From positions 1 to 48,605 of the forward strand of contig JALONH010000021.1 of the NCBI GenBank assembly GCA_025455005.1: 48,605 nucleotides of DNA, in the 5' to 3' direction. The DNA is from Cytophagaceae bacterium. GTDB taxonomy: Bacteria; Bacteroidota; Bacteroidia; Cytophagales; Cytophagaceae. Position numbers and translations under genes: made by a program. Of this stretch, positions 1-48,605 are shown one piece after another (the first letter of the stretch is position 1; each line of letters begins with the position of its first letter). Under the pieces are notes generated by a model that was not told the DNA's origin, did not search any database, and saw nothing but the letters and a program-made list of their open reading frames with translations.

Positions 1-357
1 AAACAAATTAATACATCGTGTATTTGCCTGTGTACGAGATAATAGAAAATATGAAAATTCTTATATAAATTCACTTGCTTAACTGATAGAAATCAACGGT
101 CAGAAATACTCAAATAAACCTCGGTCTCAAACTTTTATTTGCTTCAACGTAAATTATGTCTGCTTGCGATTAATAATAAGAAGATATTCTATTCACTTCA
201 ATAACCTACCCCTTTATCCCTCCCGAATAAATCGGGACGGGCTCTCTAAGCGGGTATTGTGAAGAACGTCTACATTATCCTTTAACTCAACGCTGCCTTA
301 AGCCTTCGGCTTTTAGCTCTTTTAACTTTAAACTACAAAACCGTATCTTTGCCCTCT
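1..357. other. Non-coding stretch upstream of the pseudouridine synthase gene
   Basis: I find no convincing gene here. It holds two short hairpins. The first is TCCCGA/TCGGGA around 228-244. The second is AAGCC/GGCTT at 300-312 and is followed by a short T run, so it could be a weak terminator for a gene left of the window. A CTTTTAACTTTAAA element at 319-332 resembles the 14-bp tandem unit found upstream of mnmG near 32453. The promoter element for the next gene lies at 344-351. Confidence 0.5.
344..351 (+). promoter_or_regulatory. TAnnTTTG-type -7 promoter element (TATCTTTG)
   Basis: TATCTTTG matches the Bacteroidota primary-sigma -7 consensus TAnnTTTG exactly. It ends only 6 nt before the ATG at 358, so transcription would start at or next to the start codon. 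That implies a leaderless or nearly leaderless mRNA. Confidence 0.6.
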
Positions 358-1407
358 ATGTCAGAAAATCTAAGTTCAGAAGATGCTTTTTTAGAAAACG
401 ATGAAGAGCTCTACGAGCATCTGCGCATCGTTTGTGAAAAAGGGCAGATGCAAATGCGCTTAGATAAATTTTTAATGGATCGTATAGCGAACGCTACCCG
501 CACTAAAATTCAAGCCGCTATAGAATCTGAATCCGTCCGTATCAACAACCAACCTACTAAAGCGAGTTATAAAATAAAACCTTTGGATGTCATTACCATC
601 TGTTTACCCCACCCTCCAAAGGACGATACTATATACCCTGAAAATATTCCTTTAAATATTGTACATGAAGATGATGATCTTCTTGTAGTAAACAAACCAG
701 CCGGTATGGTGGTGCATCCTGCTTATGGCAACTGGACGGGAACCTTAGTCAATGCTCTCGTCTATCACTTTGACCATTTACCTACGCATAAAAATGGTGC
801 AATCCGTCCGGGTCTGGTCCATCGTATAGATAAGGATACGTCCGGCTTACTCGTCATTGCTAAAAATGAATTTTCTATGAACTTCTTAGCGCGACAGTTC
901 GCCGATCATTCCATAGAACGAACCTATTATGCACTCGTATGGGGGGTACCCAAAGAAGATAGCGGGACCATTCAAAGCTATTTGGGTAGAAGTCTTAAAG
1001 ACCGAAAAATAATGGCGTCCTTCTCTGATCCGGAGAAAGGGAAACGCGCCGTTACTCATTATAAAGTGCTGGAACGTTTTCATTCTTGTGCATTGGTTCA
1101 ATGTAATCTAGAAACAGGACGTACGCATCAAATTCGGGTACACTTTCAATCTATAGGACATCCGCTCTTCGGCGATACTACCTATGGTGGGGATCGAATC
1201 GTGAAAGGAAACCCGACCGGAGCGTATAAATTATTTGCTGAAAAGCAACTGCAGGCATTACCCAGACAAGGTTTACATGCAAAAACGTTAGGATTCCTTC
1301 ACCCTACTACAAAAGCCTTTATCTCGTTCGACAGTCCCTTAGCAGACGACTTGCTCCACGTTATTCAGGAGTGGCGTCAATTTGCTTTACAAGTAGATGC
1401 CACCTAA
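358..1407 (+). CDS. RluA-family (RluD-like) 23S rRNA pseudouridine synthase
   Basis: This enzyme isomerises uridine to pseudouridine in RNA, most likely 23S rRNA. The N-terminal third holds an S4 RNA-binding domain (RLDKFL at about residues 34-39). The catalytic domain has the family motif HRIDKDTSGLL starting at His155, with Asp158 as the predicted nucleophile, and a later GRTHQIRVH motif. The length of 349 aa is usual for RluD. An upstream in-frame TTG at 349 lies inside the -7 promoter element, so the ATG at 358 is preferred. The exact target uridines (RluD versus RluA/RluC type) cannot be fixed from sequence alone. Confidence 0.9.
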   Translation: MSENLSSEDAFLENDEELYEHLRIVCEKGQMQMRLDKFLMDRIANATRTKIQAAIESESVRINNQPTKASYKIKPLDVITICLPHPPKDDTIYPENIPLNIVHEDDDLLVVNKPAGMVVHPAYGNWTGTLVNALVYHFDHLPTHKNGAIRPGLVHRIDKDTSGLLVIAKNEFSMNFLARQFADHSIERTYYALVWGVPKEDSGTIQSYLGRSLKDRKIMASFSDPEKGKRAVTHYKVLERFHSCALVQCNLETGRTHQIRVHFQSIGHPLFGDTTYGGDRIVKGNPTGAYKLFAEKQLQALPRQGLHAKTLGFLHPTTKAFISFDSPLADDLLHVIQEWRQFALQVDAT

Positions 1408-1492
1408 TCCAATAGATAACATCGTGTGATACAACCTGCCGCGTTTATCGGTTAGATTAAATTCACTGTAAATACTATACCATTCATACATT

Positions 1493-1508
1493 TAAACCCT
1501 TCGGTTTA
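1493..1508. other. Small hairpin between the pseudouridine synthase and transporter genes
   Basis: TAAACC (1493-1498) and GGTTTA (1503-1508) form a 6-bp stem with a CTTC loop. No T tract follows, so it is not a convincing terminator. It ends 20 nt before the transporter start. Confidence 0.35.
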
Positions 1509-1528
1509 CTGCCCTTAACGATACAACA

Positions 1529-2368
1529 TTGAATTCTAAAGGCATTGTGTTTATGCTCCTTTCCTTGTGGGCTTTCTCTTGGATGCACGTAAGTGTCAAA
1601 ATGCTATCGTATATACCCGTCAGCGAACTCATTTTTTTTCGTAGTATCTTCTCTATTCTTGCTACCGGATATATCTTATACCGTCAACAACTGTCCCCTT
1701 GGGGAACAAACAAACGAGGCCTCGTCCTTCGTGGATTATTGGGATTGAGTTCGTTGTATTTCTTCTTTTATGCGTTGCATTTGCTTCCCTTAGGTACTGC
1801 GATTATCATAGGAAATATTGTTCCCTTTCTAACTTTATTGTTTAGTCATTGGTTAGACAAGGTATCCGTTCGCCCTATACAATGGGGGGTAATCGTGTTA
1901 GGTTTTATTGGTGTTATCAGTATTAAATTTGGAGATAGTAGTCTGTCCTGGTTGGGTGTGGTGTGTGCGGTTCTAGGTGCAATCGGCACAGCAGGAGCGC
2001 ATATTACTGTAGGTCGATTAAAATCAACAGAGCCGATAGCGGTAGTGATGTTCTACTTTCCATTCATGAGTTTACCTATTGTAACCCCTTTGACCTATAT
2101 CGAATGGGTTACGCCACAAGTGTCGGATGTGGTATGGATACTCCTGATGATGATAGGTACACATATTGGGCAATGGTACTTAACTAAAGCGTATCATACG
2201 GCCAGTATCACCGCATTGTCCGGTACCTATTTTGTTGGTATACTCTTATCTTTAGTAAATGGATTTTTCTTTTTTGATGAACAATTAGAGTTGGGGCAAT
2301 GGTTTGGTAGTAGTTTAATTGTGTTGGGACTAGCACTACATCTGGTCTTACAAAAAAATAATACTTAA
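1529..2368 (+). CDS. EamA/DMT-superfamily transporter
   Basis: This is an inner-membrane permease of the drug/metabolite transporter superfamily. The 279 aa are nearly all hydrophobic and fit about ten membrane helices in two homologous halves, the usual DMT layout. The first half contains 'SELIFFRS' and 'LPLGTAIIIGNIVPFLTLL'. The second contains 'AYHTASITALSGTYFVGILL', typical of the EamA repeat. The start is a TTG at 1529, and an ATG at 1553 would cut into the first helix. The substrate is unknown. The 3' end overlaps the convergent lipoprotein gene by 4 bp. Confidence 0.85.
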   Translation: MNSKGIVFMLLSLWAFSWMHVSVKMLSYIPVSELIFFRSIFSILATGYILYRQQLSPWGTNKRGLVLRGLLGLSSLYFFFYALHLLPLGTAIIIGNIVPFLTLLFSHWLDKVSVRPIQWGVIVLGFIGVISIKFGDSSLSWLGVVCAVLGAIGTAGAHITVGRLKSTEPIAVVMFYFPFMSLPIVTPLTYIEWVTPQVSDVVWILLMMIGTHIGQWYLTKAYHTASITALSGTYFVGILLSLVNGFFFFDEQLELGQWFGSSLIVLGLALHLVLQKNNT

Positions 2369-3417
2369 GGTTTTCCTTTTCTAAATACAAGTCCATTATT
2401 TCCTACTCCATATAAAACATTATTTTTTATAATAATATCTTGAATAAACGGTTTATCGACGATAGTCGTATCTATCGTCCAATTGGCTCCACCGTCTCTA
2501 GTGTACATAAGCATACTTTTATTTTCCAATATATCCCCACCCGCTACTATTACCTCTGACTCATTAAGAGCGACCAAAGAATACAGGTAGGGTTCATGGA
2601 CGCTAGTAAACGTTGGTATTGGAAGTTTATACCAATGATAGCCACCATCTGTTGTTTTAAAAACCTGACTTTTTTGAATAAATCCAAAGGAGGTACCTGT
2701 TACATATCCAATAGACGCATTCACCATGTCGAGTCCACAAAATAACATATTGGTTGAATCTAAGGTACCCCAATCTATATCCATTAAGGACCACGTTTTA
2801 CCACCATCCTTTGTACGGTACATATGTCCTTGATGCGCACAAATCAACCATTCTAGAGCGGATAATCGTTCCATTTTAATCAGTCGTTTTGTATTAGGAC
2901 CACCTAAAAGATGTTGCCATGTTGCTCCAAAGTCCGGGGAATAATATAAAACACCTAGGAATACATCCGAACCACCTATTAAAAAGAGTTCATTAGTGGA
3001 AGGATAATAATTTATACGTTCAACCGTCTTTAAAGAATCCGGAATATCTAATTCCGTCCACGTAAGACCGGCATCATACGATATAAAAAAGTAGTTAATA
3101 TCTCCGGAGGATAAAATAGTCTGTTCATCACGGAAAGCCATATCACGGTTTACTTGTGATCCAAAATCCACCATACGTGTAAAGGTCAACCCGGTATCCG
3201 TACTCTTGTATACATTTCCATTATTGTCGCTCATATAAGCGGTTGTATCATTGGTAAATAGAATAGCGTGAATATTATTGGTAATGGTAGTTGGAATAAT
3301 CTCTACTGGATCAGAAAATCGAAAAGCGACAGCTGGTATAGGTTCCGGTTGTTCACAAACTATGGAACAACTTTGTAGTATAAATAAAAAGAGAAGAACA
3401 AAAAGACTTCGAAGCAT
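2365..3417 (-). CDS. BNR/Ycf48-like beta-propeller lipoprotein
   Basis: A predicted exported lipoprotein of 350 aa. The signal peptide ends in a lipobox with Cys17 (LQSC). The body contains at least six BNR/sortilin-type strands of the form (S/D)xDxGxTW, for example 'STDTGLTF', 'YDAGLTW', 'SPDFGATW', 'TKDGGKTW', 'TTDGGYHW' and 'TRDGGANW'. These are characteristic of Ycf48/PSII-stability-like and sialidase-like propellers. No sialidase active site is evident, so a binding or structural role is more likely. A strong intrinsic terminator ends about 20 nt before its ATG, leaving little room for a private promoter. Expression may therefore depend on read-through from the ECF-type promoter near 3664-3688. 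Confidence 0.8.
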   Translation of the reverse strand: MLRSLFVLLFLFILQSCSIVCEQPEPIPAVAFRFSDPVEIIPTTITNNIHAILFTNDTTAYMSDNNGNVYKSTDTGLTFTRMVDFGSQVNRDMAFRDEQTILSSGDINYFFISYDAGLTWTELDIPDSLKTVERINYYPSTNELFLIGGSDVFLGVLYYSPDFGATWQHLLGGPNTKRLIKMERLSALEWLICAHQGHMYRTKDGGKTWSLMDIDWGTLDSTNMLFCGLDMVNASIGYVTGTSFGFIQKSQVFKTTDGGYHWYKLPIPTFTSVHEPYLYSLVALNESEVIVAGGDILENKSMLMYTRDGGANWTIDTTIVDKPFIQDIIIKNNVLYGVGNNGLVFRKGKP

Positions 3418-3440
3418 AATATTATAAAAATATAAAAAAA

Positions 3441-3470
3441 TTAGGGGTTGTACCGAAACACAACCCCTAA
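3441..3470 (-). terminator. Intrinsic terminator just upstream of the BNR lipoprotein gene, read leftward
   Basis: An 11-bp perfect stem (3441-3451 with 3460-3470) has an 8-nt loop. On the minus strand it is followed by seven T residues and a further T-rich run (3440 down to 3421). On the plus strand it is followed by AAGGGG, so it works only leftward. No annotated gene lies to its right on the minus strand. It must therefore end, or attenuate, a leader transcript starting near 3655. Confidence 0.75.
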
Positions 3471-3610
3471 AGGGGAAAAATATTAAAAAAATAGTATAAG
3501 GTTTTTTGTAAGACTAGATCAGGGTTCAAAAAAAAGAAACTTAAGGATACAAAAGACCATATAGTGTTTTCATCAAGTATTGCGTTTAATTCTTTGTTTT
3601 TAGAGTACAT
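3467..3610 (-). CDS. Candidate 47-aa small protein in the ECF-driven leader
   Basis: An open frame begins with ATG at 3610 and ends at a TAG (3469-3467) that forms the 5' edge of the terminator stem. The predicted peptide starts MYSKNKELNAILDEN and has a hydrophobic, aromatic-rich second half ending in FFNIFPL. I recognise no family and see no ribosome binding site, though this genome shows few. The support is position: it lies wholly inside the transcript predicted from the GGAAC/CGTCT promoter and stops exactly at its terminator. It could equally be a non-coding RNA or a leader peptide. Confidence 0.35.
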   Translation of the reverse strand: MYSKNKELNAILDENTIWSFVSLSFFFLNPDLVLQKTLYYFFNIFPL

Positions 3611-3663
3611 CTTACATCTCAAAAACAATCCGTTGCAACCGTTTTAGTTGGTTTACATAAAGT

Positions 3664-3688
3664 AGACGCCGTATTTTCGTTTCGTTCC
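3664..3688 (-). promoter_or_regulatory. Leftward ECF-type promoter (GGAAC-N15-CGTCT)
   Basis: Read on the minus strand, GGAAC at 3688-3684 is followed after 15 nt by CGTCT at 3668-3664. This is the classic -35/-10 layout of ECF sigma promoters. It is identical in both boxes and in spacing to the rightward copy before the sigma gene. Predicted transcription starts near 3655 and runs toward the 47-codon ORF, the terminator and the BNR lipoprotein. Confidence 0.6.
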
Positions 3689-3761
3689 CGATATTTTTAA
3701 ACTTTTTTTTATTATTTTTAACGTACAATAAAAAAGTTTCAAAATCCAATTGGGAACGAAA
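3680..3761. repeat. Imperfect inverted repeat joining two divergent ECF promoters
   Basis: The outer arms TTTCGTTCCC (3680-3689) and GGGAACGAAA (3752-3761) are perfect inverses. The inner arms, at about 3699-3713 and 3727-3739, are A/T-rich and pair except for two extra T residues. The outer arms contain the two -35 boxes. The A/T-rich centre could act as an UP-like element for both promoters or as a repressor site. Confidence 0.6.
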
Positions 3762-3777
3762 GTTCTTTTTTACGTCT
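3753..3777 (+). promoter_or_regulatory. Rightward ECF-type promoter (GGAAC-N15-CGTCT)
   Basis: GGAAC at 3753-3757 and CGTCT at 3773-3777 are separated by 15 nt, as in typical ECF sigma promoters. The -10 box ends 15 nt before the sigma gene ATG at 3793, so the leader would be very short. The obvious reading is autoregulation by the encoded ECF sigma factor. Confidence 0.65.
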
Positions 3778-3792
3778 TATAGATAGTACAGC

Positions 3793-4344
3793 ATGAACGA
3801 ACCGGAGTTGATTAGTGGCTGTGTGCAAGGGAGTCGGAAAGCGCAACAATTTCTATATCAAAAATATAGAGGCTTATTGTTTGCGATATGCTGTCGCTAT
3901 ACAAAGGATAAAGACGAGGCCAAGGATATTTTTCAAGAAGCCTTCATTAAAATTTTTGAAAACATATCGAATTATCGTCAACAAGGATCATTTGAAGGTT
4001 GGCTAAAGCGTATTACAGTAAATACTGCTTTAAATTATTACAGGAAAAATTCGAAATCGGTCACTTCCAGAATAGATGAATCGTTCGAAGTGGAACAGGA
4101 TGAACCGGCAGAAATCTCTTGGATAGCATCCATTCCGGAAGCTGTTTTATTGAAAAGTATCTCTGATTTACCCGAAGAGTTACGCGTAGTCTTTAACCTA
4201 AGTGCCATTGAAAACTATTCGCACAAAGAGATTGCAGATTTGTTACAAATAAAAGAGGATACGTCTCGTACACGGCTTTTACGAGCTAGAAGACGACTAA
4301 TGGAACAATTAAGTAAATTATATAAACACCAAGTAAACCAATAA
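3793..4344 (+). CDS. ECF-family RNA polymerase sigma factor
   Basis: A 183-aa sigma factor with only regions 2 and 4, as in the ECF group. Region 2 spans roughly residues 18-85 and includes 'DEAKDIFQEAFIKIFENI' and 'FEGWLKRITVNTALNYYRK'. Region 4 lies at about 118-172 and includes 'LPEELRVVFNLSAIENYSH' and 'IADLLQIKEDTSRTRLLRAR', the helix-turn-helix that reads the -35 box. The next gene, 2 nt downstream, is its likely membrane anti-sigma factor, and an outer-membrane protein follows. Matching GGAAC/CGTCT promoters on both sides of the intergenic region suggest autoregulation. The inducing signal is unknown. Confidence 0.92.
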   Translation: MNEPELISGCVQGSRKAQQFLYQKYRGLLFAICCRYTKDKDEAKDIFQEAFIKIFENISNYRQQGSFEGWLKRITVNTALNYYRKNSKSVTSRIDESFEVEQDEPAEISWIASIPEAVLLKSISDLPEELRVVFNLSAIENYSHKEIADLLQIKEDTSRTRLLRARRRLMEQLSKLYKHQVNQ

Positions 4345-4346
4345 AC

Positions 4347-4895
4347 ATGTCGGAGTCCAAATTCGATAGTATTTTTAAAACTAAGTTAGAGTCTTATGAG
4401 GCCCTGCCGGAAGAGGCCATATGGTCCTCCATAGAAGACCGTTTGAATAAACAATCGATATGGAGAAGGTATTATCCCTATATAGCTTCTATTACGTTGG
4501 TACTACTCAGTATTGCTTTGTGGGTAGTGTTTCAAAAAGACGCTTCTACCACCCCATCGAATCCTATAGATACTACCTATAATAATTCGAACACAACAGT
4601 GTCTCCTTCTAATCCGAACGAAACAGGTTCGACAAACCCACTACTTCCTTCCAGCAAGAAAAAGGGAACGCCCACTGCAAAGGAGCATACTCCTTCCGTA
4701 GACCCTATACCTCTTACTTCTATTGCCCAAACGGATAGCATTTCTACGCCTGTTGTCAGTACTACAAACAAAAGCGATACTTCGGCTAAAAAACCAAGTG
4801 TTGTGATTGTTAAAAAGAAAAAACCCGTGTATATTGTTCAACAAGACACGATAGTAAAAACAGATACTATACAAAAGAAACGTCGTGATCGTTAA
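4347..4895 (+). CDS. Probable membrane anti-sigma factor
   Basis: A 182-aa protein starting 2 nt after the sigma gene. An N-terminal cytoplasmic segment, 'FDSIFKTKLESYEALPEEAIW', has the form usual in Bacteroidota anti-sigma partners. One membrane helix follows at about residues 43-62. The remainder is a Ser/Thr/Pro/Lys-rich, low-complexity periplasmic tail ending in Lys/Arg. No zinc-binding HxxxCxxC motif is present. The anti-sigma role is inferred from position and architecture, because the sequence is too simple for a firm family assignment. Confidence 0.65.
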   Translation: MSESKFDSIFKTKLESYEALPEEAIWSSIEDRLNKQSIWRRYYPYIASITLVLLSIALWVVFQKDASTTPSNPIDTTYNNSNTTVSPSNPNETGSTNPLLPSSKKKGTPTAKEHTPSVDPIPLTSIAQTDSISTPVVSTTNKSDTSAKKPSVVIVKKKKPVYIVQQDTIVKTDTIQKKRRDR

Positions 4896-4904
4896 ATACG
4901 CCCC

Positions 4905-5687
4905 ATGATACGCTGCTTACTGTCTGTTTTGACTTTTATTCTTTTATCTTTTTTGAGTACCGCACAAACCGACACCATTTATATTGAAGAAGAGGAATAC
5001 GACACCATCGTAGCCGCCCCTGTTATCATAGAAAAACAAGTGATCGTTTACCAAGCCCCACCGGCTATACTATATGAATTGACTCGAGGGTTAGGCGTCA
5101 AATTATACTCCGGAGGAGTCTACCAGTTCGTATGCGACTGCAGTGATACAGTAAGTAGTTTTGTAAAAAGCTCCACCGGTACAGAAGTGTTTGTTGGTCT
5201 TGGTCTTGGTTATCAACGGTATGTTCTAAAACGTTGGTCCCTTGCTTGGTGGACAGATATTTTTCATTACCAACAAAACATTCAACTACGGGATGAAAAC
5301 TTAACGATACAAAATGAAAAAAATAGTTTTTGGTATGGACAAACCAGTTTAGTGGTAGGCTGGGACATTTGGAAACCAAAAAATAAGAAATGGGTGTGGA
5401 CCATTCAAGCGGGTGGTGGCGTTCAGTATTTATTGAATCGATCCGGTTATTGGCCTTCCACAGGACCGTCTTCTCCCTCTATACCTGTAGAGGATGCTCA
5501 TGTGAAGTGGGTAGGGCATATTCAGGCTAATGCGTTGATGACTCAACGAGTATCCGAACGTTTGTATGCACAGTACGGTATCTATTACCAAGTGGATGTA
5601 TCCGGACCCACAGTATCCAGTAATCCGTATTATTTTTATCGAAATAGAATAGGGGCTTCGTTCGGAATGATTTACCGCCTTCAATAA
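4905..5687 (+). CDS. Predicted outer-membrane beta-barrel protein of the ECF operon
   Basis: A 260-aa exported protein with a signal peptide of about 21 residues ending STAQ. After a short acidic segment (IYIEEEEYDTI) it has alternating aromatic and glycine-rich strands, such as 'VFVGLGLGYQRYVLKRWSLAWW' in part and 'AQYGIYYQVDV'. It ends in 'RNRIGASFGMIYRLQ', which suits the last strand of a small barrel. It lies 9 nt after the anti-sigma gene, so it is probably the third gene of that operon and may be the envelope sensor or an output of the sigma system. I recognise no specific family. Its end overlaps mazG tail to tail by 7 bp. Confidence 0.6.
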   Translation: MIRCLLSVLTFILLSFLSTAQTDTIYIEEEEYDTIVAAPVIIEKQVIVYQAPPAILYELTRGLGVKLYSGGVYQFVCDCSDTVSSFVKSSTGTEVFVGLGLGYQRYVLKRWSLAWWTDIFHYQQNIQLRDENLTIQNEKNSFWYGQTSLVVGWDIWKPKNKKWVWTIQAGGGVQYLLNRSGYWPSTGPSSPSIPVEDAHVKWVGHIQANALMTQRVSERLYAQYGIYYQVDVSGPTVSSNPYYFYRNRIGASFGMIYRLQ

Positions 5688-6487
5688 TCTTGTTGCTTCG
5701 CTTCGTTCCAATAAACATCCATTTCCGCTAAGGTCATTTCGGACAACTTTCTTCCGGCTTGATGGGCTGCTTTTTCTAAATACATAAACCGTCGAATGAA
5801 TTTCAAATTGGTTTTTTCCAATGCATCTTCGGGAGAGATACCTATAAATCGAGCATAATTAATAATAGAAAAAATAACATCGCCTAGCTCCTCTGTTGCC
5901 CTATCCATGGCTCCTGCAGTACACTCTGCTTTAAACTCGGCTAACTCTTCCTCTACTTTTTCCCAAACTTGTTCTTTGTTCTCCCAATCAAATCCAATAC
6001 CTCTTGCCTTTTCTTGTATACGTATCGCCTTCACCAGCGCGGGTAACGATTTAGGTACGCCACTTAAGATACTCTCCGTCGCCGGCTTCTCTTGTTGTTT
6101 GATTTGTTCCCAATTTCGCTTTACGGCTTCCTCGTCCTCCGCTACAACATCTCCGTAGATGTGTGGATGTCGACGTATCATTTTTTCACATAATTTTTCC
6201 AATACCGACGTATAATCAAATACTCCTTGTTCACTTCCAATTTTAGAGTAAAAAATAATATGTAAAAAAACATCCCCTAATTCTTTTTCTATTTCATTAG
6301 GCTTCTGTTGAAGTATGGCATCGGATAGTTCATACGTTTCTTCAATCGTTAAATGTCGAAGCGAATCCAAAGTTTGTTTTTTATCCCAGGGACATTTTTC
6401 CCGAAGCTCGTCCATTATGGTTAAGATTCGATCTGTTGCCATTAATTGTTGTTGCCGTTGTGGACTTAATTGATTCCAATCAAACAT
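5681..6487 (-). CDS. mazG: MazG nucleoside triphosphate pyrophosphohydrolase
   Basis: This enzyme hydrolyses NTPs to NMP and pyrophosphate, a house-cleaning and stress function in the cytoplasm. The 268-aa length and two tandem MazG domains match the family. The first domain has the metal-binding EExxE (Glu49, Glu50, Glu53) and ExxD (Glu69, Asp72, 'KELGDVFLH') motifs. The second has a parallel 'EELGDVIFSI' helix. 'CPWDKKQTLDSL' near residues 32-43 is a standard MazG signature. It stands alone, divergent from the glmM operon. Confidence 0.92.
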   Translation of the reverse strand: MFDWNQLSPQRQQQLMATDRILTIMDELREKCPWDKKQTLDSLRHLTIEETYELSDAILQQKPNEIEKELGDVFLHIIFYSKIGSEQGVFDYTSVLEKLCEKMIRRHPHIYGDVVAEDEEAVKRNWEQIKQQEKPATESILSGVPKSLPALVKAIRIQEKARGIGFDWENKEQVWEKVEEELAEFKAECTAGAMDRATEELGDVIFSIINYARFIGISPEDALEKTNLKFIRRFMYLEKAAHQAGRKLSEMTLAEMDVYWNEAKQQDY

Positions 6488-6605
6488 AGAAGTGGACGTT
6501 ATATTTTTTTAATTAACCGAATTTGTGGACAAAATTGCTTACAATAGTAGTAATTTAGCAATATAACTACACAACAACGGAACAACCGTTATATTAAATA
6601 TTCAC

Positions 6606-8009
6606 ATGACATTAATTAAGTCTATTTCCGGAATTAGAGGTACCATAGGGGGTAAACCGGGTGAAGCGCTAACACCTATTGATGTAGTCCAATTTGCGGC
6701 TGCATACGGTACCTGGGCTTTAGAACAATCCGAAAGTAACACCATCGTAATCGGTAGGGATGCACGCCTTTCCGGACCATGGATTTCTACTTTAGTCGTT
6801 CACACCTTACGTGCCATGGGCGTAGACATTGTTGATCTCGGCTTATCCACTACACCTACTGTAGAGATGGCCGTTGAAGAACACAATGCTGCGGGCGGCA
6901 TCATCATAACCGCCAGCCATAATCCGGCTCAATGGAATGCTTTAAAATTATTAAACAGCAGAGGAGAATTTGTATCCGAAAAAGACGGAAAAAAGATTTT
7001 GACTATTGCCCGTCGTAAAAACAGTACGTTCGCTGATGTTAAACATCTGGGTAAGTACACCGAAGATAAAAATGCCTTACAAAAACATATTGAAAAAATA
7101 GTTGCATTACCTTTAGTAAACGTAGAGGCCATACGAAAACGCAATTTTACTATTGCAATCGATGCTGTAAACTCTTCGGGTGGTATCGCTGTTCCTCTTT
7201 TATTAGAAGCCTTAGGCGTTCGACACATCAGCAAATACTTTTGTGAACCGGACGGACATTTTCCTCACAATCCGGAACCATTACCGGAAAACTTAACCCA
7301 CATTTCTTCTGAGATACAACGCGGTAAATTTGATCTTGGAATAGTCGTCGATCCGGATGTCGATCGCTTGTGCTTTGTCAATGAGGACGGCTCTATGTTT
7401 GGTGAAGAGTATACATTAGTGGCAATAGCCGACTATGTTCTGAAACATACTCCGGGCAATACGGTATCGAATCTCTCCAGTACACAAGCGTTGCAAGTAG
7501 TGACCGAGAAATATGGTAAAACCTATACGGCTTCAGCTGTTGGAGAAGTAAATGTTGTGACGGAAATGAAACGGACTCGTGCTGTGATAGGTGGCGAAGG
7601 AAATGGAGGTGTTATTTATCCGGAACTACATTATGGAAGAGACGCCTTAGTAGGAATAGCATTATTCTTATCGCATTTAGCGGAATATGGTAAATCGATT
7701 TCTATGTTACGAGCATCGTATCCTACATTTCATATTTCAAAAAACAAAATTGAATTAACTCCGGATGTAGATGTTGATTGTATTATAGAAGAAATAAAAA
7801 AACACTACAAATCAACGCCTATGATTACCGTAGATGGGGTTCGGTTTAATTTCGAATCCGGTTGGGTACACTTACGTAAGTCCAATACAGAGCCTATCAT
7901 TCGAATCTATTCTGAATCGAATACACAAGTGTTGGCTGATAACTTAGCCAAAAAAATTATAAGTGATATCAAAGAATTGATGGATACGAATGCGTGTTTA
8001 CTTCGATAA
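6606..8009 (+). CDS. glmM: Phosphoglucosamine mutase (phosphohexomutase family)
   Basis: This is an alpha-D-phosphohexomutase, most likely converting glucosamine-6-phosphate to glucosamine-1-phosphate for peptidoglycan and lipid A precursors. The phosphoserine loop TASHNP has Ser104. The metal loop DPDVDR spans 249-254. The sugar-binding 'GEGNGG' and the C-terminal phosphate-binding 'RKSNTEPIIRIYSES' are all present. The length is 467 aa. The WNALKLL after the Ser loop is common in Bacteroidota homologues. A phosphomannomutase or phosphoglucomutase activity cannot be excluded. It heads an operon whose next gene overlaps it by 20 bp. TAATTTAG upstream near 6551-6558 is a near match to the -7 consensus. 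Confidence 0.8.
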   Translation: MTLIKSISGIRGTIGGKPGEALTPIDVVQFAAAYGTWALEQSESNTIVIGRDARLSGPWISTLVVHTLRAMGVDIVDLGLSTTPTVEMAVEEHNAAGGIIITASHNPAQWNALKLLNSRGEFVSEKDGKKILTIARRKNSTFADVKHLGKYTEDKNALQKHIEKIVALPLVNVEAIRKRNFTIAIDAVNSSGGIAVPLLLEALGVRHISKYFCEPDGHFPHNPEPLPENLTHISSEIQRGKFDLGIVVDPDVDRLCFVNEDGSMFGEEYTLVAIADYVLKHTPGNTVSNLSSTQALQVVTEKYGKTYTASAVGEVNVVTEMKRTRAVIGGEGNGGVIYPELHYGRDALVGIALFLSHLAEYGKSISMLRASYPTFHISKNKIELTPDVDVDCIIEEIKKHYKSTPMITVDGVRFNFESGWVHLRKSNTEPIIRIYSESNTQVLADNLAKKIISDIKELMDTNACLLR

Positions 8010-9117
8010 CGCAGCGACTACCCCTTTAGCACCGGAAGTGCTGGAAGCCATGTTACCGTATTGGAAGGATGGTTTTGGGAATGCCTCTTCGATACATCAT
8101 TATGGTCGTCAGGCGCGCTCCGCAATTGAAATTGCACGCAAAAAAATAGCGGATCTTGTAGGCGCTACCGCAGCGGAAATCTTTTTTACATCCGGAGGTA
8201 CCGAAAGCGACAACACCGCCTTGATGGGTTGTGTTCGAGCGAATCAACTCCAACACATCATCACCTCCCGAATTGAACACCATGCCGTTTTGCATACGGT
8301 ACAGTACATGGAACAACAAGGCTGGATTCAAGTGCATTATGTAAAGTTATTGCCTAATGGAGATATTGACTTAACTCACTTAGAACTGTTGTTGGGTACC
8401 TACCCTAAGTCCATCGTCAGTTTAATGCATGGAAATAATGAAATAGGGAATCTATTGGATCTTACTACCGTTGGGTCTCTATGTCAGGAAAAGGGCGCTA
8501 TTTTTCATTCCGATACTGTTCAAACGTTAGGGCAATATTCTTGGAGTCTTTGGAATACACCGATTGATTTTATAGTAGGAAGTGCTCATAAATGTAATGG
8601 GCCAAAAGGTATTGGGCTATTGTATGCTCGAGCCGGAACACCCTTTCACAGTTATATACATGGAGGCGCACAAGAACGCAATCGACGAGGAGGTACCGAA
8701 AATACTGCTGGTATTGTAGGTTTTGCAAAAGCGCTAGAACTCTCCTATGAAGCGTTGGATAAAAACAAACAACATATACTTACTTTAAAACAAGCCTTAA
8801 TAAAGGGATTAATCGATATCCGTCCGGATATTTCCTTTAATGGAGCATCCGGATCAGTAGAGCAGAGTTTATCTACTGTTGTCAATGTAGCCTTACCTCC
8901 TTCAGAAAAAAATGAAATGCTATTGATGAATTTAGACATAGCTCACATTGCCGCTTCTGCAGGTAGCGCCTGTACCAGCGGGACTGCTATAGGATCTCAT
9001 GTATTAGAAGCCATAGGAGCTAAAGCGGATTGGGGTTACGTCCGATTCTCATTAGGAAAACAAAACACTTTGGAAGAAGTCAAGTATGTGGTGAATACAT
9101 TAAAAGAGATAGTGTAA
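7990..9117 (+). CDS. Cysteine desulfurase (NifS/IscS family)
   Basis: A PLP-dependent enzyme that removes sulfur from cysteine as a persulfide for Fe-S clusters or thio-modifications. 'VYFDNAATTPL' opens the protein. The PLP lysine is Lys201 in 'SAHKCNGPKG'. The persulfide cysteine is Cys328 in 'SAGSACTSG', followed by 'VRFSLGKQNT'. The length of 375 aa is normal. The start at 7990 overlaps the end of the mutase gene in another frame, which implies translational coupling. No iscU or suf genes are nearby, so the sulfur acceptor is unknown. Confidence 0.9.
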   Translation: MRVYFDNAATTPLAPEVLEAMLPYWKDGFGNASSIHHYGRQARSAIEIARKKIADLVGATAAEIFFTSGGTESDNTALMGCVRANQLQHIITSRIEHHAVLHTVQYMEQQGWIQVHYVKLLPNGDIDLTHLELLLGTYPKSIVSLMHGNNEIGNLLDLTTVGSLCQEKGAIFHSDTVQTLGQYSWSLWNTPIDFIVGSAHKCNGPKGIGLLYARAGTPFHSYIHGGAQERNRRGGTENTAGIVGFAKALELSYEALDKNKQHILTLKQALIKGLIDIRPDISFNGASGSVEQSLSTVVNVALPPSEKNEMLLMNLDIAHIAASAGSACTSGTAIGSHVLEAIGAKADWGYVRFSLGKQNTLEEVKYVVNTLKEIV

Positions 9118-9120
9118 TAC

Positions 9121-10170
9121 ATGACAACCAATAGACTGGAAGGTTTAGATTTTTTAAGAGGTATTTCCATTCTGGGTGTTATTCTATTTCATCTGGGTTA
9201 TTTGTATTTTGGCTGGGTTGGCGTAGAATGTTTTTTTATACTCAGTGGATTTTTAATTGCTCAATTACTGTGCAAGGAATACGCTGAGAATAAAAAAATA
9301 AAGCCCTTTCGTTTTTTAATCCGAAGGGGCTTTAAAATATATCCGCTTTACTATTTATTTATCCTATTCACATATTTAGTTTATGATACTGAACGAACCC
9401 TTAAGATGATATTAGGCGATTTGTTTTTTATTAGAAACTATCTGGGTGGGTCTTGGGCACATACTTGGTCCATATGTGTGGAAGAACATTTTTATCTTCT
9501 CATAGCCTTCATATTATGGATAGCCTCTTCTAAAGACTATACCTATTGGCATAAAATAATCCCTAAGACATTTTTATTTTTTATTCTTACCCCTTTAATA
9601 TTACGAACGGTTAACTATTATGGGGAAATCTATTGGGGAGAAAGTTTCCTTTTTGGAATATTAGCAAGAATTGTTCATACACATAACCGTATTGACTCCT
9701 TGTTTTGTGGTGCCTTATTAGGTTATTATTACACTTTTTTTAAGGACGCAGTATTTAATTGGATAGTAAAGTTTAAAGGTCTACTCTTTATTATAATAAT
9801 AATAGGACTATATTTTATTTTGACCCATATCAGAGGAAACCTTATTTACGACACTATCGGATACTCTTTCCTTAACCTCTTTTTTGGTGTCCTACTACTC
9901 CTTTTATTGAAAATAGGTACTCATGAGCGGTATGCCTTCTGGTTCAAAAATCCAATTTATTTATGGGTTTCCCGTTTAGGCACCTATTCTTATGTAGCCT
10001 ACTTAATACATATACCCATAATACAATTCATACATCACCTTATGGATGATAATGATTATAATATTTTTCCTCCTCTACTCGCTTTAATTTCAGTATTTGT
10101 ATTCTCTTGGCTAATTAGTAAATATGTAGAACAACCTATATTACGTTATCGAAATCAACACTATAAATAG
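9121..10170 (+). CDS. Acyltransferase 3 family membrane protein (OafA/YrhL-like)
   Basis: A 349-aa integral membrane O-acyltransferase, which typically acetylates surface sugars. 'LEGLDFLRGISILGVILFHLG' in its first helix includes the conserved RG and the histidine near residue 24. 'ECFFILSGFLIAQLL' and 'WSICVEEHFYLL' are family signatures. About ten membrane helices fit. It begins 3 nt after the cysteine desulfurase stop, so it is co-transcribed. The acceptor substrate is unknown, and no glycan gene cluster is visible to help. Confidence 0.88.
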   Translation: MTTNRLEGLDFLRGISILGVILFHLGYLYFGWVGVECFFILSGFLIAQLLCKEYAENKKIKPFRFLIRRGFKIYPLYYLFILFTYLVYDTERTLKMILGDLFFIRNYLGGSWAHTWSICVEEHFYLLIAFILWIASSKDYTYWHKIIPKTFLFFILTPLILRTVNYYGEIYWGESFLFGILARIVHTHNRIDSLFCGALLGYYYTFFKDAVFNWIVKFKGLLFIIIIIGLYFILTHIRGNLIYDTIGYSFLNLFFGVLLLLLLKIGTHERYAFWFKNPIYLWVSRLGTYSYVAYLIHIPIIQFIHHLMDDNDYNIFPPLLALISVFVFSWLISKYVEQPILRYRNQHYK

Positions 10171-10174
10171 GCAT

Positions 10175-10726
10175 ATGAAATCCAAAACCGTCTTACTCCG
10201 CATCTCCTTAGTGCTCCTTTTTTCATTCAACAAGAATAATATTCAAACCCAACAACCCTTTCCAAAATGGAGTTGTGTTACATTAAGTGGTAATACTTTT
10301 GTTATACCGGACAGCATTAAAAATGGGAAGTATACAATAATTGGCCTAGCCTTTTCAAAAAAAGCAGAACAAAATTTATCGACCTGGTTTACTCCTACCT
10401 ACCAATATTTTATTCAAAAAAGAAAGACCTTGTTTGCAGAAGAGGCATATGATGTAAACACCTATTTTGTTGGTGTAATTTCCGGTGCTAACAAAGCACT
10501 GGCAGATGAAGCCATCAAACAATTAAAAGCAAATACACCGGTAGAGCTCCAACCCCATGTATTAACTTATGTAGGAGAATTTTCCTCTTACAAAAAAACA
10601 TTAGGTATATCGAATGCCGATGATCCTTATATTTACGTACTCAATGAAAAAAATGTGATCGTATACCAAACCAGTGGCCCCTATACTTCCACTAAAATGG
10701 AAGGTATAACCAATGCATTAGAATAA
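10175..10726 (+). CDS. Exported protein of unknown function, possible thioredoxin-like fold
   Basis: A 183-aa protein with an N-terminal hydrophobic segment (LLRISLVLLFSF), starting 4 nt after the acyltransferase gene. 'GKYTIIGLAFSKKAEQNLSTW' and later 'DDPYIYVLNEKNVIVYQTSG' resemble the strands of thioredoxin-like or ATP10-like proteins. The CxxC pair is absent, so it would not be a redox enzyme. The fold is only a suggestion. Confidence 0.5.
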   Translation: MKSKTVLLRISLVLLFSFNKNNIQTQQPFPKWSCVTLSGNTFVIPDSIKNGKYTIIGLAFSKKAEQNLSTWFTPTYQYFIQKRKTLFAEEAYDVNTYFVGVISGANKALADEAIKQLKANTPVELQPHVLTYVGEFSSYKKTLGISNADDPYIYVLNEKNVIVYQTSGPYTSTKMEGITNALE

Positions 10727-10828
10727 ACGGGAATGGTTCGACTCTTTTTTCGATGGTTTGCACAATTGTGTGCACGTATTGTGAAATTTTGAAACATCGT
10801 GTTCACACTTTTATTAGGACTTTTGTAT

Positions 10829-11179
10829 ATGCACAAAGGTCAAGTTTTAGAAAAAGCGATACGCAATTCCGGATATACGCTTACGGAAGTAGCGAAACGA
10901 GCTAAAATTAGCAGACGACATTTGTACAATATTTTTCAAATGAAAAGTCCCGACCCGGATATGATTCAACTGATTGGAAAAATCATACATGTGGACGTAA
11001 GCGCTTTAGTTCAATATCAAAAAAAACAGACGTTATCCAGTAGTGCGGAAAATGCTGTAACATATGGAATAGACAAACAGGATACCGCGATGGAATACTG
11101 GAAAAACAAATACATTGCACTGTTGGAAGAATACACCGCTTTATTAAAAAAAGTAGAAAAGAGCAAAAAGTCCTTTTAA
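10829..11179 (+). CDS. Small HTH DNA-binding protein with C-terminal KYIALLEE helix
   Basis: A 116-aa protein. An upstream TTG at 10799 would extend it, but the ATG at 10829 aligns with the start of its paralogue at 43671. The N-terminal half is an XRE/Cro-like helix-turn-helix ('YTLTEVAKRAKISRRHLYNIF'-type, residues about 16-36). The tail 'MEYWKNKYIALLEEYTALLKK' looks like a short coiled coil for dimerisation. The paralogue (43342-43671, minus strand) has the same layout, 'HKG...LYNIF...YW..KYIALLEE'. A near -7 element GACTTTTG abuts the start. Palindromic pieces such as CACAATTGTG near 10762 could be operators. The target genes are unknown. Confidence 0.75.
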   Translation: MHKGQVLEKAIRNSGYTLTEVAKRAKISRRHLYNIFQMKSPDPDMIQLIGKIIHVDVSALVQYQKKQTLSSSAENAVTYGIDKQDTAMEYWKNKYIALLEEYTALLKKVEKSKKSF

Positions 11180-11298
11180 ATTCTATTTCTTGTCGGTTAA
11201 CTACGAGGGTATTAAGCTACCGATAAGGAAATGTGGATTAATTCCTTATTTTAAGAATTAAAAAGTGTATTTTAGTTATCCTAAAAGAACTCTTTCTT

Positions 11299-12831
11299 AT
11301 GCGCACTTTCTACACTATTTTTACAATGGTTATACTTTTTATCCATTGTTCCTCGGCACAAACGGCAAACAACTTAGGTCCTGCCATCAACTCCAGTTAT
11401 GCTGAACTCAATCCTATAATAGCAAATGGCGGTAAGCGTTTGTATTTTGTAGTTTCTGACCATCCTTCCAATTACAAAGCAGGCACCGGTCGTTTTACTC
11501 AAGACATTTGGTATAGTGATAAGGATAGTAATGGGGTATGGAGTGAACGCAAACCAATGCCGTATCCAGTTAATTCCTATCTTATCAATAGTGTGGAAGC
11601 GACAGACCCTTCCGGAAAAATCCTGATTTTGAAAGGCGCTTTTACAGATGGCAAATATGTGGGTAGAGGCTATTCTTACACTTACTTAAGCAAACAAGGA
11701 TGGACAAGTCCTCAATCCATTACTATAGGCAACTACACTAATATGGATAAAGGGGTATTTTCCGGATTAACGATAACGCCGGACATGAAAGCTGTTATTC
11801 TTTCCTTTTCTGAAGACTCCGCCAGCTCCAATCAAGATTTATATATAGCCCTGCGCATAGGACGCACTACTCTATCTACACCAATCCCACTGCGCATACT
11901 CAATACTACTGCCGATGAAAGCACTCCTTACATTGCTGCCGATGGTCGTACTCTATACTTCACGTCCAATCGTAAAGGTGCTATGGGTATACGAGACATT
12001 TATATGAGTCGGAGAATCGGGAATGGTTGGGACAAATGGACCACTCCGGTCAACTTAGGACCCAGTATTAATACAGAAGATTCCGAATCGTATTTTACCA
12101 TTGATCCGGAAACTCAAATGGCATATTATGTAAGTACAAATAACAGCATGGGTAAAGAAGATATTGTACAAATAGCTTTAGAACCGTCTATGCGCCCACA
12201 AGCTACTTATGTATTACGGGGAATTATGAAAGATGGTATTACAGGAAATCCATTAGGAGGAGAAGTAATATACCATGACTTAGTTACCGGTGCTGAAAAC
12301 GGACGCGTTCTTTCCGATGAGACTACAGGAGAATACGTTGTGTATTTAGAAAAAGACCTAACGTATGGTATCGAAGCGACAGCTCCCGGTTACATTGGAT
12401 TGTCCTACTACATTGATGAAGGAACCTTTGGTAATGCCAAAACAAGAAACGTAACCCTTTATTTATTCCCTATACAAGCCGGAACCAGTATACCGCTGAC
12501 AAATGTTTTCTTTGCAACCGGAAAGTCTACCTTATTACCATCCTCAACTCCTCAGTTAAATCGATTGGTCACCATATTAAAAGAATATCCAACAATGACT
12601 TTACAAATCAATGGCCATACGGATAATACCGGAAGTGCTGCGTTGAATACAACGTTGTCTAAACAGAGAGCAGCTGAAGTAAAAAAATACCTGACTCAAA
12701 AAGGGTTCGACGCCGGAAGGTTTTCTACTACCGGTTATGGCTCTTCTAAACCAATTGCGGACAATACAACAGCGAACGGTAGACAACAAAACCGACGCGT
12801 TGAAATTGTAATTCTAAAAGTTGACCGCTGA
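11299..12831 (+). CDS. OmpA-family protein with PD40 beta-propeller
   Basis: A 510-aa exported envelope protein with a signal peptide of about 20 residues ending SSAQ. Residues about 25-300 carry PD40/WD40-like strands, such as 'YIAADGRTLYFTSNRKG' and 'NLGPSINTEDSESYFTIDP'. A carboxypeptidase-regulatory-like domain follows at about 310-385 ('GIMKDGITGNPLGG'). The OmpA C-terminal peptidoglycan-binding domain runs from about 402 to the end, with 'NGHTDNTG' (438-445) and 'NRRVEI' (498-503). This three-part order is common in Bacteroidota and tethers the outer membrane to peptidoglycan. TATTTTAG at about 11269 is a near match to the -7 element. Confidence 0.88.
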   Translation: MRTFYTIFTMVILFIHCSSAQTANNLGPAINSSYAELNPIIANGGKRLYFVVSDHPSNYKAGTGRFTQDIWYSDKDSNGVWSERKPMPYPVNSYLINSVEATDPSGKILILKGAFTDGKYVGRGYSYTYLSKQGWTSPQSITIGNYTNMDKGVFSGLTITPDMKAVILSFSEDSASSNQDLYIALRIGRTTLSTPIPLRILNTTADESTPYIAADGRTLYFTSNRKGAMGIRDIYMSRRIGNGWDKWTTPVNLGPSINTEDSESYFTIDPETQMAYYVSTNNSMGKEDIVQIALEPSMRPQATYVLRGIMKDGITGNPLGGEVIYHDLVTGAENGRVLSDETTGEYVVYLEKDLTYGIEATAPGYIGLSYYIDEGTFGNAKTRNVTLYLFPIQAGTSIPLTNVFFATGKSTLLPSSTPQLNRLVTILKEYPTMTLQINGHTDNTGSAALNTTLSKQRAAEVKKYLTQKGFDAGRFSTTGYGSSKPIADNTTANGRQQNRRVEIVILKVDR

Positions 12832-12832
12832 T

Positions 12833-12864
12833 AAAAAAAGCCCGATATTTTATCGGGCTTTTTT
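12833..12864. terminator. Bidirectional intrinsic terminator between the ompA-like and glyS genes
   Basis: GCCCGATA (12840-12847) pairs with TATCGGGC (12851-12858) around a TTT loop. It is flanked by an A run on the left and a T run on the right, so it can end both convergent genes. Confidence 0.9.
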
Positions 12865-12880
12865 ATGTTATCTATTCCAA

Positions 12881-14383
12881 TTATAATTTTTCTAAAATAC
12901 TTTTCCAGCTAGTGGCTTTACGAATCTTTACGCGTAAATCACTTATAGCTACGCGCTCTTGCTCCATGGAGTCCCTATGACGAATCGTTACGGTATTATC
13001 TTCCAATGTTTGATGGTCTACTGCAATACAAAACGGTGTTCCGATTAAGTCGTTTCGAGTATACCGTTTTCCTATAGAATCCTTATCTTCATATGTAACC
13101 TTCACATCGTATTTCAATTCATTATAAATTTCCATTGCCTTCTCCGGTAATCCATCCTTCTTCGTTATTGGTAAAATCGCAGCTTTGATCGGTGCTAAGG
13201 CCGGATGTAATTTTAAATACGTTCTTTCTTTTTGTTGTTCCCCTTCGCCGCTTACTTCTTCTGTATATGCATTACACAATACGGCTAAGAAACAGCGGTC
13301 TGCACCTACCGACGTTTCCACTACATAAGGGACATAATTACCATACGGTTTTCCCGTCGCCTCATCTATATCATTATCAAAATATTGTTGTTTCTTTTTC
13401 GACAACTCCTGGTGATTACCTAAATCAAAGTCCGTACGAGAATGTATGCCTTCCATTTCCTTAAAGCCAAAAGGGAATTCAAACTCAATATCTACCGCTG
13501 CATTGGCATAGTGTGCTAATTTTTCATGGTCATGAAACCGTAATTTGTTTGTCGGTAGGCCTAGTGCCTGATGCCATTTCATTCGAACTTCTTTCCACTT
13601 GTTGTACCACTCCATTTCTGTTCCGGGACGTATAAAAAATTGCATTTCCATTTGTTCAAACTCCCGCATACGGAATGTAAACTGACGAGCAACAATTTCA
13701 TTTCGAAAGGCTTTTCCAATCTGAGCAATACCAAACGGTATTTTCATCCGACCGGTTTTTTGAACATTTAAGAAATTCACAAAAATTCCTTGTGCCGTCT
13801 CCGGACGCAAGTATATCAAGGAAGTATCTTCAGCTACTGAACCTACTTGTGTAGAAAACATTAAATTAAACTGCCGTACTTCTGTCCAGTTGGCCGTACC
13901 GCTCACCGGGCATTTTATTCCTGTTTGTATAATTAAATCTTGAACGGCTTTTAAATCATTCGCTTCCAACAAACGCGCTAATTTTTTTACTAAAGCATCC
14001 CCTTCATCTTTTTTACCGGCTGCTTCTAGTGCTGCAGCGTGTTCTTCTACCAAAACATCCGCTCTATATCTTTTTTTGGAATCTTTGTTGTCAATCATGG
14101 GATCACTAAATCCATCCACATGTCCGGACGCCTTCCAAGTTAAAGGGTGCATAAAAATCGCCGCGTCTATCCCAACGATATTATCGTTCAACTGCGTCAT
14201 GGCTTTATACCACACCGTTTTTATGTTGTTTTTTAATTCAACACCCATTTGACCATAATCGTAAACCGCCGCTAAACCATCATAGATTTCAGAGGATGGA
14301 AATACAAAACCATATTCCTTAGCATGAGCTACGACTTTTTTCATGATTCCCGCTTCTGCAGGTGCTACAACTTTCTGTTCCAT
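12881..14383 (-). CDS. glyS: Glycyl-tRNA synthetase, alpha2 dimeric type
   Basis: A class II aminoacyl-tRNA synthetase that charges tRNA-Gly. The 500-aa single-chain form matches the dimeric eukaryotic/archaeal-like GlyRS used by Bacteroidota, not the alpha2beta2 type. The N-terminal 'FVFPSSEIYDGLAAVYDYGQMG', 'YLRPETAQGIFVNF' (motif 2 region), 'FRNEIVARQFTFRMREFEQME' in part and 'VVETSVGADRCFLAVL' (motif 3 region) are all visible. It ends at the shared terminator. Confidence 0.93.
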   Translation of the reverse strand: MEQKVVAPAEAGIMKKVVAHAKEYGFVFPSSEIYDGLAAVYDYGQMGVELKNNIKTVWYKAMTQLNDNIVGIDAAIFMHPLTWKASGHVDGFSDPMIDNKDSKKRYRADVLVEEHAAALEAAGKKDEGDALVKKLARLLEANDLKAVQDLIIQTGIKCPVSGTANWTEVRQFNLMFSTQVGSVAEDTSLIYLRPETAQGIFVNFLNVQKTGRMKIPFGIAQIGKAFRNEIVARQFTFRMREFEQMEMQFFIRPGTEMEWYNKWKEVRMKWHQALGLPTNKLRFHDHEKLAHYANAAVDIEFEFPFGFKEMEGIHSRTDFDLGNHQELSKKKQQYFDNDIDEATGKPYGNYVPYVVETSVGADRCFLAVLCNAYTEEVSGEGEQQKERTYLKLHPALAPIKAAILPITKKDGLPEKAMEIYNELKYDVKVTYEDKDSIGKRYTRNDLIGTPFCIAVDHQTLEDNTVTIRHRDSMEQERVAISDLRVKIRKATSWKSILEKL

Positions 14384-14426
14384 GTGTGTGTTTCTTAAAA
14401 GGATGAAAAAGCTTATCCTTTTTTGT

Positions 14427-14434
14427 TAAGTTTG
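14427..14434 (+). promoter_or_regulatory. TAnnTTTG-type -7 promoter element (TAAGTTTG) before hemH
   Basis: TAAGTTTG is an exact match to TAnnTTTG and lies 18 nt before the hemH ATG at 14453, giving a leader of only about a dozen nucleotides. It also argues against the in-frame TTG at 14423 as the start. Confidence 0.6.
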
Positions 14435-14452
14435 CAAAATAAACAGGTTTCT

Positions 14453-15487
14453 ATGGCATTGCCTAATAAAAATTCTAAAACAGCGGTCTTCTTAATCAAT
14501 TTAGGTACGCCGGATAGTACCAAAACATCGGATGTTCGTAAATACCTTCGTCAGTTTTTGATGGACCGACGGGTCATCGACATTCCTTGGATCAACCGTT
14601 GGATGCTCATTAACCTTATCATTGCCCCATTCAGAGCCCCTAAATCTGCTCATGAATATCGGAAACTTTGGACCGAAAGAGGTTCCCCGTTGATGTTTCA
14701 TGGATTGGATGTCAAGGAGTTATTACAAAAAGCGCTAGGAGAGGACTATACCGTTGTCTTGGGTATGCGCTACCAAAATCCGAGTATAGAATCTGCCGCA
14801 AAACAACTTGAAGGAAAGGGATATAACAAGGTTATTATCATACCATTATTTCCTCAATATGCCTCCGCCTCTACCGGTTCTGCAGTGGAAGAAGCATTAA
14901 GAGTCCTGCAACAATGGGAAATCACGCCGGATATATCTGTGGTATCTAAATTTTTTGACCACCCTCTCTTTATTCAAGCATTTGCAGACTTAGGGCGCCA
15001 CTATATGGCCGAAAGAAAATGGGACCATTTCATTTTCTCTTACCATGGGATTCCCGAACGGCAAATTAAAAGAGGGTCTATAGAGGGTTATTGTCAACTT
15101 GGCGCTTGTTGCAATAAATACGGTCCTAAAAATCTACACTGTTATCGAGCGCAATGTTATGAAACGACCCGACTCCTGGTTCAGGCATTAGGGCTTCAAG
15201 AAGGGCAGTATTCCGTTAGTTTTCAAAGTAGATTAGGAAAAACCCCTTGGATAAAACCTTATACCGACCATACTATAGAAGCGTTAGCGAAAGAAGGCAA
15301 AAAAAGTATTTTGTTTTTCTCACCATCGTTTATTGCCGACTGTTTGGAGACAACCGTTGAAGGAGGTGAAGAATATAAAGAATTGTTTGAAGAAAACGGC
15401 GGGGAACATTGGCAACTGGTAGAGAGTTTAAATACGAGTCCTACCTGGATAGCTTGTTTGAAAGATTTAGTAGAAAACTCCCGATAA
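14453..15487 (+). CDS. hemH: Ferrochelatase
   Basis: This enzyme inserts ferrous iron into protoporphyrin IX, the last step of protoheme synthesis. 'AVFLINLGTPDS' opens the protein. The metal-binding histidine is His198 in 'FSYHGIPERQ'. The C-terminal glutamate region is 'SPSFIADCLETTVE'. The length of 344 aa is normal. A Cys-rich stretch after the active His ('YCQLGACCNKYGPKNLHC' region) recalls homologues with extra cysteines. The start at 14453 is chosen because the -7 element lies directly upstream. The next gene begins 8 nt after the stop. Confidence 0.93.
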   Translation: MALPNKNSKTAVFLINLGTPDSTKTSDVRKYLRQFLMDRRVIDIPWINRWMLINLIIAPFRAPKSAHEYRKLWTERGSPLMFHGLDVKELLQKALGEDYTVVLGMRYQNPSIESAAKQLEGKGYNKVIIIPLFPQYASASTGSAVEEALRVLQQWEITPDISVVSKFFDHPLFIQAFADLGRHYMAERKWDHFIFSYHGIPERQIKRGSIEGYCQLGACCNKYGPKNLHCYRAQCYETTRLLVQALGLQEGQYSVSFQSRLGKTPWIKPYTDHTIEALAKEGKKSILFFSPSFIADCLETTVEGGEEYKELFEENGGEHWQLVESLNTSPTWIACLKDLVENSR

Positions 15488-15495
15488 CTCTACCT

Positions 15496-16938
15496 ATGAC
15501 CTTTTTTCGTTCTACTACTTTTTTAATTATTGCCAGTATAATTCTCATAGGAGAATTAGTCTATGCTACCGTACAATACAGTCGTACAAAAGTAGACGGA
15601 GATTTTGCCGCTATTGTATTACCTGCACCCTGGTATGCACAAGTATTGGAAGACCCCATCGGAACATCTGCCTTACTAGAGAAAGAACGTTACGGCGGAA
15701 CCAATCGGTTTACGGCTCATGTTATCATGCGCACGTATTTTTATCATGTGCCGATAGTGTTACAACAGGTTGTTTCCCCTATTGAAAGTGTTTACCTATC
15801 CATCACCCTAGCTAAACTCGGCATCCATATTCTCTTTTTATCCCTAATCGGTTTCTATGCGGCATCTTTCATCGGGTTAACGTTTAGACATTGGTTGTTA
15901 GCCCTTCTCTTTGTTTCTCCTTTTTTAATTGCACATGGACCCTTCATTGATTTTTATAGTTTCTTGGATAAAACAATTACCTATGCCATGTTCTACACCC
16001 TGCCAATGTGTGGGATATTACTATACTATGCGCCTATATTCTACCAAGTGTTCATCAAAAAATCGACGGTACATCCTGTTTACCTGATGCTGTACATTCC
16101 CATAAGTTTTTTCATGGTTAGCTTTGGACCACTTGCCGCACCCTTAATACTGTTAATCAATGGTCTTATAGGAGGTTTGGTCTTGTATACTTTCCTTACT
16201 GCAACGAGCCCTCTTGCTTCGTTTACGCGTTGGATACAAGAACAAGGGATTCTATTTGTACTTCTTTTTGTAGGTGTACTGTTCAGTATATATTCTATGT
16301 ATCTAGGGACTTTTAATATAGAAAATGAGTCTTGTACTATACCCATTATAGATCGATATATAAGTTTGATGAAAGGTATTTATTATTCCTTATTTAGTTT
16401 CCGACATGGAGGAGTATTCCTTTTAGGATTAGGGATATGGGGTGGAACGATAGTCGGCAAACCGTTTATTCAAAAGGAATATCGCCTGTTACTACTTTTT
16501 GTAAGTTTCCTATTGATAGGATATACGGTATTGCTTCCCTTTGGAGGGTGTAGAATATACCGTCCGTTTATTTTACGAAGGGATACCTTCTTACCTATAC
16601 TGACCTTATTGTTGTTTCTTACGAGTGTAAGTGCGCTCCATATTTTCCATCAAGAAAATAGGAAACGTTTTTATCTTTTCTTCCTTCCATGGTTGGCATT
16701 AAGTGTATTCTTTTGGAAAATGGAACGAATGCCCGAATCGTATGATGATAATACCTTAGAGAAAAAAAATTTATACCAACTTCAACGCAGTACAGAAGAC
16801 TGTACTACCTTAAACGAAGCTATGTCTATCTTTTCTTGGAATAATTATTCCGACTGTGGGGAATCGTATATCAACAGTGCCTTATTGGTTCATTATAACA
16901 TCATAGATCGATATCGATTGTATAAGAATAAAGAGTAG
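15496..16938 (+). CDS. Polytopic membrane protein of unknown function
   Basis: About 480 aa with roughly ten membrane helices. The ATG at 15496, 8 nt after hemH, gives a clean first helix (STTFLIIASIILIGELVY). A longer frame from 15409 would overlap hemH. A predicted periplasmic loop follows helix 1. 'SPFLIAHGPFIDFYSF' lies near the middle, and the C-terminal tail is soluble with Cys residues ('STEDCTTLNEAM', 'YSDCGESY'). The overall shape resembles glycosyltransferase-C-type membrane proteins, but no catalytic motif can be assigned. A similar-sized protein of like character lies at 21834-23255. Confidence 0.55.
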   Translation: MTFFRSTTFLIIASIILIGELVYATVQYSRTKVDGDFAAIVLPAPWYAQVLEDPIGTSALLEKERYGGTNRFTAHVIMRTYFYHVPIVLQQVVSPIESVYLSITLAKLGIHILFLSLIGFYAASFIGLTFRHWLLALLFVSPFLIAHGPFIDFYSFLDKTITYAMFYTLPMCGILLYYAPIFYQVFIKKSTVHPVYLMLYIPISFFMVSFGPLAAPLILLINGLIGGLVLYTFLTATSPLASFTRWIQEQGILFVLLFVGVLFSIYSMYLGTFNIENESCTIPIIDRYISLMKGIYYSLFSFRHGGVFLLGLGIWGGTIVGKPFIQKEYRLLLLFVSFLLIGYTVLLPFGGCRIYRPFILRRDTFLPILTLLLFLTSVSALHIFHQENRKRFYLFFLPWLALSVFFWKMERMPESYDDNTLEKKNLYQLQRSTEDCTTLNEAMSIFSWNNYSDCGESYINSALLVHYNIIDRYRLYKNKE

Positions 16939-17298
16939 TAGGGGCATATTGTATTTTTAAGTCGATACTCAATCGTAAATTCCTTAAGTATAACTCCTGT
17001 TTAGTAGATTAATATCAATTGTCTTTTATTATTATTATTATTTTCTTTGATCCGTCCGTCGTTCGATTAAACACTTTATATTATAATAGAAGGTGTTTCA
17101 TACAATTCGTGACTAGGCTGTTTTTTATTATGGTTATAGAAGAACTACCGGCCATATAGATCATTGGATTAAACCGTACAACTTATCAAAAGAAAAAAAG
17201 GAGCCTGCTGTAGTAGAATTCGATTGTGAAAAGAGATTCCCTTTATATAAATTTAAAGGGTAGATACGTGCCGGTATCTACCCTTATATTCCCTTTTT
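16939..17298. other. Gap between the membrane-protein gene and gldM
   Basis: I see no complete gene here. There is a TTA/ATT triplet run near 17026-17044 and the terminator hairpin at 17256-17285. An open frame without a start codon spans roughly 17119-17262 and ends at the hairpin. Its translation includes 'YGYRRTTGHIDHWIKPY'. It may be a decayed gene end or chance. Confidence 0.4.
17256..17285. terminator. Terminator hairpin downstream of gldM
   Basis: A 12-bp perfect stem (17256-17267 with 17274-17285) has a 6-nt loop. On the minus strand it lies 14 nt past the gldM stop and is followed by an AT-rich tail. On the plus strand a T7 run follows after about 10 nt. It probably serves gldM and perhaps both directions. 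Confidence 0.7.
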
Positions 17299-18900
17299 TT
17301 AAATCACCGGAATAACAATCGGTGTACTAGGTAGACTGACTTCCTCCCACGTTCCTAAATACGTTTTGCGGAGAACTTTTTTGGGCGTTACAAATAGTAC
17401 ATCTCTACTCTGAACATTGTTTCCATTATACGCGACGATCTCTTTATCTCGGATAGACGGCATATTGGCGGCGATTACACTGTTTTTTCCTCGACCTACT
17501 TCTATGGACCATTCCACTACCTTATACACAGCATCCTCCGGTAGCTCTCTTGCAAAATTCGATTCCGGAATAGCTTTAATCGAAATGTTACGAATCGATT
17601 GTGCTGTTACACCGGTTTTGGCATTAATGATCGCTCCATTTACTCGGACTTCTATTGTAGGTTTTGGAACGGGATTTACTTTAAACGGTTCTAATCCAAT
17701 AAACTGTCCATCGCTATATACCTTTAACTCCACCCTACTTTTTGTAGGAATAATATATATAACACCTTTTTTATCGGTAGTTTGGACAGTTGCTCCAGTC
17801 GCTGTAAAGCTTGGTTTGTAATACGCACCCAACGCCGGAACGTCTACCTCTTTTTTATTGCCACAGTTGAAATACAACGACTGACCTGAAACCGTTTGTG
17901 CTTTAATAACCGGTTGTACAACATAATACTCCTCTGTTACGGTGTAAACGGTATCTTGACCATTAGGCTTCTTCACTTTGATTTGAGCAGTAAAGGATTT
18001 TTTCAATAAGCCTTGTGTATCGTAGTTACCTCCGGATGCCGTGAACCTAAATTGACCAATCCCATCCCCGTTTACATTCAAGGCTTGATTCCCTACAGAA
18101 ATCTGGGGTAACATAGAAGTAGAAGTAGCCGCCATAAAGACCTCTGCTTGAAAGGGTGTACCGGCCGGTACATATTTAGACATCGACCGCACCATAGGTT
18201 TTAAGCGGTCTACTTTATAATCATTAATCCCTACTTGTGCCAACATTTTATTCACCGCATCCCGCTCTATCGTTACTACACGTGTTTCGAGTTCGCTTAT
18301 AACTGCCATCGCGGCGACCAATGGTGTTTGAGCAAAATTAAGTTGAGCAAAATCTTTACTTTTTTGTTCCGGATTGTTTCTATATAAAGGATCGTCCTTT
18401 CCATCTAAAGCTAATTCCGGAATCGATTGGCCGCTGATGGATTGTACAAAGGACGTATACTCCTGTAATCGCTTTTGTAATTCATATGCCTTGCCTGATT
18501 TTGATGTTGCACCTAACATCAACACTTCGATTGCCGTTTCTTCTTTCGCACCTTTCAGGGTACCCTCTTCATCTTTACCTCCGGAAACATCAATCATCTC
18601 TTGCTTTAACTTATTCATGTAAGCAATCAACGTTTCCGTCCGTTGTTGTAACGCTTCCGATTGTTGTACTAATCGTCTCTCTTTCGGTGGGCTATTTCTA
18701 TCTTTCACCGCTTGCTTCAAGGTTTCATATTGGATGCGATTTTGTGCAGAAGAGTGTACTACTGCCAACTCCATACTGGAATTAAGAGCAATAAACTTTT
18801 CTATAATAGCCGAACTTACTTGTAAGGCTAATAGTGCCGTTAGCACGAGGTACATCATACCTATCATGCGTTGTCTTGGAGTTTCTTTTCCTGTTGCCAT
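17299..18900 (-). CDS. gldM: Gliding motility / type IX secretion protein GldM
   Basis: GldM is an inner-membrane protein that, with GldL, forms the proton-driven motor of the type IX secretion system. Its periplasmic part reaches the GldK/GldN ring. The family N-terminus 'ETPRQRMIGMMYLVLTALL' gives one membrane helix at about residues 11-32. A helical periplasmic domain and several beta-rich domains follow, for a total of 533 aa, as expected. Unusually, gldL is not beside it on either side and no gldN follows, although these normally sit in a gldKLMN cluster. The leader has a -7-like TATCTTTT near 18986-18979 and a nested palindrome. Confidence 0.9.
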   Translation of the reverse strand: MATGKETPRQRMIGMMYLVLTALLALQVSSAIIEKFIALNSSMELAVVHSSAQNRIQYETLKQAVKDRNSPPKERRLVQQSEALQQRTETLIAYMNKLKQEMIDVSGGKDEEGTLKGAKEETAIEVLMLGATSKSGKAYELQKRLQEYTSFVQSISGQSIPELALDGKDDPLYRNNPEQKSKDFAQLNFAQTPLVAAMAVISELETRVVTIERDAVNKMLAQVGINDYKVDRLKPMVRSMSKYVPAGTPFQAEVFMAATSTSMLPQISVGNQALNVNGDGIGQFRFTASGGNYDTQGLLKKSFTAQIKVKKPNGQDTVYTVTEEYYVVQPVIKAQTVSGQSLYFNCGNKKEVDVPALGAYYKPSFTATGATVQTTDKKGVIYIIPTKSRVELKVYSDGQFIGLEPFKVNPVPKPTIEVRVNGAIINAKTGVTAQSIRNISIKAIPESNFARELPEDAVYKVVEWSIEVGRGKNSVIAANMPSIRDKEIVAYNGNNVQSRDVLFVTPKKVLRKTYLGTWEEVSLPSTPIVIPVI

Positions 18901-19312
18901 AAGTTACTTGGGTTTAATGGTTTCCCCTATGCAACTCCCGGGAGGCTTTGGTTGCACTCATAAAGTAAGAGACACCGAAAAGATACACCGTTTGAAAAAA
19001 TATTTTTTTATAAAAAGATAAACGGAGCCGTAACGTAGTGTCATTGTAATAAATATTGTATTGGGTTTAATGAAATGCTAAGACGTTGTCTGTATATAAA
19101 AGGATGAGCCTATACTAAAATACACATTCCTTTATCCAGGTTAAGCTGTTCCGTTTAGTCCACAACAGCAAACGAGCTCCATTTATAATTCCTCTCTGTA
19201 TCTTTTTACCTTATCCCCATTATACATAAAACCTAACCGATAAACGTACTGCCGTAAGATGGCATACTAATAATTGAACAACCGTAGTACCCCTTATCTA
19301 AACCATACTGTT
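18901..19312. other. Divergent intergenic region between gldM and a lipoprotein gene
   Basis: No gene is seen. It should hold two outward promoters: TATCTTTT on the minus strand near 18986-18979 for gldM, and TATCTTTT at 19199-19206 for the lipoprotein gene. The gldM side contains a nested palindrome at 18931-18955. Confidence 0.45.
18931..18955 (-). other. Nested palindrome in the gldM 5' leader
   Basis: GCAAC (18931-18935) and GTTGC (18951-18955) enclose the 10-bp perfect palindrome CTCCCGGGAG (18935-18944). It is GC-rich in an AT-rich leader, about 30-55 nt before the gldM start. It could be an RNA hairpin affecting translation or an operator. Confidence 0.4.
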
Positions 19313-20308
19313 ATGACATCATCAAAAAAAAGATTGGCTTTTATCGGGATACATTTCGTGTTCCTCCTGTTCATCACGCAATGTACCGGCTATAACACAA
19401 ATATTGGACGTAGACAAGTATACCACTATCCAAGCAGTGCCTATTATTTTTCTTTACGATCCACTCCTTTCACTATGGGCGTAGAAGCACAATACTTTAC
19501 TTTACAAAAAGGATATCAAACCGTTGAAGGTAAAAAGGGGACTTTTATCTCGCTCGATACCGATTGTCTACAACATGAAGATGGCAGCGGAGCCGACAGC
19601 GCCCTCACACTTATGTTAAAAGAATGTTACACGAAAACCGATTTGGTAGTAGAACAAGCATACACTCGAAGTAATGGTGCCTTATTAGAAAGTGCCGGAA
19701 GTATCTATTTAACTATATCCGATTGTAAAGGTGCTTTGTATTTTAAATGTTCTGAAGGTATGACCATACAAATGCCGAGTAGTAATGTGGACCCTGACAT
19801 GGCTTATTTTAGTGGCACTAGGGATGAAGAAGGAAAGATGAATTGGGTTCTTCAGGATTCTATTGTTTCCATTTCTACCCTATCGAATGAAAACGACGAT
19901 TGGATAGAAGGCCCGGAGATGGATGAGCCGCTGACCCAAGAAATGAAAGGGTACCTATTTCAAACCAAACAATTAGGCTGGATCAACTGCGATAAATTTT
20001 ATGATAGTAAAGGAGATAAACGACCGCTTCTTCTGTCCCTTCCGGAAATAGCGAAGGGATATCAACGAAATGTTTTTGTTGTCTTTACCGATAGAAAAAG
20101 TGTATTACCGGCTTATCCCATAAACGGTCAGTACAAAACAGACTCTATTCCGGTAGGAGAAGCTTTAACCATACTTTGTTTAGACACACAATCGGACAAT
20201 GTTTATTTAGGCGTGGTGAAGGTAGTAAGTGGTTCCGAATCTGTTTTTGTTCCTACTTCAAAAGTTCCAAGAAAAGAATTAGAGCAAAAATTGGAGGATA
20301 TTTTATAA
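19313..20308 (+). CDS. Predicted lipoprotein of unknown function
   Basis: 331 aa. The ATG at 19313 gives a normal signal peptide and a lipobox ending ITQC with Cys24. A TTG at 19274 would add 13 unneeded residues. The mature part is mixed alpha/beta with 'LYFKCSEGMTIQMPSS' and 'GWINCDKFYDSKGDKRPLL'. The latter recalls short SH3-like 'W-I-N-C-D' segments in Bacteroidota envelope proteins. No known family is recognised. It lies between gldM and gldJ, so an envelope role is plausible but unproven. Confidence 0.65.
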   Translation: MTSSKKRLAFIGIHFVFLLFITQCTGYNTNIGRRQVYHYPSSAYYFSLRSTPFTMGVEAQYFTLQKGYQTVEGKKGTFISLDTDCLQHEDGSGADSALTLMLKECYTKTDLVVEQAYTRSNGALLESAGSIYLTISDCKGALYFKCSEGMTIQMPSSNVDPDMAYFSGTRDEEGKMNWVLQDSIVSISTLSNENDDWIEGPEMDEPLTQEMKGYLFQTKQLGWINCDKFYDSKGDKRPLLLSLPEIAKGYQRNVFVVFTDRKSVLPAYPINGQYKTDSIPVGEALTILCLDTQSDNVYLGVVKVVSGSESVFVPTSKVPRKELEQKLEDIL

Positions 20309-20474
20309 AAACGTAGTTTTAAAATCGTATACCAATGATTTGTTTAATTTTACACAACAAGTTGATTGTTAAGTACGTTTTAAGTTTATGAACAGGAATT
20401 CGTTTGTTTTATACACCAATCGTGGTTAATTAATCGTATTAAATTTCCTTTGAAATCTTGGATTATTAATTGAT

Positions 20475-20483
20475 TGTGGATAA
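20475..20483 (-). other. Exact TTATCCACA (DnaA-box-like) sequence upstream of gldJ
   Basis: TGTGGATAA on the plus strand is the complement of TTATCCACA, the canonical DnaA box. It is a single site in the AT-rich 220-bp gap before gldJ. One 9-mer is expected now and then by chance, so function is not claimed. Confidence 0.25.
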
Positions 20484-20528
20484 ATTAGCAGACTTATTTG
20501 GAAGAATATCTATTATTAAAAACAGGTT

Positions 20529-21719
20529 ATGAAGAAAATGACACGTGTGATTCAACAGGTTGCGCTTTTAGCCTTGGGTGCATCTTTGATGTATTCTTGT
20601 ACAAAAGGAAACCCTACGAGCATGGATCCGGGCAATAGCTCCACTACTACCGGACTAGCTTACAACGAAGAAGAAGGTTTCCAAGTGGCGGAATACGCCG
20701 GCCAACCGGAAGGTCCAAACTTAGTTTATATTGAAGGTGGACGTACCGTTTTAGGATCCTTTGAAGAGGATTTAATGAAAAACGGAGACAACGTGGAAAG
20801 AACGGTTACCGTTGCTTCTTTCTACATGGACGAGACAGAAATCGCCAACATCCACTGGTTAGAATATTTATTTTATGTTCAAAGAGACTCTTCTCAAGAA
20901 TTTTATGAGTCTGCTCTACCGGATACCACCGTATGGGCTTCTGAACTAGCGTACAACGATCCTTATGTTGATCACTATTTCCGTTATCCGGGCTTCCGTT
21001 ATTTCCCAGTTGTTGGGGTTAACTGGATTCAAGCAAACGATTATTGCGTTTGGAGAACATCTGTAGTAAACAATCAATTAGCACAAAACGCCGGTATTGA
21101 TGTACCGGAAGGTGGCGGACGTATTCCATTAGAAACAGGTGTGGTATTACCGAACTATCGTTTACCATCTGAAGCGGAATGGGAATATGCTGCTCAAGCG
21201 CTAATCGGTAACCAATGGTTAGATGAAAACCAAACACATAAAAGACTTTACCCATGGGATGGTCACGCATTACGTAATCCCTATGGAAAACAAATGGGTA
21301 TGTTCTTAGCTAACTTTAAAAGAGGTCGTGGTGATTATGCCGGTATTGCCGGTAAGTTGAACGATGGTGCTATGATTACTACTTATATTTATGAATTCCC
21401 TCCAAATGATTTCGGTCTATATTGTATGGCAGGTAACGTTAACGAGTGGGTATATGATGTTTACCGTCCGTTATCCTTCCAAACGTTTGATGACTTAAAC
21501 CCATTACGTCGTAACGGTTACTTAGACGAAGATAAAGGCTACGATAAAGCCGGTTTCCAATCCTTAATAGACGATCACGTTCGTGTTTATAAAGGGGGTA
21601 GCTGGAAAGACGTTGCGTATTGGATGTCACCGGGTACACGTCGTTACTTAGCGGAAGATTCTTGTACAGCAACCATCGGTTTCCGTTGTGCAATGATTCA
21701 AGCCGGAACTAATTATTAA
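20529..21719 (+). CDS. gldJ: Gliding motility lipoprotein GldJ (sulfatase-modifying-factor fold)
   Basis: A 396-aa outer-membrane lipoprotein with a signal peptide ending at Cys24 (MYSC). The rest is an FGE/SUMF1-type fold: 'GPNLVYIEGGRTVLGSFEED', 'SFYMDETEIANIHWLEYL', 'YFPVVGVNWIQANDYCVWR', 'YRLPSEAEWEYAAQ', 'GNVNEWVYDVYRP' and 'GFRCAMI'. The segment 'AYNDPYVDHYFRYPGFRYFPV' matches GldJ better than GldK in my reading, but the two are paralogues. Such proteins stabilise or form part of the type IX secretion machinery. Codon use looks more biased than in its neighbours (many CGT, GGT and AAC), suggesting high expression. It ends at a very strong terminator. Confidence 0.72.
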   Translation: MKKMTRVIQQVALLALGASLMYSCTKGNPTSMDPGNSSTTTGLAYNEEEGFQVAEYAGQPEGPNLVYIEGGRTVLGSFEEDLMKNGDNVERTVTVASFYMDETEIANIHWLEYLFYVQRDSSQEFYESALPDTTVWASELAYNDPYVDHYFRYPGFRYFPVVGVNWIQANDYCVWRTSVVNNQLAQNAGIDVPEGGGRIPLETGVVLPNYRLPSEAEWEYAAQALIGNQWLDENQTHKRLYPWDGHALRNPYGKQMGMFLANFKRGRGDYAGIAGKLNDGAMITTYIYEFPPNDFGLYCMAGNVNEWVYDVYRPLSFQTFDDLNPLRRNGYLDEDKGYDKAGFQSLIDDHVRVYKGGSWKDVAYWMSPGTRRYLAEDSCTATIGFRCAMIQAGTNY

Positions 21720-21732
21720 TAGATAGAATTCC

Positions 21733-21773
21733 AATAAAAAAAACCCCGATGATGAATCGGGGTTTTTTTTATT
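21733..21773. terminator. Strong bidirectional terminator after gldJ
   Basis: An 18-bp perfect stem (21733-21750 with 21756-21773) with a 5-nt loop has a CCCCGAT core and eight-base A and T runs. It can end gldJ and the convergent membrane-protein gene. Confidence 0.93.
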
Positions 21774-21833
21774 ACCTTTTACCTAATAGGACTCGCTCCA
21801 TATACCACAATTAACCGTTTAATTTTATCTTTC

Positions 21834-23255
21834 TCATTCATTGCTTAGGCGTACCTCTTTCCCATCGATTTTTCTATAATACGAAGTATCCGAAAAGTTG
21901 AAATACGGATTGGAATTAAAATCGGAGTAATCAAAAGCACCCCATTTGGTTACAAATTTTTTGTTATGGTGCAGCGTCCAATCCAGGGTTTTAATATTAT
22001 CCGTAATAATAATGGAGGATGTTGCCTTTCGTTTAATCGTAGATAACAACCAAATTTCGTAAGATGTGGCCCAATCCATTATCAATGTTGATTTAATATC
22101 GGGAGTCGTTTCTATAAGGTTCTTTTTTTGAGGAGCTTTATCCATTTGAAGGATAACCGATTCCAAAAACTGTAGTCTATTGGTATAAAGGGTATGTGTA
22201 GAATAAATATGCGCTAACCGGATGCCAAAAAATAGCGCGATCAACGGCCATACATACCGCCAATGTATCCTATCGACAACATCGTATGCTATGGCCATTC
22301 CTAAATACAAGCCCACCGGTAAATACATGTTTTCTATATAAAACTGATCGGCTCCTTTTGCATAACAAATATTTATAAAAAGAACATAGGCGACAGTAAA
22401 CGACACTACAAAAAATGCTTTGAAGTATTGCTTGTCAATCCCATAAACCGCACAAAGCACCATCATCAGAATAAGGATGCCGTAATAATCTTTTAACCAA
22501 TACTGTAGAAAAATAATATTGGATGGTAAAGTAAAGTAGTTCGGAAAATAAAGAAACAGATTGTCCATTCCTTCCATGGACTTAGCGTCGTATCCGGTTT
22601 TAAATAAAAAATATTTAATACTATAAAAAATCAAGAAACTACTATAAGGATAGATATATACACTTTTATTTTTCCAATCCTGAAGCATAAAAAATAAAAA
22701 CATAAACGTAGCCGGAAATAAGATAAGAGGATGTGAAAAGGCTACAAAAAAGGATAAAATCGCCATGCCATAGATCCAAGTGGTTTTCCGATTTGTTGGT
22801 TCAAGTGTAGGTATATGTTGGGCAATAGCAAAAAGTAAAATCAGCAACGGTAAGCCCTGTTGGTATTCCGACTGTATCCAATAAAACGTATGGGTAAGGA
22901 CGGTAGAATGTAAAAACAAAAGGCAAAGCCCCAATCTCCAACTTTTAAGAACATGTACAACAATAAAAAAGACTAGTCCCTGCAAAAGGACAAAGGACGT
23001 AGTATATAGAATCGTTATCGTTTTTAAATCCAAGTGTAATTTAGAACCTATAAGCGGAAATAACTGCGTAAAAAAAGCCACAACTCTAAAGTTTTGAATG
23101 GCAAACGTTTGATCCTTCAAAATAAAAAAGAGATGAAAGGAAATATCTACGAAGGCCGCTCTTTCTAAATAGAAAAGAATGGCGAACAACAGTACTACTG
23201 CATAAAACGCCATTCCTATTTTATAAACGGTGGACCCTGTTGTTTCTTTTTTCAT
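21834..23255 (-). CDS. Polytopic membrane protein of unknown function
   Basis: 473 aa from the ATG at 23255 (a TTG at 23264 adds three residues). About ten to twelve membrane helices are present, with a large soluble C-terminus. 'YWIQSEYQQGLPLLILLFA' and 'AFSHPLILFPATFMFLFF' lie in the centre. The arrangement of a first helix, a periplasmic loop, many helices and a periplasmic tail resembles GT-C-type or Wzy-like proteins. No diagnostic Asp/Glu motif could be assigned with confidence. It stands alone on the minus strand. Confidence 0.55.
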   Translation of the reverse strand: MKKETTGSTVYKIGMAFYAVVLLFAILFYLERAAFVDISFHLFFILKDQTFAIQNFRVVAFFTQLFPLIGSKLHLDLKTITILYTTSFVLLQGLVFFIVVHVLKSWRLGLCLLFLHSTVLTHTFYWIQSEYQQGLPLLILLFAIAQHIPTLEPTNRKTTWIYGMAILSFFVAFSHPLILFPATFMFLFFMLQDWKNKSVYIYPYSSFLIFYSIKYFLFKTGYDAKSMEGMDNLFLYFPNYFTLPSNIIFLQYWLKDYYGILILMMVLCAVYGIDKQYFKAFFVVSFTVAYVLFINICYAKGADQFYIENMYLPVGLYLGMAIAYDVVDRIHWRYVWPLIALFFGIRLAHIYSTHTLYTNRLQFLESVILQMDKAPQKKNLIETTPDIKSTLIMDWATSYEIWLLSTIKRKATSSIIITDNIKTLDWTLHHNKKFVTKWGAFDYSDFNSNPYFNFSDTSYYRKIDGKEVRLSNE

Positions 23256-23339
23256 CCTATTCAACTTCTATTTTATCAGGCAAATTAATCGTTTTCTACT
23301 TATTTCTTTACTTTTTAATTGACCTATTGTTACTCCTGC

Positions 23340-24053
23340 TCACCGAGTCATAGCTAATACTGCAATGCTTACTTTAGAAGCGCCGGCCGCCAGTAACAAT
23401 GCCGCACATTGTTCTACCGTAGCTCCCGTTGTTACGATATCATCGACCAATAAGACCTCTTTATCTTTTAAACGATCCGATACTGTTGCCGAAAGATAAA
23501 AAGAGTTTAATGCATTTTTTGATCGTTGTTGTTTGGTACTTTTTGCTTGTACTATACTTGTCCACCGTTTATACAAACACGTTTTATCAATAGGAATCCC
23601 TAACACCGTAGCCATACCTTCTGCAAGAAGCTGCGCTTGATTATACCCTCTTTTTTTGTATTTCCAATACGACATCGGAACAAAAACAATGAGGTCCGGT
23701 TTAGAAACGTTTTCTTTACGTTTCCAAGCGTGGCCCATGAATAAACCCATACGAAAGCCTAAGGAAGTATAAGCCTCATATTTAATGGCATGGAGTAACA
23801 AACGCGTTGAATTATATTTGTCAAATTGATATAGGGCTAAGCCTTGATGTAAGGGGACGGTAGCAGACACGCGTTGACCAATGAGTTCTTGAGACAAGCC
23901 ATTATCCATAGTAGGTAAGGACTGCAAACAATGTAAACAAATCGCTTCCTCTTGGCGAACTAATGGTGTACCACAGTTAATACAATGAGGGGGAAAGAGT
24001 AAATCTTCCCAAATGAGACTCCACTTATGGAGTTTGGATAAAATAGAAGACAT
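23340..24053 (-). CDS. comF: ComF-family phosphoribosyltransferase-like protein
   Basis: 237 aa. The N-terminus has a zinc-ribbon-like double CxxC ('CINCGTPL' and 'CLHCLQSL'). The C-terminus has the PRPP-binding loop 'EVLLVDDIVTTGATVEQC' of type I phosphoribosyltransferases. ComF proteins take part in natural DNA uptake in several bacteria and are widely conserved in others without known competence. 'YKKRGYNQAQLLAEGMA' is a typical ComF segment. Divergent from the next gene with about 60 bp between. Confidence 0.88.
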   Translation of the reverse strand: MSSILSKLHKWSLIWEDLLFPPHCINCGTPLVRQEEAICLHCLQSLPTMDNGLSQELIGQRVSATVPLHQGLALYQFDKYNSTRLLLHAIKYEAYTSLGFRMGLFMGHAWKRKENVSKPDLIVFVPMSYWKYKKRGYNQAQLLAEGMATVLGIPIDKTCLYKRWTSIVQAKSTKQQRSKNALNSFYLSATVSDRLKDKEVLLVDDIVTTGATVEQCAALLLAAGASKVSIAVLAMTR

Positions 24054-24115
24054 AAAAAGAACATAGCCGGATTGAGTTTGTTAAATTAGCACTTTAATCC
24101 TAAACAATCTACAAC

Positions 24116-24523
24116 ATGTTTTTAGATGACCCGCAAGCTAAAGACCGATGGGACCGACTGATGTATTACTTTATTCGGACAACCGGTAAAAAACCCAATC
24201 TAAATACCTTGTTGTTTTTAATAGGAGTAAATGAAGTAGGACAAGGGAAAAAGAATTATTCCAAAGAAGAAAAACAAGACCTCATGCATGTGGCCACTTG
24301 TGTGTTGTTATCCTACAGTGGACATTATACCTTAGAAGGACAAGATGCCGACGGTTGGCCGCATTTTACTTTAGTTCGAGACCTACCAAAATTGACTTTA
24401 AACGAACAAGAAGACTTATTAAAATTCCACATGTTAGAATATTTTCAAGACATCATAGATGAGGAAATACGTCGACAGGACAACCAACAAAAACCTCTTC
24501 CTCCCCCCCACTTGAAACTCTAA
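24116..24523 (+). CDS. Conserved hypothetical protein
   Basis: A 135-aa soluble protein without a signal peptide. Features are an N-terminal helix 'DPQAKDRWDRLMYYFIRTTG', a central 'LLFLIGVNEVGQG' and a charged C-terminus. It lies 16 nt upstream of the exonuclease III gene and is probably co-transcribed. It looks like a widely conserved small Bacteroidota protein, but I do not know a function. TAAATTAG at about 24080 is a 7-of-8 match to the -7 element. Confidence 0.7.
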   Translation: MFLDDPQAKDRWDRLMYYFIRTTGKKPNLNTLLFLIGVNEVGQGKKNYSKEEKQDLMHVATCVLLSYSGHYTLEGQDADGWPHFTLVRDLPKLTLNEQEDLLKFHMLEYFQDIIDEEIRRQDNQQKPLPPPHLKL

Positions 24524-24539
24524 CCCCAATCTAATCCTT

Positions 24540-25307
24540 ATGAAAATTATAACATACAATATAAACGGAATACGTGCCGGTATTACAAAAGGATTGATCG
24601 AATGGATAGAAGCAACGAACGCGGATGTTGTTTGTTTTCAAGAAGTAAAATCTACTCCCGAACAAGTCGATTTGAGTCTCTTCCAACAGTTGGGTTATAA
24701 CTCTTGGTGGATGCCGGCAGAGAAGAAAGGCTATAGTGGAGTTGCCATCTTTAGTAAAATTACTCCTCGAAACATTGCGTATGGTTGCGGGATAGAACGC
24801 TATGATAAAGAAGGTCGTGTGATACGAATCGATTTTGACACCTTTTCAGTATTAAACGTGTACATGCCTTCCGGCTCCAGTGGAGATGAGCGACAAGCCT
24901 TCAAATATCAATGGTTAGAAGACTTTTATCAGTATGTTACGGAATTAAAAAAAGAAATACCCCATCTTGTAATCTGTGGCGATTATAATATCTGTCATCA
25001 AGCCATCGACATTCATAATCCAAAGGCTAATGCACAAACCAGCGGGTTTTTACCGGAAGAGCGCGCTTGGATGACCCGCTTTTTTGAATCCGGATTTGTA
25101 GATGCCTTTCGGTACTTTAACACAGAACCCCATCACTATACATGGTGGAGCTATAGAGCCGGAGCGAGGGGCAAAAACCTGGGTTGGCGTATTGATTATC
25201 ATGCCGTTACAGAGTCTTTAGCCGCAGATTTACAACGAACCGTAATCTTACCCGAAGCCAAACATTCCGACCATTGCCCGGTTTTATTGGAAATTAATCG
25301 AAGATAA
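24540..25307 (+). CDS. xth: Exodeoxyribonuclease III / AP endonuclease
   Basis: An Mg-dependent AP endonuclease and 3'-5' exonuclease for base excision repair, 255 aa. The motifs of the exonuclease-endonuclease-phosphatase family are complete: 'YNINGIRAG', 'FQEVKS' with Glu35, 'VICGDYNICH', 'GWRIDYHAV' and the terminal 'KHSDHCPVLLEI' with the catalytic Asp-His. Confidence 0.93.
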   Translation: MKIITYNINGIRAGITKGLIEWIEATNADVVCFQEVKSTPEQVDLSLFQQLGYNSWWMPAEKKGYSGVAIFSKITPRNIAYGCGIERYDKEGRVIRIDFDTFSVLNVYMPSGSSGDERQAFKYQWLEDFYQYVTELKKEIPHLVICGDYNICHQAIDIHNPKANAQTSGFLPEERAWMTRFFESGFVDAFRYFNTEPHHYTWWSYRAGARGKNLGWRIDYHAVTESLAADLQRTVILPEAKHSDHCPVLLEINRR

Positions 25308-25430
25308 CTTGGCATATGTACAAAATTTGGTATATTGGTGACTAAATGTGCATAACCATCTATTTCTTGTTACGTACATAAACGAACGTCGTATTATCTG
25401 AATATTCTAACCTAAACTTTTTCATACCAA

Positions 25431-27206
25431 ATGAAGAAAAGTATTTTACCACTTTTAATCGCAGGATTTCTCTTCGGCTCCTGTGATAAAAACAAATCCG
25501 AACAAGTCGCTAATGAAGAAGCATTAGTGGAGATAGAGGGAGGCAAGTTCGCCGGTGGTATTTTCAAATACAACGAAGCAGAATTCTTAAAGAATTTATT
25601 CCCACACAACATTACAGATGCTACCTCCTATCGTATCGCTTGTCAAGTGTATGAAGGTTTATTGAAATTTACACAAGATTCTTTACAGCTTACCAACGGA
25701 CTGGCGGAGAGTTATAGCGTAGATGAAACTGGTACTGTTTATACGTTCAAATTACGTAAAGGAGTAAAGTTCCATGATAACGCTTGTTTTCCGGAAGGAA
25801 AAGGGCGTGAGATGAAAGCCTCCGATGTAAACTATTGTTTTTCCTTGTTGTGTACTTACAACCCACAACAAAACCAAGGGTTCAGTATGTTTCAAAATAT
25901 ATTGAAAGGTGCCAATGAATATTATGAAGCTTCTAAATCTGCTAAACCTACCGGTTCAGTAGAAGGTATAAAAGTAGTAGATGATTACACCATCTCATTC
26001 ACTTTAACCCAACCGAATTCTATCTTCTTATACAATTTAGCACGTCCTTTTACTTTTATATTCCCCAAAGAAGCATATGAAAAGTATGGCGTTGATATGC
26101 GTATCGAGCCGGTAGGCACAGGTCCTTTTATGAAGTCTTCTGTAGACGAAGGGTCTTCTGTTATCTTAATTAAAAATCCGAACTATTACCTTAAAGATGA
26201 AAACGGCAATTCTTTACCTTATTTGAACGGTATTAAAGTTCGTTTCTTAAGTGATCGTAAAACAGAATTATTAGAGTTCAAACGTGGAGAGTTCCACATG
26301 ATGTACCGTTTACCTACAGATTACATCATTCAAATCGAAGAGGAGTCTGTTAAAAAGACCGGTGAGTATGGAATGTATTCCTTACAAAAAAATCCGGAGA
26401 TGGCAGTTCACTTCTTATCCTTTGCTAACAAAAACGAATTGTTTAATAACGTTAATCTACGTAAAGCCCTTTCTTTTGCAGTAGATCGTAAAAAAGTTTT
26501 AGAGTTTGTTTTAGATGGAGAAGGAGACGCACCGGGTTATTGGGGTATTACTCCGGTAAATGTATTCCCGGAATATAAAGCGAAAGACCAACTGAAAGGG
26601 TATGACATCAATTTAGACTCTGCTAAATACTACTTGAAAAAAGCAGGTTATGCTAGCGGTAAAGATGTTCCAAAAATTACCTTGGATTTGAATGCTGATG
26701 GAGACCGTAACGTTAAAGTAGCGGAAGAAATTAAAACACAACTTCAAAATAACTTAGGTTTAAAAGTTGATTTGAATATCGTATCTACTACACAATTAAT
26801 TGAAAACATGATGGGTGGTAAGTCTCAATTCTTCCGTGTTGGTTGGATTGCCGATTATCCTTCACCGGAAAACTTCTTATGGTATTTGTATGGTAAAAAC
26901 GTTCCGACAGATGCTGCACAACCTTCGTATCCAAACTTTGCTCGTTACATCAATCCTAAATTTGACGAGTTATATGAAAAAGGTTTAAATGCAAAATCTA
27001 CTGAAGAAGCGTATGCGCACTTCTTAGAAGCTGAAAAAGTAGCGATGGCCGATGCTCCAATTATCGTACTTTGGTATGATGAAGCGTATCGTTTGGTTCA
27101 ACCTACTGTTAAAAATTTCCCGAACAATCCAATGCAATACCGCGATTTCACTCGCGTATACTTGACCAAGGCTACTGCTACTACTGCAGAAGAACCGGCT
27201 AAGTAA
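25431..27206 (+). CDS. Peptide-type ABC transporter substrate-binding lipoprotein (SBP family 5)
   Basis: 591 aa with a lipobox at Cys18 (FGSC). The family 5 solute-binding layout is clear: 'SYRIACQVYEGLLKF' at the start, 'TVYTFKLRKGVKFHDNACF', 'VEPVGTGPF'-like 'RIEPVGTGPFMKS' and 'LRKALSFAVDRKKVLEFVLDG'. Such proteins bind oligopeptides, dipeptides or related ligands in the envelope. No permease or ATPase genes are adjacent, so its transporter partner is elsewhere. Codon use in the second half is strongly biased, suggesting high expression. It ends at an intrinsic terminator. Confidence 0.88.
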   Translation: MKKSILPLLIAGFLFGSCDKNKSEQVANEEALVEIEGGKFAGGIFKYNEAEFLKNLFPHNITDATSYRIACQVYEGLLKFTQDSLQLTNGLAESYSVDETGTVYTFKLRKGVKFHDNACFPEGKGREMKASDVNYCFSLLCTYNPQQNQGFSMFQNILKGANEYYEASKSAKPTGSVEGIKVVDDYTISFTLTQPNSIFLYNLARPFTFIFPKEAYEKYGVDMRIEPVGTGPFMKSSVDEGSSVILIKNPNYYLKDENGNSLPYLNGIKVRFLSDRKTELLEFKRGEFHMMYRLPTDYIIQIEEESVKKTGEYGMYSLQKNPEMAVHFLSFANKNELFNNVNLRKALSFAVDRKKVLEFVLDGEGDAPGYWGITPVNVFPEYKAKDQLKGYDINLDSAKYYLKKAGYASGKDVPKITLDLNADGDRNVKVAEEIKTQLQNNLGLKVDLNIVSTTQLIENMMGGKSQFFRVGWIADYPSPENFLWYLYGKNVPTDAAQPSYPNFARYINPKFDELYEKGLNAKSTEEAYAHFLEAEKVAMADAPIIVLWYDEAYRLVQPTVKNFPNNPMQYRDFTRVYLTKATATTAEEPAK

Positions 27207-27256
27207 TTGCCTCTTGTTAGTTCGCTGTAGTCTTCTCTACATCGGCATACTATAGA

Positions 27257-27295
27257 AACCCGTATATGTTACACAAAACGTATACGGGTTTTTCT
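27257..27295 (+). terminator. Intrinsic terminator after the substrate-binding protein gene
   Basis: AACCCGTATA (27257-27266) pairs with TATACGGGTT (27281-27290) around a 14-nt loop and is followed by TTTCTCC. It lies about 50 nt past the stop codon. Confidence 0.8.
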
Positions 27296-27360
27296 CCTTT
27301 AGACGTTTTAACTAAACTCCTCTAAAGGTCATTATACATACGACAACCGTTTATCCGAAT

Positions 27361-30300
27361 ATGGAAAATAACTTGTATACATCCTTATTAGATAATCTTC
27401 GTCAGTACAAACGAAAGTACTACCTGAATCGCTTTGTTCGCGGTAGTTTGATTACCGTTGGTTTATTATCAACCGTATTCTTAGGGATTGCACTGGTTGA
27501 GTATTATGGTCGTTTTAATAGTACTATTCGTTTGATTTTATTTTTAGTATGGGCTGCTACGCTTGCCTATACACTTTGGAGTTGGATTATACTCCCTTTA
27601 TACCACTTAAAAAACAACCATACTATTTTAACCGACGAAGAAGCCTCTCGTCAACTCGGAAAACATTTTCCTGAGATAAAAGATAAACTGTTAAATACCC
27701 TCCAGCTATCCAAACAATCATCGGATACAAATGCATTGGTTATAGCGTCTATCCAACAAAAATCGAAAGAGATTCAACAATATGATTTTACGAGCGCGAT
27801 ACGATTATCCGAAAATCGTAAATATCTTCGCTGGGCGTTCCCCCCATTATTGTTGATAATAAGTGGATTAATCTTCTTTCCAAGCTTATTTTCTGAGTCC
27901 ACAAACCGTATAATTCAATTTAATCGGCAGTTTTCCACACCGGCACCGTTTATATTTCGTTGGAACAGCGACAAACCCCTCTTGTATAGAAATGACAATG
28001 TCACGATAGAGTTAGAACTAGTCGGCGACGCTTTACCAACAGAAGCCTATATGGAGCATCAAGGTCAACGCTTGCTGATGCGCTCGCTCGGCAATGGCCG
28101 ATTTGCCTATACCTTACACAACGTTCAGCGTACCATTCCATTTTACTTTGAAGCTGCAGGATTTACTTCGGATACCTACGAAATCTCGATACATCAAAAA
28201 CCGGATGTACGCAATTTTGAGTTAAAATTAGAATACCCATCCTACCTAAAACGAAAATCCGAGACCCTCCAAAATATTGGAAACGTAACCGTACCGGAAG
28301 GTACCTATGCTACGTGGAACTTTGAAGCTGTAGATACGCGTGACCTTCGATTGTTGTTTGACCAAGGGTCGCCTAAACAGCTGATTGCCACTCCCCTTCG
28401 GGGCAGGTACCAAGCTCAAAAACGGTGGGTACAAAGCGGTGCATACCAAGTGGTTCTTACAAGTCCGGACAAAGGGGTTTCCGATCCGATTCGGTATTCT
28501 GTAACGGTACAAAAAGACCAATTCCCTAGTATTCAAGTAGAAGAGGTAAAAGATACCCTTCTTCGTCGATTTATTCAATTTGGAGGGGTCGCCTCTGATG
28601 ATTATGGAATGACAAAACTTCAATTGGTCTATTCCATTCAAAACGCGAGCGGCAGTTCCGGACCAACTAAAACCCAACGTATCCCTCAGTCATTAGAAGG
28701 TACCAGTACCTCTTTTTACTACAAATGGCTTTTGGATAGTCTTAGCCTTAAAGAAGGTGAAACCTTGCGTTACCATTTCGAACTATTTGATAACGATGGT
28801 GTTAACGGTGCTAAAAAAAGTGTTTCCCAGCATTTTTCCTGGACGATGCCAACTGCAGAAAGCCAACAAAAAGCCCTTCAGCAACAACGTGCTTCTACTA
28901 TGGAAGCGTACCAAAAGTTGGTAAAACAATCGGCTCAGATTCAAAAAGAGATGCAACAAACGGATGAGCGAATTCGAACTAAAAAATCACTTAATTGGCA
29001 GGATAAGAAGTCGTTAGAAGATTTGGTTCAAAAACATAAACAGCTCCAACAAAACGTGGAACAATTGAATCAAGAATTAGAGCAGCTCCAACAACAAGAA
29101 CAAAAGTTTGATCCATTATCAGAAGAATTAGCCAAACAAATGGAGCAATTGCAACAAATGTTGGATAAAATGATGGATGAGGAGATGAAGAAAAAAATAG
29201 AAGAGTTAGAAAAGCTTCTCCAACAGAATGTTAACAAAGAGCAATTAGAAGAACTGTTAAAGAAAATCAATCAAGATGATCAATACTTAAAGCAAGAGTT
29301 GAATCGTCAGATGGAGATGTACAAACAAATGGAGTTTCAAAAAGACTTAGAACAAGCCACCAAAAAACTAGAGGAACTCCAAAAACAACAAGAAGATTTA
29401 TCCAAGAAGACCTTGGAAAATAAGACAGCGCCGGATGCCTTGAAAAAAGAACAGGATGCGCTGAATCAATCTTTTGATTCGTTTACCGAGGAGATGAAAG
29501 ACCTGGAAAAACAAAATCAAGAATTACAGGACCCTATGGACATGCAGCCTTTACAAGAGCAACAAGAAGATATCCAACAAGACATGCAGAACAGTAGTCA
29601 GCAGATCCAACAACAACAGAATAAAAAAGCCTCCGATAGTCAGAAAAATGCCGCTAAAAAAATGGAGCAAATGAAGCAACAAATGCAGCAGATGCAACAA
29701 CAAAGTGGCATGCAACAGGCAGAAGAAAACTACCAAGATCTACGACAAATACTAGACAATCTCTTGTACTTATCCTTCTCAGAAGAATCGTTGATGAAGC
29801 AATACAAGTCCGTCAGTCAATCTGACCCACGCTATGTTGCTTTATCCCAGCAACAATTAAAATTACAGGATGACAGCAAAATCATAAAAGACAGTTTGAT
29901 GGCTTTGGCTGCTCGTGTACCTCAAATCCAAAGTTTTGTGACCAAAGAGTTGTTTGAAATGAACAATTATATGGAAGAATCGATGGTGAAGTTAAAAGCA
30001 CGTAGACCGGAGTTGGCGGTATCCGATATGCAATTTGCAATGACGTCAATGAACAATTTGGCTTTAATGTTATCCGAAGTGTTAAAGCAGATGCAGCAAG
30101 ATATGAACAACATGCAAATGATGATGAGCAATGGGAAGCAGTGTAATAAGCCAAAGCCGGGGGCTCAAGGACAACCAAAGCCAAAACCGGGGGATATGGG
30201 TAAGATGCAACAAGAGTTGAACCAACGTATCGAGCAACTGAAAAAGAGTGGGGCAAGCGGGCAGCAGTTGTCGGAGGAGTTAGCAAAATTAGCAGCACAG

Positions 30301-30690
30301 CAGGAAGCCTTACGAAAAGCCTTGCAAGATTTAGAGAAAATGATGCAAGAACAAGGAGGGGGAAATAGTGAGCAATTGAAGAAATTAAAAGAATTGATGG
30401 AACAAACCGAGCGGGATCTCGTAAATAAAAATATCAGCAATGAAACCTTGATGCGTCAGCGGGAGATTTTAACACGCTTATTGGAAGCGGAGAAGTCGGT
30501 ACGTGAGCGTGATTGGGAAGACAGTCGGGAAGCGCAACAAGCAAAACCCCAAGAGGTAGTATACCCACCTTCATTGGAGAAATACTTACGAGCGAAAGAA
30601 CGACAAATGGAGTTATTAAAAACAGTACCTCCGGGTTATACGCCGTACTACCAACAAGAGGTAGAAGAGTATTTCCAACAATTACAATGA
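27361..30690 (+). CDS. DUF4175-family large membrane protein with glutamine-rich coiled coil
   Basis: 1109 aa. Two N-terminal membrane helices (about residues 28-48 and 57-80) and a third at about 160-178 anchor a long extracytoplasmic region. Residues about 200-490 form beta-rich repeats with 'EYPSYLKRKSETLQNIGNV'. Residues about 500-960 are Gln/Lys/Glu-rich coiled coil with runs such as 'QQMQQMQQQ'. The C-terminus ends 'PPGYTPYYQQEVEEYFQQLQ'. This architecture is the DUF4175 family, conserved in Bacteroidota beside ybeY and mnmG. Its function is unknown. It may be an envelope scaffold. Confidence 0.85.
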   Translation: MENNLYTSLLDNLRQYKRKYYLNRFVRGSLITVGLLSTVFLGIALVEYYGRFNSTIRLILFLVWAATLAYTLWSWIILPLYHLKNNHTILTDEEASRQLGKHFPEIKDKLLNTLQLSKQSSDTNALVIASIQQKSKEIQQYDFTSAIRLSENRKYLRWAFPPLLLIISGLIFFPSLFSESTNRIIQFNRQFSTPAPFIFRWNSDKPLLYRNDNVTIELELVGDALPTEAYMEHQGQRLLMRSLGNGRFAYTLHNVQRTIPFYFEAAGFTSDTYEISIHQKPDVRNFELKLEYPSYLKRKSETLQNIGNVTVPEGTYATWNFEAVDTRDLRLLFDQGSPKQLIATPLRGRYQAQKRWVQSGAYQVVLTSPDKGVSDPIRYSVTVQKDQFPSIQVEEVKDTLLRRFIQFGGVASDDYGMTKLQLVYSIQNASGSSGPTKTQRIPQSLEGTSTSFYYKWLLDSLSLKEGETLRYHFELFDNDGVNGAKKSVSQHFSWTMPTAESQQKALQQQRASTMEAYQKLVKQSAQIQKEMQQTDERIRTKKSLNWQDKKSLEDLVQKHKQLQQNVEQLNQELEQLQQQEQKFDPLSEELAKQMEQLQQMLDKMMDEEMKKKIEELEKLLQQNVNKEQLEELLKKINQDDQYLKQELNRQMEMYKQMEFQKDLEQATKKLEELQKQQEDLSKKTLENKTAPDALKKEQDALNQSFDSFTEEMKDLEKQNQELQDPMDMQPLQEQQEDIQQDMQNSSQQIQQQQNKKASDSQKNAAKKMEQMKQQMQQMQQQSGMQQAEENYQDLRQILDNLLYLSFSEESLMKQYKSVSQSDPRYVALSQQQLKLQDDSKIIKDSLMALAARVPQIQSFVTKELFEMNNYMEESMVKLKARRPELAVSDMQFAMTSMNNLALMLSEVLKQMQQDMNNMQMMMSNGKQCNKPKPGAQGQPKPKPGDMGKMQQELNQRIEQLKKSGASGQQLSEELAKLAAQQEALRKALQDLEKMMQEQGGGNSEQLKKLKELMEQTERDLVNKNISNETLMRQREILTRLLEAEKSVRERDWEDSREAQQAKPQEVVYPPSLEKYLRAKERQMELLKTVPPGYTPYYQQEVEEYFQQLQ

Positions 30691-30776
30691 GTTTCACGTA
30701 GGACTTTTTAGTTACTTAGTAGAACTTATTTTGTATTTATTTTACTATACCCTAACTTGCAGGAGTTTTGCTTCAT

Positions 30777-31178
30777 ATGGAATCGTTACGTATACAAATC
30801 CCGTCTATGACGGAAAACATAAGAATCGTTGAAAGCTTTATCGATAACGTAAAAGATCGATTCAATATCAATGATGATATTTATGGTAATATAATGGTAG
30901 CGATTACCGAATCGGTAAACAATGCTATCCGACATGGTAATAAAGAAGACAAACGAAAAAATGTCACCTTGACTGCTGTGTGTGCGGACAACACCGTTAC
31001 GTTTACCGTTTTAGATGAAGGGGAGGGTTTCGACCCCAATAGTTTAGCCGATCCAACAGCTCCTGAAAATTTAGATAAAATAGGTGGACGAGGTATATTT
31101 TTAATGAAACACCTGTGTGATGAAGTTAAGTTCAGCAATGAAGGCCGTCAGGTAGAATTAACATTCTATTTTGACTAG
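30777..31178 (+). CDS. RsbW/anti-sigma-type HATPase protein
   Basis: 133 aa from the ATG at 30777. An AGGAG at 30761-30765 may serve as ribosome binding site, and the in-frame TTG at 30768 is not needed. This is a GHKL ATPase of the anti-sigma/serine kinase type, with the N box 'ITESVNNAIRHGNK', the G1 box 'LDEGEGFDP' and the G2 region 'GGRGIFLMKHLCDEV'. Family members phosphorylate anti-anti-sigma proteins. No STAS partner gene lies nearby, so the partner is unknown. It is followed 8 nt later by ybeY. Confidence 0.88.
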   Translation: MESLRIQIPSMTENIRIVESFIDNVKDRFNINDDIYGNIMVAITESVNNAIRHGNKEDKRKNVTLTAVCADNTVTFTVLDEGEGFDPNSLADPTAPENLDKIGGRGIFLMKHLCDEVKFSNEGRQVELTFYFD

Positions 31179-31186
31179 TTCAGCGT

Positions 31187-31624
31187 ATGAGCAAAAACGA
31201 TAAAACGATTTTATTCTTTCATGAGGACGTGTCGTTTCGACTTCGTCAAAGAACGGAGATTCGTTCTTGGCTACAGAATTTAGCTCGTAAAGAGAAATCG
31301 TCCATTTCCGAATTGAATTATATTTTTTGTTCCGATTCGTATTTATTGAACATCAATCAAGACTTTCTTCAACATGATGATTATACGGATATCATCACTT
31401 TTGACAATAGAGAATCTAAAGGTCCTATAGAAGGTGATATCTTTATCAGTATAGATCGCGTGAAAGAAAATGCCCTACAAGAAGGGGTAACGTTCCCATT
31501 AGAACTTCGAAGAGTAATGGCCCATGGTTTACTTCATTTAATTGGTTATAAAGACAAGACACCAAAAGACGCAAAGATGATGCGGGCAAAAGAAGAAGAA
31601 GCCTTAAACCTATTCCAAGGATAG
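31187..31624 (+). CDS. ybeY: Endoribonuclease YbeY (rRNA maturation factor)
   Basis: A metal-dependent RNase involved in 16S rRNA 3' maturation and ribosome quality control, 145 aa. The motif 'MAHGLLHLIGYKDKTP' carries the first two zinc-site histidines. The third His of the usual HGxLHLxGYDH is replaced by Lys-Asp, which I know as common in Bacteroidota versions, so it is not a defect peculiar to this gene. 'YTDIITFDN' is the standard middle motif. Confidence 0.9.
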   Translation: MSKNDKTILFFHEDVSFRLRQRTEIRSWLQNLARKEKSSISELNYIFCSDSYLLNINQDFLQHDDYTDIITFDNRESKGPIEGDIFISIDRVKENALQEGVTFPLELRRVMAHGLLHLIGYKDKTPKDAKMMRAKEEEALNLFQG

Positions 31625-31924
31625 GAATAAATAAGTTCTTAAAGTCGTCCCCACGCACAAGTTCTCTTTATTCGCTTTCTTGTCTTTTACTATACGTTTA
31701 AAGCTAAAACGGTATCCTTCCATTCACAATACCACTTTTATAATTCCTCTACCTTTCCTTATCCAATGTCTGTGATGTAATGGTAAAAGAACCAACCGGC
31801 ATAGATTTACAAATGACGTTTAATTCAAGATAGGGCTTTCTCTATCTATGAACTAAATCCCTTAGAATATAGAGGGTAGGACATATCAATGCTTGAGCCT
31901 TTTATTGTTCTCTAGGATCCTTGT

Positions 31925-31940
31925 TGTTCCACGTGGAACC
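31925..31940. other. parS-like ParB binding site 1
   Basis: TGTTCCACGTGGAACC differs at one position from the palindrome TGTTCCACGTGGAACA, a known ParB/Spo0J parS form. Confidence 0.75.
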
Positions 31941-32100
31941 TTGAATTCTCTCTTACGATGCATAACTAATCTCTTGAGTCTGGCCTTTACATATCCCCAT
32001 CTTAACTGAAAAAGCCCTTTCCACTAATACTTTCTTGAACAAAAACTGAAGGCTAAATTCAGACTAGAAACACGAATCCGACTCCGCCTTTTTAATAGTA

Positions 32101-32116
32101 TGTTCCACGTGAAACA
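32101..32116. other. parS ParB binding site 2
   Basis: TGTTCCACGTGAAACA combines the two half-site versions (TGTTCC and GAAACA) found in known chromosomal parS sites. It lies 176 bp from site 1. Confidence 0.85.
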
Positions 32117-32215
32117 TACGTTTGTCTATCCGATTAAATTCCTTGCCTATTCTAAAGACTTAGACAACTTGCTTAAAAAGAAAAGAGCCTTTAGTAGGAT
32201 AGCATTCCTCAAAAA

Positions 32216-32376
32216 GGCATTATCATTGGAGGTGTTTATGGCTGCAATTGGGGTTGCTTGATAAGTACATAGGCGATTTAAATCGAGGCCCATACATTCC
32301 GGTTTTAGAATACAATACAGGGGTGAAAAAGGGACAAACCAAATGGGTTCGTCTAAAGAACAATAAGACTAAGTAG
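32216..32376 (+). pseudogene. Possible remnant of a coding region
   Basis: A stretch of about 50 codons is open to a TAG at about 32374 but has no ATG in frame. The translation reads 'LLDKYIGDLNRGPYIPVLE' and continues 'YNTGVKKGQTKWVRLK'. The amino-acid composition looks protein-like, but no family is recognised. Confidence 0.2.
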
Positions 32377-32452
32377 GTAACTATCCCTTATATCCTAAAT
32401 ATACCGTTCTTTTCCATTGGTCAACGTTATTTAGGCATGGACACTCTCTAAA

Positions 32453-32480
32453 CTTTTAACTTTAAGCTTTTAACTTTAAG
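32453..32480 (+). repeat. Two perfect tandem copies of a 14-bp unit
   Basis: CTTTTAACTTTAAG occurs twice in direct succession, 19 nt upstream of the TATCTTTG element of mnmG. A 13-of-14 copy lies 12 nt upstream of the TATCTTTG element at 344. Confidence 0.7.
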
Positions 32481-32499
32481 CTTCCCTAACATTTCTTTT

Positions 32500-32507
32500 T
32501 ATCTTTG
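32500..32507 (+). promoter_or_regulatory. TAnnTTTG-type -7 element (TATCTTTG) before mnmG
   Basis: An exact match to the Bacteroidota -7 consensus, 44 nt before the mnmG ATG. Transcription would begin near 32515, so parS site 3 lies inside the mnmG leader. Confidence 0.6.
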
Positions 32508-32526
32508 TATCATACTAATAATTAAG

Positions 32527-32542
32527 TGTTCCACGTGGAACA
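32527..32542. other. parS ParB binding site 3, inside the mnmG leader
   Basis: TGTTCCACGTGGAACA is a perfect 16-bp palindrome identical to a known parS form. It ends 8 nt before the mnmG start codon. Confidence 0.88.
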
Positions 32543-32550
32543 AACGAACT

Positions 32551-34416
32551 ATGTTTCCTGAATATGATGTAATAGTGGTAGGAGCGGGTCATGCCGGATG
32601 TGAAGCAGCGGCAGCGGCAGCTACTATGGGCTCAAGGGTGTTGCTTTGCACTATGAATATGCAAACCATAGCTCAAATGAGTTGTAATCCGGCAATGGGT
32701 GGAGTGGCTAAAGGTCAAATTGTTCGAGAAATTGATGCATTAGGCGGATTGTCCGGTATTATAACGGATAAAAGTATGATTCAATTTCGCATGTTGAATC
32801 GATCCAAAGGACCTGCCATGTGGAGCCCAAGAGCACAATCAGACCGTATGTTATTTGCATGGGAATGGAGATTGGCTTTAGAACGGATTCCTAATCTAGA
32901 CATTTGGCAGGAAATGGTTAGCGGTCTTGTGATCAAAGACGGACGTATCGCCGGGGTTAGAACAGGACTAGGTATTGAAATACCCGGAAAAGCGGTCGTT
33001 CTTACAAATGGAACTTTTCTCAATGGAATCATTCATATAGGTCAAAAACAATTTGGTGGGGGTAGAACAGGAGAAAAAGCCGCAACCGGCATCACGGAAC
33101 AACTTATAGAACTCGGGTTTGAATCGGGTAGAATGAAAACCGGAACACCTCCTAGGGTAGATGGGCGTTCGTTAGATTATTCCAAAATGGAAGAACAAGC
33201 CGGGGACGACAATCCCGAAAAGTTTTCTTTTGACCCACAAACAAAACCGTTAACACAACAACGTTCTTGTTTTATTACCTATACCAACACAGCGGTTCAC
33301 GAAACACTTAAAGAGGGTTTTGATCGCTCACCCATGTTTACCGGGAGAATAAAAGGTTTAGGTCCTCGTTATTGTCCCTCTGTGGAAGACAAAATCAATC
33401 GCTTTGCAGACAAAGAACGCCATCAAATATTTGTAGAACCGGAAGGTTGGGATACAGTAGAAATCTATGTAAACGGTTTCAGTACATCTCTACCGGAAGA
33501 TGTACAATATAAAGCATTAACCAAGATACCCGGTTTCGAAAATGTACGTATGTACCGTCCGGGGTATGCAATCGAATATGATTTCTTCCCACCTACTCAA
33601 CTCCAACTTACCTTGGAAACGAAACTGGTACAAAACCTATTCTTTGCCGGACAAATAAACGGTACGACAGGATATGAGGAAGCCGCATGCCAAGGATTAA
33701 TGGCAGGAATCAATGCGCATCAAAATGTACATGGGAAAGAAGCAGTCATATTGAAACGCTCCGAGGCATATATTGGAGTGTTGATAGACGATCTGGTAAA
33801 CAAGGGAACGGAAGAACCTTACCGCATGTTTACGTCCAGAGCTGAATACCGAATACTTTTACGGCAAGATAATGCCGATATCCGTCTAACCGGAATAGGT
33901 CACCAATTGGGTTTAGCATCGGATGATAGACTGCACCGCATGCAACAAAAAGTAAAGGGTGCACAAGAACTTGTAGAAAAGCTAAAAGAGATACGGGTAG
34001 CGCCCGATATTGCCAATCCCGTTTTGGAAGCAAACGATTCAGCAGCTATAAGAGAACGAAGTGGTCTATATCAATTGTTAAAGCGACCAACGGTTACCTT
34101 GGAACACTTTGCAGCAGCAGTTCCGGAGATTAAATCAACCGTAGCCGCTTACGAACAGGAGATGGTAGAACAAGCACTTATAGAGGTGAAGTATCGAGAC
34201 TATATCGATAAAGAAGAACAGATGGCGAAAAAAATGATTGCCCTGGAAAACCTATCGCTTAATCCTAACTTTAACTACGATTCTATTCCTACACTTTCGA
34301 TAGAAGCACGAGAAAAACTAAAGCGAATGAAACCGCAAACCTTAGGACAAGCTTCCAGAATCAGCGGTGTTAATCCGTCTGATATTTCCATATTGATGAT
34401 TTATCTAGGTAGATAA
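32551..34416 (+). CDS. mnmG: tRNA uridine-5-carboxymethylaminomethyl modification enzyme MnmG (GidA)
   Basis: An FAD- and folate-dependent enzyme that, with MnmE, builds the cmnm5 group on U34 of certain tRNAs. The 621-aa length is normal. The N-terminal FAD fold is 'VIVVGAGHAGCEAAAAAA'. 'SCNPAMGGVAKGQIVREIDALGG', 'GRMKTGTPPRVDGRS' and 'GLMAGINAH' are family signatures. The C-terminal helical MnmE-binding domain ends 'ASRISGVNPSDISILMIYL'. The stop overlaps the next ATG (TAATG). Confidence 0.96.
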   Translation: MFPEYDVIVVGAGHAGCEAAAAAATMGSRVLLCTMNMQTIAQMSCNPAMGGVAKGQIVREIDALGGLSGIITDKSMIQFRMLNRSKGPAMWSPRAQSDRMLFAWEWRLALERIPNLDIWQEMVSGLVIKDGRIAGVRTGLGIEIPGKAVVLTNGTFLNGIIHIGQKQFGGGRTGEKAATGITEQLIELGFESGRMKTGTPPRVDGRSLDYSKMEEQAGDDNPEKFSFDPQTKPLTQQRSCFITYTNTAVHETLKEGFDRSPMFTGRIKGLGPRYCPSVEDKINRFADKERHQIFVEPEGWDTVEIYVNGFSTSLPEDVQYKALTKIPGFENVRMYRPGYAIEYDFFPPTQLQLTLETKLVQNLFFAGQINGTTGYEEAACQGLMAGINAHQNVHGKEAVILKRSEAYIGVLIDDLVNKGTEEPYRMFTSRAEYRILLRQDNADIRLTGIGHQLGLASDDRLHRMQQKVKGAQELVEKLKEIRVAPDIANPVLEANDSAAIRERSGLYQLLKRPTVTLEHFAAAVPEIKSTVAAYEQEMVEQALIEVKYRDYIDKEEQMAKKMIALENLSLNPNFNYDSIPTLSIEAREKLKRMKPQTLGQASRISGVNPSDISILMIYLGR

Positions 34417-35282
34417 TGCAAACTATTCCAACATGTAAGGTGTGTGGGTGCGACGACCTACGACCATTTTTAACTCTTCGAGACCATAGCATCACAGGGG
34501 AGACCTTTACTATTGTAGAATGTTTTTGTTGTGGTTTATTACATACCAATCCCGTTCCACCTCTATCAGAATTAGGTAAGTACTACCAATCCGAAGACTA
34601 CATCTCGCACAGTGATACACGCAAAGGTTTTATTTCTACACTGTATCATTGGGCTAGAACCTATATGCTTACAAAAAAATATGCATGGGTCTATAAGTAC
34701 TCAAAAGGGAAACGACTATTGGATGTAGGCTGTGGTACCGGCTACTTTGCTACCCACATGCAAAAAAGTGGCTATGATGTTCAAGCTATGGAACCGGATC
34801 CCGGTGCCAGGCAAAAAGCAGAAGAGCTATTAAAAATGAAAGTATCCGATTCACTCGAAAATGTTACCGGTACATACGACGCTATTACATTATGGCACGT
34901 TCTAGAACATGTTCCCGATATTAATGACACCTTTGTAAAGCTGAAACAACGTCTAGACCAAAACGGCAGATTATTTATAGCTATACCAAATCCTGCATCG
35001 TATGATGCCTCGGTTTACAAAGAATATTGGGCAGCTTATGATGTACCTAGACACCTTTTTCATATTACACCTAAGGTGATGGATTTTTTAGCCAGACGCC
35101 ATAACCTTCAAGTAGTAGCCTCCATTCCTCAAAAAATGGATAGTTATTATATTAGTTTATTAAGTGAAAAGTATAAAAAAGGGTCACTATGGAAAGCTTT
35201 CTGGATAGGGCTTATTTCAAATATGAAAGGGGCTGCTTCCAATACTTCCAGTATGTTATACGTTTTGAAAAAGAAGCCATGA
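34416..35282 (+). CDS. Class I SAM-dependent methyltransferase with N-terminal zinc-ribbon-like segment
   Basis: 288 aa, overlapping the mnmG stop by one base, which implies translational coupling. The N-terminus has two CxxC pairs ('CKVCGCDD' and 'ECFCCGLLHTNP') like those of sugar or lipid methyltransferases. The SAM motif I is 'LLDVGCGTGYFA', with 'AMEPDPGARQKAEE' and 'ITLWHVLEHVPD' following. This gene follows mnmG in many Bacteroidota. The substrate is unknown. A tRNA role is suggested only by the neighbour. Confidence 0.85.
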   Translation: MQTIPTCKVCGCDDLRPFLTLRDHSITGETFTIVECFCCGLLHTNPVPPLSELGKYYQSEDYISHSDTRKGFISTLYHWARTYMLTKKYAWVYKYSKGKRLLDVGCGTGYFATHMQKSGYDVQAMEPDPGARQKAEELLKMKVSDSLENVTGTYDAITLWHVLEHVPDINDTFVKLKQRLDQNGRLFIAIPNPASYDASVYKEYWAAYDVPRHLFHITPKVMDFLARRHNLQVVASIPQKMDSYYISLLSEKYKKGSLWKAFWIGLISNMKGAASNTSSMLYVLKKKP

Positions 35283-36829
35283 GAATTTTTTTACTGATCT
35301 CCCTTTATTTTCTAGTAGGAAGCTGTGCTAATATAGTGCCACCTACAGGAGGACCAAAAGATACTGAAGGACCAAAAATAGTAGTATCAGCACCTGCTAC
35401 TAAAAGTACATCGATACGACCTTCGAGTATAATTATCACCTTTAATGAACCAATAGCAGATAATCAACTCAGTACGAAGTTAATTGTGAGTCCTTCTATA
35501 AAAGGTCCGATAATTACGAAGTTTAGTACGAAATCTGTCCGTATCACGTGGAAAGACACCTTAAAGGATAATACTACCTATGTGTTCAATCTAAATGATG
35601 GGGTTAAAGATCTACAAGAAGGTACTCCATGTGGAACACCCAGTATCATTTTTAGTACAGGTTCTGAAATTGATAGTACAAAACTAGAAATAATGAATGA
35701 ATCCAATATTGGATTTTCGCCAAAAAACAAAGCATTACTTTTTCCATATAGCGCTGATAGTGTATCTCTTCTGCATTTTGCCAATCGCAAACCATGGTAC
35801 TCCGGAAATGCAATGAATAAATCTATACCAATATCATATGTCGCAAAAGGGGATTATACTTTGATTATTACATTAGATGAAAACAACAATGGACTGTGGG
35901 ATACGAATGAAGAGGTATATTATAAAGAAAAAGTAAGAATAGACAGTAATTTAATTGTTTCTGCTTCTTGTAAAAAAACAACTTGGGACTCCTCTAAAGT
36001 AAATAGTATTAAACAAGAAAATAATAGATGGGTTATTGATTTTAATAAGGGAATACAAAACATTAATGCACAAATAAATGGAGAATCCGTTGATATTCAG
36101 AAAAAAGAGACCAAGAAGTATGAACTATACTATAAAAATAAAGCAATTGGTGACAGTGTGAATATTAAGGTGGATTATATAGATTCTGTTGGTAATTTAT
36201 CCACATATTTTGGTACGAAAAAATATAATAAAATTGTTAATCAATCGATTAAAGACTCAATATCCACTATACTTATTAACAAATCATCCTTGATTCCAGG
36301 CCTTGATTCTATTTTTATTTCTTGGAATGATTATATCGATACTGCTAACTATTCTGTTTACGATTGGTTATCTAGAGATAAAATTTTATCGGTTAAAGAA
36401 TTTACCTATGGCGCTTTAGTAATGGTACAGACTAAAGAAGACGATACACTATTCTTTAAGGAAGTTAAAGGAATAAGAACTGCATCCGATAAAGTATTAC
36501 GATGGAAACAAACAACTATCATTACTCTGGGATCATCTGATATTGGAATCTTAAGCGCTACTATTAAAACAACTGAGAAAGATTACTTTATACGGTTATA
36601 TAAAGAAAATACTTTGGTTTGGAATCAGAAAAATATACGTTCAATACCATCCGTTTCATTGGAACCGGGTACATATAAAATTGAAGTGTTTATCGATCGT
36701 AATAATAATGCTGTATACGATGCATGGAATCCAAACCTTAATAATACAGCGGATACGACTCAACTCCTTCAAAAAGATATAATAATTAAAGCTAATTGGG
36801 AGGTAAATGATATACAATTGATATTTTGA
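35279..36829 (+). CDS. Ig-like (Big_5/SbsA-type) domain lipoprotein
   Basis: 516 aa. The ATG at 35279 overlaps the methyltransferase stop (ATGA) and yields a signal peptide with Cys16 in the lipobox VGSC. A longer frame from 35189 would have no signal peptide. 'PPTGGPKDTEGPKIV' directly after the Cys is typical of this Bacteroidota family. The first domain is a bacterial Ig-like fold ('SSIIITFNEPIADNQLSTK'). The rest is beta-rich, ending in a carbohydrate-binding-like domain ('LEPGTYKIEVFIDRNNNAV'). From about 35700 the DNA becomes more AT-rich than in neighbouring genes. Confidence 0.82.
   Translation: MRIFLLISLYFLVGSCANIVPPTGGPKDTEGPKIVVSAPATKSTSIRPSSIIITFNEPIADNQLSTKLIVSPSIKGPIITKFSTKSVRITWKDTLKDNTTYVFNLNDGVKDLQEGTPCGTPSIIFSTGSEIDSTKLEIMNESNIGFSPKNKALLFPYSADSVSLLHFANRKPWYSGNAMNKSIPISYVAKGDYTLIITLDENNNGLWDTNEEVYYKEKVRIDSNLIVSASCKKTTWDSSKVNSIKQENNRWVIDFNKGIQNINAQINGESVDIQKKETKKYELYYKNKAIGDSVNIKVDYIDSVGNLSTYFGTKKYNKIVNQSIKDSISTILINKSSLIPGLDSIFISWNDYIDTANYSVYDWLSRDKILSVKEFTYGALVMVQTKEDDTLFFKEVKGIRTASDKVLRWKQTTIITLGSSDIGILSATIKTTEKDYFIRLYKENTLVWNQKNIRSIPSVSLEPGTYKIEVFIDRNNNAVYDAWNPNLNNTADTTQLLQKDIIIKANWEVNDIQLIF
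36197..36205 (+). other. Exact TTATCCACA (DnaA-box-like) inside the Ig-like lipoprotein gene
   Basis: A single perfect canonical DnaA 9-mer in coding sequence. It is noted only because weaker versions occur in the gap that begins about 630 bp downstream. Confidence 0.2.
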
Positions 36830-37229
36830 ACATAATATATCAACATAATGTATATAAGATACTTAACAAAATTAAACTAAATTAAATTTAACACCGAATA
36901 GGTGTATAAACAAGTAGATACCCACAAAAAGGTCGATAAGTAGTGTAGTAAACTTTTATTTTGGTGTATGAATTAGGTTACATACAGGTCAATGTGAACA
37001 AGAGTGGAAAGAGTATACAACTATGAACAAGTCATTCTATGTGGACGGATCTGTGTAAAAGAATGGATACAATAAATAGAACTGTTAATTAAAAGAATAA
37101 ATAAATAAAAATGAGGATATTAGATATGTGAACAGTTTCGTTCAAAAAAGAGTATATCTGATTCTTCGCGTGTATAGTTAGAAATCAAGTGTGAATTGAA
37201 AAACTTACAAACGAATCCACACTACTATT
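36830..37229. other. AT-rich 400-bp gap between the Ig-like lipoprotein and TPR genes
   Basis: No gene is seen, and stops are dense in all frames. The sequence holds several degenerate DnaA-like words, including TGTGTAAAA near 37052 and GAATCCACA at 37213-37221. It ends in the promoter region of the TPR gene. No terminator hairpin stands out. Confidence 0.45.
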
Positions 37230-39086
37230 ATGAATACTATATTTAAATTAAATTTTATTTTTAATAAATATTATAAACATGTGAGCCTACTTACGTGGAT
37301 TGTTCTTTGTTTTTTCCCTTTACTTTTGAATGCTCAAACGGATTATTTTCAACTTTCAAAAGAATATTATAATAACCACGATTATGAAAAGGCCTACGCG
37401 ACATACACCGCATTGTTGAAAAAGGAAGAAAATATTTATAAAATCTATCCTGACTATTTAGAAACACTGTATCAATTAAGAAAAGAGGACGAGGCTGAAA
37501 AAATAATTCGAAAACTGATTAAAGCTCAAGCTCCGGATAATGAGTATTACCGTGTGGATTTAGCTTTACATTTTAAAAGAATCCAATTACCGGATAAAGC
37601 AACAAAAGAAATCACCGCATTGGCTAACGATATAGCTCGATCGGAAATAAAAGTAAACGGCGTAGGTCAATATTTAATACAAAGACAAGCGTATGATTGG
37701 GCAGAACAAGTATACCTAACTTCCCGAAAAAATTTTGACCGCTACGCGTACAGTTTCGAGTTAGCGTCGTTGTATAAGCGCAAAGGCGATATTAATAGAA
37801 CATTTGAAGAACTTATAAACTACGCGTTATATGATCCCGCTCAGTTGGAGACAGTTCAAAGAGCCTTACAAAACGAACTCAGCAACGACGAGGATTATCA
37901 AAAATTAGAAACCGTTTTATACGAACGTATCAATAAAGAGCCTAACGAAGTTTTATACAATGAATTATTACTTTGGTTGAGTCTACAGCAAAAAAATTTT
38001 TCAAAAGCACTTACCCAAGCCAAAGCCTTGGACAAACGACAAAAAGGTAATGGTGCCAAGATTATGGATGTAGCGGATATAGCCCGTGAAAATAAAGATT
38101 ACACCTATGCCCTAGAAGGCTACCAATATATCGTAACCTATTATAAAGACGGATACTATTATAATGCCGCCCGAAAACAATTGATACAAGTCCGAGAAGA
38201 GCAAATTAAAAACACCTATCCAATAGATAGAGTAGAAGTACAACGACTCCTTGTAGACTATAAAAAACTAATCACCGAACGAGGCATAAATGCTGTTACG
38301 GTAGAAGCATTACGGAACATGGCCTTGCTTTATGCTTTTTACGAAAACCGAACAGATACGGCAAAAGTAATTTTAGAAAGTGTAACCCGAAATGCCTATG
38401 CCGATAAGCGGTTGGTTAATCGTTGCAAACTGGATTTAGGGGACATTTATTTATTAGACGCCCAGCCTTGGGAGTCGACCTTATTGTATTCACAAGTAGA
38501 GAAAGAGTACAAAGAAGATCCAATGGGGCATGAGGCTAAATTGCGTAATGCAAAACTATATTATTATAAAGGAGAGTTTGAGTTGGCTCAAGAACAGTTA
38601 GACGTGTTGAAATTGGCCACAACTCGAGAAATTTCTAATGATGCTATCCGGATGTCCATCTTCATACAAGAAAACATAGGGATGGACAGTACAGAAGAGG
38701 CGATGCAACGTTACGCAGCTATTGAATTGATGTTGTTTAGACAGCAGTTGGACTTGGCATTAAGTTCAACAGAGTTGTTACTAAAAGAATTTCCCCGACA
38801 TTCCTTGACGGACGATATTTATTGGTTACGAGCGAATATACTACGACGGATGAGTAGGACAGAGGCGGCGATTGTTGATTTAGAAAAAATAAAATCGAGC
38901 TACGCCCAAGATATATTGGGAGATGATGCAGCGTTTTTATTAGCGGAGATGTACGATTACGATGTCAAAAATAAAGAGAGGGCGATGGACTTGTACCAAA
39001 AATTTTTAATAGAGTATCCCGGCAGTATCTATACCGCTGACGCTCGCAAACGCTTCCGGGTGTTGCGTGGTGATAAAGTGAATTGA
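37230..39086 (+). CDS. Exported TPR-repeat protein
   Basis: 618 aa. A hydrophobic segment at about residues 19-36 ending LLNAQ is the likely signal peptide, after an unusually long and aromatic N-terminal leader. The body is helical with many TPR-like pairs, such as 'YFQLSKEYYNNHDYEKAYAT', 'AEKIIRKLIKAQAPDNEYYR' and 'AMDLYQKFLIEYPGSIYTAD'. The last matches the YfgC/BamD-like 'FLxxYPxSxYxxDAR' form. It probably acts as a periplasmic protein-protein scaffold. No enzymatic motif is visible. Confidence 0.8.
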   Translation: MNTIFKLNFIFNKYYKHVSLLTWIVLCFFPLLLNAQTDYFQLSKEYYNNHDYEKAYATYTALLKKEENIYKIYPDYLETLYQLRKEDEAEKIIRKLIKAQAPDNEYYRVDLALHFKRIQLPDKATKEITALANDIARSEIKVNGVGQYLIQRQAYDWAEQVYLTSRKNFDRYAYSFELASLYKRKGDINRTFEELINYALYDPAQLETVQRALQNELSNDEDYQKLETVLYERINKEPNEVLYNELLLWLSLQQKNFSKALTQAKALDKRQKGNGAKIMDVADIARENKDYTYALEGYQYIVTYYKDGYYYNAARKQLIQVREEQIKNTYPIDRVEVQRLLVDYKKLITERGINAVTVEALRNMALLYAFYENRTDTAKVILESVTRNAYADKRLVNRCKLDLGDIYLLDAQPWESTLLYSQVEKEYKEDPMGHEAKLRNAKLYYYKGEFELAQEQLDVLKLATTREISNDAIRMSIFIQENIGMDSTEEAMQRYAAIELMLFRQQLDLALSSTELLLKEFPRHSLTDDIYWLRANILRRMSRTEAAIVDLEKIKSSYAQDILGDDAAFLLAEMYDYDVKNKERAMDLYQKFLIEYPGSIYTADARKRFRVLRGDKVN

Positions 39087-39272
39087 GGAAAATGCATATT
39101 GTATACAATGAGTAGTAATCTTAATAGTCATTATTCACGTATCGATTAGCTCATTGTCCGGTAGACACACCAATAGGTTGCGCTTTGCTCAACTTATTCT
39201 TCAAAATCAACGAATATCCCATTCTTTCCGTATCTTTTCTGCGTTTTTGAATTATACTACTAAACACATCTC

Positions 39273-39674
39273 ATGAAAAATAGCACCTTACTACAATCTC
39301 TTCTCTGTATTACCATTTTGTATTTGGTAAGTTTCACCTCCGTGCAAGCAGCTCCTAAATTATATTTCTATCCGGACACCACGCAAGAAGTAAATACGAC
39401 GATTGGCATTGCGCCGGGATACGTAAATTCTTTATTACTGCATAGTACCTACCTGCCGGGTAAAAATATAACAATTACATTAGTCCGCGGACAAAGACCG
39501 GTCACTACCAACAAAGTGTTGACACCCGGTAAAGACGGACGCACCGTACTGATCATAAGTGATATGCTGTCTAAAGCACAAGAAGGCGACCGACTGGTCA
39601 TTTCGTATAGTGTTTACAACATCGTCATTCCGATTACAGAGAAAGCGAAGGACGTAACGCCGGGAGCGAAGTAG
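39273..39674 (+). CDS. Small secreted protein of unknown function
   Basis: 133 aa with a signal peptide of about 27 residues ending VQAAP. The mature part is beta-rich ('NITITLVRGQRPVTTN', 'GRTVLIISDMLS', 'LVISYSVYNIVIPITEK') and may be a single Ig-like domain. No family is recognised. Its promoter region and first 22 codons are duplicated in decayed form at 41253-41376. Confidence 0.65.
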   Translation: MKNSTLLQSLLCITILYLVSFTSVQAAPKLYFYPDTTQEVNTTIGIAPGYVNSLLLHSTYLPGKNITITLVRGQRPVTTNKVLTPGKDGRTVLIISDMLSKAQEGDRLVISYSVYNIVIPITEKAKDVTPGAK

Positions 39675-39696
39675 GGAGAGGGAAGAAAGCAAAATA

Positions 39697-39714
39697 GTGC
39701 GCGAGGAAACGCAC
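39697..39714. repeat. Hairpin repeat GTGCG/CGCAC, copy 1
   Basis: GTGCG (39697-39701) and CGCAC (39710-39714) surround an A/G-rich loop, 38 nt before the next start codon. The sequence resembles the stronger copy at 42577-42596. Confidence 0.45.
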
Positions 39715-39752
39715 CATACATTAAAGTATTTAAAACCGATAGGGAAGTAGAA

Positions 39753-40268
39753 ATGAAATTTAAAATCCCATTTAACGAAGAAAATTTCAGAGATCAAATG
39801 AGCGTACTTTTTGATATTACTTGGCAGAAAAATCTAAGTAAAAATCAACTGTTCCTTTGGTCCGGTTTAACGAGTTTAGTTATGACCATTTTGTTATTAT
39901 ATGCTCATAGTCATGCGGCCTATGTTTTAATTGTTCTTACAACATATTCATTAGGCTCTTATTGGAATTTTATTCAACATTATAAAAAGTTTAAAAAGGG
40001 GTATTTTTCCTCTTTGGAAGAAGACATTGTTAATCAGAATAATACTGTAATGGAATGGGAATTAGAAGAGAATTTTTTAAAGTATAAAAACTATCCGTTA
40101 GAAATAATATGTAATTGGAATGTGATAAAGATGTATAGAGAAGTAGGCAGTTTGTTATTTTTATATACGAATCAAGAAGCTAATGTGGCATTTGTACTAG
40201 ATGAAAGAGAGATTGGAGAAGAAGGATTCAAAAATGTTATTGCGTTAATAAAAAGTAAAATCGTTTAA
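39753..40268 (+). CDS. Small membrane protein, YcxB-like
   Basis: 171 aa. Two adjacent membrane helices lie at about residues 33-52 and 55-72. A soluble C-terminus follows with the alternating pattern 'WELEENFLKYKNYPLEIICNW...KMYREVGSLLFLYTN', resembling YcxB-like domains. No signal peptide is present. It ends 5 nt before the next gene and is probably co-transcribed. The function is unknown. Confidence 0.6.
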   Translation: MKFKIPFNEENFRDQMSVLFDITWQKNLSKNQLFLWSGLTSLVMTILLLYAHSHAAYVLIVLTTYSLGSYWNFIQHYKKFKKGYFSSLEEDIVNQNNTVMEWELEENFLKYKNYPLEIICNWNVIKMYREVGSLLFLYTNQEANVAFVLDEREIGEEGFKNVIALIKSKIV

Positions 40269-40273
40269 TTTTT

Positions 40274-41074
40274 ATGCTCCGACACTCCATAATCAATATC
40301 CAACTCGATTATCAAGGCAATGAGATTTCAAGAAGGCTATCGGCAATAGAAACGTATAATTCCGATGGGTATTTAGTGGATGAAATTCACTTAGATGAAA
40401 AAGAAAATATTATCACAAAAAAAATCTATCAATATCATGAAGGTAATTTAGTTCGTGAGTCAGAATATTATCCTAAAGAAGGATTGTCACATCAAGAAAA
40501 TTGGTCCAAAGAATTTCAAGAAGGGGAAGATTTTTTACATATCATGGAATTCAACACCGGCTCTAAGCTCATTCGCTCTTTTGAATATAAAGAAGATTCT
40601 AATACAGATATTTGGACAATCTCAGATGAAAACCAACAATTGGTTGGTAGAGAACTATATTTTTTTAATGAGCAAAATCAAAACATTCGAGTTGTGGAAC
40701 AAGAAAAGAATGGCGAAGTAACCAATGAATATTTGAAAACATTTGACCAAGAAGGAAGAATGATTCAACTGCTTCATTTTTATCATCAAGAGCAACAGTT
40801 CATTCAAACCATTGTATACAACGAGCAAGGAAATCCGGTAGAAGAGACTACAAAATATACCGATGGCTCAATACATATTTCCCTCTTTGAGTATAATGAA
40901 AAAGGTTTATTAAATCATAAAAAAGAGTATAGAAATGAGATTTTAACTTTCTCAAATCAGATAAGCTACAATGAACAAGACCAAATAGCAGAAGAGTTAG
41001 TAATTTATTTGGATCCATGGAGAAGAGACCCTAATCTTCATGAAAAGATAGTGCATGAGTATGAGAATAGCTAA
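40274..41074 (+). CDS. YD/MORN-like repeat protein of unknown function
   Basis: 266 aa with no signal peptide. It is composed of recurring strands of about 20-25 residues with the pattern 'Y(N/D)xxGxxxE', for example 'NIQLDYQGNEISRR', 'AIETYNSDGYLVDEI', 'TFDQEGRMIQLLHFY', 'VYNEQGNPVEETTKY' and 'FEYNEKGLLNHKKEY'. These resemble YD/RHS-type or YwqK-like repeats, but the protein is short and has no toxin tip. It may be the cytoplasmic partner of the preceding membrane protein. The function is unknown. Confidence 0.6.
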   Translation: MLRHSIINIQLDYQGNEISRRLSAIETYNSDGYLVDEIHLDEKENIITKKIYQYHEGNLVRESEYYPKEGLSHQENWSKEFQEGEDFLHIMEFNTGSKLIRSFEYKEDSNTDIWTISDENQQLVGRELYFFNEQNQNIRVVEQEKNGEVTNEYLKTFDQEGRMIQLLHFYHQEQQFIQTIVYNEQGNPVEETTKYTDGSIHISLFEYNEKGLLNHKKEYRNEILTFSNQISYNEQDQIAEELVIYLDPWRRDPNLHEKIVHEYENS

Positions 41075-41652
41075 GGAATACTTTTTCGATTACACAGCAA
41101 GCTGCTGCATGTTTCATGAGTGTGTAAGGCCGGAAAATTCTACCTCCATAGCTACAAACAAGAAAAGAAATTTGTTTAATATAACTTATCTAACCTTACA
41201 AAGCGTTTCCTTTCTCCAATCCTATACACTATTTTAGAATCCAGTTACACCTAAATCAACGAATATCCTATCTTTTCTGTGTTTTTGAATTATACCACTA
41301 AACACATCGTGTATGAAATATAGAACCTTATTACAAACGCTTCTCTACTTTACCCTTTTTATTTGGTAAGTTTCACTATCGAAATCGCATAGGTATATTA
41401 AGTGCAATCTTATGTTTCGGTGTAAAATAAAAAATATAACATTCGATTCTCCGGGCAATGCAGTGTACCAACGTGTTTCATCTATTTAAATAATCAATTT
41501 TAATAATGTATTTATAGATATAACTCAATAGGATGATAAAGGAAATATTTATTCTAAATAGTCGTTTATCTATCACCCAAGGAATAGAGTTACAGATGAT
41601 GTCTATCCTACATAGTTTTTAATCCCGTTAGAATAAAGGAATCAATAGGAAT
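41075..41652. other. 578-bp gap with a decayed gene copy
   Basis: No intact gene is seen. The only recognisable content is the truncated duplicate at 41253-41376. From 41377 to 41652 the sequence is AT-rich with short fragments loosely like the parent gene ('AAAAAATATAACATT' near 41428) and the presumed promoter of the Ntn hydrolase gene. Confidence 0.55.
41253..41376 (+). pseudogene. Decayed 5' duplicate of the secreted-protein gene at 39273
   Basis: This matches 39204-39337 closely over the upstream region, the start codon (41313) and about 20 codons. It has a loss of about 12 nt in the leader and a single-base deletion that puts a TAA after 18 codons ('MKYRTLLQTLLYFTLFIW'). Sequence past about 41376 no longer aligns clearly. 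It is therefore a non-functional partial copy. The TATCTTTT promoter-like word is kept in both. Confidence 0.8.
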
Positions 41653-42477
41653 ATGAATAAATTAAAAGGTCTTGTCTGTCTTGTTTTATTTTTAAGTATA
41701 GCGTTCAGGTCTTTAGCCTGTTCTATATTTTACTACGTAGATCCGAAGACCGGAAATATTTACATTGCTAATAACGAAGATTATTGGTTGGATGTACAAC
41801 CCTATCTACAAGTAGAACCGAAAACAGCGAAAGAATATGGACGACTTTGGTGGGGATGGAATTCCTTTGCACAAGGAGGAATTAATGCACATGGATTATT
41901 TTTTGATGGTTCTACGACACCAAAACAACAAATTCCCAAAGGGTATAAAAATCCCCAAGGCAGAAATGTAGGCGATGAAATCTTATCGTATTGTAAAACA
42001 GTAGAAGAAGCCATTGCCTTTTTAGAAAAAGAAAAAATAGCCTTAACCGATGCGCATATTTTTTTGGGAGATTCCACAGGAAATGCGGTTGTAATAGAAT
42101 GGATAAACGGAATACGTCAATCTATCTACATTCAAGACCAATTTCTTATAGCTACCAATTTTTTACTTTCCGATTCGTCCGCTTCGTTTACCTGTCCACG
42201 TTACCAATCCATAAAGAACCGGTTGCAGACACTAACCCTCTCAGAGGATTCAACTCATTTTAGAACAGTCAGCAATGCTATAGGCGGCGCAGTTCAGATT
42301 CCTCAAAAAGACAGTACCGGAAGAGAAGGTGGAACCCTGTATAGTGTCTTCATTAATATGACCACAAATGAAGTCGTTATAGTGTACAAATTAGATAATA
42401 CTAAAATGCTTAAGGTAAACAAGCGGGACCTTATGGACGAAAAAAAGAAACAAAAAATATACATGGACACGTTGTAA
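41653..42477 (+). CDS. Exported Ntn-hydrolase (linear amide C-N hydrolase / C45-like)
   Basis: 274 aa. The signal peptide ends SLA|C, so cleavage exposes Cys23 as the N-terminal nucleophile, followed by 'SIFYYVDPKTGNIYIANNEDYW'. The conserved Asn-Glu-Asp-Tyr pattern after the first hairpin is typical of penicillin-V-acylase and acyl-CoA:IPN acyltransferase-like Ntn hydrolases. 'AQGGINAHGLFFDGST' matches the 'G-x-N-x-x-G-L' motif. Likely substrates are amide-linked small molecules in the periplasm. The exact one is unknown. Confidence 0.75.
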   Translation: MNKLKGLVCLVLFLSIAFRSLACSIFYYVDPKTGNIYIANNEDYWLDVQPYLQVEPKTAKEYGRLWWGWNSFAQGGINAHGLFFDGSTTPKQQIPKGYKNPQGRNVGDEILSYCKTVEEAIAFLEKEKIALTDAHIFLGDSTGNAVVIEWINGIRQSIYIQDQFLIATNFLLSDSSASFTCPRYQSIKNRLQTLTLSEDSTHFRTVSNAIGGAVQIPQKDSTGREGGTLYSVFINMTTNEVVIVYKLDNTKMLKVNKRDLMDEKKKQKIYMDTL

Positions 42478-42576
42478 AAGAGTGAAGGCTGAGGCAATGG
42501 TATGGACGTTACAATTAAGTAATCTTTGAGCTTTTTAAAAACCAATAGCAATATAGAAGTGGAATAAAGTAGTTAC

Positions 42577-42596
42577 GGTGCGTGTCTCCACGCACC
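42577..42596. repeat. Perfect hairpin repeat GGTGCGTG/CACGCACC, copy 2
   Basis: An 8-bp perfect stem with a TCTC loop lies 13 nt before the DUF2062 start codon. Related copies are at 39697-39714 and, as a half copy, near 31646-31658. Confidence 0.6.
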
Positions 42597-42609
42597 ACAG
42601 CATGGAAGT

Positions 42610-43065
42610 ATGGAAAAGAAACAACACAACGTATTCGGCAAACTGTATAGGCAAGCCAAACTCCATTTTTATACTATTTACAGAGCACGGGGCAGTGCCC
42701 AAGAGATTGCATTCGGCGCCGCCATCGGCGCTTTTTGGGGAGTCTTCCCTACCTTTGGACTGAGTACGCTCTTAACGTTGTTTCTTTATCGGTTCTTCCG
42801 ATTCAATTTACCCGTTGCCATAGCTGCTGCCTTTATTTCGAATCCACTAACGAGCCCTTTTTTACTTTTCATCAGTTATCACACCGGCGCTCGAGTACTG
42901 GGCATAGACCCGGAGTGGGATCCAAACAATTGGTCCACTCAACTCTCCGAACTGGGAATCGCCCTCTTTACAGGCTCTACCATCGTGAGTACACTTACTG
43001 CCCTTTTGGTGTATTATGGAACGATGCGACTGGTTGAATGGAAAAGAAGCGGAGAAGGGAAGTGA
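42610..43065 (+). CDS. DUF2062 membrane protein
   Basis: 151 aa. 'SAQEIAFGAAIGAFWGVFPTFG' and 'AAAFISNPLTSPFLLFISYHTG' are the signature of DUF2062, small inner-membrane proteins of unknown function. Three membrane helices are evident. The start at 42610 is supported by alignment of the typical N-terminal helix. Confidence 0.85.
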   Translation: MEKKQHNVFGKLYRQAKLHFYTIYRARGSAQEIAFGAAIGAFWGVFPTFGLSTLLTLFLYRFFRFNLPVAIAAAFISNPLTSPFLLFISYHTGARVLGIDPEWDPNNWSTQLSELGIALFTGSTIVSTLTALLVYYGTMRLVEWKRSGEGK

Positions 43066-43255
43066 AGCGTAAAAGAAAAGAAGCAACCAACCATCAATTG
43101 GTATTTAATAAAGCCGGAATAGTAATTAATAAATAAAATGTTATATATATAAAGATGGGTAGTGGTTTTTACTTCTTTGTCGGCGTCCGTCACCAGTTTA
43201 CTATGCATGTTTAGAAAAAGAAGATGGGCACTAACATGGGGGTAATGGCATTTAA

Positions 43256-43295
43256 ATTATTTGGTATTCAGTAAAGATAAATTATACCAAATAAT
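43256..43295. repeat. 12-bp perfect inverted repeat between convergent genes
   Basis: ATTATTTGGTAT (43256-43267) and ATACCAAATAAT (43284-43295) are separated by 16 nt. It lies between the converging DUF2062 and HTH genes and may act as a weak terminator, although no T tract adjoins. Confidence 0.5.
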
Positions 43296-43341
43296 GGAGC
43301 CGTTCATTTTTGGAAGAATTGCTATATAAAAAATAAAGCAA

Positions 43342-43671
43342 TCACTTCTTCAACATTTTATTATGTTCTTCTAAGAGGGCAATATATTTTGCTCTCCAGT
43401 AGTCGATTTCTTCTTTCAATTTGTTAATGGTGGTGGAAGAGTATTCTTCCACTGGCTCTTCAACTTTATTTGTTTTCAGTTTGGGAAATTTTTCAGAAAA
43501 ATCGTAGTGGATGATAGCGCCAATTTTTAGAATGGTATCCGTGTCAACTTCCATACGTTCAAAAATATTGTAAAGGGTTCCCCTGGATACTCCCATTTCT
43601 TCGGCAAGGTGTGTCACCGATACCCCTTTTTCTTTTACAACTGCCTGAATGATTTCTCCTTTGTGCACCAT
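43342..43671 (-). CDS. Small HTH DNA-binding protein, paralogue of the one at 10829
   Basis: 109 aa. The N-terminal HTH reads 'VSVTHLAEEMGVSRGTLYNIF'-like at residues about 16-36. The C-terminus 'IDYWRAKYIALLEEHNKMLKK' is nearly the same as in the paralogue. The gene is divergent from hsdR with a 147-bp shared upstream region. That region holds a perfect 7+3+7 palindrome (43696-43712), which could be its operator. It may control the restriction genes in the manner of a controller protein, but this is inference from position. Confidence 0.75.
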   Translation of the reverse strand: MVHKGEIIQAVVKEKGVSVTHLAEEMGVSRGTLYNIFERMEVDTDTILKIGAIIHYDFSEKFPKLKTNKVEEPVEEYSSTTINKLKEEIDYWRAKYIALLEEHNKMLKK

Positions 43672-43695
43672 CTACACAAAAATGACAAACCAAAG

Positions 43696-43712
43696 TGTTC
43701 AAATATTGAACA
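43696..43712. promoter_or_regulatory. Palindromic operator candidate between the HTH gene and hsdR
   Basis: TGTTCAA-ATA-TTGAACA is a perfect 7-bp inverted repeat with a 3-nt centre, 25 nt upstream of the HTH start and about 107 nt upstream of hsdR. Its size and symmetry suit a dimeric XRE-type repressor. Confidence 0.5.
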
Positions 43713-43818
43713 AATATGTATAAATAGTGTCCAATTTTGTATAATTGCATAGCGTGGAGAGCTGAATTCAGATTAGCCAATTCCAGAACGTCTCTTTTTT
43801 TAAATGGACTGAAATACG

Positions 43819-46800
43819 ATGCGATTCAACGAGGATTCAAGAGTTAAAATTCCAACGATACTTCATTTAGTAAGACTAGGTTATATATACTTGTCCCTAA
43901 AAAGTCAGTCTTGGGATACCTCAACTAATATTTTTAAAGATATTTTTTTCAAAAGTGTCTTGAGATTAAACCCTGAACTAAGCGAAGGAGATGTCGTACG
44001 TTTTTATGATGAAGTTTCACTCAGTTTAGAAAACGAAGATATCGGGAAGGCCTTTTATGAGAAGTTGATTTCAAAATCTGGAACTAGAATCATTGATTTT
44101 GATAACCTGGAGAAAAACACTTATCATGTTGTTACAGAACTTACATATAAAAAAGACGATGAAGAATTTCGTCCGGATATCACACTATTAATAAATGGGA
44201 TTCCTCTGGTTTTTATTGAAGTTAAAAAGCCGAATAATCAAGATGGAATTTTAGCAGAGCATAAACGCATTCAAACACGTTTTGAAAATAAGAAATTCCG
44301 AAAATTTGTGAACCTCACACAGTTGATGGTTTTCTCCAATAATATGGAGTATGATAAAGACTCATCTCAACCTATTGAAGGGGCCTTTTATGCAACGGCA
44401 TCTTATAAAAAACCAGGCTTTAATTATTTTAGAGAAGAAGAAACATTTGATTTATCAGAGATTCATTTAGAAATAGAGGATGAACTTGAAACGTCCATTT
44501 TAAAAGATACCAATTTGGTTGGTATAAAAAATTCTACTGAGTTTATCACGAATAAAAATCCGGATTCACCTACCAATCGTATATGTACTTCTTTATTTCA
44601 AAAAGAACGGTTGCTTTTTATATTACAATATGGTATTGCGTATGTAAAAGAAGAAAATGGTTTGTTACAAAAACACATCATGCGGTATCCGCAAATGTTT
44701 GCAACCAAAGCCATTGAAAAAAAATTAGAAGAGGGCATTAAGAAAGGTATTATTTGGCATACGCAAGGGAGTGGTAAAACGGCATTGGCCTATTACAATG
44801 TAAAATTCTTGACAGATTATTTTCAATCGAAAGGGATTATAGCCAAGTTTTATTTTATCGTTGATCGTCTGGATTTGCTTACTCAATCTGCCAGAGAATT
44901 TAGACATCGAGGATTGCGTGTACATGAAATCGATTCGCGTGAAGCCTTTTCAAAAGATATAAAGACAACAAGTGTTATACACAAAAATTCAGGTGAAACG
45001 GAAATTACGGTAGTTAATATTCAGAAGTTTAAAGATGATCCGGATGTAATAAAAAACAATGATTATAACCTGAGCATTCAACGAGTGTATTTTTTAGATG
45101 AAGTGCATAGAAGTTATAATCCGAAAGGAAGTTTTTTAGCCAATCTTCAACAGTCGGATTCGAATGCGATTAAAATAGGATTGACAGGTACACCTTTATT
45201 AGGAGAAGATTACAATTCCAAAAAACTATTTGGCGACTACATACATAAATATTATTACAATTCGTCCATTGCGGATGGTTACACGTTGCGACTTATCCGC
45301 GAAGAAATAGAAACGAAATATAAACTGACCTTAAAAGAAGTCCTAGATAACATTCGCTTATTGAAAGGGGATATAGAAAGAAAAGTTATCTATGCCCATC
45401 CAAAGTTTGTGGAGCCGATGTTGGATTATGTGATAGAGAATTTCGAACAAGCTCGCATTACGATGAATGACGATTCTATTGGGGCTATGGTAGTTTGTGA
45501 TTCTTCCGAACAAGCCAAGATGATGATGGAGATTTTTGAATCCAAGTATGCTGTCACGGAATCGAAAATAGATCTACCGATAGCAGCGGAAAAAGCTGAA
45601 GAGTATGGAAAGAAAACAAAAAATCAGGTAAAGGTAAAACGCGCGGCACTCATCCTCCACGATATAGGTACCAAGGAAGAACGAAAAGAGGAAGTGGAAG
45701 AGTTTAAAAATGGCAAATTGGATATCCTGTTTGTTTATAATATGTTACTCACCGGATTTGATGCGCCACGATTGAAAAAATTGTTTATATGTCGTGTGAT
45801 TAAATCACATAATTTGTTGCAAACACTTACTAGAGTTAACAGAACATATAAAGATTTCAAATACGGATATGTAGTAGATTTTGCTGATATCCAATCCGAA
45901 TTTGACAAAACAAACAAAGCCTATTTTGATGAACTACAATCGGAATTAGGTGATGAGATGGAACATTATTCTAATCTGTTTAAATCGGCAGCGGAAATAG
46001 ATGCAGAGATTCAAGAGATTAAAGATGTCTTGTTTTACTATAATACACTCGATGCGGAAATTTTTTCTCAGCAAATAAATAAAATCAACGATCGAGTACA
46101 GATGCTGGAGATTGTTAAGGCTTTAAATAATGCCCGTAGCTTATACAATCTAATTCGCTTATCCGGTAATTATGATTTGTTGGACAAGTTGGATTTTAAC
46201 AAACTTGCTTTACTGTCCCGTGAAGCAAACAATCGTTTGTCTTTAATTAATACGAAAGAAAAACTGGAAAACAATGTAGACACCAGTATTTTATTAAACA
46301 TTGCGCTAGAGGATGTATTTTTTGCTTTTGTAAAAGTGAAGGAAGAAGAAATGATTTTGGCCGATCAGCTCAAAGATATTTTACAACGTACTCGTGAAAT
46401 GCTTGGGGGCAATTTTGATCCAAAAGATCCGGAGTTCATTTCTCTAAAAGAAGAATTGGAGCGATTATTCAAGAAGAAAAACCTGAGCGAAGTGAGTAAA
46501 GAGGAAATGGAAAACAACATTCAGGAATTAGAGGCTACATATTCAAAAGCCAAAGAAATAGAACGCAAAAACCAATTATTAAAAGCCAAATACGATAACG
46601 ATGCCAAGTATGCCCGTATGCACAAACGCTTAATGGAAAAAGATCCACTAACTAAAAGCGAAGTAAAATTGTTTGAGGTGCTTCAAAGTTTGAAACAGGA
46701 GGTGGATGCCAATATTCTTAAAAACTCTAAGATGCTGGAAAACGAGGCATTTGTAGAAAAAATGATGGGACGATTAATTGTTCAACAGTTTATGAATAAA

Positions 46801-46893
46801 TACAATATATCATTGAATACCATGCAGGCGGACAATATTACATCCATGATGCTGAAAGAATATATGGACGAATTTTACGGGAGGACTGTCTAA
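43819..46893 (+). CDS. hsdR: Type I restriction enzyme R subunit
   Basis: The motor and nuclease subunit of a type I restriction-modification system, 1024 aa. The nuclease motif is Asp120...Glu134-Val-Lys136 ('RPDITLL' then 'FIEVKKPN'). The helicase has Walker A 'HTQGSGKTAL' with Lys320, DEVH at 427-430 and motif VI-like 'LLQTLTRVNRTYKDF'. A long helical C-terminus probably contacts HsdM. The last three codons and the stop lie inside a TGATT-periodic palindrome that continues to hsdM. Confidence 0.94.
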   Translation: MRFNEDSRVKIPTILHLVRLGYIYLSLKSQSWDTSTNIFKDIFFKSVLRLNPELSEGDVVRFYDEVSLSLENEDIGKAFYEKLISKSGTRIIDFDNLEKNTYHVVTELTYKKDDEEFRPDITLLINGIPLVFIEVKKPNNQDGILAEHKRIQTRFENKKFRKFVNLTQLMVFSNNMEYDKDSSQPIEGAFYATASYKKPGFNYFREEETFDLSEIHLEIEDELETSILKDTNLVGIKNSTEFITNKNPDSPTNRICTSLFQKERLLFILQYGIAYVKEENGLLQKHIMRYPQMFATKAIEKKLEEGIKKGIIWHTQGSGKTALAYYNVKFLTDYFQSKGIIAKFYFIVDRLDLLTQSAREFRHRGLRVHEIDSREAFSKDIKTTSVIHKNSGETEITVVNIQKFKDDPDVIKNNDYNLSIQRVYFLDEVHRSYNPKGSFLANLQQSDSNAIKIGLTGTPLLGEDYNSKKLFGDYIHKYYYNSSIADGYTLRLIREEIETKYKLTLKEVLDNIRLLKGDIERKVIYAHPKFVEPMLDYVIENFEQARITMNDDSIGAMVVCDSSEQAKMMMEIFESKYAVTESKIDLPIAAEKAEEYGKKTKNQVKVKRAALILHDIGTKEERKEEVEEFKNGKLDILFVYNMLLTGFDAPRLKKLFICRVIKSHNLLQTLTRVNRTYKDFKYGYVVDFADIQSEFDKTNKAYFDELQSELGDEMEHYSNLFKSAAEIDAEIQEIKDVLFYYNTLDAEIFSQQINKINDRVQMLEIVKALNNARSLYNLIRLSGNYDLLDKLDFNKLALLSREANNRLSLINTKEKLENNVDTSILLNIALEDVFFAFVKVKEEEMILADQLKDILQRTREMLGGNFDPKDPEFISLKEELERLFKKKNLSEVSKEEMENNIQELEATYSKAKEIERKNQLLKAKYDNDAKYARMHKRLMEKDPLTKSEVKLFEVLQSLKQEVDANILKNSKMLENEAFVEKMMGRLIVQQFMNKYNISLNTMQADNITSMMLKEYMDEFYGRTV

Positions 46894-46984
46894 ACTATGA
46901 TTCTTGTGATTTACGTGATAGAAATGATTCTGATTGATTTTAATCACCTAAATCATAAAAATCAAACAAATCCAGGTTCAGACA
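46887..46984. repeat. 98-bp TGATT-periodic palindromic element between hsdR and hsdM
   Basis: The element starts TGTCTAAAC and ends GTTCAGACA. Its two halves match as imperfect inverse copies built from TGATT/AATCA words spaced every 8-11 nt. It includes the hsdR stop codon. Short degenerate palindromes of this look are, from memory, dispersed in other Bacteroidota genomes, so it may be a REP-like element. It may also form a long mRNA hairpin between the two genes. Confidence 0.65.
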
Positions 46985-47008
46985 ATTTTAATCAGAATAA
47001 TACTACAA

Positions 47009-48605
47009 ATGACTACCACAATACAATTTGAAAAACAAACCAAAGCACTGATTGATGATTTAAAAAGTGTGTGTGCGAACTATGGTTTAGGGAATGATGG
47101 CAATGAATTTAAAATTATTACACAGGTATTTTTATATAAATTTCTTAATGACAAGTTTACGTTTGAAATAAAAAATCTTGATAAGAAGTTAGCAAAATCA
47201 GAGAACATCGCTAAAGATTTGGTTAAACTAAAACAGGATGATTACAAGCTACTTGTGAGGCAATTAAGTGATGGCACGGCTATATTGAAGCCGGCTAATT
47301 TAATATCATCCTTATTTGATAAACAAAATGAAGCGAAGTTTTCAGAACTGTTTGATAACACGTTACTCGATATTGCAAAAGAGAACAGTAGTTTGTTTTC
47401 TGTAATGACAGAAGGTGGTGAAAAGATCGTTTTATTTGAAAACATAAGTAAATATGTAACCGATAAAAGAGATGAGTTTTGTAAAGCGATTATTAATAAA
47501 CTAGTTGGTTTTAGTTTCGAAAAAATATTTGGAGAAAAATTCGATTTTTTTGCCACCATTTTTGAATACCTAATCAAAGATTATAATACCAACAGTGGCG
47601 GTAAGTATGCCGAATATTTTACACCACATGCAGTGGCAAAAATCATGGCCTCTTGTTTGGTAACCGAAGAGGTGAAAGATGTTACCTGTTACGATCCATC
47701 AGCAGGTTCGGGTACTTTATTAATGAATATTGCACATGCGATTGGGGAAGATAAGTGTACCATTTATTCACAGGATATTTCTCAGAAATCTTCTAACCTA
47801 TTACGACTGAATTTGATTTTGAATAATCTGGTTCACTCCATTCCACATATAGTAAAGGGAAATACCATTTTAGAACCCTATCATAAAGAAGCGAATGGAC
47901 GATTGAAACAATTTGATTACATCGTTTCCAACCCACCCTTCAAATTAGATTTTAGTGATTATGTAAACGACTTGGATACCAAAGCCAATCACGAGCGATT
48001 TTTTGCCGGACTACCCAAAGTGCCGAAAGCCAAAAAAGAAAGCATGGCGATTTACCCTTTGTTTATACAACACATCATGTATTCACTTTCAAAAAAAGGG
48101 AAGGCAGCAGTAGTTGTCCCTACTGGATTTATTACGGCACAAAGTAGTATTGAAAGAAAAATAAGAGAACGCTTAGTAGAGCAAAAAATGTTGCGAGGGG
48201 TGATTAGTATGCCAAGTAATATTTTTGCTACTACAGGTACCAACGTAAGTATATTGTTTATAGATAATGCCAACAAAAAAGGCGACATCGTACTGATGGA
48301 TGCTTCCAAGTTGGGCACTACGGTGAAAGAAGGTAAAAATCAAAAAACGGTACTTTCAGAGGAAGAAGAAGATTTGATAATAAATACTTTTAATAAACAC
48401 GAAGCCGTTGAAGATTTTACGGTAGTTGTTTCTTATGAGCAAATAGCAGAAAAGAATTACAGTTTTAGTGCCGGTCAATACTTTGATGTAAAGATTGAAT
48501 ACACCGACATTACTCCAAAGGAGTTTGCCCAAAAGATGGAAGGTTTTAAAAGCAACCTAGAGAGCCTTTTTGCCGAATCGAAAAAACTGGAAAAAGAAAT
48601 TCAGA
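47009..48605 (+). CDS. hsdM: Type I restriction-modification methyltransferase M subunit, 3' end cut by the window
   Basis: The frame is open from the ATG at 47009 to the window edge (about 532 codons) and begins 'MTTIQFEKQTKALIDDLKSV'. It is an N6-adenine methyltransferase. 'AEYFTPHAVAKIM' lies near residue 202. The SAM motif I 'YDPSAGSGTLLM' is near residue 228. The catalytic motif IV 'NPPF' is at about residue 308. The long helical N-terminus fits HsdM. The order R then M, with hsdS not seen, means the specificity gene lies beyond the edge or elsewhere. Confidence 0.93.
   Translation, partial: MTTTIQFEKQTKALIDDLKSVCANYGLGNDGNEFKIITQVFLYKFLNDKFTFEIKNLDKKLAKSENIAKDLVKLKQDDYKLLVRQLSDGTAILKPANLISSLFDKQNEAKFSELFDNTLLDIAKENSSLFSVMTEGGEKIVLFENISKYVTDKRDEFCKAIINKLVGFSFEKIFGEKFDFFATIFEYLIKDYNTNSGGKYAEYFTPHAVAKIMASCLVTEEVKDVTCYDPSAGSGTLLMNIAHAIGEDKCTIYSQDISQKSSNLLRLNLILNNLVHSIPHIVKGNTILEPYHKEANGRLKQFDYIVSNPPFKLDFSDYVNDLDTKANHERFFAGLPKVPKAKKESMAIYPLFIQHIMYSLSKKGKAAVVVPTGFITAQSSIERKIRERLVEQKMLRGVISMPSNIFATTGTNVSILFIDNANKKGDIVLMDASKLGTTVKEGKNQKTVLSEEEEDLIINTFNKHEAVEDFTVVVSYEQIAEKNYSFSAGQYFDVKIEYTDITPKEFAQKMEGFKSNLESLFAESKKLEKEIQ

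Follow-up and report, generated by a model that had tools for sequence, protein, structure and literature searches.

The locus examined here raises the question of what an ECF sigma factor controls when its gene is preceded by two identical ECF-type promoters placed back to back. The window, meaning the whole 48,605-nucleotide stretch of Cytophagaceae bacterium DNA that was analysed (contig JALONH010000021.1), contains the following features at this point:

3664..3688, minus strand: P2, a leftward promoter with the same boxes and spacing as P1 (GGAAC 3688-3684, N15, CGTCT 3668-3664)
3680..3761, no strand: imperfect inverted repeat joining P1 and P2 (arms 3680-3708 and 3730-3761, 3-nt gap)
3753..3777, plus strand: P1, ECF-type promoter of the sigma operon (GGAAC 3753-3757, N15, CGTCT 3773-3777)
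3793..4344, plus strand: ECF sigma factor, 183 aa, recognition helix TSRTRLLRAR (Sigma70_r2 2.5e-19, Sigma70_r4_2 1.2e-13)

We consider it likely that an autoregulated ECF sigma factor is controlled from this region, with its own operon read from P1 and a leftward unit read from P2. Free sigma would transcribe from P1 the genes for itself, a tethered anti-sigma and an outer-membrane barrel, and would transcribe the leftward unit from P2, both promoters presumably being used by this same sigma factor. To judge from the sequence, the locus is of an ordinary kind, in that an ECF sigma is autoregulated from an AAC/CGT promoter; more unusual are the matched leftward promoter, the Arg/GG variant described below and, above all, a split Dma-like sensor.

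Sigma factor, paired promoters and inverted repeat

The sigma factor consists of regions 2 and 4 only (Sigma70_r2 at residues 21-88 and r4_2 at 119-169) joined by a short linker, as in the ECF group (group IV). It scored 96.1 bits against the sigma70-ECF model TIGR02937 (cut-off 42.9), while its scores against the narrower Bacteroidota models TIGR02985 and NF058625 lay below their cut-offs. Read directly from the sequence, P1 ends 15 nt before the sigma ATG. A-rich stretches lie upstream of both -35 boxes, both repeat arms carry AAAAAAGTTTNAAAAT...GGGAACGAAA, and the outer flanks of P1 and P2 are alike too. The inverted repeat that the first-pass annotation had seen joining the two promoters stands, with a local score of 39 that was equalled in none of 2000 dinucleotide shuffles (largest 37); for the A-rich flank alone, with GGGAACG removed, the score was reached by 24 of 2000 dinucleotide shuffles. 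The pattern GGAACN{13,17}CGTCT matched three times in the window against 0.24 expected, and none of 100 shuffles reached three. The same annotation gave the coordinates and spacing of GGAAC-N15-CGTCT on both strands exactly but missed the third exact copy at 739-763 (+), which lies inside an rluD-like ORF (349-1407) and is probably due to chance.

The layout had also been likened to the known ECF promoter form, and the comparison is borne out by an AAC-type -35 and a CGT-type -10 before the sigma factor's own gene. For E. coli sigmaE, a -35 of GGAACTT and hallmark AAC and CGT boxes are given in passages of PMC6713349 and PMC8103513. The window agrees in having a -35 with AAC, a -10 with CGTC, a promoter just before the sigma gene and an Arg at the position of sigmaE R173; it differs in its second, identical promoter in the opposite direction, with 64 nt between the -35 boxes. 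A GCAACC box at 3635-3640 (+), upstream of the GGAAC promoter and with no GTC/ATC partner, has a counterpart upstream of the sigma gene of locus L074, and these unpartnered boxes are perhaps remnants of a commoner promoter form.

The promoter in relatives, its -35 base and the genome-wide motif

Conservation was examined in 196 sigma loci, mostly from Bacteroidota and including the window and its 11 paralogues, drawn in part from the best matches to sigma region 4.2 among 395 genomes (29 listed and 60 top matches chosen by hand). Repeat fetches were skipped (e.g. L105 = L076, L089 = L028, L090 = L029), L142 and L149 were excluded as having no usable sigma ORF, and the automatic choice of start codons may have introduced errors at some loci. 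The strict motif G[CG]AAC-N14-17-NGTC[TA] was found within 150 nt before the start in 55 of the 196 (shuffles: mean 0.59, largest 5), with a median of 49 nt from the -35 to the start codon in those 55 loci. An earlier set of 96 loci had yielded 26 forward and no reverse motifs within 150 nt of the sigma start. The strict motif precedes none of the other 11 sigma-like genes in the same genome. Where GCAAC is present two -10 forms recur, CGTC(T/A) and GCATCT, the latter mostly with slightly longer spacing.

Among orthologous sigma genes, GGGAAC lies close before those of G006, G009, G010 and G017 (three genera), followed in three of them by G; it was not found close before the sigma gene in four loci of genus g6 nor in the second G017 copy. 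Across the 12 members of the window clade, five have GGAAC close before the sigma gene and seven, including all four g6 loci, do not. A contig scan over 60 loci found no close relative, the best identity being 46% in a scan that may have omitted the records nearest the window, and the distant relatives compared reached 45-49% at best. Based on the recurrence of the P1 boxes, in four genomes as GGGAAC and in 55 of 196 loci as the strict motif, the proposal that the sigma factor drives its own operon is supported, and P1 as the promoter of an autoregulated ECF sigma is well supported by sequence comparison. The first-pass annotation had named a lack of conservation of the two boxes among relatives as what would speak against it; this is indeed what we found for P2 among distant relatives, but not for P1.

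The commoner -35 in our sample is GCAAC, and the window sigma has GGAAC. For numbering we used the letters of the E. coli sigmaE recognition helix. The residue names agree with passages of PMC6713349, in which R173 and R176 contact G-35, and T169 and S172 contact G-34. At the position of R173, the strict count gave Gln in 37 and Asn in 15 of the 52 GCAAC loci and Arg in all three GGAAC loci, and two more GGAAC loci with different -10 boxes (G010, G017) have Arg as well. Outside the strict GGAAC count are L012 (AATCT) and L014 (no GTC box), and a strict-type match in L150 (GTAAC with Tyr) was left out of both counts; the strict motif was absent from 88 of 125 Gln, 24 of 39 Asn and 12 of 15 Arg loci. 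In a tree of 172 sigmas, ten Arg tips fell within one clade of 12 (support 0.81), whose other two members are L040 (Gln, apparently frame-shifted in region 4) and L122 (Leu). The sequences compared indicate that, within one clade, a -35 with GG in place of GC is accompanied by Arg in place of Gln/Asn, and with ten Arg tips in that one clade the Arg/GG combination represents one change, not many. It stands as a correlation rather than an established contact, because the varying base is -34 and R173 of sigmaE touches G-35. Compared with the GCAAC...GTC/ATC promoters of other ECF genes in the 196 loci, the window promoter is alike in spacing and distance to the start and differs in having GG in the -35 with Arg in the helix, where theirs have GC with Gln/Asn. 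Prediction of promoters from such sigma residues is already described in passages of PMC8103513; if they hold, these promoter forms and the Arg/Gln-Asn pairing would help to predict targets of uncharacterised Bacteroidota ECF sigmas.

The first-pass annotation had further suggested that the regulon motif could be read directly from the window. This did not survive a scan of the 2.94-Mb genome, in which GGAACN{13,17}CGTCT gave 10 matches against 21 for the pattern reversed. The short motif is not enriched genome-wide, and an envelope regulon is therefore not readable from it. Of the 33 matches to GGAACGN{12,15}GTC (23 in the reversed control), 30 fall within ORFs of at least 100 aa, so that the proposed search upstream of envelope genes revealed no regulon; the other three are the P1/P2 pair and one site for which no ORF of at least 100 aa starting within 350 nt was found. 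We accordingly set aside a regulon defined by motif scanning of this genome, which offered nothing past the P1/P2 pair except that one site without a nearby ORF start. The extended pattern GGGAACGN{12,15}GTCT (that is, GGGAACG-N12-15-GTCT) gave three matches against two in the reversed control, namely P1, P2 and one inside a 957-aa ORF. The extended motif is almost unique to the P1/P2 pair in the genome, and the bare short pattern says little alone. In G006, G009, G010, G013 and G017 the extended pattern gave nine matches against 19 reversed, a scan that is incomplete for G006 and G009, for which the pattern is too narrow because their own sigma promoters have 16 nt there. In G006 a promoter-like GGGAACG-N15-GTCT (L257, 1501-1526) stops 16 nt short of a DUF2851 gene, which may be another gene controlled by the orthologous sigma, and in G017 one match (L252) is intergenic.

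The leftward promoter and its probable transcript

Leftward of P2 the window contains:

3467..3610, minus strand: 47-codon ORF (TTG-started form to 3628) with a hydrophobic second half
3441..3470, minus strand: intrinsic-terminator-like hairpin (fold -17 kcal/mol), then seven T
2365..3417, minus strand: lipoprotein-like protein with BNR/sortilin-type repeats, the first long ORF leftward (Sortilin-Vps10 4.1e-18)

From P2, a short RNA of about 220 nt to the hairpin would be made that encodes the 47-aa protein, and transcription might in addition run on into the lipoprotein gene. An ORF as long as the 47-codon one arose in 27 of 2000 shuffles (1.35%), and its homologue was sought in the other 18 family genomes with no convincing result (best E 0.088, with an internal stop). 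Its stop codon lies inside the 5' arm of the hairpin. The hairpin is terminator-like and may end the leftward transcript or attenuate it before the lipoprotein gene; terminator-like sites in the region scanned were not above chance (4 against 3.6). A lipobox-like LQSC can be read in the sequence of the lipoprotein-like protein.

Among the 196 loci, reverse-strand motifs were near chance (strict 5 against 1.8 in shuffles, largest 7; loose 7 against 4.9), and motifs on both strands occurred in six loci with the loose pattern (shuffles 2.2, largest 7) and in three with the strict one (0.4, largest 2). The back-to-back layout as a general rule was rejected on the reverse-strand count. A convincing pair of its own is found in G013, of the same family (L023/L093), with GCAACC-N14-AGTCT in both directions; 35 nt separate its leftward -10 box from the ATG of a gene whose product combines PKD domains with a type IX secretion tail (the ORF is 615 aa long with a TTG start). 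The pair in G224 (L198) is plausible, those of L217 and of L068, a paralogue from the window's own genome, are weak, and L107 has the reverse motif only. In G351 (L215), a plausible back-to-back pair of GCAACC type lies between an ECF sigma and a serpin-like lipoprotein ORF, both named by eye.

It might be held that P1 alone is a real promoter and that P2 is a by-product of the inverted repeat, an operator or a duplicated promoter arm giving no useful transcript. No P2-like leftward promoter was seen upstream of the family's orthologous sigma genes, the A-rich part of the repeat is matched by shuffles at the rate given above, reverse motifs overall are near chance, and a terminator-like hairpin lies between P2 and the first known leftward gene, all of which fit this account. 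However, the -10 box of P2 and its identical spacing are kept outside the repeat arms, the extended motif matches only one other genomic site, and G013 has a matched pair of its own, and we regard a sole P1 as quite unlikely. The proposal in the first-pass annotation that the sigma factor also drives a leftward transcript is retained in part: the near-unique extended motif and the G013 pair speak for it and the missing P2 before orthologues against it, and on the sequence features an ECF transcript probably does start at P2.

As to what such a transcript would be, the sigmaE-dependent small RNAs of enterobacteria offer one model, and the distance from promoter to hairpin would suit a small non-coding RNA of about 220 nt under sigma control. 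Most of that length, though, is taken up by the 47-codon ORF, the predicted structure of the RNA is unremarkable (z -1.3, with 19 of 200 shuffles as good), and no Rfam family was found in the window at the gathering threshold, and a non-coding product seems improbable to us. Slightly less so, if still on the unlikely side, is a long leader of the lipoprotein mRNA in which the hairpin acts as an attenuator, relieved as ribosomes reach the ORF stop codon in its 5' arm. The hairpin is separated from the lipoprotein ATG by just 23 nt, and in both G013 and G351 the gene that the leftward promoter faces codes for a secreted or lipoprotein-like product. The housekeeping-type promoter consensus is TTG-N19-TAnnTTTG. 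Allowing one mismatch, this consensus matched 27 times in the window against 29.8 expected and not at all in 3418-3792, which also favours a leader; against it are the strength of the terminator-like hairpin and the lack of visible conservation in relatives.

A putative two-piece sensor downstream of the sigma gene

The sigma gene is followed by two ORFs:

4347..4895, plus strand: 182-aa protein with an anti-sigma-like cytosolic domain, a hydrophobic (transmembrane-like) stretch, a putative periplasmic tether and a tail
4905..5687, plus strand: probable outer-membrane beta-barrel protein, 260 aa, with a signal-like hydrophobic N-terminus (partly by eye)

The hydrophobic stretch of the 182-aa protein begins at residue 42, and its C-terminus carries a conserved QDTI...DTI tail. 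Neither protein, nor those of the relatives, had a match in Pfam or NCBIfam, and the operon of sigma, small membrane protein and barrel recurs in family relatives. We examined the following genes in the 65 of 81 loci that passed the score limit (64 distinct, as L105 = L076). In 34 of the 65 the sigma gene is followed by a gene for a single protein of 408-674 aa, in which a hydrophobic stretch begins at residue 38-60. Within the window clade the first ORF is 180-213 aa in 12 of 12 members and the second 252-264 aa in 10 of 12, the remaining two having a second ORF of 300 aa in one case and none found in the other. The other 18 loci are mixed and include further short first ORFs, shortness not being unique to the clade.

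Profiles were built from 28 of the 34 one-piece proteins, 11 short proteins and 10 barrels. The short protein matched the N-termini of the one-piece proteins (P 1.3e-9) and of the family's own six (P 4.3e-8), with reversed controls at P 0.042 and 0.065, and the second protein matched the C-terminal barrels (P 4e-9 and 1.8e-11; reversed controls 0.086 and 0.0013). Alignment of eight short proteins revealed little shared in the tether, a poorly conserved polar stretch of about 100 residues, and a C-terminal tail in which DTI...DT is invariant, followed by basic residues; such a conserved tail is as expected of a putative docking site. A structural model of the window barrel was mainly beta but of low confidence (pLDDT 52), with mostly outer-membrane barrels among its top PDB matches and no PDB match at E<=0.001. 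The model of one of the one-piece proteins (L097) consisted of helices, a transmembrane-length helix, a long low-confidence part and an OmpA-like barrel, with block pLDDT values of 55-86 over most of the barrel and a best PDB match at E 2.4e-7.

This order of parts recalls the Das/Dma system of Bacteroides thetaiotaomicron, an ECF21 sigma with a dual membrane-spanning anti-sigma, in which, according to passages of PMC13088901, Dma comprises an anti-sigma domain, a transmembrane helix, a disordered tether and a beta-barrel and is encoded next to the ECF21 sigma. In the window the 182-aa ORF likewise lies next to the ECF sigma gene, 2 nt after its end at 4344, and an N-terminal anti-sigma domain and a transmembrane helix are indicated by the profile match and the hydrophobic stretch, sigma binding being predicted. 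The sequence of parts, from sigma gene through anti-sigma-like domain, transmembrane-like stretch and putative tether to beta-barrel, is the same, whereas the barrel is a separate protein with its own signal-like N-terminus; the sigma factor of Das/Dma is ECF21, and that of the window is placed at the ECF level (TIGR02937). By profile comparison, the downstream pair matches the two ends of one-piece Dma-like anti-sigma factors.

We tentatively propose, at somewhat less than an even chance, a two-piece dual-membrane anti-sigma in which Dma is split in one Bacteroidota clade. The 182-aa protein would hold the sigma factor and reach across the periplasm, its DTI...DT tail would dock on the separate barrel, and the state of the barrel would decide sigma release, with loss of contact freeing sigma for the back-to-back promoters in a self-amplifying response. 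If instead the two proteins were an ordinary anti-sigma factor and an unrelated porin, the absence of family-model matches for either and the identity of just 20-27% between the window barrel and its relatives would cause no surprise. Such a pairing is nevertheless unlikely, given that the two proteins correspond to the two ends of one-piece proteins encoded at the equivalent place, that the reversed alignments are far weaker, and that the lengths of both ORFs are so regular in the clade. The split Dma-like sensor is, we think, the new part of these findings, and no description of a split Dma was seen in the open-access literature searched. The Dma protein joins both membranes, and a version split by nature would reveal through which surfaces the signal passes, with the short conserved tail as a handle on how the state of the outer membrane reaches the sigma factor.

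In three further loci (L098, L106 and L140) an ECF sigma gene with a GCAAC promoter is followed by a gene for a tethered anti-sigma-like protein of 223-238 aa, and in L106 and L140 the next gene encodes a 316-aa protein that is PorP/SprF-like by eye, forming another two-gene arrangement.
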